From positions 1 to 63,939 of the IMG/VR virus record IMGVR_UViG_3300046656_000719: 63,939 bases of DNA, one strand, 5' to 3'. Shown here piece after piece: positions 1-63,939 of this stretch. This DNA comes from a virus. Both the position numbers and the translations under genes were made by a program. How positions within the stretch are numbered: position 1 is the first letter of the stretch; each line of letters starts with the position of its first letter. The notes below the pieces were generated by a model, which worked only from the letters and a program-made list of their open reading frames with translations, did no database searches and was not told where the DNA came from.

Positions 1-15
1 ATAAAGGGGGGGGCC
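1..15. repeat. Left copy of near-identical terminal repeat
   Basis: The window starts with ATAAA followed by eight G and CC; the last 14 bases are ATAAA, seven G and CC. The two ends therefore carry nearly the same sequence, differing only in homopolymer length. It may be a short direct terminal repeat, a circular-assembly overlap, or an assembly artefact on a G run; the sequence alone cannot decide. Confidence 0.5.
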
Positions 16-62
16 ATGGCCCGGTCCATGCGCCCCATGGCCATGGGTGGGGGCCACCCCCC
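11..62. other. Cluster of palindromes at the left end
   Basis: Three adjacent inverted repeats: a perfect 12-bp palindrome at 11-22 (GGGCCATGGCCC), a perfect 14-bp palindrome at 34-47 (CCCATGGCCATGGG), and a hairpin GGGTGG-GGG-CCACCC at 45-59. They lie outside any convincing gene, between the terminal repeat and the first gene. Such dense dyad symmetry is compatible with a processing site, an origin or divergent promoter control; no function can be assigned. Confidence 0.45.
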
Positions 63-73
63 ACTACTATCAC
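63..73 (+). repeat. ACTACTATCAC repeat, copy 1
   Basis: An 11-bp word that recurs near the left end: here, inverted at 1104-1114, in partial form at 1148-1158, and at 1256-1266. The copies flank the first gene and its terminator and sit in very G/C-rich surroundings. This could be a protein-binding or replication element; the function is unknown. Confidence 0.45.
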
Positions 74-166
74 GGGCCGCCCCCCGGGCGGGCCGGGCCA
101 TGAGACTATGCGCCTCGGTCGAAGCATATGACCGCTTACGTAATAACACTGAAAGGACTAGCACCA

Positions 167-1003
167 ATGACTACCGTACCCGCAGTCGTATCACCCGCAG
201 TCCCCGCTACCCCCGTGGCTGACGCCGTACAAGCCACGATTACGACCACCGTACCCGTGGTCGCGCCGGTTACGCTTCCGGTTGAAGTCTCTACCCTGCT
301 GAAACTGGCGGCCGAGACGCAAAAATCGGTTTACGACTCCCTGCGCAAGGCTGCCGCAATCTGCGCGCCGTTCATGTCCGCTCACCTGTCGGCGAATGAC
401 AAGGTGAAGCAAATCATGGCAATGTGTGCGACCACGTTAAACGAGATCAATGACGATAACGTCCGTTCGACGTTCGCATCGTGTTTGTTCCCGTACGCCG
501 CGCCGACTACCCTCGTGGAGATCCCCGCGCCGACTCCCAATGCGGACGGTTCAAAGGGCGTACTCGTGGTCCCCGCGATTCAAGCGGTTACCGCGTCAAA
601 GACCGTGGCCACAAACGTGGCGAAGCAAATCCGCGATGCGGAAGGCGTCGGCCGCGCGGCCGGGGCTGGACGTCCGGCCACGGTTGCCGCTCCCGTGGTT
701 CCGGTTGCTGCTCCCGTGGTGCAACCTCTCGGCGACAAAATCGCTGCCACGTGGTTCGACGAGCTTGACGCGCGCATCAAGAATCCCGGCGATTGCGCCA
801 AGATTGTCGCCGCTCTTGACCGCGCGGGGTACAGCGTAACCCGCAAAACCTCGGTTGCGCCTGCTCCGTCCACGACCACGGCGGATGCGACTGCCGCTCT
901 GGCTGCCGCTCTGGTCGACACCGTACCGGCCACGGCCATCGCTCTGGCTGCCGCAAAGGCCGCCGACAAGGCAAAGACCGCGAAAGGGGGTACCGCGAAG
1001 TAA
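167..1003 (+). CDS. Ala/Pro/Val-rich protein of unknown function
   Basis: This 278-residue protein is the first gene of the early arm. An in-frame ATG exists at 128, but the ATG at 167 is preceded by AAAGGA at 152-157 with a 9-nt gap, so 167 is the likelier start. A low-complexity A/P/V/T N-terminus (about residues 1-40) leads into a more ordered, helical segment with several Cys and Lys (about 45-110). A second A/P/V linker and a short globular part (about 195-235) follow, and the C-terminus is A/K-rich. The linker style resembles the tail of the putative ssDNA-binding protein at 25015-26139. The gene stands alone, closed by a strong terminator at 1037. I do not recognise the family. Confidence 0.75.
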   Translation: MTTVPAVVSPAVPATPVADAVQATITTTVPVVAPVTLPVEVSTLLKLAAETQKSVYDSLRKAAAICAPFMSAHLSANDKVKQIMAMCATTLNEINDDNVRSTFASCLFPYAAPTTLVEIPAPTPNADGSKGVLVVPAIQAVTASKTVATNVAKQIRDAEGVGRAAGAGRPATVAAPVVPVAAPVVQPLGDKIAATWFDELDARIKNPGDCAKIVAALDRAGYSVTRKTSVAPAPSTTTADATAALAAALVDTVPATAIALAAAKAADKAKTAKGGTAK

Positions 1004-1036
1004 CGCGCTAGTCCGCTAGGGAGCCGAGAGGCCCCC

Positions 1037-1068
1037 GCCCCGTCCGAGAACCGGACGGGGCTTTCGTT
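1037..1068 (+). terminator. Rho-independent-type terminator after first gene
   Basis: A perfect 10-bp GC-rich stem (1037-1046 with 1052-1061) with a 5-nt loop is followed by TTTCGTT. It lies 33 bases after the stop of the gene at 167-1003 and would insulate that gene from the leader that follows. Confidence 0.75.
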
Positions 1069-1072
1069 CGTA

Positions 1073-1104
1073 CGGCGGAGCCGATCTCGCGGTCGGCTCC
1101 GCCG
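1073..1104. other. Second perfect hairpin, 12-bp stem
   Basis: Arms 1073-1084 and 1093-1104 are perfectly complementary with an 8-nt loop. There is no T tract on either side. The right arm abuts the inverted ACTACTATCAC copy at 1104-1114. It could back up the terminator or be a DNA cruciform or binding site. Confidence 0.55.
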
Positions 1105-1114
1105 TGATAGTAGT
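1104..1114 (-). repeat. ACTACTATCAC repeat, copy 2 (inverted)
   Basis: Exact reverse complement of the 11-bp word at 63-73, directly after the 12-bp-stem hairpin. A partial copy (CTACTATCA) follows at 1149-1157. Confidence 0.45.
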
Positions 1115-1255
1115 TTGGGGGGTGCGCCCGACGGTCCCGCGAGCGCGCCTACTATCATCTTCTCGCGCCTCGTGGACGGGGCGGCGTGGTAACATATATG
1201 CCGGAGGCATTAAGGCTCGTAACGCATCATAGGTGCGCGGGCCGCGGGGCGGGGC

Positions 1256-1266
1256 ACTACTATCAC
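1256..1266 (+). repeat. ACTACTATCAC repeat, copy 3
   Basis: Exact copy of the 11-bp word, 18 bases upstream of the first copy of the TTATTTTCGCGAAAATAA palindrome. Confidence 0.45.
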
Positions 1267-1283
1267 GCCCGCGCCCACGTGGC

Positions 1284-1301
1284 TTATTTTCGCGAAAATT
1301 G
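1284..1301. promoter_or_regulatory. Early-arm palindrome, copy 1
   Basis: TTATTTTCGCGAAAAT followed by TG; the 14-bp core ATTTTCGCGAAAAT (1286-1299) is intact. It lies in the non-coding leader. Part of the 14-copy dispersed set. Confidence 0.85.
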
Positions 1302-1436
1302 CGGGCTATGACGATGACGTATTATGACGTCGTATTACTTAGGGGCGACGTAGCTGGTGCTCGTTACGCGGCAGCAGGTCCGGCCGTGAGAAGGCTGCAC
1401 CTCCCCCGTACGAGGCAACAGCCCCACGTGGAGAGC

Positions 1437-1454
1437 TTATTTTCGCGAAAATAG
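1437..1454. promoter_or_regulatory. Early-arm palindrome, copy 2
   Basis: 17 of 18 bases match TTATTTTCGCGAAAATAA (last base G). Located in the non-coding leader, 153 bases after copy 1. Confidence 0.85.
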
Positions 1455-2098
1455 GGGCCCGGGTCGTATTAGTGCTGACTTCATCCATAGATGCACGAGA
1501 TAGCACAGGTATAGGCTTTACGTGCGCATAGCTGATATTAACTACAGGTAGCTGCATCGGATCAATGAGTTACGAGCGAATCTCGGCAAACCTACTAACT
1601 ACGGTCTCGGGGCTCGCGATGAGGCATCCGCGAGGAAAACCCACTAAAAATCAATAGAGAGAGAGAGAGAGTACTTAAAAATTATTTATTATTATTATAT
1701 ACCCCCTATGTTTTATATAATCCATAGTTAATAGGTAGCTGGCAGCGTTTTTAGACAAGAGACCACCCTTGAGACCCCCCCTTTTTCGGCTAAAAGTTTT
1801 AATCTATATTTTCTTCAATACCTGCTCGACGGAGCCCAAAAGACCTCTTCGGGACGTCTCTCTTGTTTTTCGCTGCCCGAAAACTATAGGCCACTTAGCC
1901 TACACACTCGCAGCTAACTTGTTGATTACATTAAATTCACAACCTGTATTTTCATGGTCAGCAGCCGCGACCTCCTGCACAAATGTATTTAAGTAAGATG
2001 TGGTTCTTCAACATGCTCAATACCTGCGTGCGCAGCAAATCACCCCCTTTGGCGAGCAAATGCCGAATTAACTATCCACCCGCCCACTGACTGTCCGC

Positions 2099-2116
2099 CT
2101 ATTTTCGCGAAAATAA
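2099..2116. promoter_or_regulatory. Early-arm palindrome, copy 3
   Basis: 17 of 18 bases match (first base C). It lies about 55 bases upstream of the putative promoter of the HTH gene at 2224, so it could control that gene. Confidence 0.85.
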
Positions 2117-2170
2117 CGCTGGCACCGATGGCATTATCTACGAGCCACAATCCTCACACCCACGCATGAC

Positions 2171-2199
2171 TTGCACTTTACATCCCCATCCTCGATAAT
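2171..2199 (+). promoter_or_regulatory. Putative sigma70-type promoter for HTH gene
   Basis: TTGCAC (2171-2176), a 17-nt spacer and GATAAT (2194-2199), 25 bases before the ATG at 2224 and just upstream of AAGGAG. The -10 matches 5 of 6 consensus bases and the -35 is weak. Confidence 0.45.
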
Positions 2200-2223
2200 T
2201 ACTCACTTTCAAGGAGATCCCAC

Positions 2224-2577
2224 ATGCCCCGCAAGCTCGACCCCGCCTTCCTCGACGAGGTGAGAACCCTCGCCACCAAGGGCTACAACCAGACCCAGAT
2301 CGCCAAGAAGCTGCGCACCAACCAGCCCCGGATCTCCTACATCATGCGCAAGCACGCCATCCCTACCGAGGACTATGCTGCCACCCGCAAGCGCGTGCTC
2401 GGTCAGGGCGCAGGCGCGGTGCGGGTCTACGTGTTCATCGAGATGGATGGCAAGACCCTGAAGGAGCAGCGGGACGCCACTCCGGAGCAGCTGCACGCCC
2501 TTGCGACCTACTTGGAGGGCTTGCAGGAGCAGGCGGCTGCGCTCTACGACCAGCGAACCCCTATTCTGCAAGAATAA
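2224..2577 (+). CDS. Small helix-turn-helix DNA-binding protein
   Basis: A 117-residue protein with an AAGGAG ribosome site. Residues about 8-45 form a clear helix-turn-helix (GYNQTQIAKKLRTNQPRI in the centre), of the generic type seen in ParB/KorB, resolvase and sigma-like HTHs. The rest is a mixed alpha/beta tail with a helical end, possibly for dimerisation. It is the first gene after the leader and lies between palindrome copies 3 and 4, which makes it the most economical candidate for the protein that reads TTATTTTCGCGAAAATAA. That link is inference. Its last codons (2561-2577) form an inverted repeat, TATTCT-GCA-AGAATA, that loosely resembles the palindrome. Confidence 0.8.
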   Translation: MPRKLDPAFLDEVRTLATKGYNQTQIAKKLRTNQPRISYIMRKHAIPTEDYAATRKRVLGQGAGAVRVYVFIEMDGKTLKEQRDATPEQLHALATYLEGLQEQAAALYDQRTPILQE

Positions 2578-2604
2578 AGAAAACGATACTTATGGCTTAC
2601 ATTG

Positions 2605-2613
2605 TGGTATAAT
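2605..2613 (+). promoter_or_regulatory. Extended -10 promoter TGGTATAAT
   Basis: TGG immediately before a perfect TATAAT (2608-2613) in the 140-bp gap after the HTH gene; no good -35 is visible, as is usual for extended -10 promoters. Very similar elements occur at 4372-4380 and, on the other strand, 63874-63882. Palindrome copy 4 lies 56 bases downstream, between this promoter and the next gene. Confidence 0.6.
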
Positions 2614-2668
2614 GGGGGTTGTTCAGTAGGAGTTTTTGTGACGCGGTGGGCAGCAGGTTGCAGCTGCC

Positions 2669-2686
2669 TTATTTTCGCGAAAATAG
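2669..2686. promoter_or_regulatory. Early-arm palindrome, copy 4
   Basis: 17 of 18 bases match (last base G). It sits in the untranslated leader between the extended -10 promoter at 2605 and the start of the gene at 2718, a position suited to repression or attenuation. Confidence 0.9.
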
Positions 2687-2717
2687 TAGCCCCCTCAACC
2701 ATACTAGGAGTTACACA

Positions 2718-3101
2718 ATGAGTGCACTTCAACAACGCCTCCTGCTGCAGGCGCGCGTCAAGCGCGACCTCGCACGCACCCCACGGGGCGACGACCGCAC
2801 CGGTCCGGTAACGGCGAAGCTCGACGAGATCAAGGCGCTGCAGCAGCGCGTCCGAGACGACACGCACAAGCTCACCGTGTCCTTGGCCCTCGATGCCATG
2901 TGGCCCGGCGTGTTCGACGGTGCCAAGCCCACGACGACGTCATGGCGCGGCCGCCCCTCGCAACTGGGCAGCTTCGGCCCGGTCACCATCTACGAGATGG
3001 TGCTGCGGGTCACCTCGGGCAAGGGCATCGTTCGCGACTTCCCGCAGGCCGACGTCCCCGAGATCCTCTGGCCCACCCCGGCCTACGGACGCATGGATTA
3101 A
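2718..3101 (+). CDS. Hypothetical early protein
   Basis: 127 residues. The start at 2718 follows ACTAGGAG, a ribosome-site word repeated before several early genes; an upstream in-frame ATG at 2619 would read through palindrome copy 4 and has no ribosome site. The N-terminal half looks helical and charged (residues 1-55). The C-terminal half contains a W-G-R-P-loop-like stretch and an IYEMV beta segment. The stop codon TAA at 3099-3101 is shared with palindrome copy 5. No family recognised. Confidence 0.75.
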   Translation: MSALQQRLLLQARVKRDLARTPRGDDRTGPVTAKLDEIKALQQRVRDDTHKLTVSLALDAMWPGVFDGAKPTTTSWRGRPSQLGSFGPVTIYEMVLRVTSGKGIVRDFPQADVPEILWPTPAYGRMD

Positions 3102-3116
3102 TTTTCGCGAAAATAA
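3099..3116. promoter_or_regulatory. Early-arm palindrome, copy 5
   Basis: 17 of 18 bases match (second base A). Its first three bases are the stop codon of the preceding gene and its last AA begins the AAGGAG ribosome site (3115-3120) of the next gene, so binding here or RNA folding would directly touch translation signals. Confidence 0.88.
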
Positions 3117-3126
3117 GGAGAGCAAC

Positions 3127-3441
3127 GTGAACCACCAACACCAGCAAGGGCACATCTCGCCGCTCGGCGTCACCGTGATCAACCACAGCGACGAGAGCAT
3201 CATCGCTGTCGATGTCGGGCGCGACCTGACCGTGCTCTTCCGCCGGGCGCGCATCGTCATGATCGAGGTGAACGGCCTGCAGTTCGCCCCCTTGGGCGTG
3301 GACGTTCGATCCGACTGGTTCAAATCGCTGCAGGTGGGCGGGCTGGAGCCGGTCCTCAAGGACTACGTGGAGATCGAGAAGATGGTCATGAATTATCTCT
3401 TCGATGCGGCGATTAAAACGCGGTTGGGAGAGTCCGCATGA
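3127..3441 (+). CDS. Hypothetical small protein
   Basis: 104 residues from a GTG start at 3127, six bases after AAGGAG, which merges with palindrome copy 5. The middle (about residues 14-60) is beta-rich with alternating hydrophobics and a DVGRDLTVLF stretch; the end is helical. It overlaps the next gene by ATGA. No family recognised. Confidence 0.75.
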   Translation: MNHQHQQGHISPLGVTVINHSDESIIAVDVGRDLTVLFRRARIVMIEVNGLQFAPLGVDVRSDWFKSLQVGGLEPVLKDYVEIEKMVMNYLFDAAIKTRLGESA

Positions 3442-3593
3442 ACGATCCATGGTTGATCTGCCGCGAGTGCGCCATGCCGATGCTTATTACGGACACCGGC
3501 GTCTCGCACCACATAGATGTCGACGCAACCGGCGGCATAGACCACGACGCCGACGCCGACCACACACCACTAGCAGAGGAGGAACAGGGATGA
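3438..3593 (+). CDS. Short acidic His/Asp-rich protein
   Basis: 51 residues, coupled at both ends by ATGA overlaps (3438-3441 with the preceding gene, 3590-3593 with the next). It has one CREC pair near the N-terminus and a His/Asp-rich second half, suggesting metal binding. Too short and single-paired to call a full zinc ribbon. Confidence 0.6.
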   Translation: MNDPWLICRECAMPMLITDTGVSHHIDVDATGGIDHDADADHTPLAEEEQG

Positions 3594-3946
3594 ACCCGTT
3601 CATCATCGCAGGCGAGCCCGGCTCCGCGGGCAGCAGCTGCTACAGCGTCAATCTGGGCAGCGTGAAGCTGCACTTCAGCTACAAGACGCTGATCGGCGTG
3701 CACGTGTTCCCCGCCGGGGTCACCGTCACCCCGCACAGGAGTTTCATCCGGGCGCGTGAGCCCGGGGGCTTCGCAGGCGAGCAATCCTACCGGGTGGAGA
3801 ATGCGTGGGGCCCGACCACCGGCAGGCATATGAAAGCCCTCGGGCTGGAGCATGCCGCCGTCAAGACCGAAGCTGAACTACAAGAACTCGTCCGCGGTGC
3901 CTTGTTCGCGGATGTCGTAGCATCACCCCTCAACCATGGAGAATGA
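3590..3946 (+). CDS. Conserved-looking phage small protein
   Basis: 118 residues, AGGAGG ribosome site, ATGA-coupled to the gene before. The segment CYSVNLGSVKLHFSYKTLIG (about residues 17-36) resembles small phage proteins with a 'YSVNLGNVxLYFSYxTLVAF' signature that I remember from many phages, without a known function. A C-terminal helix (about 90-112) follows. Confidence 0.75.
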   Translation: MNPFIIAGEPGSAGSSCYSVNLGSVKLHFSYKTLIGVHVFPAGVTVTPHRSFIRAREPGGFAGEQSYRVENAWGPTTGRHMKALGLEHAAVKTEAELQELVRGALFADVVASPLNHGE

Positions 3947-3947
3947 C

Positions 3948-4343
3948 ATGACCAGACGATTGATGCCGTATACACAGTCGGAGATCGACGAGCAGCTGAG
4001 CACCATGATCCCCCGAGAAAGCTACGACACCGAAGACGCGCGCACCCCGGAGCAGGCGCTCGCTGCCGAGATCGCGCACCACGAGAGCGGTGAGGCGCGC
4101 CGCCTCATTGCCGAGGTGCACGCGGCCCACGTGGCCCATACGGGAGAGCAGGCCATGAGCATGGTGGTCGCCGTCATGCTCGACGCGCTGGGCGAGGCGT
4201 TGACCGAGGATCTGGAGTCCGGCGCGCACTGGATGAACGAGGCAGCCTCCGCCGAGTTCAAGAAGAAGTATCCGCGCTTCACCACCTTGTTCGGCATTGC
4301 GAGGAACGTCAACTGGGCCGAGGTGCTAATTCTGCAAAAATAA
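3948..4343 (+). CDS. Hypothetical helical protein
   Basis: 131 residues. The ATG at 3948 has GGAG six bases upstream and is preferred over the ATG at 3936, which has none. The protein is largely alpha-helical, with an acidic N-terminus and a central hydrophobic helix (MSMVVAVMLDALGEAL). The last 18 bases (4326-4343) match the early palindrome at 12 of 18 positions, including the terminal AAAAATAA, so this 3' end may be a decayed copy. Confidence 0.7.
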   Translation: MTRRLMPYTQSEIDEQLSTMIPRESYDTEDARTPEQALAAEIAHHESGEARRLIAEVHAAHVAHTGEQAMSMVVAVMLDALGEALTEDLESGAHWMNEAASAEFKKKYPRFTTLFGIARNVNWAEVLILQK

Positions 4344-4348
4344 TCCTT

Positions 4349-4364
4349 AAGTGGTATACCACTT
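4349..4364. promoter_or_regulatory. Operator-like palindrome AAGTGGTATACCACTT
   Basis: A perfect 16-bp palindrome just after the stop of the gene at 3948-4343, directly upstream of the extended -10 at 4372-4380. A related site, AAGTGG-N4-CCACTT, overlaps the -10 of another putative promoter at 16340-16355. It looks like a dimeric repressor site, distinct from the CGCG palindrome. Confidence 0.6.
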
Positions 4365-4371
4365 CGTAGTA

Positions 4372-4380
4372 TGGTATACT
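4372..4380 (+). promoter_or_regulatory. Extended -10 promoter TGGTATACT
   Basis: TGG plus TATACT, followed by GGG as in the element at 2605. It is preceded by the operator-like palindrome and followed by palindrome copy 6 (4423-4440), then by the gene at 4485. This would start the MoxR/VWA operon. Confidence 0.55.
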
Positions 4381-4422
4381 GGGTTTGTTGGTGAAGGAGC
4401 AGCAGCAACGAGATTCGCGAGC

Positions 4423-4440
4423 TTATTTTCGCGAAAATAA
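4423..4440. promoter_or_regulatory. Early-arm palindrome, copy 6
   Basis: Perfect 18-bp match, in the untranslated leader between the promoter at 4372 and the start at 4485. It is followed by a GCATACTCACA motif also seen, in similar form, after copies 7 and 9. Confidence 0.92.
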
Positions 4441-4484
4441 TCCCGCGGGGTTCGCTCCGCATACTCACAGCAAAGGACGATGTC

Positions 4485-5360
4485 ATGAAATATCAGCAAG
4501 TGGCGATGATGACCCGGCTCAGGGTCGAGCTTCCCCAAATGAGCAAGCAAGACGATGCGGCCACGCACGCAGCAGAGGCGGCCTTCGGTGCCTCGGGCGC
4601 AGGCCGGTATCGCAAGGATCTGTATCCCAAGCACCTCGTCGACCCGATCCATGCGGCGGTGGCTGCAGCCCGGGCCTACATGTATAGCCAGACCCGGCCC
4701 CTCGGGCATGGCGAGGTCTACCTGCTGCCCAACCGCAGGATCATGACCTACCTCGACATGATGGGGAAGCATGAACTGGCCTTCCGCCAGACGGTGACGG
4801 CGTTCCTGAACAACTGGGCCAACGTGCTGATGCAGGCGCAGGCGCAGCAAGGCGGGCTCTTCAATTCGGGGGAGTATCCCGACGTCTCCAGTCTTGCGGG
4901 CCAGTTCCTGTTCGAGTATCCGCTGACCCCCATCGGCAACGTGAGGGACATAGTTCTCGATGAGCTTGACGAGGCAGCCACGGCGGCCATCGTCGCCAAG
5001 GCGCAGGCGGATGAGCGCACCTCGAACGAGATGGTGGTGAAGGCTGCGGTTGCCGACCTGCGCACCGAGGTGCTGCGCATCATCAAGCAGACCACGGTCA
5101 CGGCCACCACTGACAAGAAGGGCAATCCCGTGGAGCGCACCGGGAAAATCTACGACACGCTCACCTCCGATATCGCGGAGTTGATTGGGGTGCTTCAAGA
5201 CTTGGGAGCCGGGGGTGACCCGATGTTACAGGACATCTTGGCGCAGGCCGACATGCACCTGACCATCCCGGCGGACGCGCTGCGCGCGGACCTTGAGGTG
5301 TGCCGTATCACCAAGGACCGGGCCGAGCAGATCCTCAAGAGCATGGAGGCATTCGCATGA
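4485..5360 (+). CDS. MoxR/VWA-associated protein (DUF3150-like)
   Basis: 291 residues, start after CAAAGGACG. The N-terminal half is mixed with a conserved-looking aromatic stretch (MYSQTRPLGHGEVYLLPNR, about residues 66-84), followed by long amphipathic helices rich in Ala/Glu/Lys (about 150-290). Phage and bacterial MoxR-ATPase/VWA pairs are often preceded by a protein of about this length assigned to DUF3150; size, helical nature and context fit, but the assignment is by context and not by a profile. ATGA overlap with the next gene. Confidence 0.65.
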   Translation: MKYQQVAMMTRLRVELPQMSKQDDAATHAAEAAFGASGAGRYRKDLYPKHLVDPIHAAVAAARAYMYSQTRPLGHGEVYLLPNRRIMTYLDMMGKHELAFRQTVTAFLNNWANVLMQAQAQQGGLFNSGEYPDVSSLAGQFLFEYPLTPIGNVRDIVLDELDEAATAAIVAKAQADERTSNEMVVKAAVADLRTEVLRIIKQTTVTATTDKKGNPVERTGKIYDTLTSDIAELIGVLQDLGAGGDPMLQDILAQADMHLTIPADALRADLEVCRITKDRAEQILKSMEAFA

Positions 5361-5971
5361 CGATCATGACCCGCGACGAAGCCCGCGCCCTTGAGGGGCG
5401 CGTGGTGGACCGGCTGCGCGCGATGGGTATCATCGAGGCGCAGGGCATCAGCGTGCCGGGGAAGTACGGCACGGTGGAGTTGAGCGTGGACTACTCATGG
5501 GACCGCAAGATGTACAAGCGGCACCGGGTTCCTGCGGATCAGCGGGACTATGGCTTGGTGGTGATTACGGGGCAGTACCGCTCGTCGACCCCACCCAAGC
5601 GCAAGCGCCTGCACCGCGAGGTGGAGCCTGCCATCGCGCAGATCGTGCGCGAGGTGAACGCCAGCGTGGCGGACAAGCTGCCCAAGAAGGGCGAGCGGTT
5701 GATGGACACGGCGCAGAAGGACTTCGACCGCGGCTGGTGCGCGCATCGTCGTGGCATTGAATGCAAGCTGATCAACGGCACGTTCCATGCCCTGCTGCGT
5801 GCTGGCACCGAAGAGATTTGGCAGGACGATGTGGAGTACGCACCGAGCCACGACACCTTGGTCTTCCGCTCGGAGATTGGTAAGCTCGACCGTTGGATCA
5901 CCATCGAGGCGCTGCAGAAGTTGCTGGACCGGGGTGTGTTGCTGAACCCCAAGGAAGTGACGTTCGTTTGA
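5357..5971 (+). CDS. Hypothetical protein of the MoxR/VWA cassette
   Basis: 204 residues from the ATG at 5357 (GGAGG eight bases upstream), overlapping the preceding stop by ATGA. It has an N-terminal helix, a central basic stretch (PPKRKRLHREVEP, about 75-87) and a C-terminal beta/alpha part. It is held between the DUF3150-like gene and the MoxR ATPase and is probably co-translated. Family not recognised; it could be a cassette-specific adaptor. Confidence 0.7.
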   Translation: MTIMTRDEARALEGRVVDRLRAMGIIEAQGISVPGKYGTVELSVDYSWDRKMYKRHRVPADQRDYGLVVITGQYRSSTPPKRKRLHREVEPAIAQIVREVNASVADKLPKKGERLMDTAQKDFDRGWCAHRRGIECKLINGTFHALLRAGTEEIWQDDVEYAPSHDTLVFRSEIGKLDRWITIEALQKLLDRGVLLNPKEVTFV

Positions 5972-5973
5972 TT

Positions 5974-5991
5974 TAATTTTCGCGAAAATTA
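5974..5991. promoter_or_regulatory. Early-arm palindrome, copy 7
   Basis: TAATTTTCGCGAAAATTA, itself a perfect palindrome with symmetric T/A changes at positions 2 and 17. It lies in the 60-bp gap before the MoxR gene, followed by CTTTCGCATACTTACA and TAGGAG. That both half-sites changed together argues that symmetry is selected. Confidence 0.9.
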
Positions 5992-6031
5992 CTTTCGCAT
6001 ACTTACAACCGCAGTCAATAGGAGCATTGAG

Positions 6032-7054
6032 ATGAGAATCGGATCACTGGCCCATACCCTTGCGAAGGGCTACCTGCACCTCCCGACCCGCAAGCGCACC
6101 CACTTCCTTCGTGGCCCTTCCGGCATCGGCAAGACCGACGTCGTCTACCAAATGGCCGACATCCTCGGTAAGCACGTGGAAGGATGGGACGGGGTGCGCG
6201 ACATTCGCCTGTCGCAGTTCGACCCCGTCGACTTCCGCGGCATCCCCTACAAGGACGACAACAACCGCACCGTGTGGGCCGTGCCCGCGCTGTGGCCGGA
6301 GCCCGACACCTCCGGGCTGATCTTCTTGGACGAGATCACGAGCGCCTTGCCCGCCCTGCAGGCCGTTGCGTACCAACTGTGCAACGAGCGGCGCATCGGT
6401 GACTACCGCCTGCCGGACGGGTGGATGATCATCGCCGCAGGCAACCGGCAGTCGGATCGCGGTGTCACCTACAACATCGCAGCACCGTTGCTGAACCGCA
6501 TGACGGTCTTGGATGTGGACACCGTGTTCGACGACTGGCAGGAGCATGCTGCCGTCAAGGGCAAGCGCCCCGAGGTGATTGCCATGGTGAAGAGCCGGGT
6601 CGACCTGCTCCACAAGTTCGACGGGAAGGGAGTAATTGAACAGTTCCCCTCCCCGCGCGGCTGGTTTGCCGTGAGCGACATCCTCGATGCCGACTATGAG
6701 CAGAAGGTGCGCGCCGAGTTGATCAAGGGTGCGGTGGGCTCGGAAGCCGGGCTGATATTCGAAGCCTATCTGCGCATCTACGAGCGCATCCCCGATCTGG
6801 ACCGCATCGAGAGGGAACCCGAGAACGTGGAGGTACCGGAGGATCTCGATATCCGGTATTGCTTGGCGATGGGCATCAGTGCCCGCTTGAGCGCCAAGAA
6901 CTTTGAACCGTTCTGGAAGTTTCTGCAGCGCATGCCGCGTGAACTCCAGACTCTCACGGTCAAGCTGGCGTATCGGCGCGACAAGACGGTGTCCGACTGC
7001 GCTGCCTTCGGCAGCTGGGCGCAGGCGAACAGCGACGCATTCAAGAGGAGCTAG
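6032..7054 (+). CDS. MoxR-family AAA+ ATPase
   Basis: 340 residues, ribosome site TAGGAG. Walker A GPSGIGKT at 28-35, Walker B LIFLDE at 96-101, sensor-1 Asn in AAGN at 135-138 and the arginine of PLLNRM at 156 are all present, as expected for the MoxR branch of AAA+ ATPases. These work as chaperone-like remodelers, usually paired with a VWA-domain protein. Here the partner is encoded 276 bases downstream (7331-8581), separated by one small gene. The enzyme is expected to be a cytoplasmic hexamer. The substrate is unknown; it may remodel a host or virion complex early in infection. Confidence 0.9.
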   Translation: MRIGSLAHTLAKGYLHLPTRKRTHFLRGPSGIGKTDVVYQMADILGKHVEGWDGVRDIRLSQFDPVDFRGIPYKDDNNRTVWAVPALWPEPDTSGLIFLDEITSALPALQAVAYQLCNERRIGDYRLPDGWMIIAAGNRQSDRGVTYNIAAPLLNRMTVLDVDTVFDDWQEHAAVKGKRPEVIAMVKSRVDLLHKFDGKGVIEQFPSPRGWFAVSDILDADYEQKVRAELIKGAVGSEAGLIFEAYLRIYERIPDLDRIEREPENVEVPEDLDIRYCLAMGISARLSAKNFEPFWKFLQRMPRELQTLTVKLAYRRDKTVSDCAAFGSWAQANSDAFKRS

Positions 7055-7056
7055 GC

Positions 7057-7347
7057 ATGGCGACCATACGCCGCAGGAAGAAGGACGAGCCCCTCGTTTA
7101 CGGGGGGCCGCGGAACGACCTTGCATGGAAGTTCCGCAACGGCACGCACTTCTTGGCACGCACCGATTCGCTGGGCTACATCGAATCGGTGGCGGGGGTG
7201 GTGTCGCCCCTTGTAGATGGCACCTACGTGGGGTGCTGCCCGAATCGTTTCGGGTCGTACTCCACGTTCCCCGAACTGGAGCAGGCCAAGCTCCACGTGA
7301 CCGCAATCGTTGCATTGGAGGGAGACAAGCATGACGAAATCAGTTGA
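7057..7347 (+). CDS. Hypothetical protein between MoxR and VWA genes
   Basis: 96 residues, AGAGGAG ribosome site, two bases after the MoxR stop. The N-terminus is strongly basic (IRRRKKDE), followed by a beta-rich middle with tandem Cys (GCCPNRFG, about 57-64). It overlaps the VWA gene by 17 bases. Its place inside the cassette suggests a cofactor or specificity factor. Confidence 0.7.
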   Translation: MATIRRRKKDEPLVYGGPRNDLAWKFRNGTHFLARTDSLGYIESVAGVVSPLVDGTYVGCCPNRFGSYSTFPELEQAKLHVTAIVALEGDKHDEIS

Positions 7348-8581
7348 GGAACGCATCGACATCATGGCGAGCAAGATGACGATTCGAAGCCCGTTCATCT
7401 CCGCGGTGTTCACCACGTTGAAGAAGGAGGTGGTCGACAACGACGACCTGACCGCGTGCACCAACGGGCTCGACTTCAAGTTCGGCCGCGCGTTCTGCGA
7501 GAAGCTGGACGAGGAGGAGTTGCTGGGCCTAGGGCTGCACGAGGCGGCCCACGTGGTGCTCGGCCACATCTGGCGGGGGGAAGGATACAACTCCGCCCTC
7601 TCCAACGTCGCACAGGACGCCGTGATCAACCGCATGCTGCTCGGCATGGGCTACAAGCTGCCTGCCAACGGTGTGCTGATCGACTGGGTCACTGCCGAGA
7701 TGGACTGGGAGGAGGTGTATCGGCGGCTCAAGAAGGAGCAGGACGAGCAACAAGGCAAGGGCCCGGGCAACAAGTCCGGGGGCCAGCAGGGGGGTCAGGG
7801 CCAAGGTCCGGGCAAGGGCAAACTGTCATCACCGCAGCCGGGCGGCGGCGCTAATTCTCGCGAAAATAAGGGCCACGACAAGTGGGGCGCGGGTGGCTTC
7901 AACGGCAAGGGGGATTGCACGCCCTGCCCGACGGACGCGAAGCGCACCGAGATCGAAGCAACGATCCTCACCGCAGCCAAGATGGCGCGGGCCTGCGGGG
8001 ATCAGTCGGCCATGATCGACCGCGTGCTCGGTGCCGTGGGGAAATCCACGGTATCGTGGGCGGATGAGTGCCGGGCCATGATGCTGTCCCAGTCCAAGGG
8101 GGACTACTCGTTCCACAAGGGCAACCGGCGCATGCTGGCGCAGGGTCTCTACCTGCCCTCGTTGTACTCGGAATCCATGGGCGGGCTTGCCGTGGGCTTC
8201 GATATGTCGGGCTCGGTCAGCGTCGAGGACGCGCGGCGCATCGGCGGCGAGTTGCAGGCGGTGGTCGAGGACTGCCAGCCGGACTGGGTCGAGATCGCGT
8301 TCTTCGACACCAAGGTGTGCTCGGTGCAGCGGTTCGAGAAGGGGGAACCCCTTGAACTGAAACCCCGGGGCGGCGGTGGTACCCGCTTCCAGCCGGTGTT
8401 CGAACATTTCGCCAAGGTGCAGGAAAACGAGCAGATTTGCGGGATGGTGTTCTTTACGGACATGGCCTCCTCGGATCTGCCCAAGCTGGAGGAGCCGACC
8501 TATCCCGTGCTGTGGGGCAACATCGCGGGCGACGAGACCCACGAGGTGCCCTTCGGCCGCGTGGTACGAGTAGCTGTTTAA
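7331..8581 (+). CDS. VWA-domain protein with metallopeptidase-like N-terminus
   Basis: 416 residues from the ATG at 7331 (GGGAG upstream). Residues 70-79 carry HEAAHVVLGH, a zinc-peptidase-like HExxH motif of the type found in DUF2201 proteins. A Gly/Gln/Lys-rich linker (about 140-175) leads to a VWA fold with MIDAS motif DMSGSVS at 291-297 and a TDMAS element near 375. Such proteins partner MoxR ATPases (compare RavA-ViaA and CobS-CobT). In the linker, residues 175-180 (NSRENK) are encoded by palindrome copy 8, placed where an insertion is easily tolerated. ACTAGGAG follows for the next gene. Confidence 0.88.
   Translation: MTKSVEERIDIMASKMTIRSPFISAVFTTLKKEVVDNDDLTACTNGLDFKFGRAFCEKLDEEELLGLGLHEAAHVVLGHIWRGEGYNSALSNVAQDAVINRMLLGMGYKLPANGVLIDWVTAEMDWEEVYRRLKKEQDEQQGKGPGNKSGGQQGGQGQGPGKGKLSSPQPGGGANSRENKGHDKWGAGGFNGKGDCTPCPTDAKRTEIEATILTAAKMARACGDQSAMIDRVLGAVGKSTVSWADECRAMMLSQSKGDYSFHKGNRRMLAQGLYLPSLYSESMGGLAVGFDMSGSVSVEDARRIGGELQAVVEDCQPDWVEIAFFDTKVCSVQRFEKGEPLELKPRGGGGTRFQPVFEHFAKVQENEQICGMVFFTDMASSDLPKLEEPTYPVLWGNIAGDETHEVPFGRVVRVAV
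7852..7869. promoter_or_regulatory. Early-arm palindrome, copy 8 (inside VWA gene)
   Basis: 16 of 18 bases match (A at position 2, C at 6). It lies in frame in the low-complexity linker of the VWA gene and encodes NSRENK. Confidence 0.75.
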
Positions 8582-8598
8582 CATACTAGGAGGCTGTC

Positions 8599-8748
8599 AT
8601 GGTGTTCAAAAACAAGCGTGGTTCTCTCTGGGCCTGCACGTTCTGGGGGCGCGTGAAGTACCCCGCCCTGCGCCGGGCGCGGTTTCAGCAGGTAGACAAT
8701 GAGAAGTCTGCGTGGTGCAGGCGTTGGACGCAGAGGAAGGCTGGATGA
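8599..8748 (+). CDS. Short basic protein
   Basis: 49 residues after ACTAGGAGG; rich in Arg/Lys/Trp (several W and R-R pairs) with two Cys. ATGA overlap (8745-8748) with the next gene supports translation. It may bind nucleic acid or a host protein; no family recognised. Confidence 0.6.
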   Translation: MVFKNKRGSLWACTFWGRVKYPALRRARFQQVDNEKSAWCRRWTQRKAG

Positions 8749-8969
8749 GGCGTAGCTCGCTCACCCGCGAGATGGCGGAGATGTGGACGGTGGTGTGCAT
8801 CTGCAACACCGGCAACATACTCCCCGTCAACACGCTGCTGCCCGGGCGCTTCGGGTTCGAGACACCGGAGGGGAAACCTCCGGTCGTCCTCCTGAACGGC
8901 GAGGTGGTGCGCGACCTCTTCGTCACGTATGACATTGACGATGCCAAGCGAGGACGTTACCTCGATTGA
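8745..8969 (+). CDS. Hypothetical small protein
   Basis: 74 residues, start chosen at the ATGA overlap with GAGGAAGG upstream. It is beta-rich, with CICNTG (about 23-28) and a hydrophobic C-terminal half. Unknown function. Confidence 0.65.
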   Translation: MRRSSLTREMAEMWTVVCICNTGNILPVNTLLPGRFGFETPEGKPPVVLLNGEVVRDLFVTYDIDDAKRGRYLD

Positions 8970-8989
8970 ACGTACTAGGAGAAAGCAAC

Positions 8990-9280
8990 ATGTCTGAAGT
9001 CTTGACCAAGGGCACGACCGACCCTATAACCGAGGCGAACGAGCGGCTCCGTCGCATCGAGACCCGCCTCATGCGGGGCTTCGAAGAGATAGGGGTAGAC
9101 CTCTACGACCAGAAGGACTGGTTGACGGTGGACGAGTCCTCGCACACCATCTACGTGGCGACGCTGGGCCGGTCTATTCAGGTGATCAACAACACCGCGA
9201 AGAAGCAGGGCGCGCAGCTGGGCAAGTTGTACGACATCGTGTGGAGAGGGAAGGCGATGGCGAACGTGGAGATTTATTGA
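8990..9280 (+). CDS. Hypothetical small protein
   Basis: 96 residues after ACTAGGAG. An N-terminal charged helix (about 15-35) precedes a beta/alpha segment. No recognised motifs. It is the last gene before palindrome copy 9. Confidence 0.7.
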   Translation: MSEVLTKGTTDPITEANERLRRIETRLMRGFEEIGVDLYDQKDWLTVDESSHTIYVATLGRSIQVINNTAKKQGAQLGKLYDIVWRGKAMANVEIY

Positions 9281-9286
9281 ACGATC

Positions 9287-9304
9287 TTATTTTCGCGAAA
9301 ATAA
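9287..9304. promoter_or_regulatory. Early-arm palindrome, copy 9
   Basis: Perfect 18-bp match in the 47-bp gap before the gene at 9328, followed by CTTTCGCTTACT and GGGAGC. The downstream words match those after copy 7 (CTTTCGCATACT), so the site and its flank behave as a unit. Confidence 0.92.
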
Positions 9305-9327
9305 CTTTCGCTTACTGGGAGCAAAGC

Positions 9328-10620
9328 ATGGCGAAGCGAACGCACTCACACTTGGAGCAGCGCATGGTCAACCTCGGCATGAACACCAAGCCGATGCGCA
9401 TGCTCGACAAGAAGACGGGCAAGGTGACCAACGTAGCCCCCGGCGAGGGGCAGCTGCACATGCCGATCAAGGCGCACGAGCGGCTTCACGATCTGCTGAA
9501 GCTGTCGAAGGAGGAGATCGAGACGCGCACCGAGTCGCTGCCGCTTCAGGTGACACTGAAGCGGCAGCCCCTCATGGCGGACAAGTTGCTGGCGCGCCAG
9601 CCTGCCGACTTCCCGGCCAAGCGCCGCGAGCAGGAGCGTATCCGCAACTACCTGCTGGAAGCGAAGCGGTTCGTGATGGACTACGACGGTGTGTGCTACG
9701 CCGCGGAGATCATCCGCAAGAACCCGGGCATGATCGCGAAGAACGTGGAGTTCGCCACGCCGCCGTTCCCGAGCATGTACATCGAGTTCTCCTTCTTGAC
9801 CTTCTACAAGGAGTTGACCGGGCGCGACCCGGATGAGTATGCCGATGCCACCATGGGCTACCTGATCCACGGCCCGCATGTCTTCGTCATCACCAATGGC
9901 CGGGGCGAGACCGACCCGGTCATCATGCCGTGGTACTACCACCTGAACAAGGTGTGGACGCTGCAGGAGGAGATCAATGCGTCCGAGTTGATGGGCACCT
10001 CGCGCGGGGGGCTCGATGCCTTCTTCTGGGGGGAGTCCTTCGACAAGCTCTCCGAGGACGAGCAGCGCACATTCAGGGCGCACCACTCGATGTGGATGCT
10101 GCCGGTGGCCGATGGAGGGGAGGAAGAAAGCGCGCTCGCGGTGCTGAGAAAGCTGTGGTCGAACGTCTACGATACTTCGGCCGGTGATCTGAGGAACATC
10201 ACGGCGTTGTTGTTACTACTCAATCGCAGCGGCAACGTGCGCTACGACGTTCCCATGGGCCCGCATCGGGCGATGATCCACAACAAACCCCGTGCCTTCC
10301 TCTCGCACTCGGTGGTGAAGTTCAAGCTGAACCCGGTGAAGCGCGTGCTGAAGGGCAGCGGCACCGGGCTCGGCGCGTGGCGAAGGGAGCATGACGTACG
10401 CGGCCACTACTGCCGGGATAAGTACGCACGTGCTGCGGAGGAACCCAAGCAGTGCTGCGCGAAGGATAAGTTCGACGAGCCCACGCACGATTGGAGGGAG
10501 TACGGGATCAACGAGTGGGCGTGCGTGAAGTGTAAAGGTCGAAAGTGGTGGCGCAAGGCGTGCAAGCGGGGAAGCAGGGACAAAGGGAAAGTTCTCAAAA
10601 CTTACGAGGTGACTGAATGA
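9328..10620 (+). CDS. Conserved phage protein with Cys-rich C-terminus
   Basis: 430 residues from the ATG at 9328. The first 120 residues are basic and helical, and a mixed fold follows (about 120-300). The C-terminal 80 residues carry HDVRGHYCRDKY, a CC pair, CVKCKG and a closing KTYEV. This pattern recalls a conserved phage/plasmid protein in which a 'H-x-V-R-G-H' segment and a terminal 'Y-x-V' frame a zinc-finger-like tail; the function of that family is not known to me. The gene is ATGA-coupled to the next. Confidence 0.75.
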   Translation: MAKRTHSHLEQRMVNLGMNTKPMRMLDKKTGKVTNVAPGEGQLHMPIKAHERLHDLLKLSKEEIETRTESLPLQVTLKRQPLMADKLLARQPADFPAKRREQERIRNYLLEAKRFVMDYDGVCYAAEIIRKNPGMIAKNVEFATPPFPSMYIEFSFLTFYKELTGRDPDEYADATMGYLIHGPHVFVITNGRGETDPVIMPWYYHLNKVWTLQEEINASELMGTSRGGLDAFFWGESFDKLSEDEQRTFRAHHSMWMLPVADGGEEESALAVLRKLWSNVYDTSAGDLRNITALLLLLNRSGNVRYDVPMGPHRAMIHNKPRAFLSHSVVKFKLNPVKRVLKGSGTGLGAWRREHDVRGHYCRDKYARAAEEPKQCCAKDKFDEPTHDWREYGINEWACVKCKGRKWWRKACKRGSRDKGKVLKTYEVTE

Positions 10621-10907
10621 GCGAAGAGGATACAACGAAGGGTCGCAAGTGGACGCCCAAGCAACGGGCGAAGTTCAAAGCAACCATGAAAGGGAAGGCC
10701 AATGGCCAACACCGACACAAAACCGCAACCGCGATTGGTCGTGAACAACGGGGCAACGAAGCCGGGGACATCCCGGCGGCAACGCTCGCTTACGCCATGG
10801 GGCGGATTGAAGCATGGGTCGAAGGCTATGCAGGAAGCGAGCACGTATCTGCGCGAACTCTTGCCTTCCGGCTGGGACAGCTACTTCAGCGTAAGGCGCG
10901 CGGGTAG
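10617..10907 (+). CDS. Hypothetical protein overlapping the next gene
   Basis: 96 residues, start at the ATGA overlap with GAGGTG upstream. The N-terminus (WTPKQRAKFKATMKGK) and the C-terminus (AYAMGRIEAWVEGYA...LGQLLQRK) both look like segments of conserved small phage proteins. Its last 206 bases are also coding in another frame for the gene at 10702-11028, yet the protein-like C-terminus lies inside that overlap. Confidence 0.6.
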   Translation: MSEEDTTKGRKWTPKQRAKFKATMKGKANGQHRHKTATAIGREQRGNEAGDIPAATLAYAMGRIEAWVEGYAGSEHVSARTLAFRLGQLLQRKARG

Positions 10908-11028
10908 CTACTACGGGCTCTACATCCAGTGCCCGGTGTGCTCCGAGATTCCTCCGCCGGAGGTTCAAGGCGCACGCCGCTGGCGCTGGCTGGCAGTGCA
11001 TATCACGAGGCATGAAAAGGACGACTGA
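10702..11028 (+). CDS. Hypothetical CxxC protein in overlapping frame
   Basis: 108 residues with a good ribosome site (AAGGGAAGG). The N-terminus is low complexity; from about residue 45 it reads like a folded domain (YLRELLPSGWDSYFSVRRAG, then YIQCPVCSEIPP), with one CPVC pair. It shares 206 bases with the preceding gene in a different frame. Both frames have starts, ribosome sites and protein-like sequence. Confidence 0.6.
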   Translation: MANTDTKPQPRLVVNNGATKPGTSRRQRSLTPWGGLKHGSKAMQEASTYLRELLPSGWDSYFSVRRAGSYYGLYIQCPVCSEIPPPEVQGARRWRWLAVHITRHEKDD

Positions 11029-11029
11029 C

Positions 11030-11434
11030 ATGGAGACATCGTTCGAAGATTTGCGTGGGCTGGTGCTGACCAACATCGAAGGTGCCTGCGAGCAGAGTGG
11101 CGAGGTGGTGCTGCGCGCGGACTTGGACCGGCGAGCGTTCCGCCTCTACCACCGGCAGGACTGCTGCGAGGGGGTCTACCTCACGGAGATCATCGGTGAC
11201 CCGGCCGACCTGCTGTTCACGCCGATCCTCGTGGCGGAGGAACTGGTGAACCCGCCTGACATGCCGGGGCGGGAGTATGCCGAGTCGTTCACGTGGACCT
11301 TCTACGAGCTACGCACCAAGAAGGGCACGGTGGTGCTGCGCTGGTACGGCAGCAGCAACGGCTACTACGGCGAGCGCGTGGACTTCGAAGAGGTTCCTCA
11401 CGAGTACAAGCTGGGAGACGACTACCGTGCTTGA
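11030..11434 (+). CDS. DUF7448-like phage protein
   Basis: 134 residues; the ATG at 11030 is preferred over 11012, which lies inside the previous gene. The sequence matches from memory a common small phage family: FRLYHRQDCCEGVYLTEIIG (about 38-57), then TWTFYELRTKKGTVVLRWYG and SNGYYGERVDFEEV. The family is widespread in early regions of phages infecting many hosts and its function is unknown; conserved aromatic and Cys residues suggest a ligand-binding beta fold. Confidence 0.75.
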   Translation: METSFEDLRGLVLTNIEGACEQSGEVVLRADLDRRAFRLYHRQDCCEGVYLTEIIGDPADLLFTPILVAEELVNPPDMPGREYAESFTWTFYELRTKKGTVVLRWYGSSNGYYGERVDFEEVPHEYKLGDDYRA

Positions 11435-11639
11435 CGACGAGGTGATGGCGCGCGGCAAGGCGCTGGCGGCAGGCTGCTGGTTCATGGGCGAGCCGCTGGA
11501 GTCGCTGACGCGCGAGGAGTTGATCGTGGTCGCGGCACTGGGCTGGGACGCCGAGCGGCGTGCCCGTGCCGAGGCTGCGAGCACGCGGGAGTTTCTGTTC
11601 GACACGCTGGGGGCACTGAAGCGCCCGGCGAAATCATAG
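11427..11639 (+). CDS. Hypothetical small helical protein
   Basis: 70 residues from GTG at 11427 (GGGAG nine bases upstream), overlapping the preceding stop; an ATG at 11445 is the alternative. Mostly helical with an A/E/R-rich middle. Unknown function. Confidence 0.6.
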   Translation: MLDDEVMARGKALAAGCWFMGEPLESLTREELIVVAALGWDAERRARAEAASTREFLFDTLGALKRPAKS

Positions 11640-11648
11640 GAGGCAACG

Positions 11649-11972
11649 ATGGACAAGACCGAGCAACTGTCATCATGGCTCAAGCCTACGCTGGACGGCG
11701 TGGCGCAGAACCGGCTCTACCCGGATACGTTCCACATCCCGAGCGAGGAAGCGAAGGAAAGCGTGCGCCCGGGGGACTTCGTGAAGGGCGCGTTCGGGGG
11801 CGACGAGGCCCAGCGCACCGAGCGCATGTGGGTGAAGGTGACCGAGGTGCATGAAGGGCTCATTCGCGGCACCTTGGACAACGACCCGCTGTTTCTGCCG
11901 GTGAAGCCGGGGGCGCTGGTGGAGATGGAGTTCCGCCACATCCTCGCCATCATGAAGCGGGGGGCGATGTGA
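11649..11972 (+). CDS. DUF2314-like small protein
   Basis: 107 residues, TAGGAGG ribosome site. The core 'VRPGDFVKGAF...ERMWVKVTEV...LIRGTLDNDPLFL...VKPGALVEMEF' has the order of segments seen in DUF2314-type proteins (G-D-F-V-K, E-R-M-W-V, G-x-L-D-N-x-P). This is from memory of the family. Function unknown. Its stop overlaps the GTG of the next gene. Confidence 0.65.
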   Translation: MDKTEQLSSWLKPTLDGVAQNRLYPDTFHIPSEEAKESVRPGDFVKGAFGGDEAQRTERMWVKVTEVHEGLIRGTLDNDPLFLPVKPGALVEMEFRHILAIMKRGAM

Positions 11973-12253
11973 GCGGCCCCTACGAAGTGGTACTGACCGA
12001 CGAGGATCTGCGCATCCAGCGCGAGGGCGCAGTCACCATCCACATGAGCGAGTTGGACCTTGCCCTGCTGAGAGAAGCGGCAGGCGAGTTCCTCTCCGCA
12101 CGTGGGTGGTGCGAGGAGGGCGTGCCTGCCTACGTGGCGCGGCGCTACGCCGAGGCGAGCCGGGAAGAGCAGGAGGCCCACACCAAGCGCGTCACCGAGC
12201 GCGTGGTGCGCATGCTGCACCTCATGGAGCACGTGCTGAAGGAGCCCGCGTGA
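11969..12253 (+). CDS. Hypothetical small protein
   Basis: 94 residues from GTG at 11969, sharing bases with the preceding stop (GTGA). An N-terminal beta segment is followed by long helices with many Glu/Arg. Coupled to the zinc-ribbon gene that follows. Confidence 0.65.
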   Translation: MSGPYEVVLTDEDLRIQREGAVTIHMSELDLALLREAAGEFLSARGWCEEGVPAYVARRYAEASREEQEAHTKRVTERVVRMLHLMEHVLKEPA

Positions 12254-12381
12254 CCATAGCCCTGTGCCCCCGGTGCGGCCGAGTGATCGCGCTGCGCTTC
12301 CCGATCCACGATTGCAAGCCAACCAAGAACTTCCTGCGCCGTAAGCGGGCGCAGGCCAAACTCACTAGGAGAAAGAAATGA
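12250..12381 (+). CDS. Tiny CPRC zinc-ribbon-like protein
   Basis: 43 residues from GTG at 12250 with GGAG upstream, GTGA/ATGA-coupled on both sides. It has CPRC at 6-9, a later H-D-C and a strongly basic tail (FLRRKRAQAKLTRRKK). This suggests a nucleic-acid- or protein-binding zinc ribbon. Confidence 0.6.
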   Translation: MTIALCPRCGRVIALRFPIHDCKPTKNFLRRKRAQAKLTRRKK

Positions 12382-12674
12382 ACCGCGAATACCAGATGAC
12401 GATTGACTTCCAGATGGGCGACTACGACGCCGAGCAGGCGCGGGACACCATGGTCGACATGGTACGCCGCATCATGGAGAGCTTTGCCGACGGGCCGGTG
12501 AGCGTGCGCTTCGAAACCGGGGCCGAGGTGCAGCCGACGCCCAGCTTGGCGAAGCGCGACGTCGCGGTCCTCGCCACGGCCCTGCGGGAATTGATGCAAG
12601 CAGCGCCGGGGCACACCGCGGCATGGCGAAACGCGGTCGCCGCGCTGCGGATCGCGGGGGTGACCCCGTCGTGA
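12378..12674 (+). CDS. Hypothetical small protein
   Basis: 98 residues after CACTAGGAG; ATGA overlap with the preceding gene. Acidic N-terminus, then a beta strand (PVSVRFETGAEV) and a C-terminal helix. Unknown. Confidence 0.65.
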   Translation: MNREYQMTIDFQMGDYDAEQARDTMVDMVRRIMESFADGPVSVRFETGAEVQPTPSLAKRDVAVLATALRELMQAAPGHTAAWRNAVAALRIAGVTPS

Positions 12675-12901
12675 CCACCAAATCAACCAAGCCCGTGCGC
12701 CGGGAGACGTCCGCCTTGGTACGGGATCGAGGGCTGCGGCCCCTGATCGTTACGGTGCACCACGGGCTGCTCCTGCTGCGTGCGAAGGGACTGCGCCGCG
12801 AGGAGTCGCTCGATCTCGCCGGGTGCTACGCCATCGCCATCCTGCAACGGGTGGCGCGGGAGAAGGAAGAACGCAAGCGGAAGAAAAAGGAGCGGCGATG
12901 A
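12671..12901 (+). CDS. Hypothetical basic small protein
   Basis: 76 residues from GTG at 12671 (GTGA overlap). A central hydrophobic helix (about 25-55) precedes a lysine/arginine-rich end (KEERKRKKKERR). Probably nucleic-acid binding or membrane-peripheral; unknown family. Confidence 0.6.
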   Translation: MTTKSTKPVRRETSALVRDRGLRPLIVTVHHGLLLLRAKGLRREESLDLAGCYAIAILQRVAREKEERKRKKKERR

Positions 12902-13050
12902 AGCGCGTAGTGGTGGACAGCTGGAATCCGTTCGACATGCGTCCTCGCACGCGCGCCCTGCAGGCTCTGTATATCGGGCTGCTGTGGGCTGCGCTGCTGG
13001 GGCTTCTGATGTTTCTGCTTGTCGGGACGATTCTAGGGGGGCGGGTATGA
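12898..13050 (+). CDS. Single-pass membrane protein
   Basis: 50 residues, ATGA-coupled. Residues about 26-46 (a Leu/Ala/Gly-rich run with LLMFLLVG) form one clear transmembrane helix behind a short basic cytoplasmic head. It could be a lysis-associated or superinfection-exclusion peptide; nothing more specific is visible. Confidence 0.6.
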   Translation: MKRVVVDSWNPFDMRPRTRALQALYIGLLWAALLGLLMFLLVGTILGGRV

Positions 13051-13271
13051 GAAACCTTGCGTACTGGCTGCGCAACCCGCTCGATGCCGACAGCCTGAAG
13101 GTGCTGCGCCGCATTGAGTGGGGCACCTTCCGCGGGCGCACGCCGAACGAGAAGTTCAACGCGGCGTATCTCATCGCGCGCGGCTGCGTGAAGTGGCCGC
13201 GCCAGCGGGCGCTGGTGGTGACCGACAAGGGCAAGGACGCCCTTGAATTTTTCAAAGGGGTGGGGCGATGA
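13047..13271 (+). CDS. Hypothetical small protein
   Basis: 74 residues, ATGA-coupled with GGGGGG upstream. Composition and the 'FNAAYLIARGCVKW...ALVVTDKGKDALEFF' segment resemble a small winged-helix-like fold, which is only a suggestion. Unknown function. Confidence 0.6.
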   Translation: MRNLAYWLRNPLDADSLKVLRRIEWGTFRGRTPNEKFNAAYLIARGCVKWPRQRALVVTDKGKDALEFFKGVGR

Positions 13272-13780
13272 CGTTGAAGGTGCAACGAAGGCAGTGCTCC
13301 ACCTGCATCTTCCGACCGGACTCGCCGTTGAATTTAGCGGCGCTGCTGCGGGCGGTGGCGGACCCGCACATGGCGGGGTTTTTTCGGGGTTCCCGTATCT
13401 GCCACCACAGCAACGAGGCGGTGTGTGCCGGGTTTTGGGCGAGGTACAAGGACAAGTTCACCGTCGGGCAGGTCGCCCAGCGGTTAGACTTGGTTGAAGT
13501 GGTAGACCACGATACGCTGGAGGGACTGGGCAATGAGGCTGACATGGCTGCTCCTGTTGATGTGGGCGTGCGCGCAGCAGCCCCCGCCTCCGGTCAAGAC
13601 GGAGCCGTTCGTGGTGAACCCGGAACTGCTGAAGGGAAAGCGATGAGAGCAGCCGACAAGAAACTGGGTCGTCGTAAAGCGGGCACCTACGGGCGCACGC
13701 ATGGACCGTCCCGCGGCAACTCCAAGCGCGCGGCGAACAAGGCGGTGCGCAAGGCGGCTAGGTTATTTTCGCGAAAATAA
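13268..13780 (+). CDS. Cys/His zinc-binding protein with read-through tail
   Basis: 170 residues as an uninterrupted frame. The first about 90 residues look like a known type of phage zinc-binding protein: CSTCIFRP at 10-17, ICHHS near 44-48, and CAGFW near 53-57. Residues about 91-125 overlap a lipoprotein-like frame (13533-13646) and look unlike a folded protein. Residues 126-170 equal the separate small basic gene starting at 13643. The frame ends with LFSRK followed by a stop, read entirely from palindrome copy 10. The long form may be real, or the original stop of the first domain may have been lost. Confidence 0.6.
   Translation: MTLKVQRRQCSTCIFRPDSPLNLAALLRAVADPHMAGFFRGSRICHHSNEAVCAGFWARYKDKFTVGQVAQRLDLVEVVDHDTLEGLGNEADMAAPVDVGVRAAAPASGQDGAVRGEPGTAEGKAMRAADKKLGRRKAGTYGRTHGPSRGNSKRAANKAVRKAARLFSRK
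13533..13646 (+). CDS. Possible small lipoprotein, nested frame
   Basis: 37 residues, GAGGGA upstream, stop overlapping the next ATG (ATGA at 13643). A short hydrophobic signal (LTWLLLLMWAC) ends at a lipobox-like Cys (residue 13), followed by QQPPPPVK. A tiny Pro-rich lipoprotein of this type resembles Rz1-class outer-membrane spanins, but the lipobox is imperfect (Trp at -2) and no i-spanin neighbour is seen. Confidence 0.4.
   Translation: MRLTWLLLLMWACAQQPPPPVKTEPFVVNPELLKGKR
13643..13780 (+). CDS. Small basic protein (internal start)
   Basis: 45 residues from the ATG at 13643, with a strong GAAGGGA ribosome site five bases upstream and ATGA coupling to the nested lipoprotein frame. Rich in Lys/Arg (NSKRAANKAVRKAARLFSRK at the end). 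It is in frame with 13268-13780, so it would also exist as that protein's tail. Its last six codons are palindrome copy 10. Confidence 0.5.
   Translation: MRAADKKLGRRKAGTYGRTHGPSRGNSKRAANKAVRKAARLFSRK
13763..13780. promoter_or_regulatory. Early-arm palindrome, copy 10
   Basis: Perfect 18-bp match. It supplies the last five codons and the stop of the preceding frame, and lies 15 bases before the small Arg-rich gene at 13796. Confidence 0.92.
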
Positions 13781-13795
13781 GCCAAGGAGAGTGTT

Positions 13796-13936
13796 ATGAG
13801 AATCTACGTGCAGAGAAGGGGTCGAGGCAAGACCGGGACCGCCGGGATGTACACGCTGACGGCGCGGCAGGGGCGCATGGCGCGACGGGCGCGGCGCATG
13901 CTGCGCAAGGTGAAGCACCGGCTGCTGCCGCTATGA
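13796..13936 (+). CDS. Arg-rich small protein
   Basis: 46 residues, AAGGAGA ribosome site, ATGA-coupled to the next gene. About a third of residues are Arg/Lys (for example GRMARRARRMLRKVKHR). This is probably a DNA- or RNA-binding peptide. It directly follows palindrome copy 10. Confidence 0.65.
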   Translation: MRIYVQRRGRGKTGTAGMYTLTARQGRMARRARRMLRKVKHRLLPL

Positions 13937-14406
13937 GCCTGCCCTACGAGAACGCCACCAGCGGCGACCGCGCGATCTCCGACATGGAGAAGACGCTACG
14001 GGTTTTCGGCTGCACCAAGTTTGGAAACATGATGGACTACGAGAACGGCATGCTGCTGGTGCACTTCGAATACCGGGGGCGCGCGGTGCAGGTGAAGGCG
14101 AGCATCGGGGGCTACGCGGCGGCGTGGCTGAAGCACCATCCCTACAGCAACCGCGTGCGCACCAGCAAGATCGAGCACGAGAGGAAGGCCAAGGCCGTCG
14201 CGGGCGTGGCGATTTACTCCATGCTGCGCGACTGGATCAAGGGGCAGGTGACTGCCGTGGAGACGGGCATCCTGTCCTTCGAAGGGGCGTTCCTCGGCCA
14301 GATCCTGTTGCCCACGGGCAAGACGGTGTTCGAAACCGTGCAGGCCCAGAACCTGCTCCCCGCGCCGCCCGAGGAGCGCGTGGTGCAGATCGAGAGGAAG
14401 TCATGA
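13933..14406 (+). CDS. Conserved phage protein
   Basis: 157 residues. The run of segments 'RVFGCTKFGNMMDYE', 'VHFEYRGRAVQVKAS', 'GYAAAWLKHHPYSNRVR' and 'DWIKGQVTAVETG' matches my memory of a conserved phage early protein with unknown function. The aromatic/basic composition suggests nucleic-acid contact. ATGA-coupled on both sides. Confidence 0.7.
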   Translation: MSLPYENATSGDRAISDMEKTLRVFGCTKFGNMMDYENGMLLVHFEYRGRAVQVKASIGGYAAAWLKHHPYSNRVRTSKIEHERKAKAVAGVAIYSMLRDWIKGQVTAVETGILSFEGAFLGQILLPTGKTVFETVQAQNLLPAPPEERVVQIERKS

Positions 14407-14675
14407 AGGGAACCTACGATCCCAATGAAACGCCCGAGCAGCTGGCGGCGCGTCTGGTCAAGATTCAGAAGTTCGTCGACGAGGTGAACAAGCAGGCCGG
14501 TATCACGGTGCACGTGCTGCTCTCCGGGCTGCCGCTGTGCCGTTTCTCGATCCAGATGCCCGTCGACTGGCCCCCGGGGCACCGCTGGGTGAGCCTGCAC
14601 AACCCGGAGATGGCGAACTGCGAGGGGTGTCTCGTGCTGGTGAAGCAGATGAAAGGAGGCGGTGATGGAGCCTGA
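14403..14675 (+). CDS. Hypothetical small protein
   Basis: 90 residues, ATGA-coupled. An N-terminal helix (about 8-35) is followed by beta strands, with a CEGC pair near residue 77. No family recognised. Its 3' end contains the AAAGGAGG ribosome site of the next gene. Confidence 0.65.
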   Translation: MKGTYDPNETPEQLAARLVKIQKFVDEVNKQAGITVHVLLSGLPLCRFSIQMPVDWPPGHRWVSLHNPEMANCEGCLVLVKQMKGGGDGA

Positions 14676-15000
14676 TGAGGAACTAAGCGCGATCCGCGAG
14701 GCGCTCCGAACCACCTTTGCCGAGTTGTACGAGGGCGCGGAGATTCAGGTGCCGCCGGTCAAGGCCATCGCCATGCTGAAGGACGACGTCCTGTGCGGGC
14801 GCGACAACTGGCGCATGACGCACAACGGCTACCTACGCCTCGACAAGATCCGCTTGGACCTGCAGGCGGCGTTGAATTTCGAAGTGAAGAACAGCGCCGA
14901 ACTGGTGGACCGCGTGGTGGCCCTGAAGGCATGCGTGGCCGGGCTGGAGCAACGGTTGATGAAGCTCGCCAGCGCGTCGCTGTCGGGAGAGATGCCATGA
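14665..15000 (+). CDS. Hypothetical helical protein
   Basis: 111 residues; the ATG at 14665, five bases after AAAGGAGG, is preferred over GTG at 14662. Helical at both ends with a short beta middle; the C-terminus looks like a coiled coil (LVDRVVALKACVAGLEQRLM). It overlaps its neighbours on both sides. Confidence 0.65.
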   Translation: MEPDEELSAIREALRTTFAELYEGAEIQVPPVKAIAMLKDDVLCGRDNWRMTHNGYLRLDKIRLDLQAALNFEVKNSAELVDRVVALKACVAGLEQRLMKLASASLSGEMP

Positions 15001-15173
15001 ACCGGATCGACCCGCAGGTGATGGCCAAGCACGCGGAGATCGACCGGCTGTTCGAGGCGTTCTTCGCAGCCGGGCCACTGAGCGAAGAGGAATGCGAGCG
15101 GCATATGGCGGGCATTACCAAGGAACTGCAGACGCTCGTTGCGCTCGCTGCGCTGCAAGAGGGGGAAGCATGA
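14997..15173 (+). CDS. Hypothetical short helical protein
   Basis: 58 residues, ATGA-coupled to genes on both sides. Two predicted helices, acidic. Unknown. Confidence 0.6.
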   Translation: MNRIDPQVMAKHAEIDRLFEAFFAAGPLSEEECERHMAGITKELQTLVALAALQEGEA

Positions 15174-15760
15174 ACCTGCAGGGGCGTATCGACAACTACG
15201 TGCGGGAGACGGGCTACCCCCGTTCGCTCTTCATCTCGGACGACGAGCGCATCGTGGGCACGTGGATCATGGGCAACGATTATCGCGTGGTGAACGGCTA
15301 CTACGGGGGGTACCCTCACGGCTATCTGCGCCGCATCAAAGCCTTGTTCCCCGACGCCGCCGCGGGGAAGGTGCTGCACCTCTTCAGCGGCAAGGTTGAG
15401 CAGAGCGTGATCCCGGGCGATACGGTGGACATCAACTCGGTGTTCGCGCCGACCTACGTGGACGATGCACAGTCGCTCTCGTGGGTGCCGGTGGCGAACT
15501 ACGACCTGATCCTGTGCGACCCGCCCTACAGCATCGAGGATGCCGACCACTATGCCACCACCATGGTGAAGCGCAACAAGGTGATGCGCACCTTGGGCGC
15601 GCGGATGCATGCCGGGGCATTCGTGGTGTGGCTGGACCAAGTGCTCCCCATGTATCGAAAAGATGACTTCGACATCCGGGCCGTGATTGGCATGGTGAAA
15701 TCAACTAATCACAGATTCCGGGTCATAACGGTGTTCGAAAAGAGGGAGGGGGCGTGCTGA
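15170..15760 (+). CDS. DNA N6-adenine-type methyltransferase
   Basis: 196 residues. Motif IV DPPYS at 117-121 and an FSG-containing motif I (VLHLFSG, 68-74) mark a SAM-dependent amino-methyltransferase of the MT-A70/Dam-like group. The segment after DPPYS (HYATTMVKRNKVMR, then VVWLDQVLPMYRK) resembles phage adenine methylases from memory. There is no partner restriction gene, so it is probably an orphan protecting phage DNA or altering a regulatory site. It is embedded in an operon of small genes. Confidence 0.78.
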   Translation: MNLQGRIDNYVRETGYPRSLFISDDERIVGTWIMGNDYRVVNGYYGGYPHGYLRRIKALFPDAAAGKVLHLFSGKVEQSVIPGDTVDINSVFAPTYVDDAQSLSWVPVANYDLILCDPPYSIEDADHYATTMVKRNKVMRTLGARMHAGAFVVWLDQVLPMYRKDDFDIRAVIGMVKSTNHRFRVITVFEKREGAC

Positions 15761-15936
15761 AGATACTGGTCTCAATCGAGCAGGTGGCGCGGGAGGGCGA
15801 CGACGCGCAGCTGAAGGTGAGCATGGAGGGCGTCGACGAGGCGACCGCCTCGCTGGTGGAGCACATGTTCGGCCAGCTGCTGCGTGAGGTGGTCGCGCGC
15901 TGCATCGAAGACTGCAAGAACTACAAGCCACACTAG
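15754..15936 (+). CDS. Hypothetical small protein
   Basis: 60 residues from GTG at 15754 with GAGGGAGG upstream. Beta strand then helix; two Cys near the end. Unknown. Confidence 0.6.
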   Translation: MLKILVSIEQVAREGDDAQLKVSMEGVDEATASLVEHMFGQLLREVVARCIEDCKNYKPH

Positions 15937-15946
15937 GGGCTACGCG

Positions 15947-16135
15947 ATGACACCGATCATCCCGCCCGCTATTCCCGCGAAAATAAGCGAGGAGCCGATC
16001 TACATCCAAGGGCTGCGGGCGCTGCGCGGCAGCAAGACGACGGCGCTGAACGAGGCGCTCGACTGGATCGACACGCTGAAGGCGCGGGCGCTGCTGGGCA
16101 GGTACGGGGAAAAGCATGCAGAACCCGGCGCGTGA
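15947..16135 (+). CDS. Small protein carrying palindrome-derived residues
   Basis: 62 residues from the ATG at 15947. Residues 9-14 (IPAKIS) are read from the degenerate palindrome copy 11, in the flexible N-terminus before a helical body (about 28-55). Weak ribosome site (GGGG). Function unknown. The same IFAKIS/IPAKIS-type peptide occurs in the primase and, as IPAEIS, in the polymerase. Confidence 0.55.
   Translation: MTPIIPPAIPAKISEEPIYIQGLRALRGSKTTALNEALDWIDTLKARALLGRYGEKHAEPGA
15969..15986. promoter_or_regulatory. Early-arm palindrome, copy 11 (degenerate, in gene)
   Basis: 15 of 18 bases match (C at 1, 6 and 7), with the right half-site CGCGAAAATAA intact. It is in frame in the gene at 15947. 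Confidence 0.6.
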
Positions 16136-16340
16136 CACCTCGCATGGCAAGCGGTGCCCCGCCTGCCGTTCGCTCGGCTGGAGAGACGGCTCAACGAAAG
16201 CGGGCACGCCGCAGTACCGGTGCCCGAACGAGGCATGCAGGCGCACGGCGTTCAGCGAAACTACAGCCTACGTGGACCCCGGGCAGGTGGCGGGGCGTTT
16301 GAGCTACCGAGGTTTGTCAGGATGGGGTGGGTTGTGGTAA
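16116..16340 (+). CDS. Zinc-ribbon protein
   Basis: 74 residues. CPAC at 14-17 and CPNEAC at 36-41 make a classical zinc ribbon resembling the InsA-like/transposase zinc-ribbon type (GSTKAGTPQYRCPN). It probably binds nucleic acid. It overlaps the preceding gene by 20 bases. The putative promoter of the next gene lies within its 3' end. Confidence 0.7.
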   Translation: MQNPARDTSHGKRCPACRSLGWRDGSTKAGTPQYRCPNEACRRTAFSETTAYVDPGQVAGRLSYRGLSGWGGLW

Positions 16341-16343
16341 AGT
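16314..16343 (+). promoter_or_regulatory. Putative promoter TTGTCA-18-TAAAGT
   Basis: -35 TTGTCA (16314-16319), 18-nt spacer ending in TGG, -10 TAAAGT (16338-16343). It precedes the gene at 16377 after a run of tightly coupled genes. The operator-like palindrome at 16340-16355 overlaps its -10. Confidence 0.5.
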
Positions 16344-16355
16344 GGTGTTCCACTT
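16340..16355. promoter_or_regulatory. Operator-like palindrome AAGTGG-TGTT-CCACTT
   Basis: The inverted repeat arms AAGTGG and CCACTT are identical to those of the 16-bp palindrome at 4349-4364; only the centre differs. It overlaps the -10 of the putative promoter at 16314-16343. A partial copy (AAGTGG-TAGA-CCACGA) is at 13497-13512. Confidence 0.55.
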
Positions 16356-16376
16356 AGAGATCAGGGGTCTACCGCT

Positions 16377-16661
16377 ATGAGTGCACCATTCCAAGGGATG
16401 ACGGACGCCCTTTACGCGCTGCTGAACAACCGCGACGCGTGCTCGGTCACCGTTTATCTGAGCCCGAAATACCGCGTGACGGCGAGCTACACGCGCAAAC
16501 CGGGCAACCACCACCTCGGCAGGACGGTGGCGATTACGTATGGGAAGCTGAACTGGGCCGGGCGCTTGTTCGTGGCGAAATACAAGCGCCGCAACGAGAC
16601 CCTGCCGGTCAACGAACCACAGTTCAAACCGTGGCCCAAGCCACGCAACAGGAGAAAGTAA
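16377..16661 (+). CDS. Hypothetical basic protein
   Basis: 94 residues following the promoter/operator pair. Beta-rich and basic, ending KPWPKPRNRRK. It overlaps the next ATG by one base. Unknown function; a nucleic-acid-binding role is possible. Confidence 0.65.
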   Translation: MSAPFQGMTDALYALLNNRDACSVTVYLSPKYRVTASYTRKPGNHHLGRTVAITYGKLNWAGRLFVAKYKRRNETLPVNEPQFKPWPKPRNRRK

Positions 16662-16867
16662 TGAAGCCACCCTTGATGATGTCCACCTACGTGTGCGGCG
16701 AGTGCGGCATCCAGATGCTGATGGACCGGCCCAAGCCCGAGTCGCTGCGTGCTACCACGAAGTCGCAGCGAATCACCTGCCACACCGCGGACTGCGCGCA
16801 GCGCGGGGAGACGTTCACGGTGCTGCTGGCCGAGGCGCTGGTCGCCACGGAGGCGAGCGATGGCTAA
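16661..16867 (+). CDS. Zinc-ribbon protein
   Basis: 68 residues, CAGGAGAAAG ribosome site. CGEC at 12-15 and paired Cys at about 46 and 51 (TCHTADCAQRG) form a probable zinc ribbon. Unknown partner. Confidence 0.65.
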   Translation: MKPPLMMSTYVCGECGIQMLMDRPKPESLRATTKSQRITCHTADCAQRGETFTVLLAEALVATEASDG

Positions 16868-17063
16868 GCGATCAACCGACTGGATGACTGTGCGTGGTAT
16901 CAAGGAGGTGGGCGATGTGCCTGCGCGCGGAGCCGTGGCCGGGCTGTGGACGCGCTCGTTGGATATCGTGATCCGTGAACAGGGCAACCGCGAGCTACGG
17001 CTTCGCATGACGACGAAGAACGCCCGGCTGCTGCGCGACATGCTGGTGGTGGCCCTGTCATGA
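16860..17063 (+). CDS. Hypothetical small protein
   Basis: 67 residues from the ATG at 16860 with GGAGG upstream, overlapping the preceding gene. Basic, beta then alpha. Unknown. ATGA-coupled to the next gene. Confidence 0.6.
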   Translation: MAKRSTDWMTVRGIKEVGDVPARGAVAGLWTRSLDIVIREQGNRELRLRMTTKNARLLRDMLVVALS

Positions 17064-17680
17064 GTATCCACATCGGGCGCAACGACGCCACGCTCGCTCA
17101 CGCGCTCGCCAAGAGCGTCGCGGCGGGGCAGCTGGCGCGCGACATGGTGCAGCTGCAGGACAAAGCCGAGACCCACTTCAACAAGCGCACCATGAAGGGT
17201 GCGTTCCGCGTGCTGCGCGGGATCTTCAGGGACCGGGTGATCCACGAGGTGATCGTGCGGGAGAAGGGCTCGCGGGCGTGCGGGCACCTCTTCATCCTGC
17301 AGCCGGTCAGCAGCGGGGCGATGGTGCTCTTCCTGCTCTCGTGGGTGAAGGGCCGGGTGCGCCAGCACGACACGCCCGTGGTGGTGAGCCACCATGCGCT
17401 GGCGCGGATGATGCAGCGCACGGTGGGCGAGTCCGATCTGGCGGCCTGCTGCGAGCGTATCAAGCCCTACGTATTGACAGGAGCCGCGGCGAGCATTTCC
17501 ACCGGCCCGGAAGACACCACGGGGATGCAACTCACGGTGGCGGGCAACGGCGGAGCCCTGATCTTCCGCCGGGAGGGCGACATGGTGGTCGCCGCAACGT
17601 GGATGGATAGTGAGATGATGGCCGATCCCAAGCTGCGGGCTGCAGCGGTGAAGCCGAACCTGACAACGTGGTGGGAGTAA
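17060..17680 (+). CDS. Hypothetical protein
   Basis: 206 residues, ATGA-coupled. The N-terminus is helical and rich in Ala/His; the middle is hydrophobic (GAMVLFLLSWVKG, about 95-107) but not a convincing membrane span; a beta-rich C-terminus follows. HH and CC pairs (VVSHHALARMMQ, AACCERI) could bind a metal. It is one of the larger unknowns of the early arm and I do not recognise it. Confidence 0.7.
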   Translation: MSIHIGRNDATLAHALAKSVAAGQLARDMVQLQDKAETHFNKRTMKGAFRVLRGIFRDRVIHEVIVREKGSRACGHLFILQPVSSGAMVLFLLSWVKGRVRQHDTPVVVSHHALARMMQRTVGESDLAACCERIKPYVLTGAAASISTGPEDTTGMQLTVAGNGGALIFRREGDMVVAATWMDSEMMADPKLRAAAVKPNLTTWWE

Positions 17681-17684
17681 CGGG

Positions 17685-17942
17685 ATGCAGACGAGCCGTC
17701 TACCCCCCTGCTCGTGTCCGCACTGCGGCTACGTGATGGACGCCTGCACCAGCGTGGACGGCGACCACCAACCCAGTCAGGGCGACTACACGGTGTGCAT
17801 CGAGTGCGAGGGCATCGCCGTCTTCGATGCCCAGCTGACCCTGCGCGCACCGAGCCGCGATGCGCTGGGGTCGCTCAGCAAGCAGGAGCGCGCCACAATC
17901 GAAGCTGCGCAGTACGCGGTGAGGAAGATCAAGGAGAGCTAA
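17685..17942 (+). CDS. Zinc-ribbon protein
   Basis: 85 residues. CSCPHCGYVMDAC (9-21) and CIECEG (about 38-43) form a treble-clef or zinc-ribbon site; the remainder is a helix. This is the fourth clear zinc ribbon in 5.5 kb. Confidence 0.68.
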   Translation: MQTSRLPPCSCPHCGYVMDACTSVDGDHQPSQGDYTVCIECEGIAVFDAQLTLRAPSRDALGSLSKQERATIEAAQYAVRKIKES

Positions 17943-18226
17943 TGGCAACGATAGACGTCGACAAGGCGAAGGTGAACCGGATGGTGACGCAGATCCTCAA
18001 GCACTTCCACGGCAGCGGCGCGCACCCCGGGGAGATCGTCCTCGCGCTGGGCGAGTCGCTGGGCCGGGTGATTGCGGCCGTGGGCGAGATGAGCAAGAAC
18101 GAGATGGTGCAGCGGGAACTGGTCGACCTTGCCATCAAGCAAATGACGAACGCGATCCTCGTCTCCCGCGGCGAGGAGGTGCCCTCGTCCTCGCTGGTGA
18201 TCCCGGTCAACCGGATTCAGCACTGA
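17942..18226 (+). CDS. Hypothetical helical protein
   Basis: 94 residues, AAGGAG ribosome site. Amphipathic helices throughout. Unknown. Confidence 0.65.
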   Translation: MATIDVDKAKVNRMVTQILKHFHGSGAHPGEIVLALGESLGRVIAAVGEMSKNEMVQRELVDLAIKQMTNAILVSRGEEVPSSSLVIPVNRIQH

Positions 18227-18227
18227 C

Positions 18228-18449
18228 ATGCTGAAGGCACGCGCGGCAGACTACGTGTTCTTCGGCCTGTCCGAGGAGAACGTGATACGGTTGAAGCAGG
18301 GGAAGCCCATCAAGATCAACATGGTCGAACTGGGTCTCACGGGCAACGTCATCATCTTCTACGGCGTCACCGAGGAGGCGATGCGCGAGGATCTGATCGA
18401 CTTGGTCGGCCCCGACACCGTGTTCAACGATAGGCTGGAAAAGCATTGA
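18228..18449 (+). CDS. Hypothetical small protein
   Basis: 73 residues, weak ribosome site, adjacent to the preceding stop. The middle segment (PIKINMVELGLTGNVIIFYG) is beta-rich. Unknown; it lies directly before the Acb2-like gene. Confidence 0.6.
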   Translation: MLKARAADYVFFGLSEENVIRLKQGKPIKINMVELGLTGNVIIFYGVTEEAMREDLIDLVGPDTVFNDRLEKH

Positions 18450-18517
18450 AGGGGCGCGTGCGAATTCGGCACTTCGGCGCGCTGGTATCGAAGGACCACA
18501 AATGGACGGAGTACACC

Positions 18518-18742
18518 ATGGAAAATCAGCACCGGCAGATACTGGGCTATCGTGAACTGAACCCCAACGAAATCTCCCTCATGAACGAGGTGAAGGCGCT
18601 GGGTGCCAAGATGGGCGTGCTCGTGGATAGCATGCGCGCCAACCCGGACCTCGACCAGCGGTGGGTCAGCATCGGGGCGACCGAGTTGCAGCAGGGGCTC
18701 ATGGCCCTCACGCGCGCCGTGGCCAAGCCGACCTTCTTCTAG
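18518..18742 (+). CDS. Acb2/Tad1-type cyclic-nucleotide sponge (anti-CBASS)
   Basis: 74 residues from the ATG at 18518 (CGGAG seven bases upstream); an in-frame TTG at 18446 would add 24 residues. The pattern HRQILGYRELNPNEISLMNE, then DQRWVSIGATELQQGLMALT and RAVAKPTFF, closely matches what I remember of the Acb2 (DUF7681) helical-hairpin family. Those proteins form small oligomers that bind CBASS cyclic di- and trinucleotides and stop effector activation. Placement among small early genes fits an anti-defence role. The family call is from memory; ligand binding is inferred. Confidence 0.72.
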   Translation: MENQHRQILGYRELNPNEISLMNEVKALGAKMGVLVDSMRANPDLDQRWVSIGATELQQGLMALTRAVAKPTFF

Positions 18743-18750
18743 GAGCCCCT

Positions 18751-19296
18751 GTGCGCGACGTCATGATCGACTTGGAGACGCTGGGCACGCGCTCAGACAG
18801 CGTGATCATCAGCATCGGTGCGGTGGCGTTCGACCCGCATGCCGTGGGCATGCTGGGCCTTGAATTCCACGGCGCTATCGACCTGCAGTCCTCCGTTGAA
18901 CGCGGCCTGCACATCGACGGCAGCACGGTGCTCTGGTGGTTCCAGCAGTCGGAGGAAGCCCGGGTGTCGCTCGTCTCCCGGCTGAAGAGCGCGAAGCCCC
19001 TCGTGGTCGTGCTGGACGAGTTCCGCATGTACCTCGGCTGCATTGCCGAGCACGACGAGATCCGGGTCTGGGGCAACGGGGCCGACTTCGACCTCGCCCT
19101 GCTGCAGCAGGCATACGAGGCGTGCAAGATGGAGCGACCGTGGAAGTACAACGCGGGCCGGTGCTATCGCACCCTCACCGCGCAGTTCGGGACCGAGGCC
19201 GACCGCGTGCGGCCTGAGTTGGCACACGATGCCCTGTCCGACGCGCTCGCGCAGGCGCGCACGGCGCAGAATATCTTTGCGCGCCTAGCACGTTGA
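18751..19296 (+). CDS. DnaQ-like 3'-5' exonuclease
   Basis: 181 residues from GTG at 18751, five bases after TAGGAG. The N-terminus MIDLETLGT (5-13) is the ExoI motif with the catalytic D-x-E; an NGADFDLALL segment gives ExoII and a HDALSDALAQA segment gives the H-x(4)-D of ExoIII. This is the RNase-H-fold DEDD exonuclease type, as in phage ExoVIII/DexA-like proteins. It may recycle host DNA or process replication ends. It sits just before the polymerase. Confidence 0.85.
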   Translation: MRDVMIDLETLGTRSDSVIISIGAVAFDPHAVGMLGLEFHGAIDLQSSVERGLHIDGSTVLWWFQQSEEARVSLVSRLKSAKPLVVVLDEFRMYLGCIAEHDEIRVWGNGADFDLALLQQAYEACKMERPWKYNAGRCYRTLTAQFGTEADRVRPELAHDALSDALAQARTAQNIFARLAR

Positions 19297-19301
19297 CAAC
19301 G

Positions 19302-19350
19302 GCCCCCGCAGGTAGCACTGTGGGGGCTGCGGCTCCACCCTTGCCGAAAG
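19302..19350 (+). other. Hairpins in the gap before the polymerase gene
   Basis: The 64-bp gap contains an inverted repeat GCCCCC (19302-19307) / GGGGGC (19322-19327) and a mini-hairpin GCC-GAAA-GGC followed by TTATTGAA and the polymerase ATG. A similar tetraloop hairpin (GGCC-TTCG-GGCC) followed by TTATTGAA precedes the gene at 24620. These may tune translation or termination; no T tract is present. Confidence 0.4.
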
Positions 19351-19360
19351 GCTTATTGAA

Positions 19361-21196
19361 ATGAAGATCCTGACCTTCGACGCCGAAACTACGTACAGCA
19401 ACGACTACTCGCTCTCCAAGATGCAGACGGACGAGTACGTGCTCGATCCGCGCTTCCAGCTGCTGGGCTTCAGCCTGAAACTGGACGACGGCCACTGCGA
19501 GTGGTTCACCAACAGCGAGGATGACTTCGTCGCCAAATCGGTGTTCGCGGCCGTGCCGTGGCACGAGGTGGCCGTGGTGTGCCACAACACCCTCTTCGAC
19601 GGGTTCGTCCTGACGCAGCGATACGGCGTGCGCCCCAAGCTGTGGATGGATACCTTGGCCATGAGCCGCATGCTTTGGCCGTGGAAGAAATCCCACGGGC
19701 TCGCGGCGATGTCGAAGGAACTGGGCCTGCCGCCCAAGCAGCTGGGCGTGCTGGAGGCTACGAAGGGGAAGCGGCTCGCGGATTTTATTCCCGCGGAAAT
19801 AAGCCGCCTCGGGGAGTACTGCCGCGTAGATACAGAGAACACCTACGCACTGGCGGTCGAATGCATCCGGCGCACCCCAACGATTGAGCTTCAACTCATC
19901 GACATGACGGTGCGCATGTTCACCGAGCCGCAGCTGGTGGGCGATGTGCCGCTGATGCGCACCCTGCTGGTCGAAGAGGTTGCGCGCAAGCTCGACCTGC
20001 TCGCCAAGGTGGCGGTGGACTCCTCGATCCTCATGTCCAACGTCAAGCTCGCTGCCGAGCTACTGACGCGGGGCGCGCAGCCGCCGTCGAAGATCAGCAA
20101 GACCACCGGCAAGTCCACGTGGGCCTTCGCCAAGACCGATAAGGCGTTCACCGAGCTACTGGAGCATGACAACCCCGAGGTGCAAGCCCTTGTAGCGGCG
20201 CGGCTGGGCATCAAGTCCACCATCGCTGAGACCCGCTGCGCGCGGATGCTGAAGACGGCGACGCGCGGCGCGCTGCCGGTGTACCTCAATCACTGGGGGG
20301 CGAAGACGACCGGGCGCTACTCCGGCGGGAACCAGATCAACTGGCAGAACATACCCGTGCGCGGCCCCAGCGCGGGCCTGCGGCGCGCGATCAAGGCACC
20401 CGAGGGGTACAAGGTCATCTCGGTCGACTCGTCCAACATCGAGCTTCGGGTGGCCATGGTGGGTTCGGGGCAGGTGGACGAAGTGGAGAAGCTGCGCAAC
20501 GGCGAAGACCTGTACTGCGACTTCGCATCCCGGGTTTTCGGCCGCACCATCACCCCCGCCGACGAGCGCGAGCGGCGCATCGGCAAGATCGGCAAGCTCT
20601 CCCTGCAGTACGGGGCGGGCTGGGTGAAGTACAAGGAGATGGTGCGTATTGAGACGGGCGAGGTGCTGCTGGACGAAGACGCGCGCCGGGTCGTTGAGCT
20701 ATACCGGACCCTGATGAACCGCGTGGTGGGCTGGTGGAACTACTGCGAGACCGCGGTGCTGGCCGAGATTTTCAACAACAAGGGTGAGAACTTCCTGCCC
20801 GTGGACGTCAACAGCTGGTGCATCACCGGGCACAGCGGCTTCGGCGTGCTGGGCTCCCCGGGCGTGGTCTACAAGGACTTGCGGCGCAATCAGGACGGGT
20901 GGATCTACACCATGAACGACCACGAGGAGATCAAGTTGTACGGGGGGAAGGTCGTCGAGAACGCCTGCCAGCACATCGCCCGTCAAATTGTAATGTGGCA
21001 GACGGTGCGATTGAATGAGCAGTACCCGGTCGCCCTGTCGATGCACGACGAGGCGGTGTTCATCGCGGCCGACGAGGATGTGGAAGAGGCCGTGGCCTAC
21101 GCCACCGAGTGCTTCAGCATGCCCCCGCCGTGGTGCGGCAACCTGATCCCGCTCGCCTGCGAGGTCGGGGTCGGTCAATCGTACGGAGAATGCTAG
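19361..21196 (+). CDS. Family A DNA polymerase with 3'-5' exonuclease
   Basis: 611 residues. The N-terminal DEDD exonuclease has FDAETTYS (6-13) and HNTLFDG (75-81). The polymerase domain has motif A SVDSSNIELR (354-363, catalytic D356), motif B RRIGKIGKLSLQYG (405-418) and motif C MHDE (561-564). This is the phage replicative polymerase of the PolI/T7-like family; no 5'-nuclease domain is present. Palindrome copy 12 encodes FIPAEIS (142-148) between the exonuclease and polymerase domains. Helicase-primase, SNF2 helicase and nucleases are encoded downstream on the same strand. Confidence 0.95.
   Translation: MKILTFDAETTYSNDYSLSKMQTDEYVLDPRFQLLGFSLKLDDGHCEWFTNSEDDFVAKSVFAAVPWHEVAVVCHNTLFDGFVLTQRYGVRPKLWMDTLAMSRMLWPWKKSHGLAAMSKELGLPPKQLGVLEATKGKRLADFIPAEISRLGEYCRVDTENTYALAVECIRRTPTIELQLIDMTVRMFTEPQLVGDVPLMRTLLVEEVARKLDLLAKVAVDSSILMSNVKLAAELLTRGAQPPSKISKTTGKSTWAFAKTDKAFTELLEHDNPEVQALVAARLGIKSTIAETRCARMLKTATRGALPVYLNHWGAKTTGRYSGGNQINWQNIPVRGPSAGLRRAIKAPEGYKVISVDSSNIELRVAMVGSGQVDEVEKLRNGEDLYCDFASRVFGRTITPADERERRIGKIGKLSLQYGAGWVKYKEMVRIETGEVLLDEDARRVVELYRTLMNRVVGWWNYCETAVLAEIFNNKGENFLPVDVNSWCITGHSGFGVLGSPGVVYKDLRRNQDGWIYTMNDHEEIKLYGGKVVENACQHIARQIVMWQTVRLNEQYPVALSMHDEAVFIAADEDVEEAVAYATECFSMPPPWCGNLIPLACEVGVGQSYGEC
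19785..19802. promoter_or_regulatory. Early-arm palindrome, copy 12 (degenerate, in polymerase)
   Basis: TTATTCCCGCGGAAATAA, 15 of 18 matches. It may be a decayed copy held in the polymerase gene, or convergence. Its core ATTCCCGCGGAAAT is close to the B. subtilis Noc site ATTTCCCGGGAAAT. Confidence 0.5.
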
Positions 21197-21570
21197 TGGG
21201 TAGGAAAATATCGACCGAGATGGACGGGCGGCGCATCGAAGTTGAAGTTGAACAGGACTTGGCGAAGCCGGTCAAGCTCACCTTCTCGGACTACGACGAC
21301 GACCGCGCGCAGCTGAGCGTGCTCTTGCCGCGCATCTTCTTCACGCGCATCAAGAGCGACTCGTTCCTGAACGAGCGAGCGCAGAAGTCGGTCGTGGCTT
21401 TCAGCGGCGTCATGTCCCTGCTAAGCGACCTGATCACGCGCAACGCCGAGGACTACGAGGGCCGGATGCAGGTGCTGGAGTACGTGCAGGGGTGGGTACA
21501 CGGCGAGCTAGCCAAGGTTGCCATGGAGCGGTCGGATGCGGAAGCACGCAGCCACAAGAGGTCCAAATGA
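21196..21570 (+). CDS. Hypothetical protein downstream of polymerase
   Basis: 124 residues from GTG at 21196, whose G is the last base of the polymerase stop, with GGAG seven bases upstream. Acidic, with beta strands then helices; a basic tail (ARSHKRSK). Unknown; it may be a polymerase accessory protein by position. Confidence 0.65.
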   Translation: MGRKISTEMDGRRIEVEVEQDLAKPVKLTFSDYDDDRAQLSVLLPRIFFTRIKSDSFLNERAQKSVVAFSGVMSLLSDLITRNAEDYEGRMQVLEYVQGWVHGELAKVAMERSDAEARSHKRSK

Positions 21571-22268
21571 GCTTCTCTCCCACAATTTCCCACTCGTACA
21601 GCCGCCTGTCGACGTTCGAACAGTGCAACGCCAAGTACGACTACCTCTACGTGACGCGCAGCGTGAAGGACACCGACAACGAGTTCACCCTCTACGGCAG
21701 CCGGGTGCATGAAGGACTGGAGATCGCAGGCCGCACGGCGATGGGCGAGGACGGCTACGGGCCCGTGGTGCCCGACACCGACCACCCGGTCGAGGTGCAA
21801 CCCTACCTAGAGTTGATCCGGCGCATCACCGCTCAGCCCGGCGAGAAGCTCTTCGAACTGCAGGTGGCGATTACGCGGGAGTTCAAGCCCTGCGAGTGGA
21901 TGGCAGCGGATGTGTGGCTGCGCGGCATCTTGGACGTCCTCGTGTTGAAGCCCCCGCGGGCGTGGGTGTTCGACTGGAAGACCGGCAAGATCAGGGACAA
22001 CCCGACGCAGCTGCAGCTGTTCGCGGCGCTGGTATTCACACTTTATCCACAGATCCACGAGGTGCGCGCTGCATTCGTGTGGCTGGGTCATGACCATATA
22101 ACGGACTCGGTTTTCCACAGGCGCGATGCGTGGCGGCTGTGGGAGGGGCTGACGGCCCGGTTCCAGAAGGTGCAGGACGCGGTGGATCTCGGCGTGTTCA
22201 AGCCGCGGCCGAGCGCGCTGTGCCGCTGGTGCGCGGCCCGACACATCTGCCCGAGTGCAAAGAGGTGA
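21567..22268 (+). CDS. PD-(D/E)XK nuclease with Cys cluster
   Basis: 233 residues, ATGA-coupled. Motifs: SYSRLSTFEQC (10-20), G-D/E in LRGILDVL (D123), DWKTGK (136-141) and QLQLFA (148-153), the classic RecB/Cas4-type catalytic core. Cys20 plus Cys219, 222 and 228 could hold a 4Fe-4S cluster, as in Cas4 and AddB nucleases. A 5'-3' exonuclease role in recombination or end processing is likely. Neighbours are the polymerase and a VRR nuclease. Confidence 0.85.
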   Translation: MSFSPTISHSYSRLSTFEQCNAKYDYLYVTRSVKDTDNEFTLYGSRVHEGLEIAGRTAMGEDGYGPVVPDTDHPVEVQPYLELIRRITAQPGEKLFELQVAITREFKPCEWMAADVWLRGILDVLVLKPPRAWVFDWKTGKIRDNPTQLQLFAALVFTLYPQIHEVRAAFVWLGHDHITDSVFHRRDAWRLWEGLTARFQKVQDAVDLGVFKPRPSALCRWCAARHICPSAKR

Positions 22269-22270
22269 GC

Positions 22271-22606
22271 ATGAGCACCGAATACGAAGTGGTGAGAGAG
22301 ATCGCCACGGAACTCACGAAGAAGCTGATCGACAGCGGCCAGCTGATCGAGGCGGGGTGGGTGGGCTTGCGTCTCGTCGCCGTGCCGCAGAATGCGCCAC
22401 AGGTGCAGCTGGACGCGATGCGGGAAGCCTTTTTCGCTGGCGCGCACCACCTGATGGCGAGCGTCATGAACGCGATGGAACCGGGCAAGGAACCCTCCGA
22501 GGAAGACATGCGACGGATGGCGATGATCCAGTCGGAGTTGGACGAGTTCATCCGCCAGTTCAAGCTGAAGCACGGGATGGGCGGGGAACAGGAGTCGAAG
22601 CAGTGA
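22271..22606 (+). CDS. Conserved-looking phage protein
   Basis: 111 residues, AGGTG ribosome site. Amphipathic helices and the 'FFAGAHHLMASVMNAM' segment resemble a small phage protein often found next to nuclease genes. Function unknown. Its stop overlaps the GTG of the VRR nuclease. Confidence 0.7.
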   Translation: MSTEYEVVREIATELTKKLIDSGQLIEAGWVGLRLVAVPQNAPQVQLDAMREAFFAGAHHLMASVMNAMEPGKEPSEEDMRRMAMIQSELDEFIRQFKLKHGMGGEQESKQ

Positions 22607-23007
22607 GCCGAGTCACCCCCGAGGGCAGGGTGAAGGCGCACGTGCGCGCCCGGCTGGCGGCGTGCCCGGTGCCGGTCTACCTCTTCATGCCGGTGCAAAA
22701 CGGCATGGGGGAGCCCTCGCTCGACTTCATCGGCTGCATCGGCGGCTGGTTCTTCGCCGTGGAAACCAAGGCGGGACACGAGATTTTCACGCCGCGGCAG
22801 CAGCACACCGCGATGCGCATGGAGGCGGCGGGAGCCGCCGTTTTTCTGGTGAACGAAGACCCCGCTACGTGGATCGTCTTCGAAGATTGGCTGATCCGCG
22901 CCGCCGCCATGGCGGCGCTGGAGCAGGGGGAACAACCGGTGCCGGAAGTCCCAGAGTGGGCGGCCCGGATACTCAATGAGGGAGTGGAAAATGGAAGTTG
23001 TCGCTAG
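22603..23007 (+). CDS. VRR-NUC domain nuclease
   Basis: 134 residues from GTG at 22603 (GTGA overlap). The VRR-NUC core is complete: an N-terminal helix, SLDFIGCIGGWFFAVETKAG (39-58, catalytic D41, E54, K56) and PRQQ (64-67). Stand-alone VRR-NUC proteins in phages are presumed structure-specific endonucleases for Holliday-type junctions. It overlaps the SNF2 helicase gene by 17 bases. Confidence 0.85.
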   Translation: MSRVTPEGRVKAHVRARLAACPVPVYLFMPVQNGMGEPSLDFIGCIGGWFFAVETKAGHEIFTPRQQHTAMRMEAAGAAVFLVNEDPATWIVFEDWLIRAAAMAALEQGEQPVPEVPEWAARILNEGVENGSCR

Positions 23008-24574
23008 TCACAAGAAACTGGTCTTCGCGCCGAACACCCCGAGCGAGGTGGTGCGGGTGATCCCGCACGCCCGCGCGTTCATGCACCGGGGTGCGGAGCA
23101 CGTGGCCGTGCACCACGGCGTCGAGGAGGCCATGGTGCTGCGTAACATGGGGCTCGCCAACATCCCGGCCCCGATACTCTCGTACTACAACTGGCCGAGC
23201 CGCGGGCTGGTGCCGATGACGCATCAGAAGCACACCGCGGCGTTCCTGAATTCGTACCGCCGCGCGCTGTGCCTGAATAGCCCCGGCACCGGCAAGACGC
23301 TCTCCGCCCTGTGGGGAGCGGACTTTCTGAAGCAGGAGGGCGTCATCAAGAAGGTGCTGATCGTGGCCCCGTTGTCGACGGTGCAATCGGTGTGGGGCAA
23401 GGAGTTGAAGTTCCACCTGCCCCACTGCAGCTTTCAGATCCTGACCGGTTCGAAGGAGCGCAAGGAGCGCCTGTTCGCGATACCGGCGGACTTCTACATC
23501 ATCAACCACGACGGGTTCACCGCGTTCCAATCGCAGCTGACGGACGTCGACCTCGTGATCTACGACGAGGCGACGGCGCTGAAGACCCCCTCGTCGCAGC
23601 GGTTTCGCATCTTCCAGAAGTGGATGATGGACTGGAACCCGTGGCTGTGGATGCTGACCGGCACGCCGATCTCGCAGTCCCCGATTGATGCGTGGACCTT
23701 GGCGCGGCTCGTGCAGTCGCCGTCTGTGCCGCGCAGCTTCACGGCGTTCCGCGACGCGGTGATGAACCGAATCTCGATGTACAAATGGGTACCGCGCAGC
23801 GATGCGTTGGAAACGTGCAAGCGGGTGCTGCAGCCGTCGATCCGCTACTCGCTGGACGAGTGCATCGACCTGCCTGTCACCAACTACGTTCCGCGTGAAA
23901 CGGAACTGACCCCGCCGCAGCAACGGGCTTACAAGGACATGGAGCGCACGGCCGTAGCGGTCTTCGCCAAGGGCAACGTGGTCGCCGCTAACGCGGCCGT
24001 CACGCTGGGTAAACTACTTCAGATCGCCTGCGGCGTGGTCTACGACAATCACGGCGGCGAGATCGGCATCGACGCCTCGCTGCGCTACGACGCGCTGCTG
24101 GAGTTGCTGGACGAGATCGGCGTGCGGCAGGGCGTGGGCCCGAGCGAGAAGGCCATCATCTTCGTGCCGCTGCGTGGCGTGCAGGAGTGGCTCACCAAGG
24201 CGCTCAAGGGCAGCCTCTACGAAGCGGTGGCGATTCACGGCGACACGAGCCCCAAGGACCGGGCCGCTATCTTCCACCGCTTCCAGAACGATGATGCCCT
24301 GAACATATTGGTACCGCACCCGAAGGTGGCCGCGCATGGGGTAGACCTCACTCGGTCGAAACATGTAATCTGGTTCGCGCCGATTTTTTCGTTGGAGATG
24401 TACGAGCAGGCGAATGCAAGGATCAGTCGCTTGACAACAGAGGGGAAGACCACTATAGTTCACCTCTACGCGACGCCCCTTGAGAAAGAGCTTTACCGGC
24501 GTCTGCAGCACAAGAAGCAGGTGCTCGCAGACTTTCTTGAACTAGTACGCGGGGTCAACAAGGACGATCTGTAG
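22991..24574 (+). CDS. SNF2-family DNA helicase/translocase
   Basis: 527 residues from the ATG at 22991 (GAGGGAG upstream). Walker A SPGTGKT at 97-103, motif II YDEA at 191-194, motif III LTGTP at 222-226, and a C-terminal RecA-like lobe with a QANARISR motif VI. This is the SNF2/RapA-like superfamily 2 type common in phages next to VRR-NUC proteins, probably acting in replication-fork or recombination steps. An internal TTATCCACA-like pair lies in the nuclease gene upstream, not here. Confidence 0.9.
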   Translation: MEVVASHKKLVFAPNTPSEVVRVIPHARAFMHRGAEHVAVHHGVEEAMVLRNMGLANIPAPILSYYNWPSRGLVPMTHQKHTAAFLNSYRRALCLNSPGTGKTLSALWGADFLKQEGVIKKVLIVAPLSTVQSVWGKELKFHLPHCSFQILTGSKERKERLFAIPADFYIINHDGFTAFQSQLTDVDLVIYDEATALKTPSSQRFRIFQKWMMDWNPWLWMLTGTPISQSPIDAWTLARLVQSPSVPRSFTAFRDAVMNRISMYKWVPRSDALETCKRVLQPSIRYSLDECIDLPVTNYVPRETELTPPQQRAYKDMERTAVAVFAKGNVVAANAAVTLGKLLQIACGVVYDNHGGEIGIDASLRYDALLELLDEIGVRQGVGPSEKAIIFVPLRGVQEWLTKALKGSLYEAVAIHGDTSPKDRAAIFHRFQNDDALNILVPHPKVAAHGVDLTRSKHVIWFAPIFSLEMYEQANARISRLTTEGKTTIVHLYATPLEKELYRRLQHKKQVLADFLELVRGVNKDDL

Positions 24575-24587
24575 CATCCCGCACCGT

Positions 24588-24605
24588 GGCCTTCGGGCCT
24601 TATTG
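24588..24605 (+). other. TTCG-tetraloop hairpin with TTATTGAA
   Basis: GGCC-TTCG-GGCC (24588-24599) followed by TTATTGAA, in the 45-bp gap between the helicase and the next gene. It matches in design the GCC-GAAA-GGC / TTATTGAA element before the polymerase. A weak terminator or translation element is possible. Confidence 0.4.
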
Positions 24606-24619
24606 AATGGAGAGTGGAA

Positions 24620-25012
24620 ATGCTGAACTACGACACTGCATCCGCGAAGTACCTCGAATTGCGTCAAGAGGTCGAGCGGATCGAGAAGGAAGCCAAGGTC
24701 AAAACAGCGGCCTTGAAGTCGGTCATGCTCGACATCGAAAACTGGTTCGCAGCGAAGGCGCAGGAGGAAGGTCTCAAGACCGTCAACACCGCGCACGGCA
24801 CCGCGTACTGGTCGACACACTACAGCGCCAAGGCGGGCAACCCGACGCTGTTCAAGGATTACGTCATCGCCAACCAAGCCTTCGACCTGCTGGAGACGCG
24901 CCCGTCGCGGCTGGCAGTGAAGAGCTTCGTGGAAGCCCACGGTGCGCCGCCGCCGGGAATCGACTACGCGGCCATCAGCGTTTTCAATCTTCGTTCTACG
25001 ACAAAGGAATAA
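24620..25012 (+). CDS. Conserved phage coiled-coil protein
   Basis: 130 residues from the ATG at 24620 (GGAG seven bases upstream; GTG at 24614 is an alternative). The N-terminal coiled coil (about 10-45) is followed by 'ENWFAAKAQEEGLKTVNTAH', 'GTAYWSTHYSA' and a C-terminal 'LLETRPSRLAVKSFVEAHG' segment. This order matches a phage family found beside ssDNA-binding genes. Function unknown; it may be a replication accessory. Confidence 0.7.
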   Translation: MLNYDTASAKYLELRQEVERIEKEAKVKTAALKSVMLDIENWFAAKAQEEGLKTVNTAHGTAYWSTHYSAKAGNPTLFKDYVIANQAFDLLETRPSRLAVKSFVEAHGAPPPGIDYAAISVFNLRSTTKE

Positions 25013-25014
25013 CC

Positions 25015-26139
25015 ATGCCTATCCAGAACCTACCCGCCCACATCGCCGCGCGCGTGGCGGCGCGCCAAGCTGCCGATACCAAGTCCTCGGTCGCCTCCTC
25101 CATCCTCGGTGACTCGGGGCTCTTCAACTACCCGCGCATCAGCATCCGCGCCGGGCGCTATCGCTTGGTCGAGGATGGCGTTGAGACCCCGGTGGGTGTG
25201 TCGCTCGATGTCATCGTCGTCGGCAGCAACCCGCGCACCTCCAAGATTTACTACTCCAAGCAGTACGACCCGACCGCGGACAACGTGCGCCCGGATTGCT
25301 TCTCCAACGATGGCATCAAGCCCGATCCCATCGTGCAGACGCCGGTCAACCCGGACTGCTCCACCTGCCCCAACAACGTGCTCGGCAGCAAGATCCTGCC
25401 GTCCGGTGCGAAGTCGAAGCTGTGCGCGGACCAGCGGCACCTCGCCGTGATCCCCGCCGCGGACCCGGGCAAGGTCTACGGGCTCACCGTGCCCGTGTCC
25501 GGCATGAAGGCGCTCAGGGAGTACGTGAAGGAATTGAACAACTACGGGGTCAACCCGGAAGAGGCCATCACGGAACTGGGCTTCGACGATCAAGCGTCGT
25601 ATCCGAAAATCACGTTCGCCCACAAGGGGTTCGTGCCGGAGAAGGCGATCCCGGCTGTCGAGCAGATGCTCGCCTCCACGGATGTGCAGGTGGTGACGCG
25701 CTCTGGTCTCACGACCGAGATGGCGAAGCTCGCCGCGCCCGCTGCGCAGCCCGCGCTCGCGGCCCCTGCTCAGCCCCAAGCCGCCGCTCCGGTGGCCGCC
25801 ACGGCCCCCGTGGCTGCTCCGGTGGCCACTCCTGCCCCTGTGGTGGTTCCGGTCACGCAGGCTGCAGCAGAGGCTCCCGTCCCGGCCTCGGCTCCCGTGA
25901 CCCCGCGCGCACCGCGGCGTGCTCCGGCAGTGCGTCCGGCTCCGGTCGCCGCGGTGGCTGCCACGCAGGCCATGGACGCGGCTGCAGCGGCTACGTCGGA
26001 CTTGTTCGCGGGCACCCCGGCTCCCGTCGCTGTTGCGCCGGTGGCCACAACTGTGGCGACTCCCGCAACAGCGGCGGCCCCCGTGGTGCCGGTTGCGTCG
26101 AGTGAACTCGCTAAAAAGCTGGACAGTATTTTCGGCTAG
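25015..26139 (+). CDS. Putative ssDNA-binding protein with Ala/Pro tail
   Basis: 374 residues, AAAGGA ribosome site. Residues 1-about 235 form a conserved-looking domain: SSILGDSG, LDVIVVGSNPRTSKIYYSKQ, then Cys motifs CFSNDG and CSTCPNN with a later LCADQ, likely a zinc site. From about 240 to 360 there is a low-complexity A/P/V linker, then SELAKKLDSIFG at the C-terminus. Domain, position between replication genes, and flexible tail ending in a short peptide are what is expected of a phage SSB-type protein, but the assignment is by context. A strong terminator follows. Confidence 0.6.
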   Translation: MPIQNLPAHIAARVAARQAADTKSSVASSILGDSGLFNYPRISIRAGRYRLVEDGVETPVGVSLDVIVVGSNPRTSKIYYSKQYDPTADNVRPDCFSNDGIKPDPIVQTPVNPDCSTCPNNVLGSKILPSGAKSKLCADQRHLAVIPAADPGKVYGLTVPVSGMKALREYVKELNNYGVNPEEAITELGFDDQASYPKITFAHKGFVPEKAIPAVEQMLASTDVQVVTRSGLTTEMAKLAAPAAQPALAAPAQPQAAAPVAATAPVAAPVATPAPVVVPVTQAAAEAPVPASAPVTPRAPRRAPAVRPAPVAAVAATQAMDAAAAATSDLFAGTPAPVAVAPVATTVATPATAAAPVVPVASSELAKKLDSIFG

Positions 26140-26151
26140 TACTCTCCCCGG

Positions 26152-26188
26152 GTTCTGTGCGACCATGGGCTGATCACCCATGCAGAAC
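26152..26188 (+). other. Nested hairpin before terminator
   Basis: Outer stem GTTCTG (26152-26157) / CAGAAC (26183-26188) encloses inner stem CATGGG (26164-26169) / CCCATG (26177-26182), with a 6-nt bulge on one side. It abuts the terminator stem at 26189, giving two stacked structures in the 118-bp gap. It may be a processing site or attenuator. Confidence 0.5.
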
Positions 26189-26231
26189 GCGCGGCAGTGG
26201 ATTTGTCCCCCACTGCCGCGCTGTCGCTTTT
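26189..26231 (+). terminator. Strong intrinsic terminator
   Basis: Perfect 12-bp stem (26189-26200 with 26210-26221), 9-nt loop, followed by TGTCGCTTTT. It separates the putative SSB gene from the primase-helicase gene and should limit read-through to the latter. Confidence 0.8.
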
Positions 26232-26257
26232 CCCCCATCTGTTCAAAGAGGTGACGA

Positions 26258-29215
26258 GTGGACACGGAAGAATTTTTCAGGCGCGTGGTCGCCCCCGCCG
26301 GGCACCTCGTGATTGCGGCGCTGCGGGCACTGCCCACTGGGGACAAGCAGTTTTGGAACGACGGAAACTACGATGCTGCCACGGGCGCGTTGCGGGCGTT
26401 GGCCCTCGACAACGACCCCGAACTCACGGTTTATTTCGGCGTCGGCACGCACGAGAACAACGTCGAAGGCAAGAAGATTCGCCGCAGGCAGGCCACTGCC
26501 GCGTGGTTCAAGGCGCTGGCGTTCGACCTCGACTGCGGCCCCGGCAAGCCCTACGCGACGCAGAAGGAAGGCGCGGCCGCGCTGTATACGGCGCTCGCCA
26601 CCTTCGATTTCCCCGAGCCCCTGCTGGTGAATTCCGGCAACGGGCTCCACGTGTACTGGCCGCTGGAGAGCGCCATGACAGCCGCGCGCTGGACGAAGGT
26701 GTCCACCGCGCTGCGCTTGGCGCTGCGCGATGGCGGTGTGTTGATCGACGAATCGAAGATCCACGACTCCTCCATGGTGCTGCGCCCAGTGGGCACGTGG
26801 CACAAGAAGCAGCAGCCGTGGAAGCAGGTCACCGTGCTCGTGGATTGCCCCGACTACCCCAACCTGCTCTTGGAAAGTAAGCTGGCACAGTGGGGCGGGA
26901 AGGTTATTTTCGCGAAAATAAGCGCGCCCGCTGCCGCCGCGCCGCGCAAGCCCCAGTCCTCGCTGGCGGCGAACATCCTCTCTGGCGGGTTCGACCCGCT
27001 CGATCTCGATCTCGTCGCGCGCGGCTGCCATCAGGTCGAAGCCCTGCTCGCCTCGGGCGGGGCCACCGACGCCGCGGGTGCCGATGTGCGGGAGCCGATG
27101 TGGCGCGCGAGTCTCGGCGTAGCCAAGTACACAGCCGATCCCGCGGACGCGGTCGTTCGTTTATGTGGACAGCATCCCGAATTCGATCTGCCCGCTAACC
27201 TCGACAAGATGAACCGCTGGGAAGGCGGCGTCACCAAGTGCAGCACCTTCGAACAGCACTGCCCCGCAGGCTGCGTTGCCTGCCCGTCCAAGGGCTTGAT
27301 CGCGTCTCCGGCGGCTCTCAATAAGTACACGCAGATTACTGTCACCACGACCACGCCCGCCAACGCAACCACGGGCGCGGCAGCCTTCGTCACCACGCGT
27401 CCGGCGCTCGGGCTGCCGCCGGGGTACTTCGCCCGCAACAGCAGGATCTTCAGGGAGTTCGAAGTCGAGAAGGTGGTGAAGGACGCCGCGGGGAAGAATC
27501 AGAAGGTGCTGGTCATGGACAGCCACGCAGTGTGCGACCAGCGGCTCGTCGTCTTCGGCTGGTTTGCCGACGCGCGCATGGAGAAGAGTACGATACACGG
27601 TGCCATCGAGTACCCGCAGGAAGGCTGGAAGGAATTTTTCATGCCCGCCGACGCGCTGGGCATGGCCGAGTTGCCGAAGTACCTGCAGAACAAGCAGATA
27701 ACCATGGACATGCAGCAGGTTCCTCGCCTGAGAAAGTACATGACCGATTTCCTCAACTATATCCAGAAGCACCAAGCCTCGGGTGCAGACGTAGCCTCCT
27801 TCGGCTGGCAGGCCGACGGCGGCTTCGTGTGCGGCAAGAACATGATCGGCGGCGCTGGCCAGTCGTGGCGATTGAACAACGAACTGGAGAAGCTCGCCGC
27901 GGATGTGTGCACGCGCGGAGACCGGGCAGCGTGGGTCGACATGACCAGCAAGCTCGCCTGCGCCGAGGCCGATCTCATCGCCTTTTCCATGCTGGTGGCA
28001 GGCTCCGGGCTCCTGCTGTCAGGCTCGGGAATCCCCTGCTACGTGTACTCCCTGTTCTCGGAAGAGACCGGCACCGGCAAGACGTTTTCGCTACGGCTCG
28101 GCAACACGCTCTTCGGCCACCCGACCGACACGATGCTGGGCTCACGCGACACCGAGAACGCCGTGTACGGCATCATGGGCTCCATGGGGAGCCTGTCGGT
28201 CGCCATCGACGAGATCACCGCCATGGACGCAGAGCGCGGCGCGGCGCTCGCGTTCCAAGCGCAAACCGGCAAGGAAAAGCGCAGGCTGAACGCGACCATC
28301 GGGCAGCGGGAGATTGCCGAGTGGCATGCTCCCCTGCGCGTCTCCACCAACCGGTCACTGCTCAACCTCTACGACAACAAGCACGTTAAAAACGAAGCCG
28401 AGAAAGCCCGCACGCTGGAACTGCGGATGGACAGCAAGGCGTGGGTGTCGCAGCAGGACATGCCCACGCTGCAGCGGGTGCTGGAAGACAACCACGGTTT
28501 CGCGGTGCCGGAGATCGCAACCGAAATCATGCGCCGCGGGACGCTGCGCGAGGTGTACGACGCCGCCACGGCAGAGTTCGAGCAGGCGTTCCCGAGCTTC
28601 GTTTTCGAGGGCGACGAGCGGTTCTACCGAGCGGGCATCATCGCAGCCTACGGTATAGGCTGCATTGGTCGCGACCTCGACCTCTTCCGCTTCAACATCG
28701 AGGACTGCGTCCAAACCGTCCTCGATCAAGTCGCGGGCATGCGTGCAGGCCGGGTGAGCAGTCGGCAGGACTGCATCGACACCATCAGCCAGTTTGTCTC
28801 GGAATTCAACAAGTTCATGGTCGTAGTGCGCGAGGATTGGTCGAACCCCGCCGCACCGAGACCGCTCGGAGCGGCAGATGCCCCGGACAACGCCTGCATC
28901 CGCATGGACATCAGGAGCAGCCCCGCGACACCGATACTGGGCGGCAGCACGCTGAAGATCAGCGCGGCCCAGCTGCGGGGCTGGACGAAAAAGGTAGGGG
29001 AAGACTACAACGGCCTCATCGACCGCCTGCGCGACGCGGGTGTGCTGAGAAAGGAGGAACGGGTGCCGCTCTACGCCGGGACATACCGCACCGTTCCCGG
29101 GCGGCCGATCTGCATCGTCCTCGACCTCACCCACACCGGCCTCGCGCCGCTCGCCAGCAAGCCCGCCCTGAACACCAACACCGTCGTTGCGCTCACGCAG
29201 CGCGGCAAACCCTGA
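26258..29215 (+). CDS. Primase-helicase (AEP-like + DUF927 helicase)
   Basis: 985 residues from GTG at 26258 (AAGAGGTG upstream). The N-terminal region has AFDLDCG (88-94) and NSGNGLHVYWP (125-135), the pattern of archaeo-eukaryotic-type primase/polymerase domains. Residues about 600-800 form a DUF927-type helicase with Walker A EETGTGKT (near 602-609) and Walker B SVAIDEIT (near 646-653). A winged-helix-like C-terminus follows. Palindrome copy 13 encodes VIFAKIS (216-222) in the linker after the primase. The gene is isolated from the upstream unit by a terminator, so it may have its own control. Confidence 0.85.
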   Translation: MDTEEFFRRVVAPAGHLVIAALRALPTGDKQFWNDGNYDAATGALRALALDNDPELTVYFGVGTHENNVEGKKIRRRQATAAWFKALAFDLDCGPGKPYATQKEGAAALYTALATFDFPEPLLVNSGNGLHVYWPLESAMTAARWTKVSTALRLALRDGGVLIDESKIHDSSMVLRPVGTWHKKQQPWKQVTVLVDCPDYPNLLLESKLAQWGGKVIFAKISAPAAAAPRKPQSSLAANILSGGFDPLDLDLVARGCHQVEALLASGGATDAAGADVREPMWRASLGVAKYTADPADAVVRLCGQHPEFDLPANLDKMNRWEGGVTKCSTFEQHCPAGCVACPSKGLIASPAALNKYTQITVTTTTPANATTGAAAFVTTRPALGLPPGYFARNSRIFREFEVEKVVKDAAGKNQKVLVMDSHAVCDQRLVVFGWFADARMEKSTIHGAIEYPQEGWKEFFMPADALGMAELPKYLQNKQITMDMQQVPRLRKYMTDFLNYIQKHQASGADVASFGWQADGGFVCGKNMIGGAGQSWRLNNELEKLAADVCTRGDRAAWVDMTSKLACAEADLIAFSMLVAGSGLLLSGSGIPCYVYSLFSEETGTGKTFSLRLGNTLFGHPTDTMLGSRDTENAVYGIMGSMGSLSVAIDEITAMDAERGAALAFQAQTGKEKRRLNATIGQREIAEWHAPLRVSTNRSLLNLYDNKHVKNEAEKARTLELRMDSKAWVSQQDMPTLQRVLEDNHGFAVPEIATEIMRRGTLREVYDAATAEFEQAFPSFVFEGDERFYRAGIIAAYGIGCIGRDLDLFRFNIEDCVQTVLDQVAGMRAGRVSSRQDCIDTISQFVSEFNKFMVVVREDWSNPAAPRPLGAADAPDNACIRMDIRSSPATPILGGSTLKISAAQLRGWTKKVGEDYNGLIDRLRDAGVLRKEERVPLYAGTYRTVPGRPICIVLDLTHTGLAPLASKPALNTNTVVALTQRGKP
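26904..26921. promoter_or_regulatory. Early-arm palindrome, copy 13 (perfect, inside primase gene)
   Basis: Perfect 18-bp match within the primase-helicase frame, at an inter-domain linker rich in Ala and Pro. A perfect copy inside a gene argues for selection on the DNA site itself. Confidence 0.9.
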
Positions 29216-29238
29216 CCTCAACCCGCAAGGAGACAGCC

Positions 29239-29421
29239 ATGACGACCAAGACCAGCGTGAATTGCCCGTTCTGCGAAAGGCCGATCCCGGTCACCGGTGG
29301 GCACATCTGCGCCGACCCGACGAAGAGCTTCCTGACCGCGCACGACTGCCACGACGCCAACCAGCCGCTGAACGGTGCCTACCCCGGCGACACCGCCGAG
29401 GAGCGCATGGAAGGCGAGTGA
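29239..29421 (+). CDS. Small CPFC zinc-binding protein
   Basis: 60 residues, AAGGAG ribosome site. CPFC at 11-14, H-I-C at 24-26 and an H-D-C-H cluster later make a probable zinc site. It is the last gene of the early arm. Confidence 0.65.
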   Translation: MTTKTSVNCPFCERPIPVTGGHICADPTKSFLTAHDCHDANQPLNGAYPGDTAEERMEGE

Positions 29422-29429
29422 CGCGGCCC

Positions 29430-29447
29430 TTATTTTCGCGAAAATAA
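29430..29447. promoter_or_regulatory. Early-arm palindrome, copy 14 (convergent junction)
   Basis: Perfect 18-bp match exactly between the stops of the last early gene (29421) and the last late gene (29449). It could act as a bidirectional roadblock or hairpin terminator, or mark the boundary of the silenced region. Confidence 0.92.
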
Positions 29448-29448
29448 G

Positions 29449-29721
29449 CTAGCGGCGGCGCCTCACCGTCGCGATGTTGGTGGTTGGATTGTAGTTGTAG
29501 TCGCTCTTGGGGCGCTTGCCGCCCGTGTACTTCGCGGCACGGTCGGTGGCGCGCTCCGCCGGGCTCATGGCGTTGCGCTCGGCCCCCTTCGGGGTCAGTT
29601 CCGAATCGCTGCCTTCCTTCAGGATGCCGTACTTCTGCAGCCGGGCCACCGCTGCCGGATAGGGCTCCTTCACGCCGCGAGCCTTCAGCTGATTCACGAG
29701 CCGGTCCAGTATTGCTGGCAT
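29449..29721 (-). CDS. Small conserved phage protein
   Basis: 90 residues, AGGAGGAG ribosome site, last gene of the late arm. The segments 'LKARGVKEPYPAAVARLQKYG', 'LTPKGAERNAMSPAERATDR' and 'YNYNPTTNIATVRRRR' look like a common small phage protein that I have seen near HNH and terminase genes. Strongly basic. Function unknown. Confidence 0.7.
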   Translation of the reverse strand: MPAILDRLVNQLKARGVKEPYPAAVARLQKYGILKEGSDSELTPKGAERNAMSPAERATDRAAKYTGGKRPKSDYNYNPTTNIATVRRRR

Positions 29722-29729
29722 GTCTCCTC

Positions 29730-29981
29730 CTACGCCATGTGTGCGCCGCGGGTGCGGCGGAAACTGCGGTTGGCCGACGCGGTGCGCACCCGCAGGTTAC
29801 CGCGCCCGGTGCCCCCGCCCTTGACGAGCGGCACCCGGTGATCGACGTCCATGTCATCACCCTTGTGTACGAGACCCTCCTTCATCAGCTGCCGCCGCGC
29901 GCGGTTGCGGGCGACCCGGTTACGAATCTGCTCGGGGCTCGACTCGTAGGCGGCTTCCTTCGCGTAGTTTCGCTGGTACAT
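29730..29981 (-). CDS. HNH endonuclease
   Basis: 83 residues. DVDHRVPLVKGGGTGRGNLR (45-64) is the HNH core (D-H, G-G, N-L) with further N at 70, on a basic N-terminal helix. Small HNH proteins assist packaging with terminase in many phages; here it lies at the end of the late arm. It shares one base with the stop of the giant gene (TGATG). Confidence 0.82.
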   Translation of the reverse strand: MYQRNYAKEAAYESSPEQIRNRVARNRARRQLMKEGLVHKGDDMDVDHRVPLVKGGGTGRGNLRVRTASANRSFRRTRGAHMA

Positions 29982-32900
29982 CAGAGCCGCTCCCGCAACT
30001 CCTTGATCCGCTCCGCTTTGCGCTGACGCAGCGCCTGCATGGTTTCAGCGGCTTCGGCGTAGGGCCGCTTGCCCAAGCGCGAGTCACGGCGCGCGTTGGA
30101 GATTTCGGTGTCGAACGCGCGCTTCGTGCGTTCTATTTCCAACTCGGTGCCCTTGCGCGATTCCTGCTCGTCGATGGCGGTGACGGGCGCGGCGAGGAGG
30201 CGGGTGTAGTGCGCGGCAGTGCTCGGCTCGTGACCCAGCAGGCCGGGCTTCGGCCCCATCAGGCGCTCGCCCGCCCACGTTGGGGTCATCGTGCCGACGG
30301 CCTTGCTGACGCGGTTGGTGAGCTTGGTGAACGCCGCGTCGGTGTCCTTGTCGAGCGGCTTGCCGGTGTAGGGGTCGTAGCCGAAGCCGGTCAGCATCAT
30401 GCTGACTGCGGGGTTGCCCGGCGTCAGCGCCGAGGGCCACGAGTGCCAGCCCATGAAGCCGTTGGGCTGCTCCTTGAATTCAATCGGCGTCGGGCTGAAC
30501 CAGCGCGCCGTGTCGAAATAGAGGTGCTTGCCGCCCCACTTCCCGAGGTAGGTCTCCTTGTAGGCACCGAACCACGTGGTGGAATCCTTCTTCTCCCGCG
30601 CGCGGCGCTTGCGGTCCTCATCGTCGTCTCCGCCCATGGCAGCCGACAGGGCAGTGCTGACCAGCGTGTAGGCTGCGGCAAGAGTGGCCAACTTCCACGG
30701 CTGGTTCTTGGCGATGCTGCCCATGACGCCCGCGAAGGCGTAGGGCCACGACAGGAACGGGAAAATGGTCTGGCGCAGCGCCTTCACCGCGCGTGAGTCG
30801 ATGTCGTAGTCGAGGAACGCCTTCTTGGCGTAGGTGCCCGCCTCGTCGACGCGCTGCTCGTGCGTCCACCCCGGCTCGGTGCGCTGCAGTTCGCCCATCT
30901 TGGAGATGAACGCCGCGAGGCGAAACATGTTGTCGGTCGTGGCGTAAATCTCGCTCATCACCTCGTCGATGCTCTTCCCCTTGCGCTTGGCGTACTGGAC
31001 CGCCTTCTGGGTGATGCTGTTCTGATAGCGCGTAAACTTCGCCAGATCGTTGAGGAAGCCAACGCCGCTTCCGCCCATCTCGGTCTGCTCGGCCATCGCG
31101 TCGTACATCATCTTCTTGATCTCGGTGACGGAGAAGTCCCCGAGGGTGGCACCGGACTTGTGGAACTCCGACATGACATCCAGTTCATCCGGGGAGAGCG
31201 ACCCCGGCGCTATCTTGTAGCGCCCGTAGAGCAGCAGCCCGCGCGTCACGGCGTTGTACGAAATGTTGTTCATGAACGCCAGCGTGAAATTCGACATGAT
31301 GTTCGTCGCGATGGTCGCCGGGTTGTACACCGTCTTCGATTTCTTGAACGCGGTGACGGCGTTGTTGTAGAACTGCCAGTTCAGCATCGGCTCGGCGGCC
31401 ATCGCGTCGTGGATGCGCGACCAGAGCGGCCCCTCGACGATTTTTCCGGCGAGGTCGCCGTAGGCCCGCGACAGCGGCACCTGCACCCAGTTGCCCGGCA
31501 TGCGCATGGCAGCGGTCATGCGCGCACTCTTCGCTTCCTGCGTGCTCGCCTGTATGACGTTCACCTCCAGCTTGTTGCGCGGCAGCCCGCGCGCGTGCAG
31601 GCGCTCGTTCAGGTGCTTCAGGAGCGCCGCGTCGTCGTCGAACACCACGCCCAGCGCCTTGCCTTTCTCGGCCATGTCCTTGGTGAGTTGGCGCGCGGCG
31701 ACCGAGTTGGCCATGAGGGAAACGGTATTCACGTAGGAGTGGGCAATGGCTTCCGCCGCCTTGCGCTCGGACGCCTCGTCTCCCGGCTTCGCTCCGGCGA
31801 GGAGCGCCTTCACGGTGGTGATCGGGCGCATGCGCTTCATCGGCTCGCCTGCCGCCTTGGTGCCCTTCTGGTCGGGTCCAATGTCGATGTACGGAGTGGT
31901 GAGATCCGGTGACTCCGAGGACGCCGACAGGTTGTCCTCGTGGATCATCTTCTGCAATTCCGGCTTGCCGTTGACGCCGGTTTTCCACACCGGGTAGTAC
32001 TTGCCGGTGCGCCGCGTCATGCTGGTCTCGATGATGGCCTGCACCACCGACAGCGGTTTGGCGGCGATCACCTTCTCGCCCTGTATGCCGAAGCCGGTCG
32101 AGAGCACCATGTCCGCCTGCACCGCCTGCGTCAGGCGCTCGGAGGGCAGCAGCCCGTCGAACTGGGCGCGCACCGCCGGAGAGGACTTCTGCAGCGCGTC
32201 CTCCAGCGCGTCCCGGGCGTCCTTGACCCACCGCTTGATGTAGGGCTCCAGCTTGCTCGGCTGCGCCGGGTCATCCATGTAGTCGAACGCTTCCATGATC
32301 TTCGCGGGCGGGGCGTCTGCGAGCCAGCGCCCGAACTCGTTCGCCACCGTGGTGGGGCCGTGGCGCTGCTTCTTGAAGGTCTGGACCAGCCGCTCCAGCG
32401 CGGGCGAGACGTTGAACGGCGCGTAGACGAGCCCGAGCTTGGAGGCAAGGTAGGGGCTGCGCGTCTGGATCTCGCGCTTGAACGCCCGGCCCATCTCGTC
32501 GATGGCGTTCATCAGCGTCGGGTTGGTCTTGCTGTAGAGGGGCCCCAGCGCCATGCGGAAGATGTCTTCCAGCCACGGCTTGGTGGGCGCGGTGGCGGTA
32601 TAGTCCTGATCGCGCTTGTTTATCGCGCCGCCGTTCGAAACGGCGGTCGCGTACATCGGAGGCTCGTTCTCCTGCGCCACCGTCCCGGTGTCGGAGAGCG
32701 CCTCGGCCTGCCCGCCGCGGCCAGCGTTGCGTTTCTCGGCGGCGTTGATGCGGTTCGACTCCTCCAACCGCGTGAAGTCCGGGGCGTCCTTGCGCATCAC
32801 GCCCAGTAGCTCGTTGTTGGCCATAAGCGCCGCGTCCAGCCACGAGGGCGCAACCCCGACCCGGCCCAACAGCGTGGTCGTGATCCAGTTCTTGAAGCGA

Positions 32901-35900
32901 TCCCACAGCGTGGTGCCCTTGTACTCGATGGAAGCCAAGTACTCCTGCAGTGCCGGGTCGGTCAGCGCCCACGCGAAGAACTCATCGCGGTCCTCGGTCG
33001 CCCGGAAGGCGTCCTTGAGGCTGCTGCTGATGGTTGGGTCTTGCTCCCAGTTGCTCGGCAGGCTGTCGCGGAACTCGATGAACACCTGCTCGAACTGTTC
33101 CAGCTTACGGGCCGCCGCGGGCTCGGGCGTGCCCATCATCTCGTCGCCCGCGCGCACCACCCCCAACGAAAGCGTGCGATAGCGCGCGGCGACGATGGCG
33201 TGGAGCGCCTCGTGCATCACGACTTCGTGGGAGAGCCCCTGCCTGCCCCCGGCGGTGTAGAGCGTCATCTGCGGCCTGCGGAAGAGGCGCACCTCGCCAT
33301 GCTTGCGCGGGGTCGAGACGTCGTCGATGCGCAGGATGATACCGGAGTCCGGCAGCAGCCCCGAGATCCTGCGGGCGAGCGCGCGTACTTCCTGCGGGCC
33401 GGAGGCGGCGATCATGTCGAGCGCCCGCTTGAGCGCCTCGGCACCGCCCGAGTTGGGGAGCCCGTTGCCGCGCAGCACGTTCTCCACATCGCGGGCGACC
33501 CGGCTCTTCATGATGAACGCGGGCACCGGCTTCGCGCGCCCCAGCACGATGCCCGGCTGCACCATGCGGCGCGCGGGCTGCTGCGCCAGCGCAGCCGCGA
33601 TGCCCATCAACGCGCGGGAGCCCGGGGGCTCCAGATCCGCCTCGGTGATGGGCTTCCCATCCGAGGTGGTCTCCGCGTAGAGCGGCGGCTCGGTCAGGTC
33701 TTCTTCGGCTCCGGCTTCACGGTTTTCACCTGCCCTTTCGCCTCCTCGATTGCGTCCTGTATCAGCGCGAGATCCTTCGGCGGCGCTTTGAACTGGCGCG
33801 CGAACTGCAGGCTCGTTCCCAACCAGATCAGCTGCTTGTGCGGGTCCGGCACGCTCTTCGCGAGCGCGGCCAGATACTCGTTCTTGGGCATTGGGTCGCT
33901 CCGTTCTCTGCCCCTCGCCCTTCAGCGAGCGCCCGAAGGGACGCACGCGGTCAGGATTTTCGAGGAGCGTATTGAAGTGGTCGAATATGTCACCGTTCTC
34001 ACCGAGCACATCGGTGAGCGCCTGCGTCCAGCCCGTTATCGCTTGCGGGTCCGTGGTGGCGATTTTGACGAACAACTGCTGCATCTTGGGGATGAAGTCG
34101 TTCGTGCTGTGATTGGGCGCATTCAGGTGCGTCGCCTCGTGCACGAGCGTGGAGATCATGCCCTCGGCTACGTCGTAGGGGTTCGACAGGTCGCCAAACT
34201 GCGGGTGCGCCGCCATCGGGTTCAGCATCATCGACTGGAACGGCACGTAGGAGAACATGCCGAACGTGGTCGAATTCGGGCTGTAGCTCAGCATGAGGCC
34301 CGTGGGCACATCCTGCAGGTCTTCGAAGGTGGGAATTTTATCGACGAGGAAGCTGCGCACCTGCTGCATCACCCCGCCAACATCGCGCAGGTATTTGCCG
34401 AACCGGTCGCCGAACTTCGCGGTGCCGTACTCGGTGGGCGACACCCACTCGCCCGCATCGTCTTGAACCTGCATCGACTCGTGGATCAGGATCTTGTCCG
34501 GGTCGAGGTTTTTCTGGTCGATCTTGAACTCCGACAGATCGGCGGGCTTGAACGCCACCATCTGCGCCTTGGTCAACTCGGGGATAACCTTGCCCGCGAC
34601 GTAGAGCTTGCCGTCGCGCACCTCGACCTTGGCCCCCTTGGGTATGTCGAGCCCCTGCGACTTCTGCTGCGTGGTGGGCGGGGGCGTCAGGCGCTGCTCT
34701 TCGGTGATGGTGCCCGCGGCATCCACGCTCTTCAGGTGACCGTAGCCTTCGAGGTCTTCGAGCAGCGTCTCGTGCCCGTACTTCTGCGCGACGAACTTGA
34801 GGAGCCGCGCCATGTCCTCCTTGGCCGCGGGAGAGAAATCCTGCCGGTTCTGCGCGAGCGGGTAGCCGGGCGACTGCGCCTTCACGGTCGGTTCGAGGTT
34901 GATGTAGACCTCGTAGGGTATGTTCTCGGCATAGAGATCCGTGCCCGGTATCTTGATATCGGCGTCGAACTGCCACACGCCGTTGGAGAGCACGTGCGCC
35001 TCGCGCACACCCGGGCGCTGCTCGCGCGAGATCATGACGCGCGCGGTGCCCCACGCCGAGAAATTCACCGTGGCGATGGGCACGAAATCGTCCGCCGGGA
35101 AGCTCTTCCCTATGGGAACCTCCTCACCAGCGTAGTCCACTCCGATGTTCTCGAAGAGCGGACTGTTGCGAATCGACTTGGGCGGGCGGTAGGTGCCGGG
35201 CATCTCGACGCTGACCATCTTGCCCTCGGAGTTCAGGTGCTTCTCCGGCAGCTTGATGATGACCGTCGTGCCGTTGGGGTCGTCGGTCTTGAACCGCTTG
35301 ATCTGCTCCGCGGGAAGCGATGGGCCCCCCGCCGCGGATTTCGCGATGTCCGCACCCGTGGTATCGACCACGATTTTGACCCCGTCGCGCACCGTCTCCA
35401 GATGCAGCGTTTGCGCAGCCGACATGAACTGCACCTTGGCCACACCGAAGCCACCCGAAGGCCGTGAGGTCTCCTTATGCGTGCCCGCCACTTTGAAGAA
35501 GGCGTCGCGCACCACCTCGAAGGTCATGCCAACGCCATCGTCCCTGACGGTGATGGTGCGGTCCAGATAGTCGATATCGACCTTGATCTTGCCCGATTCG
35601 ATATTGCCCTTCTCGATTGCGCCTTTCATCGCATCGGCAGCATTCTGGAACAACTCCTTCACCGCCACGTGCCCAGCCTTCTCCACGTTGCCGTACATGC
35701 TCTGCTGGAACATCGCCATCATGGCGGCCTGCTCCATGCCCATGCCGAGCGTCAGGTCTTGGCCGCCCGTGTCCTCCACATCCGCGTACTGGGGCGGCTC
35801 GGCGTGCTTCACCTCGGTCAGATCCCGTACGGTCAACCCGCTTTTGCCCTCGCCCTTCAGCACGACGCCGCCGCTGCGGGGCACCCCTGTGACCTCGTAC

Positions 35901-38900
35901 TCCTTCTTCTTGTAGATCACCTTGTCGCCCGCGGCGAAGATCCCGGCCGGGCGGGAAACTACCGGCGCAGCAGGAGCCGCAGCAGCGACAGGAGCAGCAG
36001 GGGGCTTAGCAGCAGCACCACGAACACGACGAGTTGGAGCAGCCGCAGTAGCAGGCGCGACGGGCGCGGGCGCAGGGGCGACGGTGGTGGGTGGCGCATG
36101 GTCCGAGGCTTCGGAGAGGAGATCGGTCGCGTAATTGGCGATCTCGGTGGCGAGCGAGCCCTTGTAGGGCGCGCCCTCGCGCGGGTTGCCCCCGAGCATG
36201 ACATGCAGCACGTTCTTGACGCTGTCCCAGAAGGCGGAAAGCTCGTGGGTGAGCGCCGTCTTCTTCGCCGGGGCCATGTCGGACTCGGCAATCTGGGCGA
36301 GCGCGTCACCGAAGCCGCGGTGTGTCAGCGCGTAGGAGACGAGTTCACCGACTTGATTCGTCGTGACTTTCGTACCGCGGACCCGCTGGCCACCTTCCTT
36401 GCCGCCCTTGGTGTCCTTGATGGCCGCCAGCACGGCAGCGAAGTCGCCCCCGACGTCCTTCGCAGTGTAGGTGCCGTCCAGTAACCGGTCAGCGATCAGG
36501 GCGAGCTTCACCACCGCTTGGTGATCGGGGTGGGTGTTGATGTACCACTGCAGCGCCGCGTGCAGCGCCTCGTGCATGACCGTCTCGGGCGTGGCACCGA
36601 CCTCTTTCCCGCCGACCAGCTTCTTCCCGACCTTGGTCCCGCCGACCGTCTCCGGGTGCGGGAGGTAAATCGTCTGGGTGCCCGCGTGGTAGAAGCCGTG
36701 CACCGTCTTCCCGGTCATGTCCTTGCCGGGGTTCAACTTTTCGCTGATCTCGCGCAACTCGGCCTGCGTGCCGAACTGGACCTTGGGCACCTTGTCGCCC
36801 TGCTTGGAGAACACCCGGTGGAGCGCGCCAGCGAGGAGCTTCTCCATGCCGGTACCGTGCTGCATCGTACGCGCCAAGATCCCTTGAATGCCGTAGTAGG
36901 TCTCGCCCCGGCCGAACAGAGTGTGGCCCTTCACCGCGGCCCGGTAGAGCGGCTCCTCGGTCACCTTGCCCTTCATGCGCCGCCGGGCTTCCAAGGAGGC
37001 GCGCGTGGTGCGCCCGCGAATGACGCCCAGCCGGGGGCTGCCACCGAAGGCACCGTCCTTGAACATGGCCCACGGCACGCTGAAATTCACATCCGCGGAG
37101 GTCTCGCGTTTTGCCTGTTCTTCTTCCTTGGTCAAAGGCTTGAGGTGGATTGCCTTCGCCCGCGCAGCGATGCTGTCGACCGTCTTTTCGCCAACCTCGG
37201 ACTCCAGCTGCAACAGGGTCGCCTGCAGTTCGCTCCGCAGATCGCGCAACTCCCCAGACACCACATCGACCACCGGCTGCCCCGCGTTGGGGTTGCCCGT
37301 CTTGCCGGACTTGAACAACCGGGTGAGCAAGCCCTTCTTGGACGGGCCGAGGTTCTCCTGCAACCCGGGGGGTACTGCGACCCTCTGCTGCTCCCCCTTC
37401 TTCCCCTTCAACTCGGTGTTCTTGACGCCGGGGATAATCGCGCCTTCCTTGGCGGCTATCTCCTTGTACAAATCCTGCACGCGCCGAGTCAGATCCCCGA
37501 TGCTCTGGATGCGCGCGGCCTGCGCGGGCTCCAGCTTCACCCGCTGGCCCTTCTCGTTGCGGATGTCCACCTTGGCACCACGACCCAGCGCAAAGCGCGC
37601 CAGAGCCCGCGTAATGCGCGCAGGCAGCGAGATCCTCCCCTTGGTCTCCCCAACGTGCGAGGCGACCGCTGCGTTCATCGTGGCGTCTTTAACCGCGTTC
37701 TTTTCGGTCTCGGCTTCCTCCGCCACATCCGCAGCCGAGGGGGGCAGGTTGCGGATCTCGCGCGCCCCCTTGGTGGAGACCGGGCTCACGTAGCCGTCCT
37801 TCTCCATGCGGTCGACCAGCGCCTTGGCCGCGGCATAGCCGATCTTCAGCCCCTTCTGGACGTCGCCTATCTTGGCCGTCCCGGCCGCGCGCACGATCTC
37901 GATGGCCTGCTCGTAGGGGTCGGTGGGGGCTACCGTCCCCGGCTGCTGCTCCCCTTGAACCCCTGCACCTTGGGCAGGAACGGCTTGTTTCTTTTCGGGG
38001 GTGACCGCCCCGACTCCGGCTTCAGCCCCGGAAACTTGCCCGGTCCCTTGGCTCCCCGTACGTACGGCTTCACCGCCACGACCTTTGCCATAAGCGTTCT
38101 CCTGTATTGCTGCGTTGAGACGACGTTGAATCTCGATGTGCGAGGTGCGGCTGGTGATCCCGTTCACGAGCGTCTCGTGCTGCTCGGGGGTGATGTGCCC
38201 CTGAGCCGCGGCGGACCCCACTGCGATCAGCGCCTCGTGCTTGTTGCGGAAGATGGAGTCCGTGTCGGCCGCGGCGGCAGCGGGGGCTGCTGGCTCCGCG
38301 GCCCTGCGGCCGGGCTGCGTCTCGACCTGCCGCATCCCGGTACCGGCGAGGATCTGTCGCGACTCCATCCGCGCCGGGTCCGTCTCGACCTGCTGCATCC
38401 CGCTGTCGGCGAGAGCCTGCTCCACCGGGGACAGCCGCGGTGCGACGGGCGTGGGTTGCTCCGACGCGAGGTCCGCAGGGGGTGTCCACACGTTCTGGGC
38501 AGCCGGGGACATGAGCCCGCCCCCGCCGCCGAGGAGAGCCGCTTGCCCCCCGGTGCCCGGCCCCGGTGCTGCAGGCGGCATGCCGGTGGGAGCGGGGCTG
38601 AGCAGCGCCGCGGGCGCGCCGGGCTGCGCCATCGGCGGCTGGCCCGTGGGCAGCGCAGGTGGCCCCATGAAGCTCGGGTCGACCGGCTGCTCCGCCATGT
38701 ATTGATTGACGTCCCGGGTCTCCATCGCACCGAGGAGGTCGGTCGGCCTGCTGGGGTCGATGTAGGGCGCAAGCACAGTGCGCACATCGGCGTGCTTCAG
38801 GCCGCGCCGGGCCGCGTGCGGGATGCCGATAGTGCCGCCCAGCGCGCCCACGACGCCGCCGAACGCGGTCTCCTCTATGTTCGCCCGCGTGGTGGGGTCG

Positions 38901-39682
38901 CGGTAGCCGGACAACTGCTCAACGGGATTCTGCGCGAGTTCCTCCAACCCCTCGCCGCCCACCGTCTTTCCGGCCTCTTTCAACGCCGTGCGCACCGGCG
39001 TCGCACCGAACGCGCGGACCGCGTCGCGCTCGGTCTCGCGCGCGGCCGCTGCTATCTCCCCTTTGGTGGCACCGAGCTTGAGCAGTTTCTGCAGGCCGAA
39101 CCGGTTCTCCATCCAGCCCACGATCCCCGAGCCAGCCCCGGCAACGAGCGGGTCGTACCACTCGTCGCTTCCGCTCTTTCTCTGGTCCTCCCGTATGCCC
39201 GCGTAGGAAGGAAGACCAGCCAGCACCGTCTGTCCCGCCGCCCCCTGCAGCGCCGCCCCGGTGCGCAGCGCGCCCGCCAGCTTCAGCCCGCCCCCAGCAA
39301 GCCCACCCGCGGCCTGCTGACCAACAAAGCTCACCGCAGTGCCGATGCCCAAGCCCAGCGCAGCCGTGGGGTAATTGGCGACGTCGTCCAGCGAGTTGAT
39401 GGCCGAGGGGTTGCGCTCGATCACGCCCTTCGCGTGACGCTGGATGAAGTTGTCCTTCCAGCCCAGATCGGAGGCAATCTCGCCAACCGAAAGCTCGGTC
39501 TGGCCGAGGCCACGCGGGATCGCGTTGCTGAACTCGCGCGAGAACGAGGGGGCCTCGATGCCGAAATAAGTACCGATCTCCTCGGGGTCTATCTTGTTAG
39601 TCTTCGCCAGACTCTCGACGATGGCCCAGTCGCCCGTCCCCTTCGGGAAGAGCGACCGATATTTGTCGAAGGGATCGTTCAC
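29981..39682 (-). CDS. Giant polyvalent virion protein (GHKL ATPase, metallopeptidases)
   Basis: 3233 residues from GTG at 39682. In order: an N-terminal part with hydrophobic, Gly/Ala-rich segments (about 105-145, 270-300) typical of injected internal virion proteins; Pro-rich linkers; an FtsK-gamma-like winged helix (about 586-640); HExxH peptidase motif MHEALHA (about 1036); an SH3-like piece; a GHKL ATPase with ELFQNAADA (about 1341), RDDGVGM (about 1376) and GGFGVAK (about 1406); a second HExxH (VHEATHLN, about 1846); a third (MHEALHAIV, about 2155); and a long C-terminal region ending in FPFLSWPYAF (about 2970) and a charged tail, as in 'large polyvalent protein' modules. It is probably ejected into the host with the DNA to counter defences or reshape host proteins. 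A small out-of-frame gene lies within (33694-33891). Confidence 0.85.
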   Translation of the reverse strand: MNDPFDKYRSLFPKGTGDWAIVESLAKTNKIDPEEIGTYFGIEAPSFSREFSNAIPRGLGQTELSVGEIASDLGWKDNFIQRHAKGVIERNPSAINSLDDVANYPTAALGLGIGTAVSFVGQQAAGGLAGGGLKLAGALRTGAALQGAAGQTVLAGLPSYAGIREDQRKSGSDEWYDPLVAGAGSGIVGWMENRFGLQKLLKLGATKGEIAAAARETERDAVRAFGATPVRTALKEAGKTVGGEGLEELAQNPVEQLSGYRDPTTRANIEETAFGGVVGALGGTIGIPHAARRGLKHADVRTVLAPYIDPSRPTDLLGAMETRDVNQYMAEQPVDPSFMGPPALPTGQPPMAQPGAPAALLSPAPTGMPPAAPGPGTGGQAALLGGGGGLMSPAAQNVWTPPADLASEQPTPVAPRLSPVEQALADSGMQQVETDPARMESRQILAGTGMRQVETQPGRRAAEPAAPAAAAADTDSIFRNKHEALIAVGSAAAQGHITPEQHETLVNGITSRTSHIEIQRRLNAAIQENAYGKGRGGEAVRTGSQGTGQVSGAEAGVGAVTPEKKQAVPAQGAGVQGEQQPGTVAPTDPYEQAIEIVRAAGTAKIGDVQKGLKIGYAAAKALVDRMEKDGYVSPVSTKGAREIRNLPPSAADVAEEAETEKNAVKDATMNAAVASHVGETKGRISLPARITRALARFALGRGAKVDIRNEKGQRVKLEPAQAARIQSIGDLTRRVQDLYKEIAAKEGAIIPGVKNTELKGKKGEQQRVAVPPGLQENLGPSKKGLLTRLFKSGKTGNPNAGQPVVDVVSGELRDLRSELQATLLQLESEVGEKTVDSIAARAKAIHLKPLTKEEEQAKRETSADVNFSVPWAMFKDGAFGGSPRLGVIRGRTTRASLEARRRMKGKVTEEPLYRAAVKGHTLFGRGETYYGIQGILARTMQHGTGMEKLLAGALHRVFSKQGDKVPKVQFGTQAELREISEKLNPGKDMTGKTVHGFYHAGTQTIYLPHPETVGGTKVGKKLVGGKEVGATPETVMHEALHAALQWYINTHPDHQAVVKLALIADRLLDGTYTAKDVGGDFAAVLAAIKDTKGGKEGGQRVRGTKVTTNQVGELVSYALTHRGFGDALAQIAESDMAPAKKTALTHELSAFWDSVKNVLHVMLGGNPREGAPYKGSLATEIANYATDLLSEASDHAPPTTVAPAPAPVAPATAAAPTRRVRGAAAKPPAAPVAAAAPAAPVVSRPAGIFAAGDKVIYKKKEYEVTGVPRSGGVVLKGEGKSGLTVRDLTEVKHAEPPQYADVEDTGGQDLTLGMGMEQAAMMAMFQQSMYGNVEKAGHVAVKELFQNAADAMKGAIEKGNIESGKIKVDIDYLDRTITVRDDGVGMTFEVVRDAFFKVAGTHKETSRPSGGFGVAKVQFMSAAQTLHLETVRDGVKIVVDTTGADIAKSAAGGPSLPAEQIKRFKTDDPNGTTVIIKLPEKHLNSEGKMVSVEMPGTYRPPKSIRNSPLFENIGVDYAGEEVPIGKSFPADDFVPIATVNFSAWGTARVMISREQRPGVREAHVLSNGVWQFDADIKIPGTDLYAENIPYEVYINLEPTVKAQSPGYPLAQNRQDFSPAAKEDMARLLKFVAQKYGHETLLEDLEGYGHLKSVDAAGTITEEQRLTPPPTTQQKSQGLDIPKGAKVEVRDGKLYVAGKVIPELTKAQMVAFKPADLSEFKIDQKNLDPDKILIHESMQVQDDAGEWVSPTEYGTAKFGDRFGKYLRDVGGVMQQVRSFLVDKIPTFEDLQDVPTGLMLSYSPNSTTFGMFSYVPFQSMMLNPMAAHPQFGDLSNPYDVAEGMISTLVHEATHLNAPNHSTNDFIPKMQQLFVKIATTDPQAITGWTQALTDVLGENGDIFDHFNTLLENPDRVRPFGRSLKGEGQRTERPNAQERVSGRAREERAGPAQAADLVGNEPAVRAPVQSAAEGSRADTGRNRGGERAGENREAGAEEDLTEPPLYAETTSDGKPITEADLEPPGSRALMGIAAALAQQPARRMVQPGIVLGRAKPVPAFIMKSRVARDVENVLRGNGLPNSGGAEALKRALDMIAASGPQEVRALARRISGLLPDSGIILRIDDVSTPRKHGEVRLFRRPQMTLYTAGGRQGLSHEVVMHEALHAIVAARYRTLSLGVVRAGDEMMGTPEPAAARKLEQFEQVFIEFRDSLPSNWEQDPTISSSLKDAFRATEDRDEFFAWALTDPALQEYLASIEYKGTTLWDRFKNWITTTLLGRVGVAPSWLDAALMANNELLGVMRKDAPDFTRLEESNRINAAEKRNAGRGGQAEALSDTGTVAQENEPPMYATAVSNGGAINKRDQDYTATAPTKPWLEDIFRMALGPLYSKTNPTLMNAIDEMGRAFKREIQTRSPYLASKLGLVYAPFNVSPALERLVQTFKKQRHGPTTVANEFGRWLADAPPAKIMEAFDYMDDPAQPSKLEPYIKRWVKDARDALEDALQKSSPAVRAQFDGLLPSERLTQAVQADMVLSTGFGIQGEKVIAAKPLSVVQAIIETSMTRRTGKYYPVWKTGVNGKPELQKMIHEDNLSASSESPDLTTPYIDIGPDQKGTKAAGEPMKRMRPITTVKALLAGAKPGDEASERKAAEAIAHSYVNTVSLMANSVAARQLTKDMAEKGKALGVVFDDDAALLKHLNERLHARGLPRNKLEVNVIQASTQEAKSARMTAAMRMPGNWVQVPLSRAYGDLAGKIVEGPLWSRIHDAMAAEPMLNWQFYNNAVTAFKKSKTVYNPATIATNIMSNFTLAFMNNISYNAVTRGLLLYGRYKIAPGSLSPDELDVMSEFHKSGATLGDFSVTEIKKMMYDAMAEQTEMGGSGVGFLNDLAKFTRYQNSITQKAVQYAKRKGKSIDEVMSEIYATTDNMFRLAAFISKMGELQRTEPGWTHEQRVDEAGTYAKKAFLDYDIDSRAVKALRQTIFPFLSWPYAFAGVMGSIAKNQPWKLATLAAAYTLVSTALSAAMGGDDDEDRKRRAREKKDSTTWFGAYKETYLGKWGGKHLYFDTARWFSPTPIEFKEQPNGFMGWHSWPSALTPGNPAVSMMLTGFGYDPYTGKPLDKDTDAAFTKLTNRVSKAVGTMTPTWAGERLMGPKPGLLGHEPSTAAHYTRLLAAPVTAIDEQESRKGTELEIERTKRAFDTEISNARRDSRLGKRPYAEAAETMQALRQRKAERIKELRERL
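33694..33891 (-). CDS. Nested small gene inside the giant gene
   Basis: 65 residues in a different frame of the giant gene, with GGAG seven bases upstream of its ATG. The sequence (LAKSVPDPHKQLIWLGTSLQ, then QFKAPPKDLALIQDAIEEA) reads like a folded helical protein with normal codon choice, whereas the giant frame here (residues about 1931-1996) is a low-quality R/A/G/E-rich stretch. Either a genuine nested gene, or the remains of a gene boundary now fused. Confidence 0.5.
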   Translation of the reverse strand: MPKNEYLAALAKSVPDPHKQLIWLGTSLQFARQFKAPPKDLALIQDAIEEAKGQVKTVKPEPKKT

Positions 39683-39685
39683 GAT

Positions 39686-41254
39686 CTAGCGCCCCATCAC
39701 GCCGTAACGGGGGTCGAAGTACCGTCGGGCATCGCTGGGATCACCGCCGAGCGGCGTTCCCGGTCGGGAAGAAAGCCAACTGGCCACTCCCGCACGGTCA
39801 GCCTCTACCTGCGCGGGCGAATCAAGCATCGGCGAACGCGCCGTGTGCGGGTCTTGCGTCGCAGGACGCCCGGTTCTGCCAGCCTTGGCAGGTGGAGGTT
39901 TAGTAGCATCCGGGTCAACTTCGAGATTCAGCATGGAGTTGCCGCCGCCACCGCCACCCTTGGCACCAGCGGGAAAATCCAATCCGGCAGCCGTGTACGC
40001 CGCTGCCCGCTTAGCTGGCGTATTCGCCGCCTGAAACTGCGGCGATTGCTCCAACAGCGCCCGTGCTTCCATGAGTGCCTTAGCTTCGTTCGGCCCCCAG
40101 TTGCGCCCCGGTGCCCGCAGCTGCGGAAACGCCTTGGGCGGCTGCCCGTTCGCCATCGAGACGGTGTTGCCGAGCACGTGCAGCTGGAGGCCAACCTTCT
40201 CGATCTCCTTCGCATTGGTCTCGGGGTCCGCCATCAGATCCGAGAGCTTGGTCTCCAGCGCGGTGAATTGCGTCTTCTGGTCGGGGCTCATGACGAGCTT
40301 CTTGTTCCCCGCAATGATGCTGGCGTACTGCAGGTGCGCCTTGGTCTGCGCCGCAAGCTCTTCCATCTTGTTCTTGTGCGTGATGTCGAGCTTGTACTGC
40401 TCCTTCGCCAGCGAGTCGATGTTGCCGAGGATCTGTTGGCGTCCGCCTTCGGCCCACGACTTGTACGGCGCACCCAGCGGCACCGTGGTGCCGTCTTCCT
40501 TGACCTGAACCATCTGGCGCATGCCGTTCTTCTCGATCACCTTCGCCTTGGAGCCGTCCTTGAAGTTGTCGTTGTAGTGCGCGATAGCCGAGTCTTCGGA
40601 CTTGCCCGCCGTCCACCATTGCTCCTCGCGCTTGGCGACCTCGTTGGCGTGAGTCTTGCTGATCACCTCCTGCTCGGCACCGGCGGTCTGCACCTCCGTC
40701 AGCTTGCGCTTCCCCGGCTGGGCCTCGATCTCGCCCTTCAGCTGCTCGCGCTGAAGCTCCTGCGTATCGAGGAGACCATAGGCGGCGGCGTCGGAAGCCT
40801 TGCCGTACTCCCGGGCGACCTGCATCTGGCGCTTGGTCATGCCCTTGTCCCAGTCCGCAGCGAGCCCGCGCGCGGGCTCGGGGCCAATATCGTAGCTCGC
40901 CTGCCCCAAGGTGGCCCCGCCCTTTGCCCGCGCCTCCTGATAGCGCGTCGGTGCCTCGCCAACGGTGTAGCCCGCCCGGGCATAGACGTCCCCCGCGCCC
41001 TTATCCACCGCCTCCTGCGGGATGTAAAACGGCTTCGCCCCCTCTCCCGCTGGGGTCACCATCAACCCCGTTTGCTCAGTAAGTTCGGATGGCGCAGCGG
41101 CCTCCCGCTGCTTGCCCCGATAGTCGATCTCGCGGGCACGCTCACTCTGCAGAAACTCCTGATTCTCGGCGTCGATCTTCGCCTGATACGCCCGCGCCGC
41201 CGACTGCGATCCAGCCTGCAGCCCCGAAGCAAACCCACCGCCGAAACCGCGCAT
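39686..41254 (-). CDS. Internal virion protein (helical, putative)
   Basis: 522 residues, CGGAGG ribosome site. The N-terminus (MRGFGGGFASGLQAGSQSAA) is like that of podovirus internal or ejection proteins. Helical Q/E/K-rich central region (about 40-350) and a low-complexity Gly/Pro/Thr tail. It sits directly before the giant gene in transcription order, so the two probably form part of the ejected core. Confidence 0.65.
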   Translation of the reverse strand: MRGFGGGFASGLQAGSQSAARAYQAKIDAENQEFLQSERAREIDYRGKQREAAAPSELTEQTGLMVTPAGEGAKPFYIPQEAVDKGAGDVYARAGYTVGEAPTRYQEARAKGGATLGQASYDIGPEPARGLAADWDKGMTKRQMQVAREYGKASDAAAYGLLDTQELQREQLKGEIEAQPGKRKLTEVQTAGAEQEVISKTHANEVAKREEQWWTAGKSEDSAIAHYNDNFKDGSKAKVIEKNGMRQMVQVKEDGTTVPLGAPYKSWAEGGRQQILGNIDSLAKEQYKLDITHKNKMEELAAQTKAHLQYASIIAGNKKLVMSPDQKTQFTALETKLSDLMADPETNAKEIEKVGLQLHVLGNTVSMANGQPPKAFPQLRAPGRNWGPNEAKALMEARALLEQSPQFQAANTPAKRAAAYTAAGLDFPAGAKGGGGGGNSMLNLEVDPDATKPPPAKAGRTGRPATQDPHTARSPMLDSPAQVEADRAGVASWLSSRPGTPLGGDPSDARRYFDPRYGVMGR

Positions 41255-41256
41255 GG

Positions 41257-42639
41257 CTATACCTCCGCTTTCGTCAGCGCGTCTTTAACCGCGCCCGTGA
41301 TGAGCTTCATCCGGCGGCTCCACTCTTCGAAGAGCACCGGGTGCTCCGCCTTGAGGTAGGGGCCGTGGCCCTCGTCCCAGTAGGCGGTGCAGTGCATGCA
41401 GTCGACCGAGTGGTTCCCCCCGTGCTTGTAGAAATCGGGAAGCTCCACGCCCTGCTCTGCCAAGTAGGCGCGCACCTGCGCCCCGGTCCAATCGAAGATC
41501 GGAAATTGTAGCTCGACGCCGTTCAAATCCACGTAGCCGCTCAGCAGCCCCGTTTTGTCGTCTTCGTCATGGCGCTTGCCGCGGATGATGCAGGTCGCCC
41601 CGTCGGCCAGCATCTGCTCGTACATCGGCAGCATCATGGAGCGCACGCAGCAGTCGTAGCGGCCCTGAATCTTGAACGGCGTGGGGCCGTGCGCCGCGTT
41701 GCTGAACGTGGTATAGCGGTGGGGCACGATGTCAGAAGGCCAGCCATCGCGCGCGGTGACCTCCGGCTGGCGGCCCTGTAGCTCCTTGAAGGCGGGCACC
41801 AATGCGCGGATCTTTGCCATCATCGCGCGCGTCTCGGGAAACGTGTCCCCGGAGTTCAACCAGTAGACGGTGAGGCGCTCCCAGAACGGCCGCAGCAGGT
41901 AAAGGCACGCGAGCGAGTCCTTGCCGCCCGAGAGCGAGAGAGCCACCTTGCGATGCGCATGCCGGGCGAATATCTTGTGCAGGCTGCTCGGCGCGGAGAG
42001 CGTGCGCTGAAACACCCATACGCGCGCCTCAGTCCCCGCCAGCATGGGCCGGGAGCCCGGATAGACCCGCTCCATGTAGTGGTCGACCACTTCCGGCGCG
42101 CAGCAGAACGTAAGGGCCAAACCCAGCTGACGCGCGCTTTCGATGAAGAGGTCGTGCCGGATCGCGCACGCGTGAAGCGGAGCCAGTGCGTTGTCGTCGC
42201 CCGTTACGCGGTTGAGGTCCGACACAAGGAGGGTCGCGCCCGGCTTGAGCACGCGCGCGGCCTCGGCGAGCAGCATGACATGGTCGCCGTTGGCGAAGGA
42301 GTTGAACGCCACCACGCCGTCCACGGAGGCGTCTTCCAGCGGTAAATCATGCATGTCACAGAGGAGCTTGTTCCCCACCGTGACGTAGCGATGCTGCGCG
42401 GCGCTCGCGTTGACCAGCACCCACTTCAGATCGGGCCGGTCGAATTCCGCGAGGCGCTGCACCTCGCCGTAGCCGGAGCCGAGATCAATAACGACCGCGC
42501 CCACCGGGAAGTCGGCCATCCCGAGAAGCCACTCCACGTGCGCCCGGTCGGTCGGCGCGAAGCGGTGCACCTGCAGGAGCCGGATGCCCGACTCGAACGT
42601 GGCCGCCGCCGTTGCGTCGATTTTCTCGATGAGGTTCAT
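41257..42639 (-). CDS. Methyltransferase - PAPS-reductase-like fusion
   Basis: 460 residues. The N-terminal SAM-methyltransferase has motif I VIDLGSGYGE (50-59) and DLPLEDASVDGVVAFNSF (98-115). The C-terminal PP-loop ATP pyrophosphatase of the PAPS-reductase/DndC family has SLSGGKDS (235-242), RGKR (353-356), Cys pairs at 330-331 and CMHC at 414-417. The family normally reduces PAPS or activates nucleic acid for sulfur or other transfer; the Cys set suggests an Fe-S cluster or persulfide. Fusion to a methyltransferase suggests a two-step modification of DNA, RNA or protein. Surrounding genes are virion genes, which is unusual for such an enzyme. Confidence 0.82.
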   Translation of the reverse strand: MNLIEKIDATAAATFESGIRLLQVHRFAPTDRAHVEWLLGMADFPVGAVVIDLGSGYGEVQRLAEFDRPDLKWVLVNASAAQHRYVTVGNKLLCDMHDLPLEDASVDGVVAFNSFANGDHVMLLAEAARVLKPGATLLVSDLNRVTGDDNALAPLHACAIRHDLFIESARQLGLALTFCCAPEVVDHYMERVYPGSRPMLAGTEARVWVFQRTLSAPSSLHKIFARHAHRKVALSLSGGKDSLACLYLLRPFWERLTVYWLNSGDTFPETRAMMAKIRALVPAFKELQGRQPEVTARDGWPSDIVPHRYTTFSNAAHGPTPFKIQGRYDCCVRSMMLPMYEQMLADGATCIIRGKRHDEDDKTGLLSGYVDLNGVELQFPIFDWTGAQVRAYLAEQGVELPDFYKHGGNHSVDCMHCTAYWDEGHGPYLKAEHPVLFEEWSRRMKLITGAVKDALTKAEV

Positions 42640-43637
42640 ACCGCGAAAGCCATCATGCCCGCGCCAGCGAGAGAGCCTAGCATCTGGCCGGTCCCCGCGC
42701 CTTCGGCCGCGCTCACCTGCAGCCCCTGACCGTAGAGGTTCGACTGCGAGTTGAGGATCTGCCCCAGCCCCTGCAGGCGCTGCCCCTGCCCAGTTTGCGT
42801 CATGCCCGCGCCCTGCGCCATGCCGCCCATCAACGCCTGCCCGGGGGCGGCGTTACCCGCCATAGCGGAATTGCCCGAGCCCAGCGCCAGTCCATACGCG
42901 CCCTGCGACGCACCCGGCATGCCGCGGTAGAGCCCGGCGACGTCCATCTTACGCGCCCAGCCGATGGCGTCATCCTGCTGGCGCATACCGCGCCGCGCCG
43001 TCAGCATCTGGCGCGCGTTGGCGACCGCGCCCGTGCGCGCGGCGTTGGCGGCGGTCGCGACACCCAGACCGCTGGTGACCGCGCCGGAGCCGAACTTCGC
43101 CGCCATCGCCTCCGGGCTGTAGCCGTAGCGCAGCCCTTGGCGAATCAGCTGCTGCATCTGCTGCGTCGTGCCCTGCCGTGCATCCCCGACAGCGGTGCCG
43201 ACCTGCTGGCGGATATCATCGCCGTAGCGCCCGGCCTCGATGTCAGCTTGGGAACCGGTGATGGCGTCGCGCTCGGCCAAGTCGCGTGCGGTGTAATCTT
43301 TCATCGACTCGGCGTTCAACGCGTCCTCCACCGGCCGCCCGCGCTTGCCGTACTCGTAGTAATCCTTGCCCTGCGCCAGCGACTCGTCCATCAATCCCTT
43401 CTGGGCATCGACGATAGGCTTGGCATAGGCGACGTTCTGGTCGTACTGTCGCTTCGCCTCGGTCAGCTGCTCCCGACCCAGCGCCGCGCCGATCTCGGCA
43501 GCTTCCTTGGAGGCCGCCGCCATCGGCGTGTAGTCGGGCGGCGGAGGAGAAGACCCCTTACCGCCACCGCCGCAAAACTCGGGGCAGATCGGCTCCCCTA
43601 ACGCCTCAAGCTGCTTTCGCGACCATTCGGTTCGCAT
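42636..43637 (-). CDS. Internal virion protein (putative)
   Basis: 333 residues, GGAG ribosome site, ATGA overlap with the fusion gene. The N-terminus has GGGGKGSSPPPPDYTPMAAA, followed by a long helical part (about 35-200) and a Gly/Ala/Gln-rich tail, the composition usual for ejection-core proteins of podoviruses. The CPEFCGGGG segment near residue 18 is a lone Cys pair. Confidence 0.68.
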   Translation of the reverse strand: MRTEWSRKQLEALGEPICPEFCGGGGKGSSPPPPDYTPMAAASKEAAEIGAALGREQLTEAKRQYDQNVAYAKPIVDAQKGLMDESLAQGKDYYEYGKRGRPVEDALNAESMKDYTARDLAERDAITGSQADIEAGRYGDDIRQQVGTAVGDARQGTTQQMQQLIRQGLRYGYSPEAMAAKFGSGAVTSGLGVATAANAARTGAVANARQMLTARRGMRQQDDAIGWARKMDVAGLYRGMPGASQGAYGLALGSGNSAMAGNAAPGQALMGGMAQGAGMTQTGQGQRLQGLGQILNSQSNLYGQGLQVSAAEGAGTGQMLGSLAGAGMMAFAV

Positions 43638-44052
43638 ACCGTTCTCCGAGTGCGAGGAATCGACAGTTCTCCCGCCTCATTACATAGATGATGGCATCGC
43701 CATCGGGAAAGTAGTCCTTGAGCATAGCCTCGCCCTGAAACCCGAGACGCCCGTTAATCTCCTGCGCATGCGCATTGCCGGTCGACACCAGCCCGCGCAC
43801 GCACGTGACGCCTAGCTGATTGAACGGGTAGTCGAAAATCATCCAATAGAACCGGCGCGACGTAGCCTTCGGGTCATCACAGCGCGAGTGGATGATGATG
43901 TTCGAGCCGGTGTAGCTGTCGTAGGTCACACCGACCACCAGTTCACCGTCACGCTCGATGGCGATGCCCGCGCTGCCGGGCACGTAGTGCCCGCCCGCGC
44001 GCTCGTGCACCCACGGGCCGATGCGCTCACCATCGAATACGAACTGTTTCAT
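43606..44052 (-). CDS. GNAT-like acetyltransferase
   Basis: 148 residues. The pattern beta-strand-rich N-terminus, then 'FNQLGVTCVRGLVSTGNAHAQEINGRLGFQGEAMLKD' (about 77-113), matches GNAT proteins found beside podovirus virion genes. A classic Q/R-x-x-G-x-G/A loop is only weakly visible. The substrate is unknown; it might modify a virion or host protein. It overlaps the next gene by 32 bases. Confidence 0.65.
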   Translation of the reverse strand: MKQFVFDGERIGPWVHERAGGHYVPGSAGIAIERDGELVVGVTYDSYTGSNIIIHSRCDDPKATSRRFYWMIFDYPFNQLGVTCVRGLVSTGNAHAQEINGRLGFQGEAMLKDYFPDGDAIIYVMRRENCRFLALGERYANRMVAKAA

Positions 44053-44240
44053 TGAAGGAGATTAATCAGTTCGTTGATCTTGACGATGACATCCTGCAGA
44101 TCCGCGTCTTCCGGCAGCTTGTCGACAATGGTGTCGCCGCGCTCGCCTGAAATCTGTTCGAGGCGCTCCTTCATCGCGTAGAGCGCCCGGTCGTGAATGT
44201 CGACCTTGCCGATGGCGGGTTTTTTGACGAGGGCGCTCAT
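44049..44240 (-). CDS. Small helical protein
   Basis: 63 residues, ATGA-coupled at both ends. A helical charged segment (about 20-60). Unknown; possibly a virion component by position. Confidence 0.6.
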   Translation of the reverse strand: MSALVKKPAIGKVDIHDRALYAMKERLEQISGERGDTIVDKLPEDADLQDVIVKINELINLLQ

Positions 44241-46024
44241 ATCTGGCGCAGCCCGTCGGGCGTCTCGGCGATCTTCACGTTCTTGATCCGCACCTGCCCG
44301 TTTACCTTGAACGACCACGCATCCGACAGGTAGCCGCTCGGCATGCGAAAGACGCCGGTGTCTTCGAAGAGCGTCTTCGAAAATTTCATGACCCCCTTGG
44401 AATACAGCGTGAAAGTCACCGACTTCTGCGCATCCAGCACATCGGTCAGCTTCGGTGCGTAGCCGTTGATCGTGACGGTGTTGATCCCGCCGAAGCGGCC
44501 GTTGATGGCGCTCACGCCGTTGGCGATCTTCGGCCCCATCGCCAGCACCGCCTGCGCGTAGGCGGCGATCAGCGCGGCAGCGTCCGCGGCGGTGATCTCG
44601 GAGACGAACTCCACGCGCGCCGCGCCGAAATTGCACGGCGTTGCCAGTTCGAACTCTCTCGACAACCACTCGAACGGCAGCCGCGCGCCGTCGGCCGAGT
44701 CGTACTGCTTCACACCCTCGGCGTCGACCACGTAGAGGTAGCCGTTGCGGGGATCGGAGTACAACTCCACGCAGTCGAGCGTGAGGGTGGTCAACGCCGC
44801 CAGCGGCTCCAGCGGCTGGAAACACAGCATCCCCGACTGCGGCGCGCCCACGGCCGTGTAGAGGATGAAAATCTTGTTCTCGGCAATCGCGCACACCATG
44901 GTGTACGGATCGAGCGGAATCCACTCCTCGCGCGTGTAGAAGGGCTGCGTCCACACCCGCGGGCCCGCCGAGCCGACGTAAACGAGGCCCGAGAGCGTGG
45001 CATAGACGACGCCATCGCCCACCGAGATCATCGAGCGTTTGGCGAGACACGGCCAGATGTTGTCGTGGCGCTCCAAGGTGACCGAGGCCGGTTCGACGCC
45101 GTCGCCGATGTAGGGCGCGCCTGTGGTGCCGATCACCATGGTGGTGCCGTAGGCGGCGAGCCCCACAGCGGTCTGGTTCATGCCGCGCTGATATTCAACG
45201 GGCCACGCGTGGAACTGGTAGGGCTCACTCTGGCAGAGCAGGTTACCCAGCAGGCCAGCGAGCGCGCCGTTGGGTAGTGCGATGATGTTGAAGAGCCCCG
45301 CGGGTGGGGGCTCCCACCCGGCGGAGATCAACTCATCACCCGGGATCTGCGAATCCGGAATCGTATCGACGTAGGTAGTGGGAACGTCCTCCGCCACCAG
45401 TTGGAAGGTGGCCTGCGTGCCCACCGAGCGGTAGAGCCGCCGCTTCATGCCGGTGGTGTTGTAGCTCCCCGCGGGAATGGGGGCCGGAAACGCGGACATG
45501 CCCGAGACCGTCCACGTGCCGTCGACCTTGCCGGACACGAGGTCGCTCACCGGTGAGGGGCCGGACTCCTCCCCCCACTGTGAGAAGAAGGTGTAGACGT
45601 AGACCCGCGACACCGTGGCCGCAGCGCCGCCCGCGGCGACGACGACAGGCTTCCCCGTCGGGTTTGGGATGCCGAGCAGGAGGTCGGCCGCAGGCACATC
45701 GAAGTTGGTGAAGTTGGTGATCTTGGGCGGCCCGTCGCCGGTCCACACGTAGCGCGGCTCGACGTCCTCGGTGAGCGGAAGCCGAGCGACGTCCACATCC
45801 ATTGTCCAGCCGCGCCACTTGTCGAGGCTGGCGTGCTCCGCGCGGTAAACCGCTTTCTTGTTCGCCATCGCGGTCGTGATCAAGCCGGGCTCGCGAATCG
45901 GGCGAATATCCCCGGAAAGCAGCCGCACGTTGGCCGCGGTCTGGCCAAAGTTCTCCCCGAGCAGGCGCTCGGCCGTGCGCGGGGAGATTGGGCCGAAGGG
46001 ACCGGCGCGAAGAGTCTGGCCCAT
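44237..46024 (-). CDS. DNA-stabilisation / tail-hub protein (beta-rich)
   Basis: 595 residues, beta-rich with repeated short motifs (for example 'LVYVGSAGPRVWTQPFYTREEW', 'YLYVVDAEGVKQYD'), like podovirus stabilisation proteins (P22 gp10-like) that plug the head after packaging and connect it to the tail. No catalytic motif seen. ATGA overlap with the small helical gene and shared bases with the Hint protein upstream fit a tail module. Confidence 0.7.
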   Translation of the reverse strand: MGQTLRAGPFGPISPRTAERLLGENFGQTAANVRLLSGDIRPIREPGLITTAMANKKAVYRAEHASLDKWRGWTMDVDVARLPLTEDVEPRYVWTGDGPPKITNFTNFDVPAADLLLGIPNPTGKPVVVAAGGAAATVSRVYVYTFFSQWGEESGPSPVSDLVSGKVDGTWTVSGMSAFPAPIPAGSYNTTGMKRRLYRSVGTQATFQLVAEDVPTTYVDTIPDSQIPGDELISAGWEPPPAGLFNIIALPNGALAGLLGNLLCQSEPYQFHAWPVEYQRGMNQTAVGLAAYGTTMVIGTTGAPYIGDGVEPASVTLERHDNIWPCLAKRSMISVGDGVVYATLSGLVYVGSAGPRVWTQPFYTREEWIPLDPYTMVCAIAENKIFILYTAVGAPQSGMLCFQPLEPLAALTTLTLDCVELYSDPRNGYLYVVDAEGVKQYDSADGARLPFEWLSREFELATPCNFGAARVEFVSEITAADAAALIAAYAQAVLAMGPKIANGVSAINGRFGGINTVTINGYAPKLTDVLDAQKSVTFTLYSKGVMKFSKTLFEDTGVFRMPSGYLSDAWSFKVNGQVRIKNVKIAETPDGLRQI

Positions 46025-47766
46025 TACGCGAGCGTCCCTACGGCGTGACCGTCGGCGTAGAACACGTGGCTCCCGGCGAGATGGAGCGCCATCACCTGCT
46101 GATTCTCGGTGACGCGCGTGCCCGCGGAGCGTTTCGTCGCCATGTCGTAGGCAGGATTCGCCGTGCTCACCTCACGCAGCCCGCGAACCGGAATCCACCC
46201 GCCCGATGCGTGGCGAATCAGTGTCCCCGGCACCATGGTGTGCACCGTCTCGCCGTTGGCCACCACGAGGGACACGGTGTCGATCAGACCGCGCTTGCCC
46301 TTGACCGAGCGCCTGCGTCCGTGACTGTTGGCCCAGTACATCGCAGGCACCGGCGCGCCCCACGCTTCCACGCCCCCAACCATGACCGGAAAGAGATGCC
46401 CCGGCGTGCACACCACCGCGCCCTCGTCGGTCGCCACTTCCCACACCGAACGCTCCTGCAGGATGTTCGTCCAGATGCCGAGCACCTCGGCCGGTGCGCC
46501 GTTCCCCCACACCATGTCGCCCACGCGCACATCGCGCAGCCACTTCTTGGAACCGTCCCCCATCGTGATTTCGCTGTCGGGGTGGATGGAGGAGTTGGAG
46601 CCACCGCCGCCCCCGGAGGCCACAGTAACGTCCCCGGTCATGCCATTGACGCTGGTGACCCCGCCGTTGCCCGCGGTGGTGGCGAAATTGGCGGTGTTAG
46701 CAGCGTTCGCAGTGTTGGCCGTATTGGCGCTGTTCGCATAGTTGACACTGAGATTCCCGGGCTGCGTCAGGTACTGATCGTTCGCCGCGCCATCCGTCGC
46801 CCAGATGTAGCCCGGGTTCGTACCACGATTCACGTAGTTCCAACCAGTGATGCCGTTCACCGCATTCGCGTTGCTCGCGCTTGCCGCGTTCCCAGTGCAC
46901 GAAGCCGAGCTTCCCGAGACGCTGATCGGCCACATGTTGCCGAAATACGTGCCCTCAACCTGAACCTCCAGCGTGCCGTTCCAGCCGAGGTAGATGTTCT
47001 CGCCCCGCAGCGAGAAAATCTGCTTGGCATTTGCGACGTTGCCCAGCCCCACCATCGCGGCGGTGACGCCTGAGACGTTGCCTGCGAGCGCGACACCACC
47101 CGCAGTGACGCTGATGCCAAGCGTGGCACCACCATAGATGAACGTCGTCCCCCACCCGCCGTGCCCTATATACAGATTGTTGCCGGTGGCCACCATCGCG
47201 GGCTGCGCTACACCGCCGGGACTGGGAAATGTGATCTGCCCGTTAAGCGGCAGGTTCAGGACGGGGACGTTGATATCGAGATTCCCCGGCCGCCACTGCA
47301 TAATGTTCACGCCACCGACCACCGCGGCCATGACGTTGGCGGCAAGCCGCGCGAGCCCCGTCGCCAACTCGTTCGTCCATGCGATGCCCGGCGCGGCAAG
47401 CGTGCCGTCGGCGAAGCTGATCACCGGGGACGGGATCGTCTTGTTGGTGAGCGTCTGCTTGCCATCGACGGTGGCCACGGTCCCGGCAGTGAGGCGGCAC
47501 TCGACGATGTCGCCCACGATCCACGCCCGCGCGACCGTGCCCTCTTGAGCGCGCACGCAGGTGAACGAGTTGGTGCCGTCACCGTGCGCGGTGATCTTCA
47601 TGATCTCGATGTTGTTCGCCGTATCCTGAAACGTGACGAACGACCAGTCGCCCCCGGCCACCTTCGGGAACGCCGAGCCCACCGCCAGCGTGAAGCTGGT
47701 GTCGAGAGCGGTGATGTTCCCCGCCAGCGTGGAAAAAGCATTGTTCGCGTTCACATAGGCTGGCAT
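46024..47766 (-). CDS. Tail protein with C-terminal Hint (intein-like) domain
   Basis: 580 residues, AGGATAGGA ribosome site. The N-terminal part is a fibre-like protein with a repeat-like segment (FADGTLAAPGIAWTNELATG, about 117-136) shared with the fibre at 49112. After a Gly/Ser linker (about 375-390) comes a Hint domain: SEITMGDGSKKWLRDVRVGD (start), VWEVATDEGAVVCTPGHLFP (near 435-455) and VFYADGHAVGTLA at the very end. The N-terminal splice residue appears as Ser rather than Cys and the closing HN is missing, so this is probably a non-splicing, self-processing or capping form. Confidence 0.75.
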   Translation of the reverse strand: MPAYVNANNAFSTLAGNITALDTSFTLAVGSAFPKVAGGDWSFVTFQDTANNIEIMKITAHGDGTNSFTCVRAQEGTVARAWIVGDIVECRLTAGTVATVDGKQTLTNKTIPSPVISFADGTLAAPGIAWTNELATGLARLAANVMAAVVGGVNIMQWRPGNLDINVPVLNLPLNGQITFPSPGGVAQPAMVATGNNLYIGHGGWGTTFIYGGATLGISVTAGGVALAGNVSGVTAAMVGLGNVANAKQIFSLRGENIYLGWNGTLEVQVEGTYFGNMWPISVSGSSASCTGNAASASNANAVNGITGWNYVNRGTNPGYIWATDGAANDQYLTQPGNLSVNYANSANTANTANAANTANFATTAGNGGVTSVNGMTGDVTVASGGGGGSNSSIHPDSEITMGDGSKKWLRDVRVGDMVWGNGAPAEVLGIWTNILQERSVWEVATDEGAVVCTPGHLFPVMVGGVEAWGAPVPAMYWANSHGRRRSVKGKRGLIDTVSLVVANGETVHTMVPGTLIRHASGGWIPVRGLREVSTANPAYDMATKRSAGTRVTENQQVMALHLAGSHVFYADGHAVGTLA

Positions 47767-47774
47767 CGCGGTTC

Positions 47775-48365
47775 CTATCCTTTAACCTTGGCCACGAACG
47801 ATCCATAGAACTGGGTCGCGCGCTGCGAGAGCACGTGCTCGTTGTCCTTCGACTCCGAGCGGTAGACCACGTAGTCGATCAGCGCAGGCTGCATCGTCAG
47901 CGGGATGTCGGCGATGGTGTCGTTCAACGCGTAGAGCGCCGGAATGCGCGCATAGCGCACATCGAGCACCTGCATCGTCGCCGGTGCCTTGGGGTAAATG
48001 TAGAAGCGCAGCGCGTCGTTGGCGAAGCGCGTCCACTGGCGCGCCGGGCCCGCCGCGTCCGCGCGCCAGTTCGGGTTGAAGGAGCCCATCGCCATCATGT
48101 CGAAGGGCGTCAGCGCCGCGCCCTCGTGGATGCACAGCACCTCCAGCAGCATCGCCGCGTCGGCGAAAGTGACCGCCTGCTCGCACGAGTCGGCGTCGCA
48201 GATCATGTCGCCGATGGTGGAGAACAAGGAGGGCTGCAGCGGCACCATCTCGCGCAGCCCGTCGTTCACATAGGCGAGCAACTCGGTGTCGGACTGGCGC
48301 GGGGCGACCGGGTCCGTGTCGTTCAGGATCGGCCGCGCGCCGGTGATGATGTCCTTGGGTGTCAT
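47775..48365 (-). CDS. Head-tail adaptor protein (DUF6682-like)
   Basis: 196 residues, GGAG ribosome site. The start (DIITGARPILNDTD, then LLAYVNDGLREMVPLQPSLF) and beta/alpha middle resemble phage adaptor/connector proteins of the DUF6682 type that bridge portal and tail in podoviruses. ATGA-coupled to the preceding gene. Confidence 0.7.
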   Translation of the reverse strand: MTPKDIITGARPILNDTDPVAPRQSDTELLAYVNDGLREMVPLQPSLFSTIGDMICDADSCEQAVTFADAAMLLEVLCIHEGAALTPFDMMAMGSFNPNWRADAAGPARQWTRFANDALRFYIYPKAPATMQVLDVRYARIPALYALNDTIADIPLTMQPALIDYVVYRSESKDNEHVLSQRATQFYGSFVAKVKG

Positions 48366-48631
48366 GCCAACTCCACTGGGAATGCTTCACCTTGCTCCGT
48401 AGATATCAGCATGGTACCCGGTTGCGGGTCGGTCGCGAGGAGCGTGAGACCGGCCGGTACCATCGACCCCAGATCGTCGTGCCCTCCGGTGCCGAGCCCG
48501 CTCCCCGGCCCGTGGGGAGCGAGCGCGTCACCGCCGCCGTGCGGGGCGAGCCCCCGGCTACGCCCGTGCGGGGCCAGCCCCCCACCCGGCCCATGGGGCG
48601 TGACCGGATTATTGGAACGGTGGTCGTCCAC
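48362..48631 (-). CDS. Gly/His/Pro-repeat small protein
   Basis: 89 residues from GTG at 48631 (GGGTGA upstream); ATGA overlap with the adaptor gene. The N-terminal half has three LAPHG repeats (GLAPHGRSRGLAPHG, then ALAPHGPG). Similar low-complexity 'QGLP' repeats occur in the protein at 63294-63776. It could be a minor virion or decoration protein. No family recognised. Confidence 0.55.
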   Translation of the reverse strand: MDDHRSNNPVTPHGPGGGLAPHGRSRGLAPHGGGDALAPHGPGSGLGTGGHDDLGSMVPAGLTLLATDPQPGTMLISTEQGEAFPVELA

Positions 48632-48637
48632 GAAGAA

Positions 48638-48820
48638 TCACCCGTTTATCGGCCAGCCGAAGACTTTCCAGCCGAGCAGGAAGAGCAGCACGAACATGAA
48701 TCCGCTGCCACCCACGAACGGCCACGGGGGCGCGGTAGCACCAGCGCGCGGCCAGTACGCCCAGAGGCCGAAAATCAGCCACAAAATCATCAGCAACCAG
48801 TATATGAAGCCTATGCTCAT
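48638..48820 (-). CDS. Two-span membrane protein, holin-like
   Basis: 60 residues, GGAGG ribosome site. Two hydrophobic helices (about 4-22 and 38-56) separated by a Pro/Ala loop. Length and topology fit a class II holin; it lies beside a lipoprotein gene, but no endolysin neighbour was found, so holin is a guess. Confidence 0.6.
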   Translation of the reverse strand: MSIGFIYWLLMILWLIFGLWAYWPRAGATAPPWPFVGGSGFMFVLLFLLGWKVFGWPING

Positions 48821-48832
48821 GGGATACCTCCG

Positions 48833-49000
48833 TTAATCGGGCGCAGTTGGAGCGAGAATCGTTCGATCCAGCTTGCCCGCGTCGCACTGATAGGTCGTCT
48901 TCACCTCCCGTATGTAGGCGCAGTCACCGTCGATCTGCATGCGGCTGCAGCTAGTTAGCAGCGTGCAGAGAAACAGGAGCAGCTGCGACAGGCGCTTCAT
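48833..49000 (-). CDS. Small lipoprotein
   Basis: 55 residues. Signal peptide MKRLSQLLLFLCTLLTSC with a good lipobox (LTSC) and mature part with two further Cys (DGDCAYI, TYQCD). Outer-membrane spanin or a superinfection-exclusion lipoprotein is possible. It overlaps the C-terminal coding of the gene at 48951-49115 in another frame; no strong ribosome site was seen. Confidence 0.6.
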   Translation of the reverse strand: MKRLSQLLLFLCTLLTSCSRMQIDGDCAYIREVKTTYQCDAGKLDRTILAPTAPD

Positions 49001-49115
49001 CGGCGGGCACCAGCTTCTGGTTGGTCATTTTGAGGAACAGCGGCAGCGCCTCGGCCAGCGGGCGCTGCATCACGGCTTGTAGAACGTAGTTCGCTTCCTG
49101 CTCGGTCAGGTTCAT
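48951..49115 (-). CDS. Short helical phage protein
   Basis: 54 residues, GGAGG ribosome site. The N-terminal half (TEQEANYVLQAVMQRPLAEA) resembles small proteins downstream of fibre genes in other phages. ATGA overlap with the fibre gene stop. Unknown function. Confidence 0.62.
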   Translation of the reverse strand: MNLTEQEANYVLQAVMQRPLAEALPLFLKMTNQKLVPADEAPVAAAPVSLHAAN

Positions 49116-50956
49116 GGTTTTGCCTCCAGTGTGGTGAGTCGTGCGTTGAGTTCTCGAATCGCTTCGATGATCGGGGCGGTGAGCGCCATGTAATCGAGGG
49201 TCTTAAACGCCGGGTCATCGAGCCGCGGGCCCTTGGTCTCACCCACTAATTCAGGAAAGATCGGCGTGACTTCCTGCGCGATCAGTCCGAGCGTCTCGCT
49301 CCTGTCGCCGAACGTGCGGCGATAGCGCACGCCGCGCAATTTGAGCACGGCGGCGAGCGCGTGCGTGATCGGGCGAACGTGCGACTTAAGCGCCGCATCC
49401 GATGCAGGCGTGAATGCCGCCGCCGTATAGACGCCCGTCGAAGTTAGATTAGCCGCCCATCCGCCCAACGGACCATTGTTAGCGAGACCAGCTGAATAGA
49501 CCGTATCGGTCCCGGTGCCGAGCGTCCAGCATATCGCATTCGCGGCGTTGCCTTGCGCCATACAAAACCCCGGGGCCAGCGACGCTCCCGAAGTATCCTG
49601 AATCAGAAACGGCACGTTGAACATATCGGCCGGGTTGTTCGTCCAACTACCAAGAATCCTGAACTGCGGACGAAAGGTGCCGTTGTACCCCATCACAAAG
49701 TCGGGGTTCCCCACACCAACAGCATTTTTTCCAATGTAGAAATTGAGCGTGCTTTTAATAGCGCCCGCAGTACCATCTACCAGTACCGTGGAGATCAGAG
49801 AGATCGCCGCAGACCCGTAATATCCCGCGAGCGAGTAACCCTCGCCGTTCGCAAAATTGCCACCGAAAATCCTAAGCGATGAATTCGTCGCGCCCTGCAA
49901 GCAGGAGAAGGTGTGCTGCCCGAACGCGCCCGCCACCGTGCGCGCCCACCCGTAGGGCGTGGCGAAGCTGCTCGCACCGTCGGTCGTGGAGAGAGTGATC
50001 GCGCCGAAATTCCCCGCGCCCGCGACCCCGCGCGACAGGATACCGGTGCTGATAAGCGCCGCGCTGCTCGCCCCGATTTGCGCGCTCCCCTGCACTCCGG
50101 TCGCCATCACGTTCGTTGAGAAAATCTGCGGAGCCGTGAGGTTCACGAGGCTCGTGATCAGCGCCCCGGCGAACTGCAGCTTGGTGCCGCCGCCAAGCAC
50201 GACGCGCAGATCGCTCGCGGCGGGCCGCCAGAAGCCGGTCGAGGGCTCGCCGCTGAACGCGATGCCGGGAAGCGCCCCGGTGCCATCGGCGAAGAGCCCC
50301 TGCGCGCCGGACACATTGATGCCACCCTGTGCGTTAATAGGGATGTTCGCGCCGGTCCCGATAGCCGTCGCCGTGAATAGAATCACGTTGACGCCACCGG
50401 CCGACACCATCAACTGCCCGGCACCCGAGCGCCGCAGCCCCACGCCCGTGTCGTTCAAGAACGAAATCGCCGGGGCGGCGAGCGTGCCATCGGGGAACAA
50501 CATCGGCACCGTGGTGGCAAAGCCCGTCTTGCTGATGGCGAGAACATCCACGCCGCTCACGGTGAAGTTGAACAGGTTCGCCGCCGCGCGCCGGAACCCG
50601 GACGCCGGTTCGCCCACCCACGAAAGCCCGGGCAGAGCGAACGTGCCATCGCTCGCCTGCAGCTGCTTCGCCGCCATGAACGCGGCAGTCGTGGCGCTGT
50701 AGATGAACTGCCCGCCGATGATGAAATTGAACACGCCCGGCGCGGAACGCCAGAACCCGGCCGTGGTCTCGTTCGCCCAGCTGATCCCCGGTGCGCCGAT
50801 CACGCCGTCGGCGAAGAGCACCGGGCCGGTGAAAGTCAGGCCGCCACTGACGACAGCGGTGAACGGCACCCAGCCGGTGCCGTTCCACTTATAGGACGGC
50901 CCACCCGCGGGGGTGAATATCTGGTCGAGGACCGGGCTCGCGGGGAACTGGAACAT
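49112..50956 (-). CDS. Tail fibre with S74 intramolecular chaperone
   Basis: 614 residues; start at the ATG at 50956, since the longer frame overlaps the next fibre gene. The N-terminal anchor MFQFPASPVLDQIFTPAGG is nearly identical in pattern to that of the fibre at 50961. Four imperfect repeats follow of the form F-x-DG...APGI-x-W...E...GFWR (about 45-260), then a beta-rich middle. The C-terminal domain (from about 516) has SDAALKSHVRPITHALAA and a helical end, the S74 chaperone that trimerises the fibre and cleaves itself at the Ser-Asp. Confidence 0.87.
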   Translation of the reverse strand: MFQFPASPVLDQIFTPAGGPSYKWNGTGWVPFTAVVSGGLTFTGPVLFADGVIGAPGISWANETTAGFWRSAPGVFNFIIGGQFIYSATTAAFMAAKQLQASDGTFALPGLSWVGEPASGFRRAAANLFNFTVSGVDVLAISKTGFATTVPMLFPDGTLAAPAISFLNDTGVGLRRSGAGQLMVSAGGVNVILFTATAIGTGANIPINAQGGINVSGAQGLFADGTGALPGIAFSGEPSTGFWRPAASDLRVVLGGGTKLQFAGALITSLVNLTAPQIFSTNVMATGVQGSAQIGASSAALISTGILSRGVAGAGNFGAITLSTTDGASSFATPYGWARTVAGAFGQHTFSCLQGATNSSLRIFGGNFANGEGYSLAGYYGSAAISLISTVLVDGTAGAIKSTLNFYIGKNAVGVGNPDFVMGYNGTFRPQFRILGSWTNNPADMFNVPFLIQDTSGASLAPGFCMAQGNAANAICWTLGTGTDTVYSAGLANNGPLGGWAANLTSTGVYTAAAFTPASDAALKSHVRPITHALAAVLKLRGVRYRRTFGDRSETLGLIAQEVTPIFPELVGETKGPRLDDPAFKTLDYMALTAPIIEAIRELNARLTTLEAKP

Positions 50957-50960
50957 GGGC

Positions 50961-52094
50961 TTATATCTCCGCGTTGAACGCAATCCACGCGTTCGCGTTC
51001 GCGCTCGCCAACATCGCGCCACCTCCGGGCGGCACGTTCGCGCCACTGGCGCTAGCGCCCAGCATCGCGCCGAGCTTATCCTGTCCGAAAGATACAACCG
51101 TGACCGCGGGCGTGGTGCCGCCTGACCCCAGAATGTAGAAATCACTTGCTGCGCTAACTGAGAGCGTGGGCTGGGCACGCATCTCCACGGGGAAGTGGCA
51201 GGCAAATTCCTGCTGCCCGGAACTGAAGCAATTCCCCGAGAAGGCAAGCTGGTTCGTGCCAGTAGCCTGTCTGCGCCAGTAATACCGCTGGCATCGAGCG
51301 AGTTCCTCGCTGTAAGGCAGCGACACAAATTCATGATCGACGTTGCCCGTTTCCAGTTGCACCCCGGTGAGCAGAAACTGCTGGCTGATTGCACTCGCCA
51401 AGTTGGCCTGACCGGCGACGGTTGCCCCTCCAATAGCGCCCCACACGTTCGGAATTGCGTTGAAGTTGTTTGATCCTGCCGCGAGCGTGAACCATATACG
51501 CAGTCCGCGCCCAGTCGTCATGTCCCACGTTCCCGCCAGATTGGCGGGAACCGCCAGCACCTTGCGCTCCCACGTGCTCGCCACGTTGATGGTAAAAGGG
51601 AGGGTAATGCTCTGGTCCACGATGTTTGTCAGTTGAACCGCATACTGGCCCGCGACACTGGACGCGCAGTAGAACGACAACGTCATTGCCCGCCCGTGCA
51701 GCGGAGCATAGTTGTAGCCCTCGATTTCTTGATAAAACCCGCAAATCTGCGCTGCGGTTGGGACGCTGGCGGTCTGAGCCGCTATGGCTACGCAGTTGGT
51801 GAAAAAGCGCGGAGTGGTCGCGATTACCGAAGTAGAAAACGGCGTGCGGTTCACTGCATAGGCTGAAGGCGTGTTGTTCCCCAGCAACCATCTATCTGCC
51901 GTGAAGCCTGCGGCGGGGTTGAACCCCGTCCCGCGCTGCCAGATGTTGAAGTCGCCGTTGATGATCGCATTGAAGACTGGCAGAACATCCGGCACGACAT
52001 ACGGCGTCCAGCCCTGCCCGGTCCACTGGTAGGACACGCCCGCGACAGGTGTAAAAATCTGGCCGAGTGTGGGGGCTGCGGGGAACTGGAACAT
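50961..52094 (-). CDS. Tail fibre, lectin-like
   Basis: 377 residues. The N-terminal anchor MFQFPAAPTLGQIFTP and Y-x-W-x-G-x-GW-x-P pattern are shared with the gene at 49112, so both fibres probably bind the same base. NGDFNIWQRGTGF (about 46-58) and the C-terminal LETGNVDHEFVSLPYSEELA / CQRYYWRR motifs match receptor-binding phage fibre domains with a carbohydrate-module-like fold. It may act as the alternative receptor-binding protein. Confidence 0.8.
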   Translation of the reverse strand: MFQFPAAPTLGQIFTPVAGVSYQWTGQGWTPYVVPDVLPVFNAIINGDFNIWQRGTGFNPAAGFTADRWLLGNNTPSAYAVNRTPFSTSVIATTPRFFTNCVAIAAQTASVPTAAQICGFYQEIEGYNYAPLHGRAMTLSFYCASSVAGQYAVQLTNIVDQSITLPFTINVASTWERKVLAVPANLAGTWDMTTGRGLRIWFTLAAGSNNFNAIPNVWGAIGGATVAGQANLASAISQQFLLTGVQLETGNVDHEFVSLPYSEELARCQRYYWRRQATGTNQLAFSGNCFSSGQQEFACHFPVEMRAQPTLSVSAASDFYILGSGGTTPAVTVVSFGQDKLGAMLGASASGANVPPGGGAMLASANANAWIAFNAEI

Positions 52095-52103
52095 GGTCTC
52101 GAC

Positions 52104-54398
52104 TCAGATGAACAAGCTGGCAGTGAGGTGCGAGGACGCTTGGACGTTGCCGCCCCCCGCGTTAGTCAGCGCCCGCAGCGCCGTCGAATGAAAGCCACTA
52201 GCAAGCTCCTGCGACAGCGACACGGACGCCGCAGCCTGCCCAGCGGAAGACTGATACACCACGGCACCAAGCCCGCCATCCACATCCGCGGCCACGGCAA
52301 AATAGCTAGAACCACCAGTGTCATACCCGGAGAAGTTGCCCGAGATGAACACCGCGGCATCACCCCACGTCAGGAACGATCCTTGGCAAATGTAGTACCA
52401 CCCCCCGGAATCAACGGCCACGGCAGCGCCTGCCTGAATAGCGAAGGCGCGCGGACGCCGATTCGGCCATGTCGCCACATAACGCTGCGAAGGGTTGTCG
52501 ACAAAACCACCAGCGGCGCTGCTCATCCAGACCATGCCCACCAGCGTCTTCGTCGCGTCCCCCGACATGACCCAAACGCCGTTGACGTACTCTTGCGGCG
52601 CAGTCTGGCTCGTTACCAGCGTGAAATTGGGCCACGTACCCGGTGCGGTGTAGACGTAGCAGGCGACGTTGGGCGTCACCGGGCCGGAGGAAAGCGTGAC
52701 TCCGCCGAAGGGGATCACGTAGTTCCTGCCGTTGATCCACAACCGGTCGCCATTCCATGGGTAAAGTACGCAGCGATTCAAGTCTAGGAAACGGAAACGC
52801 CCGCAGCACTGCGGCATGTCGGTCTGCCACGCAGTGGCAAAATCCGCAGCGCCGTTTTTAACCAGAACAAAACCGGGATTACCGCCTACGGGCACACCGG
52901 GCCCGGTCGGCCCCGCCGCGCCGGTCGGTCCTTGCACACCCGACGCCCCCTGCGGCCCCTGCGGCCCCTGAATGCCGCGCACCGGGTTCACCTCGATCCA
53001 CGTGAACGTGGCATCCGGGTTCTGGTAGCGCACGAACATCTTGCCGCTGTCGGTCTCGAACCACTGCTGCCCCGGACCCACGATGGGCACCGCGTCCTGC
53101 ATGATGATGTCGTTGCCCGGCGGGCCCGCCGCCCCCGGCGTGCCCGGTGCGCCCGGGTCGCCCTGAACGCCCTTGTCACCCTTCACCCCGACCGGATTCG
53201 TACCAACCAGCGTGAAGGTGCCGTCGGGGTTCTTGTAACGCAGGTAGAAGTTGCCGGTGTCAGACTCGAACCACTGCTCGCCCTCGTTCAGCGCGGGCTG
53301 CGCGTCGGCGATATCTGCGGCTCCGCCGCCCCCGGCGGAGGGCTTCCAGTTGGCATCCCCGCTCGTGTTGCTGAGCTTGGTCAACACCTCGTTGGTGAGC
53401 CCGCCCGGGGGGAGACTGGGGCCGATGGAACCGATAGCCGTGTCCACGTAGCCCTTGGTGGCGGCGTGCAGCGTCAACGTCGGCGCGCCGGGCAGCGTGA
53501 GCGGACCAGTCATCGCCCGCGCGCCCGTAAGCGGCAGGTACTGCGGATGATCATCCGCGGTGAGGCCGGTCAGCGCGCCGTGGCTGGTGACCGTGACCAC
53601 ACCCGCCACGGCGGCATCGACATACCCCTTCGTCGCCGCGTGCAGCGACACCGTCGGGAACCCGGGCAGCGTGAGCGGCCCGGTCATCACATCGCCCGCC
53701 TTCGCCACCTTCAGCGCGAGCCCGGCCGAGAGCGATGCGTCCGCGTTGTCGATGTAGGTTTTCTGCGCCGCGTCGAGGCCGTCGACGTAGCCCTTGCTGG
53801 CGGCGTGCAGCGGAACCGTCGGCGGGCCGACCAGCGTGAGCGGGCCTGTCATCGCTCGCGCGCCGGTCAGGGGCAGGTACTGTGGGTGGTCGTCCGCCGT
53901 GAGGCCGGTCAGCGCCGCGTGGCTCGTCACGATGGTGACGTTTAGCCAGTCGGCCGCCACGGTCGCCCACGGGCCCACCTGCTGGTTCCCCATGTAGCGG
54001 TAGGTCTTGGGGGCCGTGGAGGGCCAGCGGTAGAAGGTGGCCTCCCCCGCGGCCCGGACGATGGCCGTGGCGTTCGCCTGCGCGTTCCACGCGGCTTCTA
54101 CGGTGATCTGTGCGTCACCGGTAGCATCGGAGGTGACCACGCGCGTGGCCCCGCCCGCGTGCCCATCCACGTAGTCCTTGTTGACGGCGTGCAGGCCGTC
54201 GGTCGGCGGGCTCTCCAGCGTGGCGTTGCCGGTGACCCGGGCCGAGGCGAAGACGGCGTCACCGCCAGCGGCGAGAACCTCCGCCGCGGTGACGCGGTAG
54301 GTGACGCTGCCGATGGTGCCCGGGAAGAGGGCACCGAGGACACTCAGACCCGGCGTGGGTGCCGGGAGCAGCGAAATCGGGATGATCGGTATGGCCAC
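52104..54398 (-). CDS. Tail fibre with collagen-like repeats
   Basis: 764 residues from GTG at 54398. Three repeats of 'LTGLTADDHPQYLPLTGARA' / 'MTGPLTLPG-P' / 'HAATKGYVD' type (about 155-340) are followed by two collagen-like Gly-X-Y stretches (about 405-430 and 475-500). The C-terminal globular part has no clear motif. The repeated coding units are visible at DNA level too (about 53515-53590 and 53853-53931), so recombination between repeats is possible. Probably the main receptor-binding trimer. Confidence 0.83.
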   Translation of the reverse strand: MAIPIIPISLLPAPTPGLSVLGALFPGTIGSVTYRVTAAEVLAAGGDAVFASARVTGNATLESPPTDGLHAVNKDYVDGHAGGATRVVTSDATGDAQITVEAAWNAQANATAIVRAAGEATFYRWPSTAPKTYRYMGNQQVGPWATVAADWLNVTIVTSHAALTGLTADDHPQYLPLTGARAMTGPLTLVGPPTVPLHAASKGYVDGLDAAQKTYIDNADASLSAGLALKVAKAGDVMTGPLTLPGFPTVSLHAATKGYVDAAVAGVVTVTSHGALTGLTADDHPQYLPLTGARAMTGPLTLPGAPTLTLHAATKGYVDTAIGSIGPSLPPGGLTNEVLTKLSNTSGDANWKPSAGGGGAADIADAQPALNEGEQWFESDTGNFYLRYKNPDGTFTLVGTNPVGVKGDKGVQGDPGAPGTPGAAGPPGNDIIMQDAVPIVGPGQQWFETDSGKMFVRYQNPDATFTWIEVNPVRGIQGPQGPQGASGVQGPTGAAGPTGPGVPVGGNPGFVLVKNGAADFATAWQTDMPQCCGRFRFLDLNRCVLYPWNGDRLWINGRNYVIPFGGVTLSSGPVTPNVACYVYTAPGTWPNFTLVTSQTAPQEYVNGVWVMSGDATKTLVGMVWMSSAAGGFVDNPSQRYVATWPNRRPRAFAIQAGAAVAVDSGGWYYICQGSFLTWGDAAVFISGNFSGYDTGGSSYFAVAADVDGGLGAVVYQSSAGQAAASVSLSQELASGFHSTALRALTNAGGGNVQASSHLTASLFI

Positions 54399-54401
54399 CG
54401 A

Positions 54402-55043
54402 TCACCCGTGGCGCATCTGCACGCGCTGGTTCTGTCGTCCGTAGGACTTGGCGGTTTCGGTCGCCCCCGTGATCAGCGCGCTGCGGAAGTCGCTGCCGTA
54501 GCGCCCGGCCATGCCGGGGTTCGCCCACGGCTGGTTTTCCATGCCGAGCAGAATTTCCAGCGCCCCCGCGGCAATCTCCGGAAGGTACATGTCGTAAAGA
54601 TCGTCGGTGACCGTGACGGCGGTGCGCAGCGGTACCAGCGCAAGCCGGAACATCACCGAATAGACGCTGCCGCCCTCCGGCACCGGGTAGGTAGCGACGC
54701 GCCCGGGCCGCGGCTGGTAGATGGCGCGCGGCTCGCCGGTCGCCGCGCGCCAGTTCCAGACCCGGTTATCCAACTCCTGCAGGCCGGTGATGCTCAAGGG
54801 ATAACCGCGATTGGCGAGGCGCGCGGACATGATCTGCACCACATCCACATCGGGCGGAAGCACGAAGCTGTAAGGCTGCACCGCGTCGATGTCGACCGGG
54901 CCGTAGTCGTCCTGCCACCACAACGTCGTGGAACAGAAGTCGATAGCGGCGTTGCGCACGGCGTTCACCGCCAGAGGTTCCGGGCAGCCGGTAACCAGCG
55001 GCATCACCTCTGGCAGCCACTGCGCGAACTGGACGGTTGCCAC
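54402..55043 (-). CDS. Connector / tail-tubular-A-like protein
   Basis: 213 residues from GTG at 55043. Segments 'NAVRNAAIDFCSTTLWWQDD', 'LPPDVDVVQIMSARLAN' and a C-terminal 'GMENQPWANPGMAGRYGSDF' match the order of podovirus tail-tube/connector proteins. Likely part of the portal-proximal tail. The genes on both sides are structural. Confidence 0.68.
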   Translation of the reverse strand: MATVQFAQWLPEVMPLVTGCPEPLAVNAVRNAAIDFCSTTLWWQDDYGPVDIDAVQPYSFVLPPDVDVVQIMSARLANRGYPLSITGLQELDNRVWNWRAATGEPRAIYQPRPGRVATYPVPEGGSVYSVMFRLALVPLRTAVTVTDDLYDMYLPEIAAGALEILLGMENQPWANPGMAGRYGSDFRSALITGATETAKSYGRQNQRVQMRHG

Positions 55044-55046
55044 GAG

Positions 55047-55361
55047 CTACCCCGTGGGCGGGCGCGGCCCGGCCGGGGGGAATCCGGGCGGCGCTGCGGG
55101 CTGCCCCTGCTGCGGCGGCGTGTCGCCCATCTTCGCCTTCGCCTTCTCCTTCGATTTCTCCTTCTCGGTCTTGCCACCGGCCAGCAGCGCGAGGCCGTCC
55201 TCGGTCGGCTGGTAGGAATTCAGCCCGGTGTTCCACACCGCCACGCGCAGCACGCCGCGGTCGTCGGTGCGGGCGTCCATGTAGGTGCCCATGTCCTGCG
55301 CGCCGAAATCGGCGACCAGCCGCTCGATTTGGGTTTTCGCTTCGCTCTTGGGTTCGGTCAT
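55047..55361 (-). CDS. Hypothetical, Pro/Lys-rich end
   Basis: 104 residues, CGGAGG ribosome site. A short folded N-terminus and a K/E- then P/G-rich tail (KTEKEKSKEKAKAKMGD, then PP-rich). Possibly a minor virion protein; unknown. Confidence 0.6.
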   Translation of the reverse strand: MTEPKSEAKTQIERLVADFGAQDMGTYMDARTDDRGVLRVAVWNTGLNSYQPTEDGLALLAGGKTEKEKSKEKAKAKMGDTPPQQGQPAAPPGFPPAGPRPPTG

Positions 55362-55385
55362 TGGTACCTCCGTACTACGTTTGTA

Positions 55386-55760
55386 CTACATTGAAGGGGT
55401 GATCCAGTCGTTGCGGCCGACCGACTTGAAGAGCTTCGATTTGCCCGCCGCCAGCGAGATCGGCTTGTCGATTTCGTCACCGTCGATTCGACCATTCACA
55501 GCGGGAAACACGGCCGCCGTCTCACCGCCGCCGTTCCTCAACCACAGGTCGTCGCCCGCCTCACCGGGCGGCAGCTTGACGGAGTCGCCCGCGGTGGCGC
55601 ACACCTTGATGATGTTGATGTCGCCGGTCAGCACCGGCGTCTTTTCATCGTTCGCCCCGCCCGCCAGCGCGACGATCTGGTCTTCCACGTGGTCGCCGGT
55701 GATGCCCCCCGCGGAACCGCCCCACGCGCCGCTCGCGATCAAGCGTCTCTTGCTCGTCAT
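55386..55760 (-). CDS. Capsid-associated beta-rich protein, paralogue A
   Basis: 124 residues, GGAGG ribosome site. Core pattern 'ALAGGAN...TPVLTGDINIIKVCATAGDSVKLP...GGGETAAVFPAVNGRI' is shared with the gene at 55819-56154, so the two are tandem paralogues. Beta-rich proteins of this kind next to the coat gene commonly decorate the capsid; function here is inferred. Confidence 0.65.
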   Translation of the reverse strand: MTSKRRLIASGAWGGSAGGITGDHVEDQIVALAGGANDEKTPVLTGDINIIKVCATAGDSVKLPPGEAGDDLWLRNGGGETAAVFPAVNGRIDGDEIDKPISLAAGKSKLFKSVGRNDWITPSM

Positions 55761-55777
55761 GTTTGCCTCCGAAGTGG

Positions 55778-55801
55778 CTGGGGGGCCACGCGGCCCCCCA
55801 G
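55778..55801 (-). terminator. Strong 10-bp hairpin between paralogues
   Basis: Perfect inverted repeat CTGGGGGGCC-ACGC-GGCCCCCCAG between the two paralogous genes. No T tract follows, so it may stabilise the upstream transcript (coat and decoration) or attenuate rather than terminate. Confidence 0.5.
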
Positions 55802-55818
55802 TGGTTAACGAGAAGCGG

Positions 55819-56154
55819 CTACGCGCCCGCCACCGTGAACCAAGTGAGCCCGTTGTCGGCCACCTGATAGCAGATCACGGACTTCGCATTGGCGAGCGCC
55901 CCGGCCGCGTCCGGTGCAGCGGCATTGATCGTGCCCCCCGGGTTGGGGAACACGTTGGCGGAGGCCGCCCCCGCGTTGCGGATGACGAGACTCGACCCCT
56001 TGGGCTGGTTCGCCGGGAGGCGCACCGAGTCGGCCGCAGTGGCGGCGACGGTGATGACGTTGATGTCGCCATCCAAAGTCGGCGTGGCGGCGCTGTTGGC
56101 ACCGCCCGCGAGGGCGGTGACGTTTTTGACACTCAAGCTGCGTGATTCGGCCAT
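55819..56154 (-). CDS. Capsid-associated beta-rich protein, paralogue B
   Basis: 111 residues; shares 'ALAGGAN...TPTLDGDINVITVAATAADSVRLP...VIRNAGAASANVFPNPGGTI' with the gene at 55386-55760. It lies directly after the major capsid gene in transcription order, as expected for a decoration protein. Confidence 0.68.
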   Translation of the reverse strand: MAESRSLSVKNVTALAGGANSAATPTLDGDINVITVAATAADSVRLPANQPKGSSLVIRNAGAASANVFPNPGGTINAAAPDAAGALANAKSVICYQVADNGLTWFTVAGA

Positions 56155-56190
56155 GGTTTTCTCCTGTGCCTGAAGGTGAGTGAGCCGGGG

Positions 56191-57198
56191 TTAGGAGACG
56201 TAGGCGATGGTGAACGCTTCCGGCTTCGTCGCCTTGTAGCCGAAGATGTTCAGCGACCGGATGTAGTCCCCGAAGTCGAAGGGGTTCCGCACCTGCTCCG
56301 TCTTCGTGATCTGGGAGGCGAAGGTGAACGCCGCCTTGTGCCCCGCGATCAGGAGACGACGCGCCGCGGTGTGAGTGGCACCGATGGACTCCGTGCCGTC
56401 GCCGGACTTCATCACCGCATTGGCTGCGCCGCGCGGCAGGTTGTTCGAGACGTAGACGGTGAAGCGGTCGATGACACCGATGCGGCCGTTACGCACCATC
56501 GACTTGTCGTCGCCCATGAACTGGGCTTGCGCCAAGTTCGACTGCATCAACAGGTTGCGCGTCAACGGGTCGATGATGAGCCAGCGGCTGTCCTCGGGGA
56601 TGTTCTGCTCGTCGAGAACCCCTGAAAAGGAGGTCAGGATCTGCAGCACGTTGGCACCGGTCAGCGCGACCGGGGCGACGTTGGTGCCCAGATTGTAGGC
56701 ACCGGAGTTCAGCCCCGCGGTCGCGCCCGAATTGCCCGGTGCCGGGGTGCCGTAGGCCGCGTTCAGGGCGAGGTTGAAGAGGCAGGTCGAATCGACCTTC
56801 ACCTTCATCTGCATGCCCGCGTCGTTGGAGAACATGTCCATGAGCGCAGGCTTCGCCTGATACTCGATGACATCGTTCACCTGAAACGCGAAATACAGAC
56901 CTTGGTCGATGGTGAGTTCGAGGGTGCTGGGGACCGGCACCTCGTAGGTCACGCCCTGCCCGATCACGTACTTGTTGACCGAGAGGGTCGGGATCTTGTT
57001 GATGATGATCTTGTCGCCCATGTTCTTCAGTTCGCCAGCCCAGTCGGTGTTGGCGATCTCGGAGAACACGGTCGCGATGTAGAACTTCTTGGCAAGCTGC
57101 GCCGACCAGAGCGTGGGGATGAACGTCCCCGACATCGCCGGTGAAGTCGCGAATGCGCCGCCTACGGGTGTTACTGCTCCGGGGGTTACGGTGGCCAT
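56191..57198 (-). CDS. Major capsid protein
   Basis: 335 residues, GAGGATC ribosome site. Placed after scaffold and before decoration genes; contains 'DTDWAGELKNMGDKIIINKIP'-like and 'IIDPLTRNLLMQSNLAQAQF' segments of HK97-fold coat proteins of podoviruses. No Cys-rich or catalytic features. High expression is expected. Confidence 0.88.
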   Translation of the reverse strand: MATVTPGAVTPVGGAFATSPAMSGTFIPTLWSAQLAKKFYIATVFSEIANTDWAGELKNMGDKIIINKIPTLSVNKYVIGQGVTYEVPVPSTLELTIDQGLYFAFQVNDVIEYQAKPALMDMFSNDAGMQMKVKVDSTCLFNLALNAAYGTPAPGNSGATAGLNSGAYNLGTNVAPVALTGANVLQILTSFSGVLDEQNIPEDSRWLIIDPLTRNLLMQSNLAQAQFMGDDKSMVRNGRIGVIDRFTVYVSNNLPRGAANAVMKSGDGTESIGATHTAARRLLIAGHKAAFTFASQITKTEQVRNPFDFGDYIRSLNIFGYKATKPEAFTIAYVS

Positions 57199-57257
57199 GT
57201 GATCCTCAAAAGGTTGAAAGGATGCGAACGGCCCTCGTCGCCAGCTGGGAGACTACG

Positions 57258-58274
57258 TCACCACTGCACTCGGCCCTCGGCCACGGCGGCGTCGGCTTCG
57301 GCGATCAGTCTCGCCGCTTCCTTCTCGCCGTACCGCTGCACGTTGCGGACGTCATACATGGCTTCGTAATCGGCGCGCGTGAGTATCTTACGCGACACAG
57401 GCGCACTGCCCGACTTGACGGTCGAGGGTGCAACCTGACTCGATAGGGATGGCTGCGCAGGCATCGGGTTCGGTGCGGGCGCGGGCGGCTGGGCTCCGTT
57501 GCCACCGGGGTAGGCCACTTGGCCGCTTTCCTTGCGCCATGTTTCGACCAGCTTCGCGATCTTGTCGGGTTTCCCCTTCTCGATTGCCTGCGAAGCCAGC
57601 TGGCGGTAGGTCACCTCGGTGTAGTCCGGTGCCGTATCCAACCACGCGATCCACTGCGGCGAAGCGTCGATGGCGGGCCACTCCGGAACGAGGTCGATCA
57701 CCTCCCTCCAGAAGCTGCTCAACTCGCTCTTCACCACGTGCGTCTGCACCTGCTCGACCTGCTGTGCCACCGCGCCAAACCGTTTCTCCAGCTGGGCGCG
57801 CTCGGCGGCAATCGCCTCCTGCGCCATGCGGCGCACGAAGTCGACCAAGTCCTCGCCGAAACTGTCGATGTCCTGTTGCGTGGCCGGAGAGCCTGCGGCA
57901 GGGGCTGCTGCGGGCTGCTCGATCTGGGCGCTCAACGCCGCCAATCGCTCAGCTTGGTCGCGTATCTGCTGGTGCAGGCGCGGCACCTCGGCGTCGAACT
58001 TGCCCGCTAGGGTGTCAAACCTTTGCCGCCAATACGCTGCATCCTCTGCCGGGACCGGCGGCTGCGGAACCGCCTGAACCGGGGCGGCGGGCTGCGGTGA
58101 CGGAGCGGGCGCGGGTGGGGCGGGCGGTGCGGGCTGGGGTATGGGTGCGGACGGCTCGGCCGGGGTCTCGCTCACGGGGAGCGAGGTCGGTGTCTCGTCT
58201 GCATTGCCATACGCGGCCACGCGTATCGCCTCGGCTTCCGCTTCCTGTCGCTCTATGACCTGCGGCAACGCCAC
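57258..58274 (-). CDS. Scaffolding protein
   Basis: 338 residues from GTG at 58274 (AAAGG upstream). Pro/Ala-rich N-terminus (about 30-75), long coiled-coil (about 80-185) and a conserved-looking C-terminal segment ending RLIAEADAAVAEGRVQW. Position between portal and coat and acidic helical nature fit the scaffold. Confidence 0.82.
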   Translation of the reverse strand: MALPQVIERQEAEAEAIRVAAYGNADETPTSLPVSETPAEPSAPIPQPAPPAPPAPAPSPQPAAPVQAVPQPPVPAEDAAYWRQRFDTLAGKFDAEVPRLHQQIRDQAERLAALSAQIEQPAAAPAAGSPATQQDIDSFGEDLVDFVRRMAQEAIAAERAQLEKRFGAVAQQVEQVQTHVVKSELSSFWREVIDLVPEWPAIDASPQWIAWLDTAPDYTEVTYRQLASQAIEKGKPDKIAKLVETWRKESGQVAYPGGNGAQPPAPAPNPMPAQPSLSSQVAPSTVKSGSAPVSRKILTRADYEAMYDVRNVQRYGEKEAARLIAEADAAVAEGRVQW

Positions 58275-58365
58275 GCTAGCTACCTTTCCCTTTTACGCCA
58301 ACTCGCTCCGGGTGCGTCGTGCTAATGGGGACACGGGATGCACTCTCGGCTATGGGCTGTGCGGG

Positions 58366-58638
58366 TTAATACATTCCCGGGATCGCCGTTTTCGGGCGGC
58401 CGGGAGGTGAATTGGGTCGTTCCAACGCAGACACGTTGTCCACGTTTTCGATCAACTTGGCGAGGTCCGTGGCGAAGCTCGCGCGACCCTGCGCGCGGTA
58501 GACCATGGGCGCTTCCAGCGCCACCATGGCAGCGTGCTCACGGGCAATCTCGGCACGCAGGTGCTCGACGAAGGGGGCCAGCTGCGGATCTTTCTTGATC
58601 CGCACCAAGGCTTCGCGCAGCGGCTGCGTAAGTTGCAT
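58366..58638 (-). CDS. Small protein between portal and scaffold
   Basis: 90 residues. Helical N-terminus (REALVRIKKDPQLAPFVEHL). Common in position in related podoviruses; unknown role, perhaps procapsid assembly. No clear ribosome site upstream. Confidence 0.62.
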   Translation of the reverse strand: MQLTQPLREALVRIKKDPQLAPFVEHLRAEIAREHAAMVALEAPMVYRAQGRASFATDLAKLIENVDNVSALERPNSPPGRPKTAIPGMY

Positions 58639-58656
58639 GATGGGCGGACTATAGCA

Positions 58657-61089
58657 CTAGTGCAGCCGTCGCGGTGGGGCGAACGCCGTCACGGCACCGG
58701 GCTGCTGGGTGGGCATGGTCTTCGGCGCTGGCGCGCTGCCGCCCGGGGGGCCGCCCATGGTTTCACCGAGGACGCCCATGAGACCCGGCGGCACCACCGG
58801 AGCGCCCGGGGGTGCGCTCATCACGTGCATCTGCTCGTTGTCGACGGTGCCGCCGGTTAATTGGCCATCCGGGCCGACCTCAAGGTGCAGTTTCTGCGAG
58901 GGCGCGCCCGCGATGGCGAGTTGCAGCTTCTCGTTGCGATCCTTCTCCGCCTGTGCCGCCTGCGACGCCTGCGCGACGCGGGCGCGGATGACCTCGGGCC
59001 GCGGGACAATTTGATCCGTGTCCATATCGAGGTTCTTGGCAGCGATGCGCAGCATGGCGGCGATGGCTTCCTCGCCGACGATTTGATTCACCAGCGGGTT
59101 CGTAAGGGCGAGTTGCAGGAATTCGTTAATCCTCTGCTGCTGGGTCTCCTTCACTACCAAGGAGTTGGCCCCGCGCGCGACCACGTGAATGTCACCCTTC
59201 AACGACGGATCGGTGCCGAACATCATGTTATAAAACCACAGCCGTTCAATGAGCGGCTCGATGACGTTCAAGTCGATATTTGCGATCACCTGCTTGATGG
59301 ACTTCCCGGCGTTCTGCATGAGCATGCTCATGCCCGAGGAGGTCCGCAACGCGCCGCCCTGCCCCTGCGCGTCGCCGGTCATGTAGCGCGGGATGCCGGT
59401 GTGCTCGTCCGCCATCTCGGAAAAGAAGCGGTACACCTGCATCAACTCGCCCGAGATGATCGGCGGGGCGAAGAACTCCACCGCCTTGGCGGTGGACCCG
59501 TAGGGGTCGGAGGTGAACTGGTGGATCTTCCACGGGTACAGCTGGGTCAGATCCTCGCCCGGGGGCAGCCGGTCGGTGTTGTAGGCGACCTGCGGCCCGC
59601 TCGCGATGCCCATATTGTTCGCAATCGCACGCGCGGCGACGTTGCACTGCGCCTGCGAATCCCTGCACAGGTCGGGCACGCCGTTGCCCCAGAAGGTGCC
59701 GGGGACTTCCTCGTAGGAGGCTTTGTAGTAGGGCTTGCGCGCCAAGGGGTCGGGGTTCAGCGTCGCCTTGATCACCCACGAGCCGATCAACCACACCTCG
59801 CAGGGATACTCCTTGAGTTGATCGGGAACCGATGCCTCGGGCATGCCCCATTCCACCAGCATCTTGCCCTGCACGCTGCCCCAGAACTGCAGGGCATCAA
59901 TCAACTTACCGGGATTGGACCCAATCGCGGCAACGGATTTACCCTCGGCCTCGGCCTTGGCGGAGTCGATGTAGAGCCATTCGTTCAGCCCGCCACGGCC
60001 GTACTGATCGAGCACCGCGTCGATGGCAGCATCCGAGTAGCCCGGCACGCCCTTGAGTTCCAGCAGGGCACTGCGCGACAGCTTATGTCGTTCAATGAAG
60101 TCGCCGTCGTCCACATTGGTGGCATGCGCCGCCGGGTAGACCATGAAGGGATCGACCCGTGCCCACTCCAAGCACAAGTAGTCTTCCGCTTTGGCGACGA
60201 CGTTGTAGGGATTGTCCGGTGTGGGGCTCGGCACCCACTTGAGTTTTCGTTTCCTTCGAACGATGGGGCCTTTGATGACCGCGGCGGGGAAGGTGGCAAT
60301 GTCGTTGATGAACTCCGACATCGCGTCGTGGAAGCCCCCCTCGGCGAGTTGGTCCTCCATCTTGACTTCCATGCGCTCCATACGCTCGGCCGCCTGCACC
60401 TTGGCATTGGCCTGCACGCGGTCGTAGAGCGCCGCGGCGTCGCGCGCGATGTACTCCGGCCCCACCGGCAAGCCGGTTGCTTGGGTAAACGCCTGCGCCT
60501 CCTGCAGGGCTTGGTTCTGCACCGACTGGGCGACCTGTGGCGGCAGGTCGGCCTGCGGGGAGGGCGCGATGGTCCACGGCTTCTCGTTCTTCGTTCCCAT
60601 CATGACGTCGCGAATCCAACTCGCCGCCGAGCGGCACTTGTTGGATGTCAACATCATGTATATTTCGCTGCCCCCCATCTTGCGGATCTCGCTCAGGCGC
60701 TCGGGGTCGTATTCCCCCCTGCGCTGGCGCATGCACTGCAGCATGCGCTCCTCGACGATGAGGCGTTTCGCATCCAAGGCGGACTGCCAGCAGCCGCGCA
60801 CGTGCGCGGCGAGCCCTTGAACGACCGGCTGGTTGTTGGTCTGCTCGGCAGCCGCGCGGCGCGCTTCGATGGAAGCATTCCCCTCCATCTGCATGATCCC
60901 GCCCACCGACATCGGGCCGAGCGGGGCGCGGGCGACCGCACCCGGGGGTGCCGGGGGCACCATCGGGGGAGCCGCCGGGGCTCCGAAGGGCGCGTATTGC
61001 GAGGGAGGTCCGGGCGGCAGAGATGGCGGGGGAACCGCCCCTGTGGGAGAGGTTGGCAGGCCGCCGCCCGGGGGGAAAACGGCTGACAT
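58657..61089 (-). CDS. Portal protein (P22-like)
   Basis: 810 residues. Pro-rich N-terminal extension (about 1-75), then portal core: 'CRSAASWIRDVMMG' (about 150), 'GTFWGNGVPDLCRDSQ' and 'FFSEMADEHTGIPRYMTGDA' (typical of podovirus P22-like portals), helical C-terminus with Ala/Gln-rich segment. It forms the 12-mer through which DNA is packaged. Confidence 0.9.
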   Translation of the reverse strand: MSAVFPPGGGLPTSPTGAVPPPSLPPGPPSQYAPFGAPAAPPMVPPAPPGAVARAPLGPMSVGGIMQMEGNASIEARRAAAEQTNNQPVVQGLAAHVRGCWQSALDAKRLIVEERMLQCMRQRRGEYDPERLSEIRKMGGSEIYMMLTSNKCRSAASWIRDVMMGTKNEKPWTIAPSPQADLPPQVAQSVQNQALQEAQAFTQATGLPVGPEYIARDAAALYDRVQANAKVQAAERMERMEVKMEDQLAEGGFHDAMSEFINDIATFPAAVIKGPIVRRKRKLKWVPSPTPDNPYNVVAKAEDYLCLEWARVDPFMVYPAAHATNVDDGDFIERHKLSRSALLELKGVPGYSDAAIDAVLDQYGRGGLNEWLYIDSAKAEAEGKSVAAIGSNPGKLIDALQFWGSVQGKMLVEWGMPEASVPDQLKEYPCEVWLIGSWVIKATLNPDPLARKPYYKASYEEVPGTFWGNGVPDLCRDSQAQCNVAARAIANNMGIASGPQVAYNTDRLPPGEDLTQLYPWKIHQFTSDPYGSTAKAVEFFAPPIISGELMQVYRFFSEMADEHTGIPRYMTGDAQGQGGALRTSSGMSMLMQNAGKSIKQVIANIDLNVIEPLIERLWFYNMMFGTDPSLKGDIHVVARGANSLVVKETQQQRINEFLQLALTNPLVNQIVGEEAIAAMLRIAAKNLDMDTDQIVPRPEVIRARVAQASQAAQAEKDRNEKLQLAIAGAPSQKLHLEVGPDGQLTGGTVDNEQMHVMSAPPGAPVVPPGLMGVLGETMGGPPGGSAPAPKTMPTQQPGAVTAFAPPRRLH

Positions 61090-61146
61090 CAGCAGCGTCG
61101 GTGGGATGCCGCGTTCATGCCGCGCATGCTAGCACGTAATTTGTGG

Positions 61147-62583
61147 TTAGGCTGACCATCTGAACGGGGCGGGCAGGATTTTCCGCGCCTGCGTGCGCGT
61201 TACGCCCCCCGTGGAGCGTCCGCCGTCGTGCTGCAGGCAGGCGTAACCGATTGCGTCGCCATAGTCAGAATGGGGGTGCGTTTTTTCGGGCGTATCCGCG
61301 GTGTCGCCCTTGAGGTTCGTCTTGTAGCGGTACTTGGATCGCACCGCGGTGATGAACTCCTTGCACGCCGGGTCGACGAGGAAGGCAGCCTTCCCCTCCA
61401 CCGTGCGCGTCATGTAGGAATCCACGGCCGCGATGCGCGCCGAGGGGGTGTTGGTCCGCGCGGCGACCACCTTCAGCCCTTCCTTCTTGAAAATGTCGGC
61501 GACGGTGCGCTCGTCGGTCTGTGCTCTCTGGAAGGCGGCGGGATCTATGACGAGGAGCGCCGCGTGGCGCGGATACTTGAGGGCGAGGAGCGGCTTCAGC
61601 CGTTCGCGGGCGAATCTCAGCGCGCCCATGCCATCGGCATGACCGGTTATGGCGTCAAGGATGAGGACGCGGCCGTCGTAGGTGAGTTGCGTGATGACGG
61701 CAGTGGGGTTCAACCCGGCGTCGACGCCGATGACGAGGGGAGAGGACGGCAGCGGGGTCAGGGGGGTCGTTGCAACGTGCGTCGTCAGGGAAAAGGCACG
61801 GAACACCGGGCGACCGGCCAAGGAGCGGCCGAATTTCGCGTGCACGTAGACGTCGATCCACTCTTCGGTCTTCCCCTGAACGAGGTTCGTGTAGTAGTCC
61901 GGGTCGAGGCAGTGCAGCCAGTCCGCTTCCGGTGAGAGCCCGGAGGGCTGCGTCGTCACGTGCACGTTGGGCGGGGGCGTGGTGAGGTAGTCCTCCCAGA
62001 AGGTGTCCGCATCCGGGGGATTCGAGGCACCCCACACCTTCTTCAGGAGGTGGACCTCTTGGGTGGCAGGGTCGACTTCCGCGCAGCCGACGCCGTTCAT
62101 GGCCCGGTCCGGGTAGCGGCCGACGCGGGTGGTCAGGGCATTGAAGACGTCGGAGTTGATCTCGCGAAACTCGTCCATCATCGCGTATGAAAGTTGAAGG
62201 GAAAGTAAACGCCGAACGTCATTGGCATCATCCAAGCCACGAAACAACACTTCGCACCGCACATCGTCCAAGACTATGGTGAACTTCATCTGGGTCTTCT
62301 CGTAGAAACCCGCTTCACCGTCGGGAAACCACTTGAGGAAGTCCGGAATCGTCGTATCGAGCAGCATCTGCCGGGTATTTCGCACCACGGCAACCCTTGA
62401 ACGACGCAACCCGGCACCGGCCACGCCCTTGGAAGAGGGGCAGGGGTAGATCCGCTTCGCTTCCCGTGCGATCTTGATGATGGACGCCGTGGTCTTGGTG
62501 CTGCCGACGGGTCCGCAGATCAGGTCGACGAACTTGTCCCCGGTCAGGTAGGGCAGCGTGGAGGGAACCGCGGTGAAATTCAT
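61147..62583 (-). CDS. Terminase large subunit
   Basis: 478 residues from the ATG at 62583, coupled by ATGA to the small membrane gene upstream; GTG at 62595 is a weaker alternative. Walker A GPVGSTKTT (24-32), Walker B YAMMDEFRE (133-141), nuclease D288 in GVDAG, D347 in VIDPAA and HSDYGDAIGYA (438-448). ATPase plus RNase-H-like nuclease, P22/SPP1-like type. Confidence 0.93.
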   Translation of the reverse strand: MNFTAVPSTLPYLTGDKFVDLICGPVGSTKTTASIIKIAREAKRIYPCPSSKGVAGAGLRRSRVAVVRNTRQMLLDTTIPDFLKWFPDGEAGFYEKTQMKFTIVLDDVRCEVLFRGLDDANDVRRLLSLQLSYAMMDEFREINSDVFNALTTRVGRYPDRAMNGVGCAEVDPATQEVHLLKKVWGASNPPDADTFWEDYLTTPPPNVHVTTQPSGLSPEADWLHCLDPDYYTNLVQGKTEEWIDVYVHAKFGRSLAGRPVFRAFSLTTHVATTPLTPLPSSPLVIGVDAGLNPTAVITQLTYDGRVLILDAITGHADGMGALRFARERLKPLLALKYPRHAALLVIDPAAFQRAQTDERTVADIFKKEGLKVVAARTNTPSARIAAVDSYMTRTVEGKAAFLVDPACKEFITAVRSKYRYKTNLKGDTADTPEKTHPHSDYGDAIGYACLQHDGGRSTGGVTRTQARKILPAPFRWSA

Positions 62584-62681
62584 CCGAAAAACCACATTAT
62601 GACGAAGATCCCACCGAGAACGAGCCCGATCACCAGCACGGCGCAGGCACCGTCGCCGTTGTCGGCGTAGTTACGGAGCAT
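62580..62681 (-). CDS. Single-span membrane peptide
   Basis: 33 residues, ATG overlapping the 3' end of the gene before and ATGA-coupled to the terminase. Hydrophobic helix (about 13-32: CAVLVIGLVLGGIFVIMWFF). Too short to classify; it may be a lysis or immunity peptide. Confidence 0.5.
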   Translation of the reverse strand: MLRNYADNGDGACAVLVIGLVLGGIFVIMWFFG

Positions 62682-63249
62682 AGTCGGGGTCGATGACGTC
62701 CTCGGGGGGAACCGGGGTGGCGGCGGCTTCGTAGACCAGCTTCTGCACTTCCTGCGGAGTGACCCCGCGCAAGGTTTGTTGGGGAGCAGCCGGGCCGAGG
62801 TTGATGACGAGTTGATAGGTGCCGCCCGCGCCGTTCAGGTTGAGGGTAGCCCCGTTACCGGGAGCGGTGGCGGACTTGAACCGGTCCGCCTTGCCGGAGA
62901 CGGTGCCGAGGATCTCGTGTGCTTTGAGGCGGGCTAGGGCGGGCTGCGCAGGATCGGCGAGGATTTCGTAGACGATGGGGAGCCCCGCTTCGTGCAGGAC
63001 AGCGGACTTGGCTTCCACGCCGAAACCGGCCGCGGTGAGTTCTTGAACGAGAGCCCGGACCCGTGCAGTGAAGGTGGGCGAAGTAAGAAGTTGACTGAAA
63101 ACCTCTAAGGGGATCGCGTTCCTATGCAGCAACTCCTCGATGGGAAGGGCGGGTCCGCAGCGGTTACGCGCTACGAGGAGCGCGACGAAGTCTTCCGTGA
63201 TGGCATCTTCGACCTGCGTGAGCAGTTCTTGCGGGCGTTGCAGCGGCAC
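62671..63249 (-). CDS. Probable terminase small subunit
   Basis: 192 residues from GTG at 63249; the upstream in-frame extension overlaps another gene and is not credible. Helical N-terminal HTH-like region (LPIEELLHRNAIPLEVFSQL, about 34-53), central helices, and a C-terminal 'LRGVTPQEVQKLVYEAAATP' tail. It sits directly upstream of the terminase in the order expected. Its start is preceded by a hairpin that holds the ribosome site. Confidence 0.6.
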   Translation of the reverse strand: MPLQRPQELLTQVEDAITEDFVALLVARNRCGPALPIEELLHRNAIPLEVFSQLLTSPTFTARVRALVQELTAAGFGVEAKSAVLHEAGLPIVYEILADPAQPALARLKAHEILGTVSGKADRFKSATAPGNGATLNLNGAGGTYQLVINLGPAAPQQTLRGVTPQEVQKLVYEAAATPVPPEDVIDPDYAP

Positions 63250-63251
63250 GG

Positions 63252-63276
63252 CTCCTCCGGACGTTGTCCGGAGGAG
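63252..63276 (-). promoter_or_regulatory. Hairpin sequestering the ribosome site of the terS-like gene
   Basis: Perfect 11-bp stem with a 3-nt loop; on the transcript it reads CTCCTCCGGAC-AAC-GTCCGGAGGAG. The 3' arm contains GGAGGAG, and the GTG start lies 2 nt after it. Folding would block initiation, so translation of the gene may depend on upstream ribosome movement or a regulator. Confidence 0.65.
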
Positions 63277-63293
63277 TATACCGGTCTCGCTAA

Positions 63294-63776
63294 CTACAGC
63301 GGCATGACGACCGGGGGGACCGGGCCGCCGGTCGGGTAGTTCGGGGGGCTCGGCCAGCCAGCCGACAGACTGGTGTCGATCACGGTCCAGCGCGCACCCA
63401 CACCGGAGATCCAGATGACGGCCAAGGCTTTGCCCTGCGGAACGCTCGGGGGCAGCGGCGGCCAGATGACGCCCGGGGGCGGCAGCGCATGGTCCGGCCG
63501 GGCCGGGTAGATCGGCAAGCCGTTGTCCACCTGCGGCGGCAGCGGCAGGGGGTGACCCGGGTGGGCCATGTCGGGTGGAAGCGGGGGGAGCCCTTGGCTG
63601 GGGTGGCCCGGGGAGCCCGGGAGCCCTTGATCGGGAGAAGGCGGGTTCGGAAGACCCTGACCGGGATAGACGGGGCCGCCCGGGAGTTCTTGGCCCGGCA
63701 GTCCTGATGCGGCAACGGGGTCGAGCATCACCAGCGAGCGAGCGCCGGTGGAGAGATTGGTGAGCACGGCAAGCAT
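63294..63776 (-). CDS. Pro/Gly-repeat protein, first late gene
   Basis: 160 residues from the ATG at 63776 (AAGGAG). A short N-terminal domain (LAVLTNLSTGARSLVMLD), then a repetitive 'GLPG/QGLP' Pro/Gly section (about 28-90) and a beta-rich end (KALAVIWISGVGARWTVID). It is the first late gene, about 100 bases downstream of a putative promoter. Low-complexity design is similar to that of the gene at 48362. Function unknown. Confidence 0.65.
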   Translation of the reverse strand: MLAVLTNLSTGARSLVMLDPVAASGLPGQELPGGPVYPGQGLPNPPSPDQGLPGSPGHPSQGLPPLPPDMAHPGHPLPLPPQVDNGLPIYPARPDHALPPPGVIWPPLPPSVPQGKALAVIWISGVGARWTVIDTSLSAGWPSPPNYPTGGPVPPVVMPL

Positions 63777-63873
63777 GGGATCTCCTTGGGTGGCGGGTGA
63801 GAATGGGAGTATGCACGCGAGGAGATGACGGTTCGAGGATTTTTGGAAATTTTTTGGGCGCAGCCGCAAAACC

Positions 63874-63882
63874 ATGATACCA
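63874..63882 (-). promoter_or_regulatory. Extended -10 promoter for the late arm
   Basis: On the minus strand TGGTATCAT followed by GG, the same TGGTAT-x-x-T(GG) pattern as the early promoters at 2605 and 4372. No clear -35. The leader of about 98 bases contains A/T-rich runs. It probably starts transcription of the structural genes. Confidence 0.5.
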
Positions 63883-63925
63883 GTAGGGTCTCTCGAAAAC
63901 AGGGGCCTTGCGATGAGGGGGACAG

Positions 63926-63939
63926 ATAAAGGGGGGGCC
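63926..63939. repeat. Right copy of near-identical terminal repeat
   Basis: ATAAA, seven G, CC at the end of the window, matching the first bases except for one G fewer. Its position outside both arms fits a genome end or the joint of a circular map. Confidence 0.5.

Follow-up and report, generated by a model that had tools for sequence, protein, structure and literature searches.

Inteins of class 1 that carry Ser at position 1 and work through oxyester chemistry exist and are active (PMC10189870; PMC7664689), and a motif-NX His preceded by Arg or Lys is conserved in, and usual for, these Ser1 class-1 inteins (PMC10189870). In several Cys1 inteins the C1S exchange abolishes activity (PMC10189870). 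Hedgehog employs the first acyl shift alone (PMC7664689), and cleaved products arise from BIL domains in which the C-terminal set of residues is incomplete (PMC7664689; PMC7765530). The literature on Hint domains and on autoprocessing in phages yielded terminase, helicase and other inteins together with reviews of the Hint fold, and no description of Hint domains ending fibres was found in a search mostly limited to openly accessible literature. The self-release of S74 domains is established. Within the literature searched, the Ser1, HN-less Hint domain at a fibre tip described here would be a variant not previously described, of the known Hint/BIL kind.

The window, i.e. the whole stretch of 63,939 nucleotides that was analysed, is an IMG/VR virus record. 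The earlier note had assigned a tail protein ending in a Hint domain to the open reading frame 46024-47766, and this frame, on the minus strand and coding for 580 aa, was recovered exactly (Table 1). Residues 7-109 of the protein match PHROG tail fiber 8469 (phrog_8469, E 2.4e-20) and phrog_6427 (E 1.7e-20). In tblastn the N-terminal domain is 38-46% identical to fibres of Burkholderia, Agrobacterium and Ochrobactrum phages; it also matches fibres of Pseudomonas and Sinorhizobium podoviruses, and according to the HMM it is present in most of 80 related viral contigs. Directly downstream of the fibre gene lies the gene of a phrog_511 (PHROG 511) virion protein, about 30% identical to its counterpart in Lessievirus and relatives, and the gene order is that of the Lessievirus relatives. 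Both marks of a Lessievirus-like tail fibre, the N-terminal fibre domain and the position upstream of the phrog_511 protein, are found at this locus, and on these two grounds the gene is assigned to the tail fibre of a Lessievirus-like podovirus, an uncultured phage. Residues 167-506 are weakly similar by blastp to the Hint-bearing fibres L149, L163 and L107, over a stretch that is partly of low complexity. A phmmer search of the shaft region against the Hint-bearing fibres gave no match, so descent of the shaft together with the Hint from an ancestor common with L149 is no more than suggested.

Table 1. Predicted features of the Hint-ended fibre gene, in window positions
Feature	Position	Strand	Basis
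Tail fibre gene ending in Hint domain	46024..47766	(-)	580 aa ORF
N-terminal domain common to Lessievirus-like tail fibres, residues 1-110	47437..47766	(-)	tblastn and HMM
Fibre shaft region with SVNYA and VTSVNG motifs, residues 111-384	46615..47436	(-)	sequence
Five-glycine linker, residues 385-389, just N-terminal to the Hint domain	46600..46614	(-)	sequence
Hint domain, residues 393-580, extreme C terminus	46027..46590	(-)	profile, hhalign and structure matches
Ser393 (TCC), position of catalytic Cys1	46588..46590	(-)	alignments; Ser in all three relatives
Block B T-P-G-H, Thr454 to His457	46396..46407	(-)	Thr and His invariant in three Ser1 relatives
Ala560, position of block F Asp of inteins (lost)	46087..46089	(-)	equivalence assigned by eye, VYDL-type motif
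C-terminal V-G-T-L-A-stop, residues 576-580, where inteins and BIL-A have V-H-N	46027..46041	(-)	conserved ending

Other genes of the window were also inspected. A second fibre of the same phage (49112-51433, minus strand) carries a Peptidase_S74 chaperone domain (E 4.5e-11) at its C terminus, and both kinds of C-terminal module are therefore found in one genome. At the place of the giant DarB-like/methylase proteins of the relatives, the window holds an ORF of 3233 residues (29981-39682, minus strand) containing an FtsK gamma domain (E 6.4e-12) and a HATPase domain. A PAPS-reductase-like phage protein (41257-42639, minus strand; phrog_424, E 4.5e-38) is shared with the Lessievirus relatives.

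The last 188 residues of the fibre, from Ser393 to Ala580 at the stop codon, are identified as a Hint domain by profile comparison and structure modelling. This length agrees with the about 190 residues proposed in the earlier note, the start being shifted slightly upstream of the motif given there, to Ser393. Both motifs of that proposal are present, DGSKKWLRDVRVGD at about residues 404-417 and FYADG at 569-573, and Ser393 stands in the context GGGGG-SNS-SIHPDSEITMGDGSKK. Searched alone, the domain matches the Pfam Hint models (Vint, Hom_end_hint) below threshold and intein-bearing terminases in phages with E 0.003 to 0.1, and the best match of the single protein among PDB chains was the gp41-1 intein (phmmer, E 1.1e-3). 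A profile of three Ser1 relatives matched Hint domains (E 1.5e-10 to 6e-5) in 9 genomes of a proteobacterial set of about 754, chosen without regard to the Hint motif, the stretches inspected there being Hint domains of the TAEHPF / YFANGYLVHN kind. With loci picked by the Hint motif the same three-member profile went down to E 7.7e-13, a value subject to selection bias. Comparison with Cys1 tail-fibre Hint domains by hhalign gave a probability of 95.5 and an E value of 1.4e-8.

An AlphaFold2 model of the domain (pLDDT 82.9, pTM 0.80), built on an alignment of 13 sequences comprising the window and Hint relatives, matched BIL2 (6y75, E 1.1e-9), the gp41-1 intein (1.4e-8) and hedgehog (1at0, 8.4e-6) in Foldseek. 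Since this alignment included Hint sequences, a second model was made from the three Ser1 sequences only; it is of low confidence (pLDDT 48) and was used solely to check the Hint match independently of the Cys1 sequences in the alignment, and all of its 15 best PDB matches, with E below 0.001, were Hint folds. A PDB profile search with the Ser1-relative alignment was not counted, spurious matches to repeat proteins (designed Pizza proteins) ranking above and inteins lower. The Hint fold and the block A and B sequence motifs, which characterize the Hint (hedgehog/intein) superfamily, are both found in the domain. The structure prediction suggested earlier as a check is in agreement with the proposal, the first model matching known Hint folds (BIL2, gp41-1 intein, hedgehog), and a Hint fold in a tail protein is upheld by the profile, hhalign and AlphaFold2 matches on one side and by the PHROG matches of the fibre N terminus on the other.

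The splice residues of the domain are changed. In alignments Ser393 occupies position 1, with Ser in all three relatives, as had been supposed for the first residue. The terminal HN is indeed missing: the protein ends in AVGTLA-stop (...FYADGHAVGTLA-stop), with G-T replacing the His-Asn, and stops after D-G-H-A-V-G-T-L-A with no C-extein. The block B Thr-x-x-His is equivalent in the alignment to the TxxH or SxxH of Cys1 Hint domains, and the position of the block F Asp is Ala, Ala and Ser in the three Ser1 relatives. The motif-NX His with its preceding Arg or Lys is absent, the window domain having no His at all between blocks A and B, and the only His invariant in the Ser1 trio are H3 and that of block B. 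Set beside the known classes, Ser393 supplies the Cys1 or Ser1 nucleophile of class 1 inteins, and the C-terminal Asn (His-Asn) and the +1 nucleophile with C-extein of that class are missing. The motif-NX His preceded by Arg or Lys, which marks the Ser1 cysteine-less inteins (PMC10189870), and the conserved C-terminal His-Asn of BIL-A are likewise lacking. The combination found, in which an N-terminal nucleophile goes with the block B Thr-x-x-His and the C-terminal motif of inteins is absent, is that of the BIL-B/hedgehog type, with Ser and not Cys.

With the Asp of block F, the terminal His-Asn and the His of motif NX all missing, splicing and C-terminal cleavage are ruled out for the domain, and N-terminal activity cannot be taken for granted. 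N-terminal acyl-shift chemistry of the hedgehog/BIL-B kind is possible, and the domain would at most cut or hand over the fibre end. The earlier description as "hedgehog- or BIL-like" can be kept in the BIL-B/hedgehog sense, with N-terminal chemistry only, and has to be dropped for BIL-A for want of His-Asn; self-cleavage, capping or crosslinking would be possible functions. That the domain is a splicing intein or a BIL-A domain is hardly conceivable: the Hint fold would suit either, but there is neither a C-extein nor a His-Asn, and both candidates were rejected as contradicted by the sequence residues.

A pattern scan for S/C-x-H-P-[DE]-[ST] gave two true relatives, L179/L182 and L180/L183, which are 50% and 34% identical to the window domain, respectively, and are the only two independent relatives known. 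Scans of viral contigs with a single protein as query (Hint domain or whole protein) found no relatives, the profile scan of genome contigs with the Ser1 relatives gave no match, a C-terminal pattern scan of genome contigs gave no further Ser1 member among the loci examined, and the search of phages and plasmids for Ser1 relatives returned none beyond weak Cys1 matches. The three Ser1 copies differ at roughly half or more of their positions; all start with S-[IL]-H-P-D-S, have T-x-G-H-L-F in mid-domain and end in D-G-[YH]-A-V-[GS]-T-[LI]-A-stop. As the AVGTLA-stop ending is conserved, the window domain is judged complete and not truncated. The fibres of the two relatives share nothing else detectable with the window fibre, and the L182 fibre gene comes next after a lambda-gpJ-like gene, the L183 fibre gene after a DNA-ejection-like gene. 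The same Ser1 Hint module is present on three unrelated fibres. Since the two relatives on unrelated fibres share the Ser1 start and the ending, Ser1 and the absent His-Asn do not reflect the decay of one gene. The sub-threshold Pfam scores and the lost splice residues could be read as signs of a functionless decayed intein or sequence artefact, but this is very improbable: the domain has its full length and the conserved ending of its subfamily, other phages carry two relatives of it, there is no frameshift or stop, and dN/dS lies below 1 (about 0.33-0.45 between pairs of the Ser1 trio by simple counting, a rough value as dS exceeds 1); moreover, at the C terminus of a protein there is no C-extein to splice.

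Ser1 is encoded by TCC, AGC and TCG in the three copies. Serine codons of the TCN and AGY families are two base changes apart, so that Ser1 was either kept across a switch of codon family or regained independently (e.g., from Cys TGC or from Thr codons), and selection for a hydroxyl or thiol at position 1 is the natural reading.

Among the 80 nearest Lessievirus-like viral contigs scanned, none has a Hint domain, and for this reason the Hint module of the window is a local acquisition and not a feature of the group. Sister Lessievirus fibres end in S74 chaperone, collar-like or other modules. Cys1 Hint domains without HN are found at the end of fibres in Achromobacter phages JWF and 2-1 and in several viral contigs (L106, L107, L149, L163). 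BFVD structures that also come close belong to proteins of uncultured Caudovirales with the names "Hint domain containing protein" and "Collagen triple helix repeat".

Several further arrangements were observed on other tail proteins. In the Achromobacter phages JWF and 2-1 (L094:3059-4510, L102:2065-3507) a Cys-Asn repeat, CNCDCNCNCSC, directly precedes Cys1, and a radical SAM gene annotated as a sulfatase-maturating enzyme is located two genes downstream of the Hint-ended fibres. Providencia phage PSTNGR1 encodes a small protein (L258:4551-5504) with the tail-fibre-tip motif ALPSSGPITMAQI at its start and an HN-less Cys1 Hint at its end; it adjoins an S74-ended fibre. In marine phages (L119, L130, L137, L165, L173 and others) the lambda-gpJ-like central tail fibre closes with poly-Gly and then a Cys1 Hint with terminal His-Asn, an arrangement that recurs and of which the literature search gave no description.

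We tentatively propose, giving it a little less than an even chance, that the fibre ends in an exchangeable Hint module belonging to a small Ser1 subfamily, in which an acyl shift and the release of the Hint piece would serve the maturation of the fibre tip. After translation, Ser393, aided by His457, would attack the peptide bond to Ser392 (N-to-O acyl shift), so that an ester would link the fibre to its Hint domain. As Asn, HN and C-extein are all lacking, this ester could be resolved only by hydrolysis or by transfer to another nucleophile. A Hint piece of ~20 kDa would be released from the end of the glycine linker, a maturation step whose outcome would be comparable to that of the self-releasing S74 chaperone domains on sister fibres. 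The window domain retains the N-terminal half of the Hint machinery, and an acyl shift at Ser393, with hydrolysis or transfer as the second step, is the most economical mechanism that we infer. Against it stand the absent motif-NX His, the lost block F Asp and the small number of independent relatives, two only.

Since the motif-NX His is missing and C1S inactivates several Cys1 inteins, a non-catalytic tip domain is nearly as likely as the acyl-shift mechanism and is a serious rival. The Hint domain would then be catalytically silent and act as a structural cap, a folding or trimerising unit or a receptor-binding fibre tip, a substantial minority possibility. Besides the motif-NX His, the loss of the block F Asp and the Ser, unusual at position 1, in place of Cys are in agreement with silence, as are the usual nature of fibre C termini, which are receptor-binding or folding modules, and the swapping of S74, collar-like and other modules at this position in the relatives. 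In contrast, Ser1 and the block B Thr and His do not vary among the three divergent copies, the Ser1 codons come from different Ser families, and a nucleophile exactly at position 1 would be needless in a purely structural role.

It is also conceivable, and on balance unlikely, that the Ser1 ester is used for transfer, coupling the fibre C terminus to an adjacent subunit, to a group on the host surface or to a small molecule, in the way that hedgehog is coupled to cholesterol. The residue set is that of hedgehog-type chemistry (N-terminal nucleophile, block B His, no terminal Asn) and the module is found at the distal end of several unrelated fibres, but no acceptor, no extra region resembling a sterol-binding one and no Ser1 activity are known here. 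Its narrower form, in which a Ser-based, hedgehog-like Hint at the tip of a whole family of phage fibres would pass the activated ester with the fibre C terminus to a neighbour subunit or to the host surface, giving a covalent link at assembly or adsorption, is a shade less likely again.

Several unrelated phage groups have Hint domains at the C terminus of tail proteins that recognise receptors. If active, the Hint domain would give fibre tips a self-processing device in addition to S74, with the Ser1 form as an oxyester-based one that needs no thiol; if inactive, the Hint fold would have been reused as a structural or binding tip.

Among the known systems, the Peptidase_S74 intramolecular chaperone resembles the window Hint as a C-terminal module of phage fibres and differs from it in fold and sequence. 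BIL-B domains, compared here by their description only, are Hint domains with the N-terminal and block B motifs and without the intein C-terminal motif, located in variable, poorly conserved proteins (PMC7765530), as in the window, whereas the window domain has Ser and not Cys at position 1 and is placed at the extreme C terminus of a phage fibre. With the Ser1 (cysteine-less) class-1 inteins it shares the Ser at position 1, the block B His and the Hint fold, but the motif-NX His, the block F Asp, the Asn and the C-extein are missing. The hedgehog C-terminal (Hog) domain has the same Hint fold (1at0) and C-terminal placement and no terminal Asn chemistry, whereas the window domain has Ser for Cys, shows no recognisable sterol-recognition region and belongs to a phage structural protein. 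The Hint domains of the marine gpJ-like proteins (L119, L130 and others) also follow a Gly linker at the C terminus of a host-specificity tail protein, but Cys1 and the final His-Asn (GYIAHNV) are kept there. The Cys1 fibre Hints (JWF, 2-1, L106, L107, L149, L163 and PSTNGR1) share the placement, closing fibre or tip proteins at the C terminus; they have lost the terminal His-Asn, with endings such as NGYLMTAG, GGYVAGAG and NGYLVSS, and are homologous to the window domain according to hhalign (95.5%). These proteins keep Cys1 and, except in PSTNGR1, carry a Cys-Asn repeat before it, whereas the window fibre combines Ser1 with a Gly linker.
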